Shown piece by piece: positions 1-64,000 of a DNA stretch of 64,000 nt. The position numbers and the translations under genes are program-made. Position 1 is the first letter of the stretch; each line of letters opens with the position of its first letter. A model generated the notes under the pieces. The model worked only from the letters and a program-made list of their open reading frames with translations. It did no database searches and had not been told where the DNA came from. Where the stretch lies: the NCBI RefSeq assembly GCF_964204865.1, contig NC_135255.1:4030001-4094000 (forward strand), written 5' to 3'. The DNA comes from Styela clava (Eukaryota; Chordata; Ascidiacea; Stolidobranchia; Styelidae).

Positions 1-390
1 GAATAGTTATGTATTATCTGACTCTGATTGATATTCAAGCCAACTTATCGGTATGCGCCTTGCTTTTTACTTTATGAATATTGTCCCATGAAAATAAGTT
101 TGAAATTGAACAGATTGAAGTGAAGTGAAAATATCTTATGACTTTTTAGTTTGTGGATGCCAAGTGTTTATATTGTTATTGTGTGCATATCACAAGTTAT
201 ACCATAAACATGCACCTAATTGCTAAGACAGATTTGTAATATTATTTTGGTCTTCTTGGAGGTTGTTTATGCTGTCTTTCAAGAAATCTTTCTTCTCAAC
301 TGTTTGAATCATACTATTGAGCCATTTCTTATGTGGAAATAATCTTTTTTAGATTGTAATCATAGTGTTATTGCCTAATTTTTACTTAAA
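1..390. other. Upstream flank / possible 5'UTR of EIF2B2
   Basis: No coding sequence is visible. A pyrimidine tract ending in AG at about 352 looks like a splice acceptor 39 bases before the EIF2B2 ATG. It could be the end of a 5'UTR intron or an outron. Confidence 0.3.
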
Positions 391-3300
391 ATGGCAACTC
401 TAGTGATGGATCAGTTTTTGATGGATTTAAAACAGGATCGCTTCAAATCGTCTTATGAAACTGTATGTAAAACCATAAATTATCTACGCCATGTAATAAG
501 TGCTGCAAGATTCAGCCATGCAAAAGATTTGATGAAAACTATTCAACAGGTGATTAATTTTTATCAGTATTAGGTTTGTAAGAAATTGTGTTTACAGTGA
601 AAGATATTACACAATTTGATCTTGTATTTTTCAAATTTGTTTATTTTCTATTCAATGTTTTACCACTGATGGAAAACCCAACCAATTTTGAATTCTTATT
701 GGAAATTTGGTACTTTCTATTTTGTGCATTCCTAGTAGCAACAATAACATTTCCCCATTACAATGATACTGTGGTAAACTGCAAAAATGCTATTGCGCAA
801 ATATAATAATTGAAAAGAGTGTGAAATGCAAGTTGTTATAACGATAAGAGGAAGATACACAAGTATTTCTAATGATTTTCATAGGAGGGGAAAAAAATTA
901 TTGCTCTGCAACCGTCTGCTTATGTTGTTGGTAATATGGTTAGAAGAGTCCTCAAAATAATTCGTGAAGAATATGCCAGATTACGAGGATTATCAGAAGA
1001 ATCGGCGGGAAAGGAATCTCTTCATCGCATGCTAACGACGTCTGCCTCAGGTTTGTCAAATCAAATCCTCACAATCGAGCAATGTCAAATACATACATCA
1101 AAGTACTGAAATTGTTAATCACCGGTTCTCAAACTGCAGTTCACAAACCCTGAAAATTTATAGAGGGTTATGTAGATGGCAGTTGAGTTTTATGCATTAT
1201 TACATTTTAATGTGGAGCATGACTTATACATTGTCTGTTCAATGCTATTATTTGCAACAAACAGACACAGCCTTCACACTAATGTTTAGGATAAAGTGTT
1301 TAAAATGAACATGTTTTTAATATCCTTTGTAATACAATTCGAAATTGTAACTGTTAGTCACTTAACTCACTTTATAAATTTGGTACAATCATGCTGGTGA
1401 TTCAGAGATAAGTTGTTATACAAATTGAGGGTACTTAGCGAGACAAGTGTTAAGAATCCCAGGCATGGATGAATAAAAATAGGAAGGTTCCATAAAAATA
1501 AACCTGTTTCATGGTAGTTTTTAGTGATTTGCTAGGTGTAACTTGTAATATAATAACAATATTAACAGTGTTGAGAAAGCCAATATGCTACTGGAATAAC
1601 AAAAATTCCATAGACAGTTTTGTGATTAGTTGGCTACTTGTAGAAATATTGCACAAAAGATATAGATGTAAGTGCTGCTAATTTCATCACTTTAATTGAT
1701 TTTTCTTGTTCATTCAATTGACAGGTGATGATTTTTTAATGTCTCTAAAGGAACTAAAGATCACTGTAATGGAAGCAATCAAGGAATATCTCGATGAATT
1801 GGAAGTCTCAATACACAATATTTCAGCACAGGTTTAGTCTGATAATTCTATATTGTTTTGATTCATCTGCAACGTGAGAGAAAATGATAACCATCATTTA
1901 AAATAGATTGAATTTCTCAGAAATCATGGCTTGAAATGACTTACCAGATAAGATTTGTGTTTAACTTATAAATACGCTTATTACAAAGCGCTCCAGAAGT
2001 GTGCTCAATATGAATTTTTGTTCGCTTGCTTTACATCAAGTTGTGTAAAGGGACTGATTCCTATGGGCACACTATGGGAGTACCATTACAACGGCATAGC
2101 TTATTCTTTTTAAATAATTATGTTGAAAAGTTCAGAAATATCTTATTTAAGATTTTTTGAATAACACAGGTTCCTTACACATCATGTTTGTAACATTATA
2201 TTGCTCTTGACAGGCAATCGAGCATATTCACTCCAATGAAGTTGTTCTCACTATAGGAAAATCAAGAACAGTAGAAGCTTTTTTAAAGCAAGCTGCCAAA
2301 ACTAGAAAATTTCATGTAATTGTTGTGGAAGGAGCTCCTAACTTTGAGGTAAGTATTGTGCTTGGAGTGAGTGATCTGTCTTTCACAATCAGGTTAACCA
2401 ATATTAGTGGTTCAAAGAAGTAATATTCTTGTTATATGTGGATCATGTGGCATAATTTTTTTTTTACCTTTAGATCTCGTTTTCCCCAGGATCTTTTTAG
2501 AATCAGGCATACTAATCGATTGCCTTAAAAAAGTATCATCATTTCACTTATTGACAAAATAAAAGGCTATGGCCTATGAGTTTACTTGGCTTCATTATAG
2601 AAAATCTTGCACCAAGTTGATCAAGTCAATCAACATATAGAATCCATTATTTTTACAGGGTCATATACTTGCGAAATCTCTGGCTGAAAGTGGAATTGAA
2701 ACAACCATCATTACGGATTCAGCAGTGTTTGCTATCATGTCTCGAGTTAATAAAGTAAGATCTTTGATCAAGTTCGAATATCACTATTTCAATGGTGAAA
2801 AAGTTCAGGAAAAACGGATTTTAAGGAATGACATCTTGCTTAATTTCTAATTTTGTCACTTTAAACATCACAACAGGTTATCATAGGAACCCATTCTATA
2901 CTTGCCAATGGAGGTTTAAAAGCTGTGGTCGGAACTCGTCTAGTTGCACTAGCGGCCAAACGCCATGCAGTACCGTTAATTGTTCTGGCAGCAATGTATA
3001 AACTTTGTCCCATGCATTATGCTGACAGCGCTGGGAAAGATGCCATGTTCAACAGGTAAGTGTCATCATTTTTGCCTTTGTAGTTTTGTTTATTAGTATA
3101 ATATTGGATTGGCAGATGAAAGTAATCCCAAACTGTTACCAAAGAGAAATGATGAATAGTTGCGTAACTGGTGATTACCAAGTAACACTGAAGATGGGAT
3201 TAAATATCTTCTTGACTAAAATAGTTAACAAAGCCTGCTTGTCCTCCCAGGTGGAGGAAGATCACTTTGAGATAAAGATAAGTTACGACGATCTTTTCGC

Positions 3301-3925
3301 AAAGAAATAATTCAACTTACATTAATTACAATATTTCAAAGATGTAGGATAGGCAAGGCCTCTTCGTCGTAAAGCACACCATTTTCATCTTGATAAAATC
3401 CCAAGTATGCCAGTGTGAAGACGAACACTTGTAGGATTTTCATGTTCATCGCGGGGACGAGGAAGAGCGGATAAGACGACCTCATTCATTATTGCCTTTA
3501 GACATTTGTTGTGTATATGGACATGGACTTAGTGGTGGAGAAAGCCGTAACAGACCAGCGCGTATGTGAACCACCCTACAGCAGCAATCCTCTCACACAT
3601 AATTATTCTTCACAGGATGCGAACCCACGTACGGTAATCAGAGGTGCAATCGTGACGTATAACGCTTAGCTCCTAAGAGAGCATCAACTCAGACCGCAAT
3701 GTAATTCCTATTTTTAATTTCAGGCTCACTTCGCCGCAAGCTGTGTTGGATTATGGTATAGCTGGAAGCAATGAACTATGTGGTGTTCAAGTATATTCAC
3801 CAATGTTTGATTATGTTCCACCTGAACTAGTGACACTTTTCATATCAAATATTGGTGGTAATGCGCCTTCTTACATGTACAGATTATTAAGTGAACTTTA
3901 TCATCCTGATGATCACGAGTTGTGA
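391..3925 (+). CDS. EIF2B2: Translation initiation factor eIF2B subunit beta, complete 7-exon gene
   Basis: eIF2B is the cytoplasmic guanine-nucleotide exchange factor that recharges eIF2 with GTP; the beta subunit belongs to its regulatory alpha/beta/delta core. Exons read 391-549, 885-1050, 1725-1831, 2214-2348, 2659-2754, 2877-3055 and 3724-3925. All introns are GT-AG and phases join without a break, giving 347 aa, close to the roughly 350 aa of animal orthologs. Visible family blocks are [17 protein letters not shown] (exon 2), a [24 protein letters not shown] stretch (exon 4), [20 protein letters not shown] (exon 5) and the C-terminal [16 protein letters not shown] followed by YHPDDHEL and TGA (exon 7). 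The N-terminal part is the helical region and the rest the Rossmann-like IF-2B fold. The start is the first ATG after a possible 3' splice site near 352, so a 5'UTR intron or trans-splicing is possible. Intron 6 carries a degraded SINE. No canonical AATAAA was seen just downstream. Confidence 0.96.
3450..3672 (-). repeat. Degraded tRNA-derived SINE copy in EIF2B2 intron 6
   Basis: Read on the minus strand this matches the fuller SINE copies at 43524-43865 and 54964-55302. The tRNA-like head with a decayed B box lies around 3600-3672, and the body around 3450-3600 contains gtgaaccaccctac and gaggaag..cggataagacg. Substitutions and indels are frequent, so it is an old copy. Confidence 0.7.
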
Positions 3926-4092
3926 CAATTTTGCAAGGTGAATCTCTTCATCAGGGTTATGGGAACTTGAGTTCAGGAGTAGTTCAAGTTTGGGTAGATG
4001 CTCAGAAACGAGAATAATGTATTTTGTTAAAGAAGAAATGACGAATTGGTGCAATATAATTTTAAAAATATACTTGTATTTCTGAAAATCAA

Positions 4093-4299
4093 TTAGTCCT
4101 TTTGAAAACCCGAAGAGGCGAGCTTGCGCAAGATTTGCACTCTGCTAATTTTGTTGTTTTTCATCGGCATGGCGTGGTAAATTCGCCCATCGACAATTTT
4201 GTCGGCAATCTGTATTCCGCCAGTCCTTCCCTTTTCACATTCTACAAAGTACTGGACGTCCTTCTCCATGAGGACAACCAAAATAATATTTTTTCTCAC
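4093..4299 (-). CDS. Unassigned short ORF, tail-to-tail with EIF2B2
   Basis: The open frame runs to a stop near 4093. The leftmost codon of the open frame is GTG; the first ATG gives a peptide starting MEKDVQYFVECEKGRTGG and ending SSGFQKD, about 58 aa. The composition is protein-like (mixed charged and hydrophobic residues, no low complexity) and it lies about 170 bases beyond the EIF2B2 stop on the opposite strand. I do not recognise the family. It could be the last exon of a minus-strand gene or a chance ORF. Confidence 0.25.
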   Translation of the reverse strand: MRKNIILVVLMEKDVQYFVECEKGRTGGIQIADKIVDGRIYHAMPMKNNKISRVQILRKLASSGFQKD

Positions 4300-4397
4300 G
4301 CAACTATACTTTCGAAAAAACGCGTTTTATGTAATTTTTGAGGTGATGTATTGATGTTTCCATTGACTACATTGGAGATTTCAATGAACTTCAATTT

Positions 4398-4485
4398 AGG
4401 ATAGGATTCACATATTTATCCCGGGAAGAGGAAAGCCGGTATGACGGCCTAATCATATGGCAAACCACGGCTTCCCGTCCAGTTT
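4398..4485 (-). repeat. SINE 3'-end fragment
   Basis: The block starting ggataggattcacatattta and continuing through gacggcctaatcatatgg matches the 3' body and (TATCC)-type tail of the SINE family, in reverse orientation. The tRNA-like head is absent. Confidence 0.75.
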
Positions 4486-4799
4486 TAAAATAATGATGAT
4501 ATAATTCAAAATCTTCATATTTGTGAACGAAAATTTGCTTGCGTGTAACAAATATTTTACGTGCGTGTCTTCCGAGTTTCCATGATAATATCGGTTCCTC
4601 GTCTGCGCTCTAATAATGATAAATAAAATCATCATTGCAGCAAACAAATTAACAGTGCTACTTCCAAGCGCCTAAAGTTTTTGGAAGAGATTTCGTCAAT
4701 CCACTCTTATGTTATTACTTACGATACCGATTTCCAGCCAAACCAGATGTTTTTTGTGCACGTAGTCAGAGGTCGAAACTATTTTGCCTCTTTTTTAGA

Positions 4800-5520
4800 A
4801 GTAATAGCAGTTTGCTGTTCGAATATCTAGTAGAACGTGACCTGGACACGGCACGGCACGCCAGTTGCGCGTCGCTCCTTCAAAGACTTGGATTTCATAA
4901 CGCACTCGTGAACCACTTCTGGCGACCACAGAGAATCTGCACCACTTGTTACCAACAATCAAAGACGCTTATTCAATATTATATTTGCGTTATTGTATTT
5001 GTTTATTCATTTTCGGTGACTATGATATTGTTTAATTTTTAAATGAGCATAGCGTGTGCCAATGTTTCGTGAATTTAATTACTTTTCAGTGGGCGATTTG
5101 TACAATTCGAATCGCCAATATATATGAGTATTTGGAAAAGTAATATTACAAAGATTTCCAAACGAATACATTAAGTTGAATTTGTAAAAATCCCAGTAAT
5201 TAAGTCAATTTTTTGACGTCGTTGACGGATGGCTATAAGGGAAATCGGAGCCGACACGAAAGATAGCAATCACAATGAAATTAATTTTTAAATTTGGGTT
5301 GCAAATTCGTTTATATATATATATATATATATGCGCAGCGTTCATCGCCGATCATCGCACAATATCTTTCGAGTTCGTCGAACAGAAAGCGCAGTAGGCA
5401 ACTGCGAGAAATATAATAATCGAGAAATATATAATATCAATGACCTAATACATATATATATTTAGATAACCGGAACAATCAATCCAAAATCACGAAACAT
5501 ACTTGAGCCTAGATATAAAG
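4800..5520 (+). repeat. Dispersed repeat, copy 1 (related to 19325-20350)
   Basis: The sequence is collinear with 19325-20350. Shared blocks include aatagcagttt..attcgaatatct at the left, a shared aaatgagcataatg/agcgtg..gccaatgt block, and cgcacaatatctttcgagtt near the right. Copy 2 is interrupted by a foldback element. The attcgaata-rich left end recalls hAT termini, but no terminal inverted repeat pair was established. No protein is encoded. A short (TA)n run lies at about 5312-5332. Confidence 0.6.
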
Positions 5521-5557
5521 CTGAAAACCCAAAAAATCTGCTCCCAAACTCCTTTAC

Positions 5558-5608
5558 AGCGCTCGTCACAGAAAACAGTCTGGTGGGCCGCGGGTTGGGC
5601 AGCCTCTG
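5558..5608. repeat. hAT-like right terminus without a partner
   Basis: The block ending ccgcgggttgggcagcctctg reads in reverse as CAGAGGCTGCCCAACCCGCGG, the style of hAT-family ends. I did not find a left end with a matching 8-bp duplication, so this is probably a truncated element. Confidence 0.35.
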
Positions 5609-5973
5609 TCAGGAGTCTCCTGAAGCTACTGATTTGCCACTTCCACCATCTGGAAACATATTTCCTACGTTGCATTTATAGTTTATAGGAGGAACCGATG
5701 AATTGTTGGCAGGGCGTCTTCGCGTAGGGAACTTCACTATGCCATAGCTTAGGGAAAGGTGGACAGTTTATAATAGGGTAAGTAATCACATTCGGTCCGA
5801 GCATCGACACTAATCTGTGGGTCGTCCAAATTCACTGCTATTTGAAGCGTCGACAGCTTCCGCCTGGAAAGTCTCAAAAGTATATATATGTATAACAGAT
5901 TGGTGATAAAGCAGGAGTGAAATGTGGGTCAAAATATCCTCGCCGTCGTCCCGCATTGTCCTCTAGCACAAAT

Positions 5974-6258
5974 TTAAACGGTGTCAGAATACCAACGAAA
6001 AACATTGGATTTCGCTTCATTTAAAATGTTACTCATATTTACGCTATTATTTCGTATTTTGCCCGTTTGGAAACTAAAACCATATTCTACACTTTTCGTC
6101 AGCTTGTGCGTGAACTTCGATATTATGTCGTTGATTTCTATTTCCGCAAATTCTCCCCGTCTCACAAATATCTCTCTGCACATCGTGTGGACATTGACAA
6201 ATAATGTTTTTCTCGTCTGGAACTGAGCGTCCATTGTAAAAAACTCGTTATTATGCAA
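5974..6258 (-). CDS. Unassigned ORF, about 85-94 aa
   Basis: The frame is open from an ATG at 6258. A second in-frame ATG gives MDAQFQTRKTLFVNVHTM and an 86-aa product ending FRWYSDTV before TAA. The peptide is charged, helix-prone in the middle, has no obvious signal peptide or membrane segment, and looks less random than most ORFs here. No family was recognised. The surrounding sequence is intergenic repeat. It could be a single-exon gene, an exon or chance. Confidence 0.22.
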   Translation of the reverse strand: MHNNEFFTMDAQFQTRKTLFVNVHTMCREIFVRRGEFAEIEINDIISKFTHKLTKSVEYGFSFQTGKIRNNSVNMSNILNEAKSNVFRWYSDTV

Positions 6259-6341
6259 TCATCAGAGACGAGAAGATGACCAAAGATGTGAATCCTCAAC
6301 TCAAATTTCCGACTGAAGACACGGGAGTGATTACTGTGAGT

Positions 6342-6536
6342 CAATGTTCCCTCTAATTTTTGTAGTATGTGTGCGCAGAAATTTTGGTGTGTGCGCACTT
6401 TTTTGGAAATGGAAATCCCAACCTGCAATCGAGAACATTGTTACATTACATCCAAATACGTCTGTGCGCAGTAAATCTATGCGTGTGCGCAGCCTCTGAA
6501 AGCTGTGTGCGCGCGCACACCTTAGAGGGAACACTG
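6342..6536. mobile_element. 195-bp hAT-type MITE
   Basis: Terminal inverted repeats are CAATGTTCCCTCTAA at the left and, read inward from the right, CAGTGTTCCCTCTAA. The flanks are actgtgag (left, one base away) and actgtgac (right), an approximate 8-bp target duplication. The interior is rich in tgtgcgcag and gtgtgcgcgcgcaca blocks and encodes nothing. Confidence 0.75.
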
Positions 6537-6559
6537 ACTGTGACCAAGGCGGTTCTGTA

Positions 6560-8300
6560 AAATACTACAAATTGAACGAAAAACAACATACTTTTCGACC
6601 TGACTTTCTTGATTTGAAAGCAAAGGGCACGATTAAACCACAAAACTCATAAAGTCGGTATCGATCAAGGAAAAAGGGTATCGAAACAAGCATAGCATAT
6701 ACAAAGGGCAAAACATTAAACCACTAACACAATTAAAACAGTGGAATGCAATCAGTTCCCCACAGACCCAGAACTCTCACTGATAATTAATAGAATGGGA
6801 TAATAAAGCCTAATGAAGTAAAAAAGCGGGAAAGAGAAAATTAGGACGAAAACTCGGTAAAAAAAAATATTTGTCACAGTAAATTAATAATAAAAGGATT
6901 GTCGAATAGAATACTGGATGATCAAACGGTAACAACAAAATATCAAAATATATTGCCATGTTGATATACATGCATTCTATTACTTGTGTTCAAAGTAGTC
7001 GCGATTCCGTTATATAGATAAAGCAAAGAAATACTAACACTCTACTAACTAACCGTCTACGCCAGCAAGCTAACAAGTCACCCAACCTAGACTACCAAAA
7101 CAAAAGACAGACTTGCTTGAAAAAGTTTAATAGAATGGCGATGAATATTTGAATCCGCGCTCCTTGCTTTGTTGTTTTCAGGTAAATAGTGGAACGATAA
7201 GTTGGGAAAGTAACGGCTATCACCAATTACACAAAAGGATGCAGCAATGAAACTTGGAACCACCAGACGCGCCATTGCAAATGAAAGTCCAAAACTGTCC
7301 ACACGTCACAGCGAAGCAAAATACAGCACTTTCCCGTGCTGACACGAAAAGCCCGACACATAATGACATAAAATGACCGTTTTCCCCGAAAATAACACTA
7401 GGGCTTACTTTGGGGAGATTTGTTCTATTTTTATTTATCAAAAACAAAATTACAAAGTAGAAAATCACGAAATTTTAAATTATACAAAATATTATTTCTT
7501 GCTATCGACTACGTCAGAAAAAATATTTCGCGCCATCGAATACCGGTAGGTCTTATTTTGTTCAAGGGGCGGGCTTATATTAAAATCATTTATAAAAATC
7601 AGGCTAACTCTTAATTTATGATTTGGCTTACAAGTGAATGGAATCTGCACTCGAAAATGACAAATCGGCTATTCCGTGGACTTGACCGCCGGTGTATATG
7701 TAAACTTCAAGACATATAAAATAAAATTTATTTAGATACAGTAGTCGTCATAGTGTAAATACATACTACTAGGGTCATAGCAGTCGAGAAAATGCCTAAT
7801 AAAAATACAAATTGTCAGTTTTTAGTTGTATTTCCGAAAATAAGGAATTAATTAATTAACTCAAGTATGATTTTGTTTTTAAAGGATCTCAGTAAGCCGT
7901 AAATATATACTGCAGACTGCAAGTAATCAAAAATGAGTCCCTCGGCCGCGTTAGACTAAACTCAAATTATCCACCGGTAGGTACTTTATGTGGTAGAATG
8001 TTTTGAATTAAAATAATGGTTTGAACATGTAAACCAGGTTGGGAACGCGAAATCACGGAAGTAGTTTCGAAAAATTTTGTTAAGTATAGAAAGAATTTTT
8101 TGGGGTCAAGGGTCGGGGAAACTTATATCAATCACGGCAGTTATCATATCATTTGTATGCTATTATGCTTATACAGTATATATATCATGTTTCCCCCCGC
8201 AGAATATTCTATATATTCGATTGGTTCTGAATAAAATGGTTAAAACACCCGCCTTCAAATCAACCTCATTGAATCACATCATGGTTGAATGGTTAAGTCA
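6560..8300. other. Intergenic, no supported gene
   Basis: Only short overlapping ORFs without family resemblance occur on both strands. No RNA gene or complete transposon terminus was identified. Confidence 0.5.
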
Positions 8301-8317
8301 CGTGGTCGTAGTTCGGT

Positions 8318-8326
8318 CTTTCTTTA
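8318..8326 (+). promoter_or_regulatory. Possible TOP-type transcription start of RPLP1
   Basis: CTTTCTTTA lies about 120 bases before the RPLP1 ATG. Ribosomal-protein mRNAs of animals usually begin with a C followed by pyrimidines (5'TOP motif), so this is a candidate cap site. It is inferred from sequence only; another pyrimidine run at about 8352-8358 is an alternative. Confidence 0.3.
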
Positions 8327-8444
8327 CGGTGTTATTGCTGTTGAAGGTGCTCTGTTCTCTTTTGGGCTAAGGTCGATTTATATCGGCGACGTGCATCGTT
8401 CATTTTGACCATCGATTCTTGAATCTCACACATACACTTTTACT

Positions 8445-10771
8445 ATGACGTCTACTTCAGAACTTGCATGCGTTTACGCTGCTTTGATCCTCACAGATGA
8501 TGAAATTGAAATAACCGTGAGCAGTTTTTTTTATATATCTCAATTTTCTTGGTATGATTTGTAACCGTTAAGGAGATCAGGACACGTTGATGTTGGGTGT
8601 TCCTGACAATGCCGGGTGTATACCTCAGTCTGCCAAGAGCAGGGAATGTTAAGTTTGGTATTATTCAGAATCCCAGTGTTCATAGCAATCATGGACTAAT
8701 TTCTGAATTGAGGCATGTTTGCAAAGTCCATAAATGGCTCATCCTACAGTCTGATAGTCCTAAAATAATAATGGTCAGTGCTTCAAGCTAATTCGCTACT
8801 GATTGCTGCATTAGGCAGTTAGGGCACAGTTTTCAGATTTCAAGAATAGCACCCACAATAAAAGACTTTAATTATAAAATTGGATGCAAACCCCTCCTTT
8901 ACAAGATAGTCTGGGCCTCTATTTGCAAACCGGCACTGCACAATACACTAGAAGAAATAATCCCAAGATACCAGAATGAAAAAAAATTTACCATAACATT
9001 CGAAAGTTTTTAGCAAAAAGATGAAATTTTGGTCATGTGACAGCCACAATTAATTTCCGATTACAGGATTATAATCGGGACAAGCCAGACTGGATTTCGT
9101 TGCAACTGCACACCTGAGTATACTAGTACTCCCTGAAAATGCATGCAAGCGAAATCCATTTTGCACGTTGGAAAATTTGTGATTATTTACCATTATATCT
9201 GACAGTCTGAAGGGTGGTTGAATGAAATGGCCACCAATAAACAGTACTGACGAGTTCTAACATTACAAATATACTAGGAATATGTGGGTTAACTTAAGTT
9301 CATTAATAGGCCTTATAATATTTGTTTTGTTACAGACTATTTTAATCTATTATTTTATCTACAGGCTGACAAAATCACCACTCTTACCAGTGCTGCCAAT
9401 GTAACAGTGGAGTCATATTGGCCCGGCCTTTTTGCAAAAGTATGTTGGATGCAATTTTTATTTCTAATTTTAATTTATTGGTTGCAATGATGAAAACTTA
9501 AGCGCAAGCGATGTCTCAAATGAAGATAATCCTATCCCACTGAGCAACCACGATTTAATGAAAACAGCAGCTAATGGGGCTTACTAAACTTAAAGCAGAA
9601 CAGATCACATATACAGGGAGTCCTCGACTTACGACGCAGTTCCGTTCCTGAGACTCGGTGTAACCCGAATTTCAGTGTAAGTCGGAACGTACAGTGGTAC
9701 AGTGCATGAATTACTCTATACACATCGTACTGTATTGTAAAGTATGGTACTGTACACTAATGAAATGTACAAATAATGCGAATGAGAACTTTATTAGAAA
9801 AACATAAAACAATTCCATATCACGTGAATAAAAGCAAACCTTGATGCACTAACATCAGTATCATCTTTTTTTTGCTTTGAGTCCATAACAAAGCGCGAAA
9901 GTAAAAAAAAAACGATCAAACAAGTTACGAAAAAACTGACCTAAACAACCAAAATGACTTACAGTATCACTGAAACTGTGTACAGTACTACATCACTGGA
10001 ACTGTGTACAGCGACCGTTGTAACCCTAGGACTCCCTGTATTTAAGGTGCATTCTTCGCTCACATGACTATGGCATTGGTTTCTCAATTTAGAAAGTAGT
10101 TGGAAGTGTTTATACGGTAGCAACTTTTTGTATATTTCTACAATTGATAATTTCATTTCGAGTCGCTATGGAAAAAAGGTTCATTAACACATTTTAATTT
10201 TTTCAATGGTGGATTTTCAGGCTCTTGACGGTATTGATGTGAAATCACTGATCAGTAATGTTGGTGCTGGAGGTGGAGGTGCAGCGGCAGGTGGTGGAGG
10301 TGCTGCAGCGGCAGAGGGCGGTGCTGAGGAAGGTAAGACAAATTCCATACAAATTTTTCTAGCTAATTTTTTTTTCAAGTCTAGATGCAAAACGAAAATT
10401 ATAACTAATGAAATGGAACAATAATACTACATTTGTAATTATTGTGACATTAGCCAATGAAATATATGGTATTCTTTGTTATTAAAAGAGAGTGATTTAC
10501 TAATGCTTTCACATGAAATTCATTTCAAACCAAAAGTGAAGGTAAAAGGATGTGGTTGCTATGATGACACCCTAAAGCGCAAACAGATTTTATGTGAAGA
10601 TATTCCTATCCCACTGAGCAACCTAATAATAAATCTTTTCTTTGGGTACATGAATTATCAAATTTGTGCTCCAACTGATAACCAATTCATATTTTAGCTA
10701 AAGTGGAAGAAAAGAAAGAAGAGTCTGAAGAAGAATCCGATGATGACATGGGATTCGGACTGTTTGATTAA
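8445..10771 (+). CDS. RPLP1: 60S acidic ribosomal protein P1, host of three snoRNA-like genes
   Basis: P1 pairs with P2 and docks on P0 to form the ribosomal stalk that recruits and activates elongation-factor GTPases. Coding exons are 8445-8516, 9365-9439, 10221-10332 and 10698-10771, with GT-AG introns in phase, giving 110 aa (animal P1 is about 114). The N-terminus [16 protein letters not shown] and the SYWPGLFAK block in exon 2 match P1 rather than P2. Exon 3 encodes the Gly/Ala-rich hinge. Exon 4 encodes the acidic tail with the signature [11 protein letters not shown] and a stop, the conserved factor-binding peptide. Introns 2 and 3 each contain a 70-nt box C/D snoRNA candidate. A third lies in what looks like a 3'UTR intron downstream. 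Intron 2 also holds a Tigger-like MITE. Confidence 0.96.
9480..9549 (+). ncRNA. Box C/D snoRNA candidate a (RPLP1 intron 2)
   Basis: This is a 70-nt unit closed by a perfect 6-bp terminal stem, GGTTGC (9480-9485) with GCAACC (9544-9549). Box C is ATGATGA at 9487-9493 and box D is CTGA at 9540-9543, both next to the stem as in canonical C/D snoRNAs. The 3' guide region just before box D reads CCTATCCCA. It lies on the sense strand within an intron, the usual arrangement in ribosomal-protein host genes. Two paralogs share the design. Confidence 0.85.
9614..10038. mobile_element. 425-bp Tigger/pogo-like MITE in RPLP1 intron 2
   Basis: The ends are inverted: CAGGGAGTCCT at the left and, read inward from the right, CAGGGAGTCCTAG. 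A TA dinucleotide flanks both sides. The subterminal sequence cgacttacgacgcagttccg is typical of non-autonomous Tc1/mariner-Tigger elements. The interior is AT-rich with no transposase, and shows a local repeat of aactgtgtacag. Confidence 0.7.
10554..10623 (+). ncRNA. Box C/D snoRNA candidate b (RPLP1 intron 3)
   Basis: The 70-nt design matches the intron 2 copy: stem GGTTGC (10554-10559) and GCAACC (10618-10623), box C ATGATGA at 10561-10567, box D CTGA at 10614-10617. The 5' half has diverged (caccctaaagcgcaaacag) while the 3' guide CCTATCCCA is unchanged. That suggests selection on the 3' guide. Confidence 0.85.
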
Positions 10772-10795
10772 ATAATGTATGTATCTCTGATGTGC

Positions 10796-11215
10796 CATTA
10801 AGTTCAAATTTGCTGTTTATTTTTTTATTCACTAGCATAATATCATCACCATTCCGAAGATAGTTATCCCCAAAAAATGAGGTCTGTCCAAATAAGCCAG
10901 TTCGCTCAAACTTATTCAGGTTATCTCATATAAGAAACCGCGATTCTTATTTCCATTTCTCATTTATTGGTTGCAATGATGAAAATTTAAGCGCAAGCGA
11001 TGTCTCAAATGAAGATAATCCTATCCCACTGAGCAACCAGGATTTAATGAAAACAGCAGCTAATGGGGTTAGTTATTGTTTGCTGTACCCTTAAGTTTGA
11101 ATTTGCTAGCATAATATAATCACCATACCGAAGCCAGTTATTCCCAAAAAATGTGGCCTGTCCTAAAAAGCCAGTTCGTTCAAATTTACTCAAGGGTATT
11201 CAATATATGAAACGG
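10796..11215 (+). repeat. Partial tandem duplication in the RPLP1 3' intron
   Basis: Two diverged blocks, about 10796-10932 and about 11090-11215, share runs such as ctagcataata, atcaccat.ccgaag, ccagttcg.tcaaa and a cccaaaaaatg.gg segment. The third snoRNA lies between them. The same region that flanks snoRNA c also resembles the flanks of snoRNA a in intron 2, so duplication of intron segments probably spread the snoRNA. Confidence 0.65.
10969..11038 (+). ncRNA. Box C/D snoRNA candidate c (RPLP1 3' intron)
   Basis: The stem is GGTTGC (10969-10974) with GCAACC (11033-11038), box C is ATGATGA at 10976-10982 and box D is CTGA at 11029-11032. It differs from copy a by a single base in the 70 nt. 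Flanking intron sequence is also shared with copy a (for example gatttaatgaaaacagcagc), so it is the younger duplicate. Confidence 0.83.
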
Positions 11216-11358
11216 TACATGGACAGCAGACATTTAAGTTTTGTTGTAGAAATAAGTGATTAAAATCACCATGCTCTTGATTAATAATGTTTGCAATTGC
11301 AAACTTGAACGTAGAGCTTTGATATAATTTGTATTCTCGTTTTTTCCAGAACTGAAGA

Positions 11359-11364
11359 AATAAA
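11359..11364 (+). terminator. Poly(A) signal AATAAA, probable RPLP1 3' end
   Basis: This is the first canonical hexamer downstream of RPLP1 on the sense strand. It sits just after a candidate 3'UTR splice acceptor. Confidence 0.45.
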
Positions 11365-13994
11365 AGAATCGACAGCGCAAATATGTTGCATTTTGTTATG
11401 GCAGGTATAGATTTATTGGTAGAAGCTATGGCAGCTGTTGTATGTTGGAATTAGCGATAAAGGTACAGGTCTTCATGATAACGTATATCAGACAGATTAC
11501 CATGGTCCAGTTCAGGATTAGTTTGTGGACTGTCTAGTCCAGTGTTTCCCAACCTTTATCCGCCCACGTACCATCTCGGGATTTGGTGTAGTGCTCGCGT
11601 ACCACCTACACAAATAATGCGCGCGAAAAGCTATTTCTCACCGTTTGTGACGTCATAATAACGTATTTGATTCATGCAAAATGTAACAACAAATTCTATT
11701 AAACTAGGCCGCATCAGCCAAGATTGATGTGGTGCATGTTATTGTTTTTCCGCCACTATTCAAAAGAAGAGCAACATAGTGAAATGACAAAACAATCCTT
11801 TTAATATGATGGCTGCATTTGTTTATTTTCTACGAGCTGGTCGATGCGTGGCATACATTTGCTCACAGCTAATCGGAAGTCATGCATTGGCTCAAGGAGT
11901 CTGTTTCGTTTCTTAGATTTGATAGTCGTAAGGGATGAAAACTCTTGCTCTCACTCCCACGTCGAAGGGAAAATTAACAGCTGGGGAATAGCGCGAGAAG
12001 CAAGCGTCACATATGAGGAAGCCATGCTAAGCCAGAAGTTGATTGCGAGAACATTCTTTGTGTTTCGTCTTTGCAGTCTGGTCAGCCTGGATATCTATGA
12101 GCTCCTCTTGCTCGACAGGCAGGTCGGCTGGATCAATAGAAAATGGATCGGTTATGTAGGCACAACATATAACATCCGGAAAGTAATGCCTCAATTCGGC
12201 ATTGAGCAGTGACGGGTGATCAACGATTTCGTGGGAGACTTCATCATCGGGCGCGCTGGGAAGGGTTGTCACGGATGTAAACATTCCATATTGCTTGCTT
12301 TCTACGTTATTTTTCCAGAGGTCCAACTTCCGGACAAGCGCTCTCAGTTTTGAATGAACTCTACGATAGTACAGTTTGGTCCTTGAAATGACAAATTTAA
12401 ACGGTTGATGGTTTCAAAAATGTATGCCAAGTAAGTCAACCTTATGACAAATCCCTCATCCTCCAGATCTTTCTGAAACTCGTGATCTTTCTCCCGTAAA
12501 AACGCAAGTAGTTTGTTCCTCTATTGAAAAATACGTTTTGTTGTATTTCCCCTGGAGAGCCAGCGCACTTCTGTGTGATAGAGAAGACAAGTGTGATCGG
12601 AACCGAGATCTTCACAGATCAGCTTAAACAGGCGACTATTTAGAGCTGACGCTTTAACAAAATTTACAATTTTAATAATTCGGTTCAAGTACGATAACAA
12701 CTTCGGTGGAAGTATCTTGGCGCTAAGGGCGAATCTGTGTATAAAACAGTGTACACCGGTGACGTTTGGTGACACGGCTCTCACATGGGCTTGAAACCCA
12801 GACTTTCGACCAAGCATGGCCGGAGCCCCATCTGTCGTGCATCCGATTAGTTTGAGCCAATCCAGTCCATTCAGCTTGAAGAAATTGTCTAGAACAGTGA
12901 TTCCCAAAGTGGGCGATATTTTTGCATCTTGCTGATTGGCCAAGTAAACAAGGAAGTCTTTGCCAGGGGAAACATCCAAACGGCGGTTTTAACGATGAAT
13001 TAATTTTATTTATCATCTACGCTCGAGGAGTAAATTACATTTCTTTTTACGTAACAGAATTTATCGTGAGACACGTTTAGACTAAATTTTATTATATTCT
13101 AAAAATTATATTGAACAGCTAGCTACTCGTTTAAATAGCCTACAATTTAATTATAATTAGACAAATGGAAACGCGCAGAAAAGTTGATGCTGAGTGCAGG
13201 GGTTCAATAGCGCAGTAAATATTCGGATATGTTGCAATGCAATAAGGAAATCAAATTCATATTCTATTCGAGAGATTCATCACTGCTTAATTTTTGTAAG
13301 AATGCGATCCGCAAAAGAATAGCAATCATAATATTGTCCCGCGAGCGACTTAAAATTTACCGACCCCATAAGCCATCCGGGTCCACGAATCCAAAACAAA
13401 TGGCTGCTCAATTCTATGGACTGGCTGTGCCGCAGAGAAGGTCATGAGAGTATTCACTATATTGTGAATAAATTAGTTATTTATGCTAAATTTGCTTTTC
13501 TCAGAACAAAATAAAGCCCTCACAATCGAAGAAAACATGATGCTCCCAGTATATCATGATAGGAGATCAAGAAGATGACACACACTTGTACCTGAGCAAC
13601 GTCACGCAAGGACTTACTATATATATGTACAGTATTTAAATATGGGTAATATAGTGAGATTAAACGCTGAGGGGAAAGGAGCACAAGTTGATACACCAAC
13701 TATAGTTCTAACTGAGCTTAATTGAGACGAAAAATAAGTGGTTGGAGAAGTTGACGTAGCTAGCCTGGCTTACGAAAAAAGTTTTTCACCAGGATAACAT
13801 TCAGTCGGTGGGAAAACGTTCTGGTGATCGGACTGGAGGACGTGGTAGGATGAGGCGTGGGGGATGAATTTTACCGAAGACCCTATATATATCATGTATT
13901 TTGGTGAAGGTCGTCAGGCTGCAGGGATGAATGACATGTACCTAAATCATTATTATAAGTTTTGAAAAATTAATTTTGTTTTCATTATTTTAAT

Positions 13995-14232
13995 GTGAAA
14001 CGGGGTGGATTTAGGGAGTTAAATGTTATAAGGCAAGAATACACGGCGGTTTTTGAGGAGGTAGAACCCTGGATTCTTTCATATCCGACCTCTGATATGG
14101 TGAAAAGAGAGTTTTCAGCCGTGACACTATTGCTATCAAAACAACTAAATTGCCTTTCCATCAGTAAACGGGGTAATTTTAGATATAATAAAAAAACTCG
14201 TCGAAGAACACCAAGATCGTCCATCTCATTAA
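13995..14232 (+). pseudogene. hAT transposase C-terminal remnant inside element B
   Basis: The frame shows KREFSAVTLLLSKQLNCLS, the hAT C-terminal dimerisation motif. After a frame change near 14170 it continues as KKLVEEHQDRPSH and a stop at 14230-14232, the usual end of this transposase subfamily. All upstream domains are missing. Confidence 0.75.
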
Positions 14233-14246
14233 AAAACACTATAAAC

Positions 14247-15215
14247 CAGGGGTTCCCAAACTTTATTAGCCGCGGGCCAAAATTAGAATCGAAAGCATGT
14301 TCACGGGCCGAAAGTGCGCTGCGGTTTAGCTGGGATTTAGTAGATTCACATTGGACACATTTTTGAAACTTGTGTGTTTGACTCGTAATGAAGTTAAATG
14401 TTGTATTCCTTCAGAACTAGAATAGTTCGCTGGCAAAGAGGACAAATCGCTGAAGTCTGAGTCATAGTCTAGGTCAGGGCTACTCGACTACCGGTATGAC
14501 AATGTTTCAGTTGTGTAACTTAGCGCCGACTTGCTGGGATGATTACAAATATTCGACCCCATAGCACCCGTGAATATATGTATATATTTATAGGTCTTCC
14601 GGCGACTTATATTATTTTTATGACTGAAAATTTAGAATTTTTTTTTTTAAATAATATTAAGGTAAGCCACAACGTTCACGAGAATTTTAGCATGACGTTT
14701 CATTAATCAATTTCGTGTCCAATAGCAAAGTTATCCGTCAATCGTTAGTCTGGAAAATTACATTTCAATCTTGGCTCTAAGAAGTGAGAGTATACTATTT
14801 TGCAAAATCGGGTTATTTGTTCTAATTTTAAATTTCAAAAATACAACTAGAAACTGACAAATGAGTACAAAGCCAAAACACAGTCTAATCGTAAATATAT
14901 ACTACTACGGGTCTAATATGTACCAACTTTTCTAAAAATCTTTGAAAAGTGTATTTTTTTCTCGTTGTTTAGCGAAAATGCATTACATCACGATTGTGGA
15001 ATAAAAAGAAACGATGCATTCCAACCGGTACGTATATTTGAGATACAGCTATAATCGAATTGCTATGATAAACACGAGCTTAGACTGCGATGATGACATA
15101 ACAATTGGCGGTATCTAGTTTGCAAAAAGGTAGAAACAAAATCTTCACTTAAGCACGGCGGGCCATTTTAAATCGTTACGCGGGCCGGATTTGGCCCGCG
15201 GTTTGGGAACCCCTG
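14247..15215. mobile_element. hAT element C, 969-bp non-autonomous, innermost
   Basis: Terminal repeats CAGGGGTTCCCAAAC (left) and the same read inward from the right bound the element. It is flanked by an exact 8-bp duplication CTATAAAC (14239-14246, 15216-15223). The subterminal sequence contains the gcgggcc motif common to this MITE class. No coding capacity. Confidence 0.93.
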
Positions 15216-16279
15216 CTATAAACTATGATTTGTCCTCTTATTTGGTCTGTAATATATTCGTTTCAGCCTTTCAATTTTTTTTGCAGTGCCGGGGGCGATG
15301 AAGTTGTATAAACTAGTGTAGGGAGGCGATGGTACAAAAAGTTTGGGAACCACTGGTCTAGAACGCTGAAAACATCCTTTCCTTTTGTTGTACTGCACAA
15401 CTCTTGGCTCAGCAGTAATTCTGTTTTTTACAGCATTATCCTGTGTGAAACGGACATAGACAAGTAGTTAACTGCAGTTCGAAACATCTGTAGATTCGTC
15501 GACCTGTATTGCAAACCCAAATTTTGAAGCTCTTACTCCCGCAGTAACTTGATCGGCAATGTCAACTGACATCTCCTCGATACGGCGCTTTAGAGTATTG
15601 TTAGAGAGGGACACACTGTCCAACTTTGCCACGGACTCCTCTCCCATCACACGTCTGACCAAAATCTTTGCTGCCGGCATTATGAGAGACTCTGCAATGG
15701 TATGAGCTGTAATGCTTTTAGCCACCAAGAAAGCGACATCATACGACGCTTTGACAATCTCTGTCCCCTTCTGGTGGAATAAGCCAGTTCTGTCCAAACG
15801 CTTCCGCTTCATTTGCTCCGCAAGTCGCCGGAAGTAGCTCTGATCTCGATTTTTCCTATCAGCGTGGTTCGTTCTAAGATGACGTAGAAGCAGGCTGGGT
15901 TTCATGGACGCGTTGGAAAGACCACTGTGAATCCAGCAGAATTTCAGCAGAAAAATATTCTGCAGTTTTCAACCGATTCCCACGCGGAATATAACAACTT
16001 TTAATAATATTAATTACGAATAAACTGATCCTACTCAGAATTAAATGTTCCGAGAAAAGCACATCGGAGAAAAAGATACGTTTAAGCACATTAAGCTGGT
16101 ACTGGTAATTATTAAATACATAAATAAGATTCACATGACGGAGAATCACATAAAAAAAGAATATGTTAGCACGAAAAACAAAACAAAATCTAATATCACA
16201 TAAGGGAACACCAAAAATATCGGTAGGTTTTTTTGCAATGTTACTAATGCTAACTGTAATGTATGAGCCCAAATTCGAA

Positions 16280-18530
16280 TATAATCCGCAAAATGCCGAC
16301 AACTTATAAAAGTAATTCTGAATGATATAGATAGTCACGAGTATAATATGATATGGGGGTAAGGAACAAAGCGAGTCTTCATGAAGTATAGGATATTGAA
16401 ACAAATATCGGCCGTCAAAAATTGATGAAAATCAGATTTTGTCATATTTGATGCGTCATCGATTGTTCGACGCCATATTCGAATATGTTATTTTATTTTC
16501 CGACAACTTTAGACAGTGATTTTATTTACATAAATAACTCAAGTGTCCAATAACAAAGTATGATCACCAGCAGAATGAAATTGAAAAAATATGGGCCTTC
16601 AAATATTGACGAAAATAAGATTTTGTCATATTTAGAGCGATATCGACTATTCGACGGCAATTTAGAATATGTTATTTTATTTTCCGACAACTTTTGACAA
16701 TGATTTCATTTACATGTATAATTTAAGTCTCCAACAGCAAAGTATGATCACCAGCAGAATAAAAAAAATAAAATGAATAGGATTTCAAATATTGGTGAAA
16801 ATCGTATTTTGGGCAATATCGATTATTCGACTACAAATTCGAATATATTATTTTACTTTCCAACAACTTTTGACAACGATTTCGTTTTTATGTATAATTC
16901 AAGTATCGAAAAACAAAGTATATATGATCACCAGCAGAATGAAAATTAAAAAAATATGGGATTTCAAAAATTGAAGAAAATCAGATTTTGTCATATTTGG
17001 AGAAAAATCGTTTATTCGATGCCAAATTCGAATATGTTATTTTATTTTCCGACAACTTTTGACAAAGATTTCGTTTTTAAGTATAATTGAAGTGTTCAAC
17101 AAGAAAGTATGATCACCAGCAGAATGAAAATAAAAAATACGGCCCTGCAAAAATTGATGAAAATCGGAATTTGTCATATTTGGTGCGAAATCGATTGTTC
17201 GACGCCATATTCGAATATGTTATTTTATTTTCCGACAACTTTAGACAGTGATTTTATTTACATAAATAACTCAAGTGTCCAATAACAAAGTATGATCACC
17301 AGCAGAATGAAATTGAAAAAATATGGGCCTTCAAATATTGACGAAAATAAGATTTTGTCATATTTAGAGCGATATCGACTATTCGACGGCAATTTAGAAT
17401 ATGTTATTTTATTTTCCGACAACTTTTGACAATGATTTCATTTACATGTATAATTTAAGTCTCCAACAGCAAAGTATGATCACCAGCAGAATAAAAAAAA
17501 TAAAATGAATAGGATTTCAAATATTGGTGAAAATCGTATTTTGGGCAATATCGATTATTCGACTACAAATTCGAATATATTATTTTACTTTCCAACAACT
17601 TTTGACAACGATTTCGTTTTTATGTATAATTCAAGTATCGAAAAACAAAGTATGATCACCAGCAGAATGAAAATTAAAAAAATATGGGATTTCAAAAATT
17701 GAAGAAAATCAGATTTTGTCATATTTGGAGAAAAATCGTTTATTCGATGCCAAATTCGAATATGTTATTTTATTTTCCGACAACTTTTGACAAAGATTTC
17801 GTTTTTAAGTATAATTGAAGTGTTCAACAAGAAAGTATGATCACCAGCAGAATGAAAATAAAAAATACGGCCCTGCAAAAATTGATGAAAATCGGAATTT
17901 GTCATATTTGGTGCGAAATCGATTATTCGAAACCAAATTCGAATATGTTATTTAATTTTCCGACAACTTTTGACAATGATTTCGTTTTTAAGTATAATTG
18001 AAGTGTTCAACAACAAAGAATGATCACCAGCAGAATAAAAATTGGAAAAATATGGGCCTTCAAAAATTGATGAAAATCGTATTTTGTGCCAAATCGATTA
18101 TTCGAAACCAAATTCGAATATGTTGTTGTATTTTCCGACAACTTTTGACAATGATTTCGTTTTTAAGTATAACTGAAGTGTCCAACAACAAAGTATTATC
18201 ACCAGCAGAATGGAAATTGAAAAAAATATGGGCCTTCAATAATTGATGAAAACCGTATTTTGTGCGACTTCGATTGATCGGCGCCAAATTCGAATATGTT
18301 ATTTTATTTTCCGACAACTTTTGACAATGATTTCGTTTTTAAGTATAACTGAAGTGTCCAACAACAAAGTATGATCACCAGCAGAATGAAATTGAAAAAA
18401 ATACGAGCCTTCAGAGATTGATAAAAATCGTATTTTGTGCGATATCGATTTTTCGACGCCAAATCCGAATATGTTATTTTATTTTCCGACAACTTTTGAC
18501 AATGATTTCAGATTTTGTCATATTTGGTTT
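16280..18530 (+). repeat. Satellite array, about 180-bp monomers with higher-order structure
   Basis: Twelve or so monomers each contain tatgatcaccagcagaat, attcgaatatgttatttta and ccgacaacttttgacaatga. The tatgatcacc landmark recurs at 16559, 16743, 16923, 17108, 17291, 17475, 17651, 17836, about 18019, 18194 and 18370, spacing 175-185. Monomers 1-4 and 5-8 are nearly identical in order (offset 732, 732, 728, 728), so there is a 4-monomer higher-order unit. Diverged monomer sequence persists in both flanks. The short ORFs inside are by-products of the repeat. Confidence 0.93.
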
Positions 18531-19090
18531 GAAATAGGTGATTCGGCTTCAATTTCAAATATAATCCGCAAAGTAACGACAAATTGTCACGGCGTTTTCA
18601 TTCATAATAGATGAAAAATGCAGAACACCGGCAGCAAATCTTGACATAGTATGCCTTCAAAATCTGCTTGAAATTGAGGCTCGAATATGGTTCGAAAAAC
18701 GCCGTTTACATATTTTAATCTTCATCTCTATAAATGTTCGTTTTAACTATTAATAATTCTAAATAGATTAATATAAAAACATATAATAAGAAGACACTTT
18801 TGCATATTGAATCGAGTTGAATTCTGGTGCCGTGCAATTACAAATTATCAATTATTTTAATTTAAATGCATGGAGTTAGTAGCTTTGGATTTAAGAATGT
18901 ATTCATAACACATACAGTATATGAACATTGTTATTTCGAATGCGCTAAACTTACTGGGAGATGGGCTAGATGTGCTGAATAAATGAAATTGCATCGATAT
19001 AGTTGTTTTATGCATTGTAACTGATAATATGAAAGAACCGAGAAATTCGTCGTACCAATCTTAATAATAGTTATAAATTATAGCCTACAT
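18531..19090. other. AT-rich spacer, no feature recognised
   Basis: The first part (to about 18600) still resembles decayed satellite (aatataatccgcaaagtaacgac). The rest shows no gene, RNA or transposon terminus. Confidence 0.4.
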
Positions 19091-19283
19091 CAGGCCTGAC
19101 CAACCTTTTTCGTCTCACGGGCCACTTTCACTTGACGAAATTCGTTGCGGGCCGCAAACGTTTGTACCAAACATTAATACCAGCAAAGTCCTAATTTCGG
19201 TGTAGATAATTTACATAATACGTAAAAGGCAAGTTAATTAACATAAAATTAATCACGTTAATAATTGCTTTCTGGTTATTGGG
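19091..19283. mobile_element. hAT-like left end, truncated
   Basis: CAGGCCTGACCAACCTTTTT followed by cgggccactttcac is a typical hAT MITE terminus. The preceding 8 bases are gcctacat. No matching right end was found, probably because another hAT-like end (cagggctggcaaattattcg) begins at 19284. Confidence 0.45.
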
Positions 19284-20350
19284 CAGGGCTGGCAAATTAT
19301 TCGAATATCAAGTCGAATATTAGAATAGCAGTTTACTATTCGAATATCTGGTAACACGGGGAGTGGACATGACACTCGCGGGCCGCCGAATCAAAGAATC
19401 AATTGCGGTTTTTTGACGACCACACAAGAACACATACATCGCGTCAAAACTGAGTGTTATATTTGGGTTACAGTGTTTTATTCATTTATTTTGAGTAGCT
19501 ATGATACTGCCTCAATGTTTAAATGAGCATAATGTGCGCCAATGTCAAAGGAATATCAAGTTTAAGTGGGCCGTTTCGTAACATTTAAAACACCAATACA
19601 AGTACTTAATGAAGTAACATTACAAAAATTTCTGGATGAATAGCCCATATATACTGATGATTCCATTACATTTGAACCCAGTACATTTGAACCCGCGTAC
19701 ATTTGAACCCACGACAATTGCACCTGCATACTATTGCACCTATGGGAATTTTTTTGTTTTACGGATATTTGAACCCATACTAACCCTAACCCATGGGTTT
19801 TAGCACCTGCATATAGATTGAACCCTGGTTATACACATGGGTTCTGAGGTACATGGTTAAAATGTACGTGGGTTCAAATGTACGGTCACCGATACTGATT
19901 TATAACTAATATGTAGCAATGTCATCAAGTCAATTTTATCAAAATTATTGACGGATACGCAGTGACGACATTTCCGAAATCTTATTTAACGCAAACATAA
20001 CATATACAAACGTAAAAGGACAACGAGTCCCGGAATCAAATATCAACCAAAGATATTGTTGACTTTTTACTTCACGTTGGCGATCAAAGTCGACACGAAA
20101 GAAAGCAGTCAGAATGAAATTAATTTGTAAATTTTGGCTCCAAATTCATTCCTATAATCGCGCTCAGCGTTCGTCCCTAATGATCGCACAATATCTTTCG
20201 AGTTCATCGAACAGAACGCACAGTTTTGCGAGAAATAAAAAAAAACTGACGTCGATGTCCATCAGGGTGCAAGACTTGACACATACGTAATCATAAAAAC
20301 CGGCATTTGAATGTCGATAGATGGCAGGAATAATCACACCAAAACATACT
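19284..20350 (+). repeat. Dispersed repeat, copy 2 (related to 4800-5520)
   Basis: It begins with a hAT-style end, CAGGGCTGGCAAATTATTCG, then runs collinear with 4800-5520: aatagcagtttactattcga, gagcataatgtgcgccaatg, gcacaatatctttcgagtt. It is interrupted by the foldback element at 19659-19891. No right terminal repeat was located and no protein is encoded. Confidence 0.6.
19659..19891. mobile_element. 233-bp foldback MITE built from CATTTGAACCC units
   Basis: Repeated tacatttgaaccc blocks on the left face gggttcaaatgtac on the right. The element is flanked by an exact 8-bp duplication ATACTGAT (19651-19658, 19892-19899). The centre contains catactaaccctaaccc and several gcacct units. Removing it restores the dispersed repeat around it. 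Confidence 0.85.
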
Positions 20351-20472
20351 TAAGTTTATACAGGATGTCTCAAAAGTAAGTATACACTTTTACTTTTGAT
20401 TTGCCTTTCAGGTACTCATCATAGGGCGATCATTTTTTCAGGAAACATAGTATAGATAAGTAGTAAAATTTA

Positions 20473-21994
20473 GGGGTGCTCCCGAAGTATGCGAACCAAG
20501 ATGGCGGACATCGGAACGTAACAGGTTAGGGTTAGGCCATAATTTTTTTCCAATTTTCCTTATTTTAGTCCTATTATCAGTTCGAAGACTAGCCAAGAGC
20601 CTCCCTTAGTATTTATATATACCTAAAATTATGGCCTAACCCTAACCTAGTACACAATTAGAGATGTACCGATACCACTTTTGTCGCCGATACCGATACC
20701 GATCCGATACCAGCTAAAAACGCCGATACCGATACCGATACGCCGATACTACAAAAAGGCCGATATTACCGATATTCCGATACCGATACTATGTAATTAT
20801 TACTTAATTAGGTATGCTGTGTAGAGCAGACGGGTTAAAACAATGGTCTTTAAGCGTTGTTCATAGTACACATTATTTCAGATCGAAAAAAAAGATATAT
20901 ATATCACATAATATGAAATTAATGTTTGGTATCCATATGCTGTAACTGATTAAGATACATTGTACAGTAACGCTAGTAGCTAGGTGTTCAATTAGAAAAC
21001 TCATAAGCCGGAATGTCCAATTTGAATTTAATATTAATATCGCGAGCTTCGAATATCGTTATTCGTGTTTAAAAGAATATCGAATATCACCCACACATTC
21101 TAGCGCCGCCGTCCTACGTTCAAATTAAAAGCATTTTACAAATATTTAATTTAGTGGCTAATCGTAATCGTCGACGCAATAAGTCAAAGCCAACATGAAA
21201 GAATATCAATCAGCACCGACAAAAAGAAAGCCCACCGTTAACCGTTGAGGATGTTTTTTTACTTCTCTATTTTATAATATTTTACAATTGCTATCATATA
21301 TTTTGAGACAGTCTAGGGCTAGGCGGTCAAGTCAATATATCTATAAAGAAATCGTGTAGTTAAGCAGAATTAAAATTAATACCTGTGTAGTGGGATAATT
21401 GTGTCGGAATTTAGTTTATCGATGTCGACGGACTAAATGACACTCGTACTTGACGACAAACAGCCAGAATTTATACCCGTGCCAAAAGTCCATGTGCCGT
21501 TAATAAGGAAGGACCCCAATTCCACTGTATGATTTAAAACTGGGCGCCTAGTTGCTTTTTGTTATGTGCTGTGTTGATATATTTCTTCATAAAAACTATG
21601 TAATATTGAAAATGTCAATATAAAAATTTGACAGCGAAAATAGCCAAATTAGTTGAGCTAGTTTAGCTGATAAATAGCTAAAAACACGTGAATCCTATTC
21701 TCTCGCAGGGGTGGGGACATGTATGGCTCATAGCTCACGATCTCTCCAGACAAAAATTAATTAAAAAGTAGTATTCCATTCCAACTTATCTTTTAAAACA
21801 TTCTGGACCATATCAAAAAGGTAAATATATCGGTAATATCGGCCTTAATCTAACCGATACCGATACATGGCCGATACCGAAAAAATGGCCGATATTGCCG
21901 ATACCGATACCCGATACCGATACATCGGTACATCTCTAGTACACATATTACATTCCGATGTCCGCCATCTTGGTTCGCATACTTCGGGAGCCCC
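20473..21994. mobile_element. Palindromic foldback element with nested hAT
   Basis: The left arm ggggtgctcccgaagtatgc through aagatggcggacatcgga mirrors the right arm, which ends tccgccatcttggttcgcat and acttcgggagcccc. AATTTA flanks both sides (20467-20472, 21995-22000). The arms also include ggttagggttaggccataat and its inverse. A hAT element sits in the right arm. Confidence 0.85.
20659..21938. mobile_element. 1.28-kb non-autonomous hAT, TAGAGATGTACCGATA type
   Basis: The ends are TAGAGATGTACCGATA and its inverse, with many ccgatacc/cggtatcgg units in both subterminal regions. Flanking 8-mers are gtacacaa (20650-20657, one base outside) and gtacacat (21939-21946), a near-perfect target duplication. 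No transposase frame was found. Confidence 0.82.
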
Positions 21995-22199
21995 AATTTA
22001 GGTATTGTTTGCATTTTTCAATAACTCACAGAATGACAAGGAGAAAATGGGGTGAAAATTGCTGTTTGCAAGAAGCATAAAACAGTGAGGAATTCAGCAC
22101 TTAACGACGAAGAATTACGCTATTCATCAAAAATTCATGGAAACTGGATTTGTAATTGATGCACAATGATCAGGAAGACCAAGGGCGGACGCTATGAGG

Positions 22200-23835
22200 A
22201 TCCTGAATTAGTTTCAAATTCTTTGTTAAATAGGCCCTAAGTTTGCCTTACTGATTTACATGCTTCTTGCCAATCAGCAACCAAATACTCTATGTATTTT
22301 AAATATCGATACACAAAGTATTTTTATGTAATTAATATAGTATCTTGATGACGTAGATTTTGGATCCTATTCAAGAATAAATAGCAGAATGCAATTTCAC
22401 ACCACATTATTACGATATTTTGCGATACTCGATAGACATAGTCAGAGCCGAACAGCAGCCGACCGGGTAAAATTAAAATTACCCATTGTGACATCATCAA
22501 AAATGAACGCTGTGTGCGATCAATATGTCGTTAGTACTTTACAGGGTTTTGTTGGGTTCCTACACTCGTGAATGAAGATATATGTCACCGCCTACTGATC
22601 AATGTAACGTGTAGAATTAATCTTCGGATTCCTTTGCCGTTGTGTCCAGTTTCGATAGAGAGATAAAATTCGAAATCTAAAGCGGAAGTTTCAACATAGA
22701 CCAATATTCACACTTTGATGGTAAGCATTTTGAATCTGTTGAAAATGTCATATTATAATGTCAACAAAAAAAAATAAGGGAAAAGCATTTCAAACCTGTA
22801 CCTAACCCAGTGTTGGCAGGCGTAGAAATTGAATTCCATGAGAATGTCACTATGAAATTAAAGGCACGTGAGATAGAGATCGCGCACCAAAGTAGTTTTA
22901 ATAACGCTGAGATCGCAGTAGCACCTAAATTGAAATGTGAGTCTTGACAATCATGAAGCTAATCAAAATATTTCCAAGCGAAAAATGTTTTATCAATAAA
23001 CAATAAATGTCAGCCCCGCCATATGACTGAAACCCACTATTATTCAAACAAAATATGCTTTCTAATTCAAAATAACTGTACAGTTTCACAGTTACATTGT
23101 CTTTATTTTTGTAAAGGCTAATAAAATATAGATATAGCTATAACAAAATGACAAAATGGAGAGACCATTTTATTCGTAAGTAATGTTGCACTTGTCAATG
23201 CAGTATTTGGGCCACACCCGCTCACTTTCCGGAACTCAAAACGAGTGTTATGGTATCGTGCTTTCTAGGGCTACGCCGTTTTTACACAGCCTTAAGTATC
23301 TTTTGAAGAGTTTATAAATTCAACTTATTATTCTATCTAATTCGGTTATTAGCGCAAGTATCTTGCATGTAGAATGTCGCATTTCAGGCAATTGAAAAAT
23401 TATTTATGAAGTTCAATACATTTTACGTAAACGTTGAAGGTCTGTTATGAAATTATTAAGGATTCTTTATGACGTTGCTGCTAAAAACGGACCGAACAAA
23501 TGGCATATCTTAGACAAGGGCTTCTCGACGTTTAAATCCTACCCCGACCTCAGCTCACGAACTGTGAACAAAATTAATTATCCTGTGTAATATTTATATT
23601 AATATCTTGTTTGTTTAATCTGCTTTCATTTTTGCAGCATGAGTAAAAATATTTATGACATAACATCAATTAGTTTAACCGTATACAAAATTCAGAATAT
23701 CGACGATTCCAATTGATTCGGACATTATAGCATTAAAAGAGCAGAAATAAAACTATGAAATATTATTTCAAGAATAGAAAATAAATCATATCGCATGCAA
23801 AATATGATATGAGCAGTTTCAACTGAGGTGATAAA
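22200..23835. other. AT-rich spacer left of the PHD/Ulp1/USP element
   Basis: No gene or complete repeat was recognised. The left terminus of the element starting around 23.8 kb should lie somewhere here, but I could not define a terminal repeat. Confidence 0.4.
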
Positions 23836-24474
23836 ATGAAAACCAGGGCTGACACCAGCAAAGGCAACTTTATATCAGAACCACTGAAAACTAGGAAAAG
23901 AAGAGAGACAAAAAGAATCAATAGGCGAATAAGAAGTGACACAAGAGGAAATAAAAATACTACAATAATTAATGACATTGCAAATTTCTTTTTTTTGAAT
24001 GGAGAAACCTCATTCAGTTCCGCTCATGCCGAACAGGAATTCTTAAAAATCAACAATCGCGATAATATTCAAAAGTTGGTAAGGTCGGAAGATGTACAAA
24101 TAGATGAAAGTACCAGTCAGAAGTGTAAAAATAATGATATCTATTGCATATGCCGAAGTGGATGGAACGACGAACACATGGCTCAATGTGAGAGTTGTAA
24201 GGAATGGTTTCACCCACGCTGCATTCTTCCGGAAGAAGATTTGAAAAAAATATCTCATAAAGACTGGGAATCTGTAGCCCTTGTTTGTGATGGTTCTCGG
24301 ATAGTAGTCCACAATGACTTGGGTTCAGGATTAGTTTACAACGCAACGTGTACAAAAGAAAATGACAAAAAAAATTTTCAACAATCAAATTTTATGCAAT
24401 GGGATTGTTCTTATATGCCATGTAAAAAAGGTACAGATAAGCTGATGAACGCTACTCAAAAACAGAAGTGCTAA
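23836..24474 (+). pseudogene. PHD-finger protein, first frame of the element
   Basis: A 212-residue frame. The N-terminal 40 residues are basic (for example TRKRRETKRINRRIRSDTR), possibly a nuclear or DNA-binding tail. Residues about 104-151 form a PHD-like zinc finger: YCICRSGWNDEHMAQCESCK, then WFH and RCI, giving C-x-C, C-x2-C, H-x2-C and a later single C151. The final Cys of the C4HC3 set is missing, so the finger is degenerate or mutated. PHD fingers bind histone H3 tails, so a role in chromatin targeting is plausible. The frame ends in TAA at 24472, while an adjacent frame continues toward the transposase. Confidence 0.7.
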
Positions 24475-26707
24475 CGCCCGATGTTAATTTTTTCTCACCG
24501 TGCATCTCTGAAACAGCATACAACACTGATTCAATGCAAGATTATGAAGCTCTAATTAATTTGGAACAAGGTGATGGCTCGAATGAATGCGTGAATGCTA
24601 ATGATTCAGACTCTTCTTGTTCTATTTTCAGTACTTATAATTCTTCTTCCGACAGCGACTGCGAGTCAACATAGGGCAGCGAAATTTTGGACAAGTATAT
24701 TAAAATCAGACATACTCAAGAAATTCCTCTCGACACTTGGAAAAGACTAACTAAAAAACGAAACGACCTTAGATTTGGAAATTCGGCTTATATTAATTTC
24801 GCTGTCAATTTATTCCACAAACTAGATGACGGATGTACCCCAGCTGTTAAAAACCATTATTTGAGAAAAAATGATGCTGTTCGGACCAAGGAATACTACG
24901 AGGGAAAAATTACCTTGTATTGCGCACACACTAACTGCAAAAGCAAGTGTCATTGCGAGGTAAAGGGCGTCATAGAAATATGGTCGATTGGACGAAGTAT
25001 TGAGGCGCGAGTGAAAATTGACGGAAGGAGACGACATTTTCTGTCATGCTCGAAAAGAAGGCGGGTAACTGGAACAGCCCGAAAGCATCTCAAGGAAAAA
25101 TTAAAACTGGCATCAGCAAAAAAAAATTATTTGGACTGTTACGACAAATTATCGGAAAATCAACGCATGTGTGGCAATTATACCGGAGCTCCAACTAAAG
25201 CAGCTATTCGTAAAATGAAAAGCTAATTAAGAGACCATGGGGAGACAAAAAGTTGGGTAGAAAATTTAAATATTCAACGCAAACATGAAATTAAAGAAAA
25301 CAAGCCATTTTTGCGGACTGTTTCAGCAATTCCACCTGCTGTAAGCTTCATGACAAATTTTCAAATCAGAGTGTACCGAGAAGTTGTATAAAACGCTATT
25401 TTGTACTTTGATGCAACAGGAAGCGTTGTGCGTCGTCAGCCTGAACTCGCAGATTTTCAAATATATACCCTTCTTGTACGAAACCCTTTCATAGAGAATG
25501 CTCCGCTACCTGTGGCATCTTTTTTGACAAGTGAGATCATACCTACGTAAATATTAGTCACTTTCTAGACAATTTCCTCAGCGAATGCGGGTCTAATAAG
25601 TTGCCAATCAGAATAATGTTAGACGGGTCACCTGCAATGTGGAATGCGGTTTTGCGATCTTTTTCCAAGGAAACTCTTCTTCAATATTATCAACGATGTT
25701 GGAGAATTGTAACAGGCCATCCATGCGTATCAGATTTAAAAAAAAGTTATTGTGACAAATTGCTACAGCCATGCCATGAGAGCGGCCAAAATCATGTGCA
25801 CAAAATATCTCAAAACAACGAAGCACATTATAACGCACTTCATTTTCCGGATATCGAAATTGTTTAAAAGTAAAACTATGGAGGAACTAGATAGTTTAAT
25901 TTATTCATTCATTGTGATAACGAATACGTGCATGAATTGCGATTTAGTGGACAATGCGTTCGATAATTTGAAACAAAGCGGTGGAAACGAAGACCTCGGA
26001 TTGGATGATTTGATCAAAGCTGATTTCTTAAATGACGAATTTGTGTTACACAGAAACAAAAGTGACACGTTCGAGAAAAAATCTCCGTTCTACCAAAGGT
26101 ACCGAAAAATGGTAGACAGTATCGCCTCACACACATTAAAAATAAAACTTCAACAATAACAAATAAATATTACGATGAATCATTTTGCGACATCTCAATT
26201 CAATTTATTATCAGTAAAATACCCACTACATCGGAGTTGATGCACGGCGATCTATCCCGGCACATGACAGAGTGCAAGATACAGGATGCAAAACTTTCTT
26301 TTCAAAATTTCTCAAAGAGGTACGCATCAATAGAAAAGAAAAACACCCAAACAATATGTTCAAACAATCGTACACAGGGAATAATAGAGCAACATTTTAG
26401 GACGCTGAAAAAAATAATATTAAATGGTGATAGAGCTTCTAATCCAGAAGATTTTATTTTAAAATACAAATCTGGCTTGAATATACAGGAAAAACAGTTT
26501 ATTGATATATTGAGACAAAACAAGTATAAGCGTGTTGATTTGCGTTTGAAAAACTCATTAAAAAGGCATACTTCACAAAATCGAAGTTCCGGAAACGTAA
26601 GCGCAGAGGATCTGGGTATTTTGGTACTGAAAAAGCAAAGAACATATTTTGCGTTAACAAAAAAAGGCCGCCACCGCCAAAAACCCCCACCTAAGGAAAT
26701 ATACTGA
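24468..26707 (+). pseudogene. DDE-type transposase (MULE/NOF-like), broken in several frames
   Basis: The frame opens with an acidic Ser-rich stretch (24468-24674), then a stop. From 24687 a Cys-rich module, YCAHTNCKSKCHC, is followed by basic helices. The catalytic core shows YFDATGSVV with Asp at 25410-25412, then IMLDGSPAMWNAVL with Asp at 25622-25624. NCYSHAMRAAK follows (25755 onward) and RTQGIIEQHFRTLKK has Glu at 26387-26389. This order and the C..H/AMRAAK-type motif fit RNase H-fold transposases. Stops at 25224 and 25392 and frame changes near 25540 and 25745 show decay. Assignment to MULE/NOF is from memory and moderately certain; KDZ-type elements are an alternative. Confidence 0.6.
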
Positions 26708-26717
26708 ATATAATGTA

Positions 26718-27500
26718 TTGGATTATGGTAGGGAATTTGTGATTAAAGCATGGCATATTGCCGAAATAGTTGATAAAATGTATGATATTGCTATGGTCAC
26801 CAAAGGAGGGAGATCCATCTCTTGGTTTGATTTGTCTTCAGTATGCCCGAACCCCACGTTAAAACTTCTGCAACGATTAAAAGGAGTTTCGCCTAATTAT
26901 TCACCAGGATGGCTAACAGACGAAATAGTCAACAGCTACTTCTCAGTTAAACTCAACTACTTCAATAATGAACACAGAGACCATTTATTCGGTTTTGGAG
27001 ATACAATACTTGCGCAGCAAATATTATCCGGCGATCAATTCAAGATACCTAATCGCGCATGCAATATATTATTCCAGAACGATGATCTAAATTCAATTTG
27101 TCGAATAGTATTTTTTCCACCTATATATTACAATCACTTTGTTTTACTATGGTACAATGTCCAAATGAATTTACTGGTATTGGCTGATTCCAAATCAGAG
27201 ACCGACGTAAATTTCATAAATAAAATTAAGTTGACTTTCATTCGTTTTCTAGAAAGGATTTTGAAAACGAAAACAAACAAGAAATAGTTTTTACAGAGAA
27301 ACGTATTGTCAATCAAACGGACTCCATAAGCTGTGGAATTTGTGCATGCATTGCAATGGATTTTGTATGCTTTGGATATCTTCAAAAAAGATTTGAAATT
27401 GACAATGCCCAGCAAACCTACAGGTACCTAGTTCCTTATGTTATTTTCAATTATTCTTCCACAGCAGATTCTCGTTTAGAAAATGCTGCTAGTACCATAA
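26718..27500 (+). pseudogene. Ulp1-like C48 cysteine protease domain
   Basis: The C48 family cleaves SUMO-type conjugates and occurs as a passenger domain in several eukaryotic DNA transposons. The block GWLTDEIVNSYFSVKL is the usual Ulp1 substrate-channel motif. The catalytic set is complete: His in YNHFVLLWYN (27135-27137), Asp in LADSKS (27186-27188), Gln in VNQTDS (27314-27316) and Cys in SISCGICACIA (27332-27334). One frameshift near 27270 separates His/Asp from Gln/Cys. The preceding transposase frame ends 10 bases upstream, suggesting a former fusion or polyprotein. Confidence 0.75.
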
Positions 27501-28518
27501 CGGAAGTGACAGAAAAAACGTCTACACTGAAGAACATTTTTAACAACTGTTGGTTTAATTCAGCTTCACAGTGTCTGTGTTCTGTCCTATCATATTACCG
27601 ATTGGCTCGCCCAATTTTTTCTAGCATTCGCGATGGAAATGTATTTTTGAAGTTATTAACAGTCTTGTCAAAAATGGTTCTAGGTGAAACAGTTCGGCGG
27701 TGAACGAGGTATCTTCGGCATTTGGTATGGTCTTAGGCCAACAGCAAGACACTGTGGAGTTTTTCTTACGGCTATTACAATCAGAATTCCGTACCCAACT
27801 AGAAAGAACCGGCCTTACGATTGATACTATTGCAAGTGTATCTTACTCGTATTGACAAGCGGGCTGTCCAAATAAAATTCTCCAATGTAACTTTAAATGC
27901 GTCTGATTATGAAGATGTTGAAATTTGTTTGAGATCGCACCTTAAAGAATTCGCGTCAGAATTGGCATCACTACAATTGTCGTCTAATGCCAATTTGCGT
28001 TTCAAAGAAGCAGATGTGACATTTACATAACATTGCTACCAAAAATGCTTGTTTTCGATATTAACCGAGGCGCCGTCGAAGGCAAAATATCTACTCGCAT
28101 TCTCTTAGATGAAACCTTTACAATCGATTTAAAAGGTGATTTGGTGCTTTACAAACTTAAGTGTGTTGCAGCACACATTGGTAACGCGATGTCTAGCGGT
28201 CATTGGTTTACATACGTTTTCCCTGAAAACAGTCAAAACGTTCTGTGTTATAACGATTCGACCGTTAGCAGTCTGCCTAAAGAAACAACCATTTCGAAAC
28301 TGCAAACCGAGTGTTCTTTAGCTATTTATGTCCAGGAAGGCCAATCAGCTACAGCTAGATATAGACCCATCGACAACAGCGATTTATGTGAAAGCGACGA
28401 TGACGAGTTGCCGGTTACTATTATAGCTCGGCCAAAGAAGGCAGAGCTTTCATTAATGTTCCCCAAGTTGTCGAGGAAAAATACCTTGTTTCGAAGTTTA
28501 ACAAGGATTAAAAAATGA
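27500..28518 (+). pseudogene. Ubiquitin-specific-protease-like (C19) domain
   Basis: USPs remove ubiquitin from conjugates. The Cys box LKNIFNNCWFNSASQCL has Cys at 27548-27550. The next frame has GQQQDTVEFFLRLL, matching the USP QQD..EF motif. Farther on, LPKMLVFDINR is the conserved strand before the His box. GHWFTYVF has His at 28201-28203, and CYNDSTV supplies the usual Asn/Asp position; SLAIYVQ resembles the family's closing strand. Frames switch at about 27690, 27850 and 28025, so the copy is inactive. The length of about 340 residues is compact for a USP. The order Cys, QQD, LP, His is diagnostic. Confidence 0.7.
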
Positions 28519-28533
28519 TACTGATGACGCTCG

Positions 28534-28857
28534 CCATTGGATAGAACTGCCCAATGATTTTTCATCGGCATTATTGCAATATATTACAGATATTACAAAG
28601 CTTTCGAAAGAAAAATCACTAACAAAAAATGTTGGAAGACGGCATTACCTGTTTTTACAACTGGATCACAGCAAATTGTTAATGGTTAATAGAAATATGA
28701 AATGTAGTACTGTTTTCGGCGAAGATTTCCAATTCAACTTAATTGTGTATTTGCGCTATACATTTTGCTGCAGACAGCAGAAAATTCGTTACCTCAAAAA
28801 CACAGTTTTATCAAGAGGAATACAGCAAGTGACAAGTTTTTTGTAACACCAATTTAT
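28534..28857 (+). pseudogene. C-terminal tail of the element, unassigned
   Basis: The frame continues after the USP-like domain with DARHWIELPND and NVGRRHYLFLQLDHSKLL, ending before TAA at 28855. No domain recognised. It is probably the end of the same polyprotein because codon style and strand continue. Confidence 0.4.
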
Positions 28858-28869
28858 GTAACTAAATTA

Positions 28870-29213
28870 AATCGTCTAGTCTAGTTGATATTATTGCTCT
28901 TATCGTCTGCCTGACTAATGAATTCTTAAAATCTCTCCCAAGTTTCAATAGGCATAATCACTTCTCCGATGCTCGCAGCACGCTGTCTTTGAAGATTTCA
29001 CAGTTTGTACGCAAAGCCTTGAATTTCACATTGTTGCGTCACAATCACAACAACGCAAGATCAGGGAAAGTCTGTTTCGATTGGCGTCTAGTTCCAATGC
29101 CTCAATGGGCACGCATTTTCACATGGTAGTAATAAAGGATATTAAAAAACAGCAACATATAAAAACTCGACTGCCATCCAAGTACCCCTGGAAATCTTCT
29201 CGTGAACCCCTGG
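28870..29213. repeat. hAT MITE copy related to 42645-43156, left end lost
   Basis: The segment shares long stretches with the MITE in CNPPD1: cacaatcacaacaacgcaag, ggatattaaaaaacagcaac, aactcgactgccatccaagt. It ends tctcgtgaacccctg at the right. The left terminus is missing, so it abuts the PHD/Ulp1/USP element directly. Confidence 0.75.
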
Positions 29214-29868
29214 TGTAGAGGGAATAGGTACGCGGCCCGACCTGGTATTATGACGTCGCAGTATATATTGAACCATGACGTTTTGTTACAATTCGGAACG
29301 TCCTCATGTCTTTATATCCCAGTTAGCATCAAGTGCACTCACTTATTCTTACATGTTTTAGCTATATATCATCTGAGTGTCTTGATTAGTTTGACAATTT
29401 TCGATACCGAAATTTTTTTTCTACATTCGGATAATACATGGTAATTATAAAAAAAATATGGCAGTAAATTTATTTTCCTGTTGTGTAAAATACAAAGTAT
29501 AGCTTCATTTTTTCACACAATCCTGCGCACGCAACTACATGTAATGGTTTTAATATGATAGGTAAACATTTACCTCTTTCAGCCTTTACAGTAGACAACA
29601 CGCTGAGCTTTCTAATCGAACGCGTCTGTTCCCAGCGCATGCGCACAACGGAACGTCCGCAGAACCTACAATGATTTTTTTTTAAATATAGAATTGTTGA
29701 AGCCAAGCTTTACACACGTAGGTACATGCAATACGTTGCATTCAACCGTAGTAGTATATATTTACTATTCAACTCAAGTATATATTCCAAAAACCGTCGA
29801 CAGTGAGTCCAGTAACACGTCATTTTATATGCATATGAGTCACAGCTATCGATTTCTTGTGTTCTGAG

Positions 29869-30698
29869 TAGGGCTGGGCATTTCGAATCGAATAGTGAAT
29901 TATTCAAATCGGTTCAGAGCAAAATTTCGAATCGCCGCCATCTTGTTTTCTTCTTTCCGCCAATGGTCGACGTAAATTCCTCAATTTTTTTTTATTGATG
30001 CCATATTTTTTCAACGCAATTCTGACATATGACTATTTTCTGTAATGAGTTATTGATGAAACGTATTTTTTATTGTGTGTGAACGCTCAGCAATCTGCCT
30101 GAGTGATGTATTGTATGTTTTCAGTAATTTATGTGCCCGAAGGGCCTAGTACAATAAGAAAGTTACATACAATTTTATATCTCCCAATCAGTGTTCTCTT
30201 TAAGAAAATTTCACACTGCGAAATGTTGTTACTCAAATAGCTTATCCTTGTTTTCGTGCTTTTCCAATGTTTATACACTTTGTCCATGTAAATTCCTGAA
30301 TCAAGCGACAATTAAATAAACAATACTTTATGTACAATATCAGCATTTTGTTGTTGAAAATTCATTACTTTTATCAACAATAAGAATATGAAATTTTGCT
30401 TGTCTTATGCTCTGTAAGATTTCTTCCCTGTCGAGAAAGTCTCTCTATGTATTTCAGAAATACAAAACCGTAATTTTTGCTTTGCCATGAATGTGGCAAT
30501 TCAGTATATTTTCACATACGACTATTTATTACTTTGCGGGACAATATTGATGAATTCAGTTTAACACGTGGTATAACAATATCAATAAGATGCTTTATTT
30601 CACTTGACGGAGTTTTCAAAACTTCACTCTCTTCAGCAATTGGCAATGTGGTGAAAAAGTTCAAACTACTACCCAGTCCCGATTGATTCAAAATTTCG
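29869..30698. mobile_element. Possible hAT element with TAGGGCTGGGCA left end
   Basis: The left end TAGGGCTGGGCATTTCGAAT is preceded by gttctgag. The right side ends gattgattcaaaatttcg and is followed by cttctgag, 7 of 8 matching. The right terminus lacks the outermost TAGGGCTGGGCA bases, so the boundary is tentative. Confidence 0.45.
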
Positions 30699-30858
30699 CT
30701 TCTGAGTTAATGCACCTAGTGCCGAAAAAGCGAAAAGTGTGATTACTCGGCGAATAAACAGATGTTTTCGGTGACGGAAAGACGTCGCAATATGACGGCG
30801 GAAGAGAAATTGCGTAATAAATCAACGCAAACTCGTGTTCGGTAAAGCGATGGACCTC

Positions 30859-31424
30859 TCCCCGACCTTTGACCCTCGAAATATTCTTTCTATACTTTAT
30901 CATTGCAAAATTTTCGGGGCTATTTTAAGAGTGCTTCTGCAAGTTGGCGCCTGTAAAATGGGGTATGTGTTCAAAACCATCAATATGATTCATCGCATAC
31001 AACAATCTGTTTTTTAAAAGTACTGGTAAAGAATTTTAGCCTAGTCTATCACAGCTATTTCTACACTATTTTTTTATTACTGTAATTATATTAAAACACC
31101 TAGGAAGACAGAGTGATCATTGAATTATCTGATTTATATTTGAGTTTCCGAAACACAAATGAAAACTAACGAATAAAGTTCAAAAACGCGAAAACGAGGT
31201 AATGTTTACTACCACGCTTGAAAGTCTGTCTGAGTGAGAAAAGTGTCTGAGCGGATGCGAAAAGGGAGCATTTTTTGCATCTTGCTGATTGGCCAATGTC
31301 ACGAAGTAAACAAGGAAGTCGATGCTCGGGGAAAGGCCCATTGAGACGGCATAAAAACAACAAAACAACGTAGTTTCTCGCGGACCGGCGAAAAAGCTTT
31401 GCGGACCGGCGGTGGGAACCACTG
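30859..31424. repeat. Non-autonomous hAT family copy 1
   Basis: It is collinear with 60148-60713 (tttgaccctcgaaatattct, gcgaaaacgaggtaatgttt, aaacaaggaagtcgatgctc). The right end gcggaccggcggtgggaaccactg reads inward as a CAGTGGTTCCCAC terminus. The left terminus was not seen. Confidence 0.6.
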
Positions 31425-31459
31425 CTCTAGTCTATTCAAACAGACACGTACGCACCCGA

Positions 31460-31505
31460 CGACGACCGGAATGGAATCGCCATATGATTAGGCCGTCTTT
31501 TCGTC
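31460..31505 (+). repeat. SINE 3' fragment at satellite edge
   Basis: The run ggaatcgccatatgattagg then ccgtcttttcgtcttt matches the SINE body near its 3' end and leads straight into the 95-bp satellite. Confidence 0.55.
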
Positions 31506-32700
31506 TTTAGTTTATTTTTCCATATTTATATATTGAGTACTATTAGTGTATCTGTAATAACTGCCATCTAATTCTGAGCCTAACCCTTGCTGATTCAAAT
31601 AATAGTTTATTTCTTCATATTTATATATTAAGTACTATTTGTGTATCTGCAATAACTGCCATCTAATTTTGAAGCTAACCCTTGCTGATTCAAATAATAG
31701 TTTATTTATCCTATTTATATTTTGAGTACTGTTTTATGTATTCGCCAAAACTGCCATTTAATTTTGAGGCAAATCCTTGCTGATTCAAATTATAGTATAT
31801 TTCTCCGTACTTATATATTGAATACTGTTTGCGTATTTGCAATAACTGCCATCTAATATTGGGGCAAACCCTTGCTGATTCAAATTATAGTTCATTTATC
31901 CATATTTATATATTGAATCCTATTTGTGTATTCGCAATGACTGCCATCTAATTTTGGGGCTAACGCTTGCTAAGTCAAATAATAGTTTATTTATCCATAT
32001 TTATATATTGAATACTATTTGTGTATTCGCAATAACTGCCATCTAATTTTGAGGTAAACCCTTGCCAAGTCAAATAATAGTTTATTTATCCATATTTATA
32101 TATTGAATAATATTTGTGTATTTGCATTAACTGCCATCTAATTTTGAGGCAAACCCTTGCTGATTCAAATAATAGTATATTTATCCATATTTATATTATG
32201 AGCACCATTGGTGTATTTGCAATAACTGCCGTCTAATTTTGAGGCTGAACCCTTGCTATATTCTTTATATTGAGGTCTATTTTGTGCATTTGAGAGGCTG
32301 ACCCTCTCTATTTCAAATAATGTTTATTTATCCAAATTTCCACTTGATATTAAGATTACCAAAATTGTTTCACATTTGGGGTATATAATAGTTTATAAAT
32401 TGGTACTTATATATGTATTTGTGGGTATTAATCACCCATCTGTCTAAATTCTTTCTTGTTATAAGGCTGATTCCACTCTTTATACAATTGTTTCCCAATA
32501 TTATATTCACATGACTATGAGTACCATTTTGTTTATCTCCGGAAACTTATTTTTACATGTGAGGCTTACCGCTTGCTGACGCAAACAATTGTTATGTGTC
32601 CAACTTTACATTTGAGTATAGTAGTCCAATAGCCAAATTTGTTTTTTTATTCATGGGACTTAGACCTCGCTTTCAAATAATAGTCTGTGTAATAGTTGAT
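31506..32700 (+). repeat. 95-bp satellite array
   Basis: The landmark ctgcc.tctaatttt recurs at 31561, 31656, 31751, 31846, 31941, 32036, 32131 and 32226, exactly 95 bases each time. Each unit has cccttgctgattcaaataat, a ttatttatcc.atatttatat block and gtgtatttgcaataa. Beyond about 32280 units decay but motifs persist to about 32700. Confidence 0.92.
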
Positions 32701-33488
32701 TATTCGTTCAAACTGTTTCATTTCTCAAAGACAAATCTTATCTTTTAAAAATTTACTTCGCTAAAATATTTATATTTTTTTGTTCAATTTGTATAACGCG
32801 CCTCAGCCCATCTCTTATTTTCTCATTTTGTTTTTAATCTTCACATGTTGATGGCTATTGAAATTTGTAGCCCAATTGCAGGCAATTTAGGTAAATTAGA
32901 TAATAACATCACATGTAATATCAAAACGATAAATAGCATCCCGATCCCGCTTACATATATTTTCCAAATATGTATCCATGACGAATGCTTGTAATATCCT
33001 TACCTGACCCCTTCATAAATTATTCTCCCAGTCCAAAATGAATGTAATATCTCTTCAAATGAAAAATAGTAATGGGCTTCTTAGTTGCATCATACCACAT
33101 TTATTTTGTTAGTTTTATAACTTTTCTGTATTACTATGTTTATTCAAATTGTGTGTTTGTATATATAGATGTTAACACGAACAATTGATTAGTCCATTTT
33201 TTTGTTTTGTTCGTTTTTTTTTCAAATTTTGTTTCATGAATTTTAACCACTTCAAATAGTCATATTTTACTGTGAACTTATCAGCGTAAACTTGGAGGGA
33301 GCTGACTTCGATGACCGCATGGTCGTATCGCTCCTTCCAGTCTATACCGAAAAAAGTGTATTTTTTGTTACCATTATTTATTGTTATGACTGTTTTTTTT
33401 TCTGGTTGACGAAAATAAAAAATCTCTCTCTCTCTCTCTTTTCGGCTTTCTATTCCTACCGGACCTACGGGATATATATATGTAAATC
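32700..33488. other. AT-rich spacer, simple repeats only
   Basis: No gene recognised. A (TC)n run lies at about 33423-33440. A short gggatatatatatgtaaatcc at about 33468 looks like another SINE tail. Confidence 0.4.
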
Positions 33489-33706
33489 CTGGACTCCTCG
33501 CCGTCGTTGGGTGGTTCACGTAACCGCTGGTCGGTTACGGCTTCCTCTACCACCAAGTCCATGCTTCCGAAAACAAACAATATAACTAATCCCATACCCG
33601 ACTGGGAATGGTAACCTGACGAGAGGCCATGGTTCGCCGTATGGATATGCCGTCTTATCGGCTTTCCTCTCCCCCGGGATAAATATATAAATATTATCCT
33701 ATTCTG
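33489..33706 (+). repeat. SINE copy without tRNA head
   Basis: The body matches the full SINE: gggtggttcacgtaaccgct, ggtcggttacggcttcctct, gacgagaggccatggttcgc. The tail is gggataaatatataaatatt then atcctat. The 5' tRNA-like part is missing. A (GGATA)n stretch follows at about 33836-33852. Confidence 0.85.
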
Positions 33707-33939
33707 TCCAATGTATCCTGATCTCTGATACACCCATCCTGCTGGCATTGAGGATGGCAAAAATATGATCATCTGGCAACCCAAAAATAGGCGTCACACT
33801 GGGTGATGCGTTTCTCTGCTCTCGAAGGTTCCAGTTAGGATAGGATAGGATAGTTCGCCGAGCAGTTGGTTTATTTGGTAAAAAGAGATTCCATTTCGTC
33901 GCATGTGAACTACTGGCTGTTGTACGGATACGGTACCTA

Positions 33940-34385
33940 GTACGGTAACGCTCAATCATTTATTCCCATCGCGTGGGAGTGCTGTTATTTAACTTAGTTA
34001 TGAATGGATACGGTACCTCACCAAATGAAATCACAGTATTCTGGTACGGTAGCCTACCTGTTTACTGTATTCTGGTATTAGGTACCGGTACCGTACCGGT
34101 AGCCTACCAGTATGCTGGTATGTAAATCAGTTAATTACGGTACCGTAACTTCTGAACTTAAATCAGTAGTCTAGATTCAGAGATTAGAGTAGCCTAGTGT
34201 AATTATTCTTTACTGGTGCGGCGTAGTTAGCTTTTTTTAAATGTGGCAATAATGAAATCTGGAAATACCCGATGGATAATAGTCTACCAGACCATACTCT
34301 ATCAACAGATCAATACAGTACGGTACAGCAGTACAAATATGGTCTCATGTAGTTTCGTACCGGTACCTAACATACTTCTAGTGGG
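33940..34385. repeat. Region dense in ggtaccg/cggtacc palindromes
   Basis: Short palindromes such as ggtaccggtaccgtaccggt recur many times between more ordinary sequence. A second cluster lies at about 45718-45945. They do not form a regular tandem array and no gene is visible. Confidence 0.6.
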
Positions 34386-34438
34386 CGTAGCATGACAATT
34401 TTTTCACGTATCAATCATAACCCCTGCCTGACTACACC

Positions 34439-36028
34439 TAGGGATGGGCAATGTAGAATAATTTACTATTCTAGAATATTCTAGAATAGTTGAACCGAAT
34501 CCAGAATACCGAATCCTATTCTATTTTCATACTTATTCAAATAGTGGGAATTTCCACATTGCTGGATTTAGATGTTAAAAAATTGCAATGTATTACTTAC
34601 TATAAATGTATTATTTATTTGGAAATGTCCTGAACATTGGATTTCATTTGATACTAAACAGGCAGTTTCCAGGACAATAAAATTTAGGAATATTACAATA
34701 TTTTTTGCCTTCAATTGTTCCAAATGTATGTAATCCCTAAATACTGATATGCTAAACTAAGACACGCTTTACACACTTTAATAGTAAGCGGTTTAATACA
34801 AAATAGACATGAAACGGCGTTAAATCATTATTAATGTAAGTCTGCCGAGTGTACTAAAACATACCCGCTGAGAATTAATTAGATGCAGAACCAGCGTGTG
34901 GCCACTGCAACCTCTGCTCCGTTGTAAAATATTAAATTTAACCACTATCAATTAAAATCAACTTTTTATTCTGTGCGAGCAAGACACGTAAAACCAAGTT
35001 CCCTAAAACGTGATTTCGTACTTAGTTATTAGGTAATAACATCTAAAGACGAACTCATTTTCTATGATTATCGTTACATATCATTATCTACCCAGACTTG
35101 GCCCTACTAAAATTCAATACGTCACTATCTTCGCCAGATGCGGCAACTTTTTTCAAAATTCATCGCCGTCTAAAATACTACAGACTTTCGATCAAACGTG
35201 CGTCTATCTTGAACGATAGAAATGTTATCATTAATCATTATCTACCCAGACTTAGCCCTACTAAAATTCAATACGTCACTATCTTCACCAGATGCGGCAA
35301 CTTTTTTCAAAATTTATCGGCGACCAAAATACTACAGACACTCGAACAAACGTGCGTCTATCTTGAACGATAGCAACGGACTGAAAAATATGTTATGTTT
35401 TGAGAGTGAAATTCAAATGTGACAGATGTTCGCGTTTTGCGATATAACTTTGTATTTCGGAAAATGGTATAATAAAATTATCAGTAAATAATATTTGATC
35501 TAAATTAATCGCAAGTAATGTTATAACATTTAACGCCTGGCTTTTGGTTTACGTGCATCATTTTTTGGGAAAACTCGTAGGTCGCGAAAAATCATTAAAT
35601 TTAAAATGAAGCAAGGCATGTCTGTAAACAATTAAAGATTGTTGCATTCAGATTATCGGAATATCACCAGTAAGTCGGCACAAATAACGCTAGCTAGATA
35701 GCAAAGGAGGAAAACGCAAAAATGGTGCAATAACGAGTCTTCGCCGTGAGGTTATATTGCCGACTTCTTGTCCTAAATATGCCGATTGAAATTACAGTGT
35801 TTGATGTTTATTGATTTACGGGTTCTTTGCGAGCAGACGCAAGTTTGATTAAACGAGAGAGATTTCCACGCGAGAAAAACGCTCGTCTATAATTGATAAA
35901 TTAGAAACCCGAAATACAAAAATTGACGCATGGCGGCGGAAACCGAATCCTGTTATCGGATCCCGTTGGATTCGAATACTTTGGGATTCGAATCCTCCGG
36001 ATTCGGTATTCTGCATTGCCAATCCCTA
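34439..36028. mobile_element. 1.59-kb non-autonomous hAT element
   Basis: The ends are TAGGGATGGGCAATGTAGAATA-like at the left (22 bases) and, inward from the right, the same with two changes. An exact 8-bp duplication ACTACACC flanks it (34431-34438, 36029-36036). Subterminal regions are rich in gaatcc/ggattcg. No transposase frame; it carries an internal tandem duplication. Confidence 0.93.
35082..35389 (+). repeat. 154-bp tandem duplication inside the hAT element
   Basis: Two copies starting cattatctacccagacttgg at 35082 and 35236 are about 95 percent alike and both contain ccagatgcggcaactttttt. The second copy is slightly diverged and fades after the cgtctatcttgaacgatag block. Confidence 0.88.
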
Positions 36029-36444
36029 ACTACACCATCCAAAAATTACATCATTACGACATCACAGTGACGTAATATAGCCCTTCAAACTATATGAACT
36101 GCCATCCAAGAGTCCCACATTCGGCAATTTGGATGATTTGTCTTCTTTTAATCAATATCCACATTTGGAATTTGAGGCAAACCTGTATATACTCATTCGA
36201 AACCTAAAATACAAGTTCCAGGAAAACGTAATACAATGCAAATTTAGGGTAGAAAACTCGATTAAAGTTAGCGTCAAACAATGCTTTTTAGACATTAATT
36301 AATCGTTACTTTTTACTTGTCTTATCAAGGTTAACAAATTATGAAGAATAATATAATTAGAATTGGCTCATGAACCACACATAATCTAAATTTATTGTAC
36401 AAATTGATTTAAAGGCAGTGTTAGTAGTGCTGAGAAAATTAAAC

Positions 36445-44111
<7,667 letters not shown>

Positions 44112-44227
44112 TGTTACTGTCTCAAATTAATTAATTACCATTACACTGATTAGGTAGAAAGTACAGCCACCAAGTAGTAGTAATGTAGCAATATACCGAT
44201 TTTGGCCATTTTGACAATTAGAAGAAA

Positions 44228-44233
44228 AATAAA
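44228..44233 (+). terminator. Poly(A) signal AATAAA, probable CNPPD1 3' end
   Basis: This is the first canonical hexamer, about 117 bases after the CNPPD1 stop. A second one is at about 44655. Confidence 0.5.
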
Positions 44234-44239
44234 CATAGT

Positions 44240-47200
44240 TACTTCAGAAATTATTCAGGTAAAAAATACTATTAAGAGTTTGAGGAAACACTAAATCTTG
44301 TTCTATTTATTGCTTCCAATGGTATTAGTTTTTTTCTTTATTCTGATGGTTGTGTATTATTAACCAGGGAATAATGGTATTATCATTTGATTGGCATTTA
44401 CCATTTTAAAGGTAGCACTGGTATGTTGTCATTGCAGATGCAGGGTGGTTTTGTTTTCTGCTTTTCAAGGAACTTGAATGTAACTTTGATTGGATCATGA
44501 TAAAAGTTATTTTCACACCCTTGCATTTCTTTGCCCAGTCAATGTTGCAGTTTGTCATAGTAAGATAAGATGAAGTAGGTTAGCGATGCTTTTTATTTTT
44601 CTCACTGCTAGTTCAGTATTGTGCCTGAATCTGTTTTAGAATGATTTGGATATTGAATAAATGATATTATTTGGATAGTGGTTCCTAATTTTTCTTGCGT
44701 GGGAGGGAGTGGTAGTGAGTAGAAGTTATAAGTAAAAGTTTATTTGGACTTCATAATCAGCATAATAGACGATAAAGTAGTTCGTGAAAACAAAAAAAAT
44801 GATTATATATATATTATATAGTTATGAAGAGCAAACAAAACCTCGGGTAATGTTTGAAACTTACAGATTTTAGAGGGAAAGGTGTTGATAAAAGAAGTAG
44901 TACGTGTTTGCTCACCTAAAGTTCACCACATGGTTGAAAATTTGTAAGTGAAATGATGTGTGTTGTTTAGAGCAGTCATATTGAGTTGTGGTAGTCTGTG
45001 ATGGGATTCATGATTTTGAATTAAATGCAGGCACATACTGAGATGCATATTCGATTCTTGAATTTTCTTGGTAAAATTTGCTTGTTACAGACATCGTGTA
45101 GATTTTATTAGTTACTCATACCTCGCCAGCCAAGCTTTATCAAAAAGGTCAACCACACGCCAACCTAAAAATATAATTATTATTTAAATTAACTGATTTT
45201 TATTATAAGTGCTAATGTGAACAATACCTTGGAAATTTATTGCGTCTGCACGCGGTATAAAGTTGGTGAGTCGGGAAACTTAGTCGTACTAGGCGATAAA
45301 TAAATATTTATCAAATGCGAGCCTTTTTATTTAAACTATAACGAAATGTAGCTACTGCTTCTAGTAATGCCAAAATACACTTTAGTGCAAAAATGAATTG
45401 TGTCATTTCGTATCCCACAAATTTTTGATTTTATGTGTTTGTTTAACACAAATTTAAACATGTGTACAGTTGAAAAGTATATTGGTATTGTAAATCCTAT
45501 GTTCGATACTGTCAATGAGTATATATCCTCACCGGTAATGGTAGTCTTTTCATTATTATAATTTGCATATTACATATGGCGCTGGAGGACACACCCTGGC
45601 CAAGTAAAGGTCAAAGGTTAATCTCGGATTCATGTTGCTAGACTTTATTTCTGTTATGGGCCGTTCCAAGCAAAGTCCTTATATACCTGGTTCCAAGCAA
45701 GCACTGTAGAATGGAAACGGCGGTACCGGTACCGTAGTGTTTACTGTGTGTTTGAGTTCGAGTTTATTTCGATCCCATATCCACTGAACGGTGGTTGACG
45801 GTATTGGTAACGTGCTGTATTGTCGAATTCGCCAGTTTGTACGGTGTTTAATTGCAAAGCAAATAGTTATGAGTTTAGTACCGTATCCGTAGTTTTTATT
45901 TATATTTTGTACAGATGTACCTAATATACGGTACCGGTATCTGTAGTTTCTTGTGTTTTTTTGCCTTATTATATATCTGCATGTGTGTGGTTGTTTGTGT
46001 TAATGCAGTAATGTGTATGTGCCGGTGCGGTACCACGTCTTTTTGGCAAAAAATCCAACTTACGGCATTTATCCTTGGCGGCTTGGGGAGAGGAAAGCCA
46101 TAACTTAAGACAGTTCAATCGAACTGCAGTACTGAGTTGTGTTATTATGATTCGAATCTAAGACTTTTCTATTCCACAATAAAGCTGAAATTCATAGGCT
46201 ACTAGAAATAATGGTTTATGTCAGCATCAAATTCAAATAATAATAGACTAGTCTAAATATGACACGAATACTAATATTGAAGGACTTCCATATTTTCTGA
46301 AAAGGAGAAAAGCTAATTCTGCCCAGTACCAGGATCATGTTATCTTGTTCAATATTAAAAATAATAATAACCATGTAAGTATCCTGTGACAGGGCACAGT
46401 TTATCAATTTCAAGATGTCCCGACATTTGGTTCAATAAAACAAACACTCTATTTGTCTCTGAGACGAGGACGTCTGGCACGATGGCAGATGTGTCAGATC
46501 GCGGCCTACTTGTCTCTATAATAATTTAAATAAATCGCAAGGTGTCTCGGCCATCACATGACCAAAATCGAATTTGTTTGGTAAAAACTTTCGAATGCTC
46601 TGGCCTCTGGTAAAATTTATTCCATTGAAGAAATTTTTTTTTTTCTTCTGAGGAATGGTGATGTTTTAAGATTGTGCTGCCTTTTAGTTCATCGCAGAGT
46701 GCGGATTGCTGATTTGTGTCGATATGGAGGCCCAGACTGTCTCGTTAAGAAGGGATGTTCACTCACTGTTATAATTGCTGTCTTTTAATGTGGGGGCCAT
46801 TCTTGGAGTAACAGAACTGTGTCGTACTGCAACTAAAATAATTCAGTGAAGTTTGGATTTAGAAGTTTAAATAGGCTACTGTACCCAACTACTGAAAAAT
46901 CTGAATTTTTTCAAACATCGACATCTCTTTATTATATTTATATGTTCCTATTGAACCTTTTGATATTATCAATGCTCTCATTATACTAGGGCTTGTCTTA
47001 TCTGGTATAATGAGATTTTTCAATATTTTCAAACAACAAAAAATCACCATTTATATGAGTCTAAATTCCTATCTTTGAGCTTCTGTAACAAAGCAGTTTT
47101 TGTGTGTATTAGCTACATTTATTTACATAATGAAGTATTAAGGTTGTGTCATTTCTAATTTATCTTGATTATAGTAAAATATGTTTTGTTTGTCGCAATA

Positions 47201-50200
47201 AATAACAGGTTGTTCTTGCCGATTTCTAAGTGTACTTGCATTGTCTATTGTCCAGCCCTAGCCCCGAGTCTAACACCTAATCATGGTATAATAATTCACC
47301 TATGCTAGCCCTGCCAAGTTCAGCATCCTATGTACTAATTTGTTCACTGTAAAGAGTCATTTTTAGAGTGACGATGCAGTAAAAAAATAAAAAACAAAGA
47401 AATTGTATTCATATTACTTAAATTTAGTTTTGTAGTCATATTTCTATCATGCCTTTTTATAGGGTGTGTGACATTTAATATTGTTCTATTGCAAATATAC
47501 AGGTGGCATGGTTATATGTTTCTCAATGCATGTTGTTCTTATGTGAATATCAATACAATTTTGTATCTTCTTTTTAATATTTAGATGCTATATCGTGGCG
47601 CATTCAAGTGTATGTACTTTTATTTGACAAGTGGGTTCCAATCCAGCCCATTTTTGTATATCAACACCTCTATTCTATCGTACCAAAATATATTTGATAC
47701 AATATTTTAAGTACCGGTATTATAAATATTGCACTTTTAATAAAGCAATAGAATACTTGCTGATGCTTCACATCTGCAACTATCTATATCAGTTTGTAAC
47801 ATTGTGCAATGCAGATCATCTCCAAACACTAATATAAGATTTTGATAGACTTTGTAACAAAAGAAATTTGTCAACCTGGCATTTGGACATATTTGTAATG
47901 TCATGGTTGTTTATTAACTGTCACTAGTTTCCTCACTCAAATAGTTTTGAGTCTGGGTTTGTGACTGAGCGCGCTGTAATAATCACCAATTAATGGCAAG
48001 ATGTGCATTATTGTATTTTGTAGTGCTCTTGTATTTGCGAAGCAGAGCTGGAAAATAGTACCAGAGTATTATGAAAGAAAGTGTACAGCTGAATATATCA
48101 GAAGACATGCAATTTCACCCCATGGGTTGTACCCACGACTTTGTGTTCAGTATGCAAGGTTCATAATCGCTCTTTGTTTGTTCTTTGTTGTCTTCAATGT
48201 AAAATCGGCATCACATTATTAATCTTCTCTCAGATTCAGGCAATCTTCAAATTTGTCTGTGTTATTGACACATTTTGAGTATTAGGCAGAATGGTAAGAA
48301 GTTTACAATAGTTTAAAAAATACACCATTCGGATTGCGTAAATTTTAAATGGCTCTCATGTTCTGTCATCCTTCAAGGATATAGGTATTGCTTGCCTACA
48401 TGAACTGTATTGATCTTGTGTAGCTGAAAAGCATGTGTAATTTAGCATATGCATCAAATTCCTTGTACTAGAGTTGAGTGAACTGGTCAATTTCCCATAT
48501 TTGCATAATTCTCCAGGGATTTTATCTTACTGTGTATATATAAAGGTCTAGTTTATATCTTACGTCAGATGCATTGTTCTCTTAATTACTATTTTCAGCA
48601 TATATGTGGGGTATATGATAGGAATATTCTAAAGAGTCGAAGATCCTTTGTTCATTTCAGTTCACACAAAATGAATAATTTTTGCACTTACTTAAGGCTA
48701 TGAACTTATAACTGAACTTATAGGACAAGCAATGTACATTCATGCTATACATTTAAATTATATATAATATAAACTGCTTTATTTATAGTTATCATTGGTG
48801 CTTGTAACTGTTATATCAAGGGATATTCGCACTTCTATTGAGGGCCAAGAAACACCAATAAGTGACTATAAATTACTTATGAAAAATAAATCTGTAGTAT
48901 GTGGCATTAATTAAATGGAATTCTTTATTAGTAAATTTTGCCAGGGACTGAATTAAAGGGACTTTGTAAGTTCAAAGACAATATCAATCTATCGATTAAA
49001 CTCTTAAAAATAGTTTTTGAATCAATAACTTTCCATATCGAATACTGGTATATATTAATCAATGATTTGACTTCCTTGATTTATTTAATGGTGTAAATAA
49101 AATGACTAAAACAATGCCATCATCTTATTATCAAAATTGGTAAAATTCTACTGTATGCAGTATGATATAAAATTCGATTTGTATTACATATATATAGAAC
49201 ATTGAGAAATGTTGACTATAATTGAAATTATGTATATCAACTATCAATTCTATCAAAGTGAGAAAGCTCGATATATTGCGATGGATTATGTCTCTTTCTG
49301 ATCATTGTTTCCTTTCGTTTATGAATAAGAATTTGCCAATTGCCTCTTTCAAATATTGTGATCTTTGATATCTATTATATTCACATCATTTGATTATAAA
49401 TTGTACTGCCATTGTCAAGCAATAAAGGTCTAATATTCAAATTAACCTTTTTTCATTGAAAATTGAATTAATTTAAATTTAGCTCAGATGATAGCATACA
49501 TACCCCTTGTGACATTATTTTATGATTTATGTGTTCAGGAAGTCAGTACTACATGCTCTGCTTCTCGTAATTCATACACTCATTCAATGAATCATGTAGT
49601 TCCTGGCTAATGCGTGCCTGACGCCTGCATGTGACTGTTACCACTACCAAGAATATCACTTGTTGTTACCTGATATTGCAGACTAAGCTATTGCATATTA
49701 GGATTATCTTAAATGAAATAACATTTTTGTGGTTTATCATAATTTAATATCAATTTCTTCTGTGTATTTATGGAGCCAATTGCTTGTATTAGGACTTTCG
49801 AGTAGATTTCAAAATGACAACATCATATGAGAATAAATATTCAACCCTTTATTAAACAAAATACTCTTTTGTGTTCTAACTGCTATGTTATTGGAGTTAT
49901 TGAACTTTGCAATCTAATTGCTAAAGGACTATTTCTTTAAGAAAATTATTAGAATCTGCTACCATTTTTATTTCTATGAAAGAAAATATTAATGAAAAAA
50001 CAGCAATCTGAATTTCCCTATAGTTATCAACCATCAGGGAGTGAGCAATACTTTGCAGCTGACTTACCTTTTTTATTGTTTATTGATGATTTAATTTTAA
50101 TTGAGCAGACTAATAAACTAAATTAATGTTCACGATTTCTATAAAGAGAAAACTGATTTGTTTGCTATTCAATTTATGGTAGTTGTGTTATAGTTTGCCT

Positions 50201-50689
50201 ACTTTTATGACATATAATAATTCAGAGGCAGGTAACACATTGTCGTAATATTGGTACACTGTTGTTGTGTACTGTATTTACAGCCTTTACCTAATGAAGT
50301 CGTAATGCTTAGTGGTCTGGTTCATTTCACTGTTTAATATGGTAATGATTGATAACCTTTGGTGGCAAGCCATGACTTCAGATTTCCATTATAGACAATG
50401 ATACTGCAACAGTTGGTGTATGAAGCAAAATTTAGATTGAGTATAGGTGACCATCTGTTGCTAAGCCACGGGTGTGCACTACTTCATAAAATTCAAAAAT
50501 TTTGATTTAATATACATGTATGTATATGTATTTTACAGGTTTTATATAACAATGGGAACACCTAGTCACTATTGATTATAAGAGCTTTGTACTAGTAAAG
50601 TAGACATATCAGTATTTCGTCATAAAACGAGGTCAACACATTAATTTATTAGGAAACAGGGGAACTTTATGTGACAGATTTGAACTGTC
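44240..50689. other. 6.4-kb intergenic region without a supported gene
   Basis: Only short random ORFs. A small reverse SINE tail fragment (catttatccttggcggcttg and gggagaggaaagcc) lies at about 46068-46100. Palindromic ggtaccg motifs cluster at 45718-45945. The promoter and any 5'UTR exon of the downstream Ras gene must lie near the right end. Confidence 0.5.
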
Positions 50690-55466
<4,777 letters not shown>

Positions 55467-58400
55467 CACCAAATTTGACAATAACTCGAACAAATGGTTA
55501 TTATTGTCGCCTTATTTTCTACTGCTTACTGGCGGACAAATATACAATAAGTGCATGAAGTAACCACAACTGAGTATATCATGACATATTTGTTTCACTC
55601 GTTAAATTACAAGAAGAAAAATTGTATTTTTAAATATTTTTAACCTTTTCATAGATATATGTTCACTCTGGAATTACAAAAACATCTCTCTTGGTAACTG
55701 AACCATATGAAAGGCAGATTTCAATATGATAATAATTTTATGTAATGCGCTCTTTTAATGATGGATGATGGGACATACATCTATTAACTGCACAAGGATC
55801 CTACTGAGTATGGATCTGTCAGCTGAGCTAGTCCATAATTATATCAGTTAATTAGTCAATCATGCATTTAACGAGACTGCAGCAATTTTATGCAGTATAT
55901 ATAAAATTATTTTCCGCAGCTTAGTAGTAAATGCAAAAGTTTGGCATCTGTATCCAGTTGCTAATATAAAGAATGATATTGTGTGGTGTTTGCCTGCATT
56001 TTATATATAAGAGATCTACAGTCTATTTCTGTTTGGTATTTCTGTTTTTTTTTATCATTATCTTCGTTCGTTTTAATCATGTTTTAAACTGTTTATCTAT
56101 CTTCCTCTCCCACTCCATGTTGATGAGGAATAATTTTGGTTTGAAGTGAAACTTCTATAGTATATGTTTGGTTTACTACTTGATATAGACTCATTGTATC
56201 AAGTGGAGTCTATAGAATTCGTCCAAACTTTTTTGTTATGCCAAAGTTGATGATAGTCCTTAACCAGTATTAAAATTTAAATTTATTAAATTAAGCTTCT
56301 CAGTTAATCCTAAGTTTTTCTCTATGATCTGATCAGATGTGAAGTCTAACCAAAATACTCTATCAAAACAAGTTATCTTTAGAATTTTAGTCTCAGCTTT
56401 CAGTAAATATAAGACCTTCGTAATCCTTGTAAAATAAATGCTGGTATCCATTTATTTGTTCTACGTCTGTTCATGTTGCGTACTTTCACTGTGGAATTAC
56501 GTATTTGAGTTGTTGTGAGCAAAAACATTTGTGTAATGAGATTCCTTTATCAGTTATAATATACTGTCAGTAACCTGATTGAAACAATATTAGATTTTTA
56601 CACTTTAAAAATATAATATAAACCTCTGAAGAAAATTGGATGTTAATCTAAAGTTTTTTCCAAAACCCAAAAGCAAGCATAGTCATTACAATAAATTTTC
56701 ATTTTCCAGATTTAATTTATTTGTTGTGACATTTTAATATTGAAAATAAAATTGAGGAAATTTCGATTACACAAATGAAAGCAGGATTTATCACCCTCAT
56801 TTCATGTTTTTCTTGTTGTAAACTGAAAATATCAATTATTTGCTGCGGTTATATTATTGTATAAAATTCTTTCATCAATATGAAATATCTTTTTCTCCAG
56901 GCTGTTCCATCGTTATGTTTTATTTGTTAAGGAAAGTTGTGCCTTATGATGATGGTACCGCCATGTTTGTATTTGACTTTATGAATCCAATTTTCTTGTT
57001 CTTTTTGAATGAAATAGCTGATCTTTTTTTGAAGTGTTTGCTGATGTATTAGATGAAGCAGTGAATTTGAACAGAAAAAAAATGGATGATCGGTCAATTA
57101 TATCATGTGTTTTTTGGTTTGGTTTTTATCAGTGAGATGTTCTAAGCAATTTATAATTGTTATTGTAATGATGATGAAAATGTAATGATTATTTTCATTG
57201 GCTGCTACAATCAGAAAATTTTAAAATAAAAGGAGTACATTTCTAACCGAGCTCATATCAAATTCAAAAATCTTGGTTTGCTCTCTAGACTTCCAAACCT
57301 CCAGAGCACAAGGGCACAAATTTCTTTGTTTGGTCTTACATGAAATATCAACAGTAGCGGTCCAATTATTTTTACATGCTGCTTTTAATTTCAATTTTAT
57401 AATGTTACAATGCATTTCCCGAAAAATTTTAAGAAGGTTTGCTGCATCGGCAGTGTTTTGTTTTTTTCAACTTTATTTTTAAATGTCCTTCTTGGAATTC
57501 TTTCATAGTGTAAGATTTTTATCAGAGTTGTTCAGTTCGATCGTTTGATGCCATTCCTTTATTTTTTGTTTATCTGCAGGTTTGCGATTTATATTCAGAC
57601 TATTTTTATGTAACCATACTTTTTTTCATTTACTTTGTCTGCTTGACAGGGTGTGTGACTTTAATAATCAGTTTTATTTTATATCGTTATTATGAGTATT
57701 GGTTTGGCTATTATGAGAAACTTTAATATTACTGACTAATTTTGAGGGACAATTAAATTAATGGTCAATATTCCATCACCAAAACAATCCGTAGCATTCT
57801 TTTGCTTGGAATTTACCAGTTTTTATTGACGATTTTGTTTTATTAATATGAATATAATAGTCATCGATACCAATTGCAAATTTTAGGTTATTATGCGGTT
57901 ATTCTTAATGTATTTTTGACGTTTTATATTTATGATAAGCATCAGTAAAAGAGAATATTATGATGGTTAATTTCATGACTCTGTTGTATCGGTTCTAATG
58001 GATCATTATTTAGGTTTTAAAAAATGTCCTCATTTTCTATTGATCACTAGAACGGTGCACGTTTTCTGACGCATTCCTATTCCTTTTCATTGGTAATCTG
58101 AAACCTGTTGCGCACTTTTCGCGGGTCTACAACTGCGTTTTTTCATGTCAGAAAGTTTTTTTTCTCTACAGATTTAATCCATACTAGTTTCAATTTCGAT
58201 ACAGTGTTTGAATAGAAAGATATACTGGTAACCGTTATATTCTCAACTTGAGTTTTCTAGGTATGCTGGACGTAGCAATGTGAACTAATATTTCAATTCA
58301 ATAAAACGAAAGGCACGTTGGTTTGATAATGTGCGAAGTGGAATAATTCCGTCATTATAGTGGAGGCCTATTCTAAATTAGCTAAGTTGTAGTCTGTTGT

Positions 58401-60147
58401 ATATTCTAATCATGAATACTCTGTATTGCCGCATTTGACGCAATAATAGTAAAATTAATGTTTTTTGCTGTACTTCGCAGCCATGGTTGTACAGAGTATT
58501 GGTACGCCTGCTGCAAATTATGATTCATTTTTTTATGCATTTATTCGAGTTGTTTCTTGGAAAAGATGTTTTCGCTGGCTGCTACCATTAGTAACCCTGC
58601 AGTTAAGCCAATCACTAAGTTGAGTCAGCGAGTTGATGTCGAACGATAAATATGAAAGACAAGTAACCAACACGGACAGTCGACCAAAATTCGTATATTC
58701 AACCCAGAATTAGCATCCAATACCTTTTTTATAAAAATAATATTCAAATATTAATGTAAAAGGAAAGAGAATCTTCCCTGGCGGCAGATTATCAAAAAAA
58801 AAAACTTGACAAACTGAGCAATATTTTTTTAAATAAATTCCAACTATATCTCTCTATAATCGCAAAAATCAACGTCGTCGATGGCCAGTGTATACATATA
58901 CATTTACCTGTGAATATAATACGTACAGTAATTCATAAACTATCTCAAATTCTCAATCTACATCGGGGGTGGGTAACGTTTGCTTCCAGTGTGTCAATTT
59001 GTAAATTTCAATGTCAAAATACGCGCATGCGTGCCGATGAAAAATTGCGTTATATTAGTCCGGCAGATAAGGGGCCTTTTTGGGCGCAACCTTTTTTCAG
59101 ACAGTTTTTTTATTATTTGGGATTATTCATCTTGGGTCATTGAACAATTTTTTTACGTCTTGATATTGGGCTTCAACTAATCTGTTATGACGCCATGATG
59201 TGGATTTCGAGTTCATGTATTGACATTTTTCTCATAAAATGAAGGCATTATTACGGTTAATACTGTTCGGTTAATTTATGCTTAGCAAGCTTTGTTTTTA
59301 AGGTTGGAGCGATAGAGTTTTTCAAAGTTATACAAACTCGTTTATTCGATCGCATTTCAATTTTCGCAAGGTGGTTTCGTCGCAGGGTCGTTTTCGAAAT
59401 GGCGTTACGTTACTGCGCCAACCACTGAGCTACAGCCTGAAAAGGCGTGCATGAGCCTCTATCGTTATTTGTGGCGTTTTGAAGAATTTATTGCAAATAA
59501 GAAGCGTTTGGCAAGTTTTTACATCCATTTTTCTTCAACCTATTTAATACAAAAAAATCAAATAGTAGGCCTACAGTCATTTTGAACAAAACAGGCAAAA
59601 AAAAATTGATTTAAAACAATTGTTAGCAATTCGTTTTGAACAAATCCCTAACCGTGATGTAATTGATTTGAATTCCACCGTAACAATATCATCAGCATGA
59701 TAAAGAGACCCAATTTATTCATAGCGGTTATATATTAACATATCACATATTTTGAGAAAATGAAAACAAAAGGGCAAAAAGGCAACGACCATAATCTTAT
59801 TTTGTAAATAATATTTTAATACAGTACAATCTACAATGAATAGATTTAAATATAACTATGAAAAAATAATACATTTGAACATAGTTCGAAGTACAAATTA
59901 ATAAATTTCCAATTCTTGTTTTTTTCTGGCATGGAAAATACAAGACATAATGAATAAAAACTTTGACAGAAAATAAGGAAAACACCAAGATATTTTATTG
60001 TGGTTCTCCCATTCGGCACCTATGTTCACGGAACTTTTTTTCTCGTTCATTTTTCTCGAAAGGCTAAAAGAATAAAAACCAATAGTTTTCTGTTGTGTTT
60101 CAAAAAATCAGTTGTAAATGATGTTATTTGATGAACGTTTCCCCAAA
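55467..60147. other. Long non-coding region downstream of the Ras gene
   Basis: No further gene was recognised on either strand. It probably begins with the Ras 3'UTR; a canonical AATAAA is at 56433-56438. AT-rich throughout. Confidence 0.5.
59385..59435 (-). repeat. tRNA-like A box, possible SINE or tRNA relic
   Basis: On the minus strand gtagctcagtggttggcgca contains a perfect A-box match (TAGCTCAGTGG at 59422-59432). No good B box follows within the expected distance, so a functional tRNA gene is unlikely. Confidence 0.35.
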
Positions 60148-60713
60148 CTTTGACCCTGGAAAAATTCTCCCTATACTTTACTTAAGAATTTTTTTATGCT
60201 TATTCTGATAGCGTTTTGGAGAGTGGACGTTTACTAAGTGGTGTACATGGTAAAAGCCAGCATTTTTATTGAAATATTTAACCACGCTCCGCTTACAGGT
60301 GCTGATAGCTAATTTTAGTCTAGTGTATCAAAGCTTCCCTCGGGACCATTTTTTTTATTATTGCAGCTAAAGAAAAGCTCTTCCGGAGGACATAATGACA
60401 ATTAAATTACAACTAAGTTTTGGAAACACTACTAAAAATAGGCCAATTAATATGGAAAATCGCGAAAACGAGCCAATATTTACAACCGTGCTTGGATATC
60501 TCTCTGAGCGATTGTACAAATTGTTACCGTACGATTCAGCAGTGGTTTTCAAACTTTTTGATATCGTTACCCCTCAATCGAATTACCAAAAGCCCAGTTA
60601 CCCCTTGCCGCTGCCGTACATTGCTGCCGAACCAGTGCCGTACATCATCGCTGACTTTCTGCTGATAAGTCATTGTTACCGAAATAAACAAGGAAATCGA
60701 TGCTCGGGGAAAC
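60148..60713. repeat. Non-autonomous hAT family copy 2
   Basis: Collinear with 30859-31424: ccccaaactttgaccctgg, gctaattttagtctagtgta, aatcgcgaaaacgagccaat, aaacaaggaaatcgatgctc. Inside, cagtggttttcaaacttttt at about 60539 resembles another hAT terminus, so a second insertion may be present. Confidence 0.55.
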
Positions 60714-60789
60714 ATTGATTGTCATTATATCTTACGTTAAGCTTTAGTTTAGCTGCAATAAATAAAAATTAGAACTGACCAACATTCAT

Positions 60790-62998
60790 AGCTGGATGTT
60801 GGTTAACAAATTATCTCTTAATGCTAACAAAACTAAATTTGTATTATTCCACCCAAGCAAGCATAAAAGTGTGAGTTGTTCAAAACCACTACTGCTCAAT
60901 GACAATGAAATTGAAAGAGTGAAAGAAATAAAATTTCTAGGAGTTATCTTTGATGAAAATCTATCATGGAAATCACAAATGTCGCATGTTATTGGTAAAA
61001 CAAAAAAGAACTTGGCAGTTGCTGCCATGATTTTCATGACAACTCATTGTCAAACTGCTTTGACGACATACTAACCAAAACCACCTCCAATCGAAGAAGT
61101 AATTCCAATTTATTTATACCGTTTATGAGTAAATCTGTGAGCCAGCATGCCCTATGCTATAATGGACCTAAGCTATGGAACTCTCTCCCCTTGAATTTGA
61201 AGTCATTAAAATCCAAAAAATCATTTCAGAAACAAGTTAAGTCGTACTTGGTATCCAAATATTAAAAGTTATTTTCCCATAACCACACTGATATATATAC
61301 TCTTTCGTATGTAATTAGCTACAAAGTTTTGATAGCTCGGACACAAAAAATATTGAACCTTCATGAATGACCATGATAGAAAGTTGGGACACTCTTCACT
61401 TGCACATACTTATTTTCATGAAAATATTAAACAGCTACAATATTGCTATTGCTCCTGCAGCTGCTGATTGTTGTTGAGCCGGCAGCCGGCTCTCTCCACC
61501 TGTTCTACATCTAATGTTGGTGTGTCGGGTTCTGTAGCATGCACAGCAAATTATTTTATTTATTTATTTTTCAAATGGCTGTTTACACTCTGACATCTGC
61601 ATGCGCATGTTCCCTTTTTGCTTAACGTTGGATTTTTGACATTACACATGCATGATCTTTGTTTCTATATGGGTGGTGTGATACCTTATGAGGGTTGTAG
61701 ACCGTATAGTTTAGCTCCTGTACCTATTATTGTAATTAGGCGACCAGTGGAGATATATTGGATTCTCCCCTTCATTTTAATTTGTTGTGGTATTCTATGA
61801 TTTGTTTTGTGTGTATACAAAATTTTATCCTAGGTTGAGGTTCTGCTGTGAAGATGATGTGAAGGCCAACATACGAATGGTCAGTGTGGTTTGAGAGTTT
61901 CTGCATGGTTTGCGAGGAATTCACCCCGTGTCCCAACCATATTTCAACTCTGGTCTTTGAACTAGCGTTTTATAGATAGATAACTAATAATCAATATCTA
62001 CTCGAAATCATATTTAATTCTAAACAAAAGTGTAGGGTAGTGCTGTTTCCAAATATGTAACCCTTGAATATCCTACTCGCAGATTTATTTTCTGTTTTTT
62101 AGGTCGTTCTGTGATGATCAATACAATGGCTAGTTTATTGAATATAAATGGTGTCTACAACAACAAAATTCGCAGGCTGATGTCTCATCCACGATAAACT
62201 TGAATTGACATCTATTACGCCACAATAATTAAATGAAGAAATGATCCTGTGAAATAACAATACTAATTCCTTTATTCCTAATTTCCTTTATCCTTGCAGA
62301 AGTCAATATCTGAGAATGAAAAAAAAACCTTATAACCTTAGCAACCAACATATTCCTATACCCTGTCTTTCTACCTTAATTAATTATAATTACTCATACT
62401 TATAAAGTTACTGATAGATTTAAATACTTATTGCAATCTGGACTATAATTTGGCAATAATAGGCTCTAGTTTGGGCAATGAAGTGGTCTAGCCCACCTCT
62501 TCATGCACCCAATTCTGGCAACTTTGGTTGGGCATTTTGGCATTTGACTCCATCTATGATCAGCTTGACATTATATTTTTTTATAAAAGTTTATCTTTAC
62601 TGTTCACTCCCATTTATAAAATTGATCAATTTGGCAGTGGCAATCATGATAAATTTATTAGTATGGTGTGGCAAGTAATTTTTATTTATTTATTTTTTAT
62701 TAACTACCAGTATGTAATTTTTCATGTTCCCTTTACTTAATAACTTCTATATGGTTGTGTGTGTGGGTGCGTGTGAGCGTGTGTGAAATATTTCAATTAT
62801 TTTAGGTGAGTGAACACGTACCACATCTTCTTGGCAAAACCTTCCATCTTATATACATTCTGTACGTTTTAAACCTTATCTAAGGTTTTGTTCGCTCTCC
62901 TGATTTCATAATCAGTTTTTATTTATTTATTTTTAGCATTCATTTTATTGTTATGCTGATTATGGAGTCGAAATAAACTTATACTTATACTTATATAG
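60790..62998 (+). mobile_element. 3' end of a non-LTR retrotransposon (LINE)
   Basis: It begins within the reverse transcriptase C-terminus (separate entry) and ends at gagtcgaaataaacttatac followed by repeated ttatact units at about 62972-62998, the short tandem tail typical of CR1/L2-like LINEs. The 5' part is missing, as expected from truncated reverse transcription. The central 61.3-62.8 kb shows no conserved frame, so other insertions may be included. Confidence 0.6.
60796..61265 (+). pseudogene. LINE reverse transcriptase C-terminus, deleted
   Basis: The first frame (60796-61074) shows NKLSLNANKTKFVLF and KEIKFLGVIFDENLSWKSQM, the conserved post-catalytic RT region of CR1/L2/Jockey-like LINEs. 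A deletion near 61047 then joins in another frame to YNGPKLWNSLPLNLKSLKS, the usual last segment of these ORF2 proteins, with a stop after VSKY. The catalytic YADD part is absent. Confidence 0.82.
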
Positions 62999-63080
62999 CC
63001 CTGGAAAACCTGCGATAGACTATGCTAAAATTAGCTATCAGTATTTGTAAGCGCACGTGGTTGTATATTTTGATTACGAG
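62999..63080 (-). repeat. Fragment of the non-autonomous hAT family
   Basis: Read in reverse, actgatagctaattttagca followed by tagtctatcgcaggttttcc matches the same segment in the copies at 30.9 kb and 60.2 kb. Confidence 0.45.
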
Positions 63081-63275
63081 AGAGCTATGCTTAAATATGT
63101 GGACACGGAGGGCAAAACTGAATATTTTATCAGCAATATCCCGAAAATTATATGCGGTACCGTAACTTACCGTACCAGTAACTGGGTAAATATTTTATCA
63201 TCAATTTCCTGAAAATCATATGCAGCATCCGCATCGGGAGGCGGACAATGGTCCTGATACGATGATCCATTCTTC

Positions 63276-63581
63276 ATGATTCAGTTTCAACGTGAATCGA
63301 AATACCAACTGATCCGAGTCACTTTTGTATTAGCAGATCAGGTACCGCAGTCTACCGTTCCCAATAAAATACTTCCCACTTTTGCTAAGCACGAAATTCA
63401 CTGCCTTTCGCTGAACACGAGCAACTCTGATATGCTTTCGTGGAATCGCCAAAAGGTACGAAATTTTGATGGCGTCATAACACACAAAGCGAATCCCATA
63501 GAGCTCACAGAAATATTTGAAATAGAGAAAAGTAATAGCCTTCTAGCGAAAATATATAAATATACAATATTCAACTACTGA
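63276..63581 (+). CDS. Unassigned ORF, up to 101 aa
   Basis: An open frame whose residues LIRVTFVLADQVPQSTVPNK to KYTIFNY and stop look more protein-like than background: balanced composition, no simple repeat. No family recognised. It has no flanking splice sites that I could defend. It may be an old transposon or pseudogene fragment. Confidence 0.2.
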   Translation: MIQFQRESKYQLIRVTFVLADQVPQSTVPNKILPTFAKHEIHCLSLNTSNSDMLSWNRQKVRNFDGVITHKANPIELTEIFEIEKSNSLLAKIYKYTIFNY

Positions 63582-63660
63582 AAATTTCTAAACTATTGGT
63601 CCAGTAGTTAAAGAGAAAAGCAATTTTGTCATAACGATAAGAAAAAAAAATACCAAGAAG

Positions 63661-63998
63661 AACAACAACAACATAATAACAAAACGATAAATAGGTCCAT
63701 TCCGTGTTTAATAACAACAAAAGATCAAATCCTGTCACTAATGTAATGCAGAAAAATATACTCCCGTATTAGGTATTAACGTTAATTGTGCGACAGGAGT
63801 CTCGAGGGACTTCTTGACCCTTCAAGCAGCGACACCTATACCACAGTTACTAACTTACTGGTTGGCTTAATACCACCCCAAAATGTTTTTGGACATGTAG
63901 TGGACCTATGGATCGTTTTGTTATTATGTTGTTGTTGTTGTTCTTGTTGGATGCGTAGTGGACCTATGAATCGTTTTGTTATTATTATGTTGTTTGTG
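63661..63998. repeat. Inverted repeat with (AAC)n arms, third arm repeated directly
   Basis: The left arm 63661-63699 ((AAC)4, ataataac, aaaacgat, aaataggtcca) pairs with the right arm 63901-63942 with about two mismatches. A second direct copy of the right arm starts at 63959, 58 bases on, and runs to the window edge. The 200-bp loop has no ORF. Possibly a foldback element end. Confidence 0.7.
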
Positions 63999-64000
63999 TT

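Follow-up and report, generated by a model that had tools for sequence, protein, structure and literature searches.

The window analyzed here, 64,000 nucleotides of the Styela clava genome (contig NC_135255.1, positions 4,030,001 to 4,094,000), almost certainly contains a decayed, 3'-truncated DNA transposon of the Mutator superfamily with satellite-bearing long terminal inverted repeats. Judged from its sequence, the locus is a large jumping gene of the cut-and-paste type, and the decayed window copy is what remains of a single long frame encoding one protein with the domain order PHD finger, zinc finger, DDE transposase, Ulp1 protease, USP deubiquitinase, and C-terminal region. The best overall explanation, to which we assign a probability of about 0.6, is a Mutator-type element encoding one multidomain protein, with targeting by the PHD finger and stripping of tags in cis by the proteases.

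Results

Extent and layout of the window copy

All parts of the element were read on the forward strand. The element begins with a 5' terminal inverted repeat (15921 to 16390), the outer end of which, ACCACTGTGAATCCAGCAG, was found inverted at both ends of a second copy on another contig, C1. An end of this type occurs once within the window (up to three mismatches allowed), while the repeat has at least 46 matches in the genome, short pieces included. The inner part of the 5' arm is a satellite array with units of approximately 176 to 185 bp (16391 to 18516; TRF 16397 to 18509, 11.7 copies). It is followed by a 5' spacer (18521 to 23835) that holds no frame of 110 aa or more in the open reading frame list and has a counterpart in the C1 copy at 92 to 95%. 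A separate inverted-repeat element with 52-nt arms was inserted later in this spacer (20475 to 21994); it is missing from the C1 copy and does not belong to the transposon.

The remnant of a long open reading frame (ORF) occupies 23836 to 28834, with three in-frame stops and at least 10 frame breaks. The breaks fall where this copy and others differ in length, and the coding region is split into about eleven frames. The beginning of the C-terminal region (28517 to 28834) is cut off in the window, where the 3' end is missing beyond approximately 28834, and continues in the C1 copy within a 400-aa frame. The initial annotation had confined the locus to 23836 to 28857, which captures the coding part; however, another 8 kb of the element lie upstream of it, and its 3' end has been lost.

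Domains of the window copy

Rechecking of the motif positions located the PHD, transposase, Ulp1, and USP motifs in a row on one strand, all where the initial annotation had placed them. The PHD finger (24142 to 24270; PF00628, E value of 1.2e-7) has EBS, SHL, DIDO1, and PHF2 as its closest solved relatives, which we take to be mostly readers of methylated H3K4. The usual final Cys pair is absent from this finger, with C250 alone, plus H258, invariant there in the seven intact ORFs described below, and its fold and reading may therefore differ. Downstream, alignment placed the C..C..H core of an N-terminal zinc finger of the transposase at 24918 to 25049; the Mutator superfamily typically has a finger of the WRKY/FLYWCH type here, and the corresponding region in the model of a fish relative gave a weak match to WRKY18 (E value of 0.019 over 63 columns). 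The DDE core (25404 to 26398) comprises the first Asp at YFDATGS (25404 to 25424), the second at LDGS in LDGSPAMW (25619 to 25642), the C..H insert motif in NCYSHAMRAAK (25758 to 25790), and the Glu at GIIEQHF (26378 to 26398).

The Ulp1 core (26907 to 27337) opens with GWLTDEIV (26907 to 26930) and continues with the His-Asp-Gln-Cys order of peptidase family C48, carried by NHF (from 27132), LADS (27180 to 27191), and QTDSISCG (27314 to 27337). Homology to SENP proteases, the other hallmark of this family, was seen with a profile built from relatives and the window half, which matched SENP2 and SENP1 with E values of about 8e-7 (SENP2, 8.4e-7); the Ulp1 profile from fish scored 43.0, while 40 column shuffles reached at most 21.2. 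The USP domain of family C19 (27542 to 28263) contains the Cys box NNCWFNS (27542 to 27562), GQQQD (27736 to 27762), the His box (28174 to 28221), and the Asp in YNDST (28249 to 28263), and its nearest solved relatives are USP28 and USP25. The Pfam UCH model matched the unaltered frame of the His box with an E value of 1.5e-7 and, across nearly the whole domain, the read-through of the broken frames with an E value of 1.1e-16. The Cys of Ulp1 and that of the USP share one unbroken frame of 157 codons (27230 to 27700). Of the HMM matches that the initial annotation had proposed to seek, Pfam thus recovered PHD and UCH, but it detected neither the transposase nor Ulp1 in the window pieces or the read-through; these two were identified through relatives.

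Other copies and target duplications

In the second copy, which spans 19,426 bp on contig C1, the two inverted ends are preserved, and ATTGTATC flanks them on either side as an exact target duplication of 8 bp. Its outer arms (517 bp) are 88.8% identical to each other, and satellite arrays sit on both arms in inverted orientation. Nearly the entire window coding region is present in the same order at 94 to 97% identity; the match is gapped in places, and one gap takes out part of the C..H motif. Uninterrupted frames of 440, 235, 239, 237, and 400 aa in this copy span all three window stops and 7 of 10 window frame breaks. Terminal inverted repeats and target duplications had been anticipated about 1 to 2 kb outside the frames, and both do exist in the C1 copy, but the 5' end of the window copy lies approximately 8 kb out.

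Target duplications were evaluated in seven of about 14 apparent end pairs. They were exact in four of these, C1 included (8 bp, n = 3; 9 bp, n = 1), in line with the 8 to 11 bp of Mutator (MULE) elements; two further pairs showed two mismatches at 8 bp, and one had no duplication. Three further hallmarks of this superfamily were likewise observed: a DDE core with C..H between the second Asp and the Glu in the window and all seven intact ORFs, a relation to the IS256-type fold through a match to the ISCth4 transposase fold in a fish relative, and terminal inverted repeats, with both arms in C1 and one end retained in the window. The 4-bp duplication of the CCGG type that characterizes Ginger1 was not found at these ends.

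A further copy, C18, ends at the equivalent of position 26247. No inverted end was found at this stop, and the copy therefore reads as truncated. Among the copies read, we saw neither a transposase alone with terminal repeats closing before 26.7 kb nor the protease frames as an intron-bearing host gene, the two cases that would have spoken against a transposon owning both proteases and the PHD finger. The about eleven broken frames of the window copy, taken by themselves, could suggest an accidental row of fragments, in which a dead transposase lies beside a host protease gene. This explanation has a negligible probability and is already contradicted by the domain order in the C1 copy, with its inverted ends and duplication, and by the seven single-ORF relatives, which together bear out the transposon proposed in the initial annotation.

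Intact relatives in the same genome

The genome contains seven uninterrupted ORFs of 1,658 to 1,944 aa with identical domain order, belonging to five lineages with 28 to 70% mutual identity. These relatives are known here from their coding ORFs, and the evidence for terminal ends comes from other copies. Invariant in all seven (L049 numbering) are D604, D678, E936, C724, and H727 of the transposase; H1206, D1223, Q1264, and C1270 of Ulp1; C1340, H1558, and D1575/D1576 of the USP; and, apart from the final Cys pair, the Cys/His residues, M214, and W223 of the PHD finger. Pfam matched UCH in L049, L050, L051, and L053; it found none in L054, where the catalytic residues are nonetheless conserved, and the USP of L049 gave a fold match with an E value of 3.7e-13. 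PHD accompanies the transposase in the window and the Pfam-scanned intact relatives, and C48 was absent by Pfam from the window and five intact relatives. One lineage occurs at five near-identical places on several contigs, including C2, C8, C14, and C18 (99 to 100% over 2,307 bp), three of which have shorter open frames of 566, 781, and 1,275 aa.

In the sole informative pair (L053-L054), dN/dS was 0.17 for DDE, 0.28 for Ulp1, and 0.28 for the USP, values that at the sequence level show purifying selection on both protease domains. Mutator-like elements are prone to picking up fragments of host genes (PMC6446971), and the protease domains could accordingly be captured baggage retained as nonenzymatic binding modules for SUMO or ubiquitin; we consider this improbable, as it is opposed by the invariance of the catalytic residues across such divergent lineages and by the dN/dS of that pair. 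The presence of two cysteine proteases within a single ORF, 1,944 aa at its longest, would also fit self-processing, in the manner of viral polyprotein proteases, whereby Ulp1 and the USP cleave the large protein at SUMO- or ubiquitin-like joints or free the transposase. However, Pfam revealed no ubiquitin or SUMO domain in five intact proteins, leaving no visible joint of a suitable kind, and self-processing is only slightly less improbable than baggage. Collectively, the unbroken relatives show, on comparison of their sequences, that the combination of transposase, PHD, Ulp1, and USP is real and maintained by selection.

Known relatives and novelty

Fish proteins combining transposase, Ulp1, and PHD (P0001, P0006, P0007, and others) are homologous to the window element in their transposase; the alignment covers 38% of the window read-through and is 25% identical. 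Their Ulp1 is above the Pfam cutoff in P0004 and P0007 and recognizable by motif in P0001, and some fish transposase relatives bear a Macro domain. In contrast to the N-terminal PHD of the window element, that of the fish relatives is C-terminal, and UCH/USP was found in none of 18 scanned relatives. In PMC2836005, published in 2010, Ulp1 is described on Ginger1 and Mutator transposases, including Mutator elements of hydra and lancelet, and Ginger1-9_HM also carries PHD. Ginger1 thus resembles the window element in its DDE transposase and Ulp1; however, according to that paper it carries OTU or Ulp1, not both, and its target duplications are of 4 rather than 8 to 9 bp. The same source mentions a Trichomonas protein fusing transposase_11 to peptidase C19, which is similar in having a transposase-linked ubiquitin-type protease but belongs to another transposase family, with Ulp1 or PHD unmentioned there.

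Rehavkus, compared by description only, is likewise Mutator-like, with a PHD finger, a 9-bp target duplication, and a minisatellite near its end (PMC6446971); the main text names no protease or Ulp1 for it and describes the minisatellite only before the 3' repeat. The C1 arrays lie inverted on both arms (the window 3' end is lost). The Tetris foldback transposon also has terminal inverted repeats with tandem repeats of approximately 220 bp that feed satellite DNA, but it is apparently nonautonomous, its abstract describing no coding sequence (PMC4079207). The main text of PMC13359780 on arthropod MULEs does not name PHD, Ulp1, peptidase, or ubiquitin. In searches of open-access papers, we found no transposase with both protease types, the single-protease cases being those in PMC2836005. 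The architecture, which the initial annotation had called unusual, is therefore new in its added USP, since PHD and Ulp1 on a transposase had already been published (PMC2836005).

Discussion

The division of labor that the domains suggest is plausible but somewhat less probable than its alternatives combined: the transposase would paste, the PHD finger would dock, and Ulp1 and the USP would strip tags. The transposase would bind the long arms and then paste the element, while the PHD finger would dock the complex onto open, H3K4-methylated chromatin and so steer integration. Fixed in cis, the two proteases would act on the transposase or on nearby chromatin and repair factors, freeing them of SUMO and ubiquitin, and the transposition complex may thereby escape both silencing and degradation. 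The editing of chromatin and the evasion of host silencing that the initial annotation suggested are likewise putative functions. More tentatively still, the lineage may be moving to this day, with the mark reader picking the site, both proteases clearing tags in cis, and the arms feeding satellites of the genome; under this reading, a histone reader and tag removal in cis would mean that the transposon carries its own countermeasures to SUMO- and ubiquitin-based silencing. It is rather unlikely that the proteases act in trans, lowering SUMO and ubiquitin on host silencing factors and rendering the carrier genome permissive. Both protease domains are complete and under selection, and Ulp1, OTU, or C19 occurs singly on other transposons (PMC2836005), as trans action would allow; their physical fusion to the transposase, however, favors action in cis.

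These findings show one selected ORF, kept in several lineages of one genome, that joins a transposase to a histone reader and to proteases of both the SUMO and the ubiquitin type. Beside RAG2, the PHD finger described here offers a possible second case of a DDE recombinase guided by a histone mark. The satellite-built arms are a candidate route by which transposons seed satellites. Finally, the element offers a way to test whether SUMO and ubiquitin proteases carried by transposons act on the transposase, on host silencing, or on repair, and both active sites can be separately inactivated within the same protein.

Boundaries and copies of the element

The initial annotation had described a transposon-like locus; searching the genome (376.6 Mb, with the window at C6:4030001-4094000) upheld the transposon and enlarged its extent. 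A second copy, on contig C1, aligned with gaps to window positions 15921-20474 and 21995-28834; outside the satellite, the identity was 89-97%. This copy is 19,426 bp long and carries the same sequence inverted at both ends, with ATTGTATC on either side. The outer part of its arms, about 517 bp each, is 88.8% identical from arm to arm, and the arms also hold arrays with a 186-bp unit. Both terminal inverted repeats and target duplications, which had been suggested as a check, are present in the C1 copy. Only the 5′ end is preserved in the window, while a third copy (C18) kept the 5′ arm and the part corresponding to 23151-26247, with no match beyond. Window positions 20475-21994 are absent from the C1 copy and thus represent a later insertion in the window. 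The inserted segment is an inverted-repeat element with 52-nt arms, located inside the 5′ spacer of the transposon, and its end sequences were found again near other copies.

The 470-bp end had at least 46 matches in the genome, with about 14 apparent pairs. Comparison of both ends in seven pairs revealed an exact target duplication of 8 bp in three and of 9 bp in one, an 8-bp duplication with two mismatches in two, and no duplication in the last. A separate stretch, L048 (C3:7733401-7743400), covers the interior of a 14-kb element that shares these ends and shows a 9-bp duplication. It consists mainly of inverted satellite arrays with a 372-bp unit, and the coding region was not matched in it; this element is probably non-autonomous and a carrier of satellite DNA.

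Coding remnant in the window

All motifs listed in the initial annotation for the PHD finger, transposase, Ulp1 and USP were found at their assigned positions. The pieces between 23836 and 28843 are separated by 10 frame changes and contain three in-frame stops. Pfam recognized the PHD finger (E value, 1.2e-7) and the frame with the USP His box (E value, 1.5e-7), and in the read-through of the broken frames a UCH match spanned almost the entire domain (E value, 1.1e-16). Neither the transposase nor Ulp1 was recognized by Pfam in the window pieces or the read-through. A single unbroken frame of 157 codons contains both the Ulp1 Cys and the USP Cys.

At all 10 frame changes, the C1 or C18 copy differs in length from the window. 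Uninterrupted C1 frames of 440, 235, 239, 237, and 400 amino acids extend across each of the three stops in the window and across seven of its 10 breaks; near the three remaining breaks, C1 is also interrupted. Pairwise dN/dS values (window-C1, 0.53; window-C18, 0.48; C1-C18, 0.66) show, at the level of sequence divergence, mild constraint.

Intact relatives in the same genome

When the Ulp1-USP frame of C1 was used as a protein query against the genome, 40 matches were obtained, counting the window and C1. Twelve lay within stop-free open frames of 1,505-1,950 amino acids (27-34% identity), each covering the region of the Ulp1 Cys and USP Cys; the others were shorter, partial or interrupted by stops. 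Seven of the long frames were read: L049 (1828 amino acids), L050 (1817), L051 (1944), L052 (1658), L053 (1844), L054 (1874), and L055 (1751; stretch cut near the ORF start). They represent five lineages, because L049 is all but identical to L055, and L052 nearly identical to L053. The seven ORFs share 254 invariant alignment columns, among them the DDE, Ulp1 and USP catalytic residues and most PHD ligands. L049 occurs at five places at 99-100% identity over 2,307 bp, in frames of 1,852 amino acids at two and in shorter frames at three, as well as at partial ones. Inverted arrays with a 196-bp unit flank its coding region, in a stretch that stops short of the outer ends. A C-terminal region of about 200 amino acids follows the USP in L049-L054; no convincing Pfam match to it was found in the five intact proteins scanned.

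Between L053 and L054, dN/dS was 0.17 for DDE, 0.28 for Ulp1, 0.28 for USP, 0.35 for the C-terminal region, 0.85 for the post-PHD linker, and 0.27 overall, with synonymous changes near saturation in the PHD and zinc-finger parts. The L052-L053 pair is too close to inform (dN/dS of 1.15 from 3.8 synonymous and 17.2 other changes), as is L049-L055 (one and two changes), and L049-L053 is saturated.

Identity of the PHD finger and proteases

The solved chains nearest to the window PHD are EBS, SHL, DIDO1, PHF2, and PHF8, most of whose PHD fingers bind methylated H3K4. A Met and a Trp in the conserved positions presumably help to build the binding cage. The final zinc ligands are unusual, a single Cys followed by a conserved His, and the PHD scores of L049, L051, L053, and L054 fall slightly below the Pfam cutoff.

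An Ulp1 profile built from five relatives and the Ulp1 half from the window matched SENP2 and SENP1 over most of the domain (E value, about 8e-7) and scored 43.0 against a fish Ulp1 profile, with 40 column shuffles reaching at most 21.2. Pfam UCH matched L049 (E value, 3.6e-8), L050 (5.2e-16), L051 (3.7e-19), and L053 (1.5e-10), with no UCH match in the scan of L054. The predicted structure of the L049 Ulp1-USP part (pLDDT, 60.5) matched USP30 and USP1 (E value, about 4e-13); by sequence, the solved chains nearest to the window USP are USP28 and USP25.

Relatives outside the genome

Among 4,269 candidates, the window read-through matched one protein at an E value of ≤0.001. It comes from Oreochromis and contains transposase, Macro and PHD regions as well as, by motif, an Ulp1-like stretch. 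Searching from this protein yielded 21 proteins including itself, 19 with fish names and one from the leech Helobdella. A Pfam scan of 18 aligned relatives (leaving out P0016, P0019, and P0020) found, at an E value of ≤0.1, PHD in nine, Peptidase_C48 in six, Macro in three, and UCH in none. In a tree of the transposase core, a branch with a support of 100 separates the six Styela sequences from those of fish and leech. The Macro domain, of the ADP-ribose type, lies behind the transposase in the fish proteins P0001, P0002, and P0018 and precedes Ulp1 in P0001. It is a third sort of tag-handling domain in this family.

Other features of the window

A repeat with two copies (28909-29210 and 42830-43122; 83% identical) lies, in one copy, directly beyond the truncated 3′ end. 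A tandem array at 31508-32257 (95-bp unit, 7.9 copies) had no match to the transposon satellite in a self-comparison of the window. Frames on the minus strand at 12027-15968 resemble a decayed hAT-type transposase, and those on the plus strand at 39763-42328 resemble exons of a host gene with a cyclin domain, perhaps CNPPD1.

Possible mechanism and novelty

The PHD finger may select H3K4-methylated sites, and Ulp1 and USP would work in cis on the tags that the transposition complex carries. The 2010 Ginger paper had already proposed that transposition involves the ubiquitin and SUMO pathways (PMC2836005). Ginger1 transposases, as described there, carry either OTU or Ulp1 but not both in one (PMC2836005). 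The element described here combines a SUMO-type with a ubiquitin-type protease. No transposase with both types was found in searches of the open-access literature. The sequence data show signs of mobility, the architecture, conserved active sites, and selection. The element is a real, unusual transposon. The pairing of USP with Ulp1 is its new part, with a putative function.
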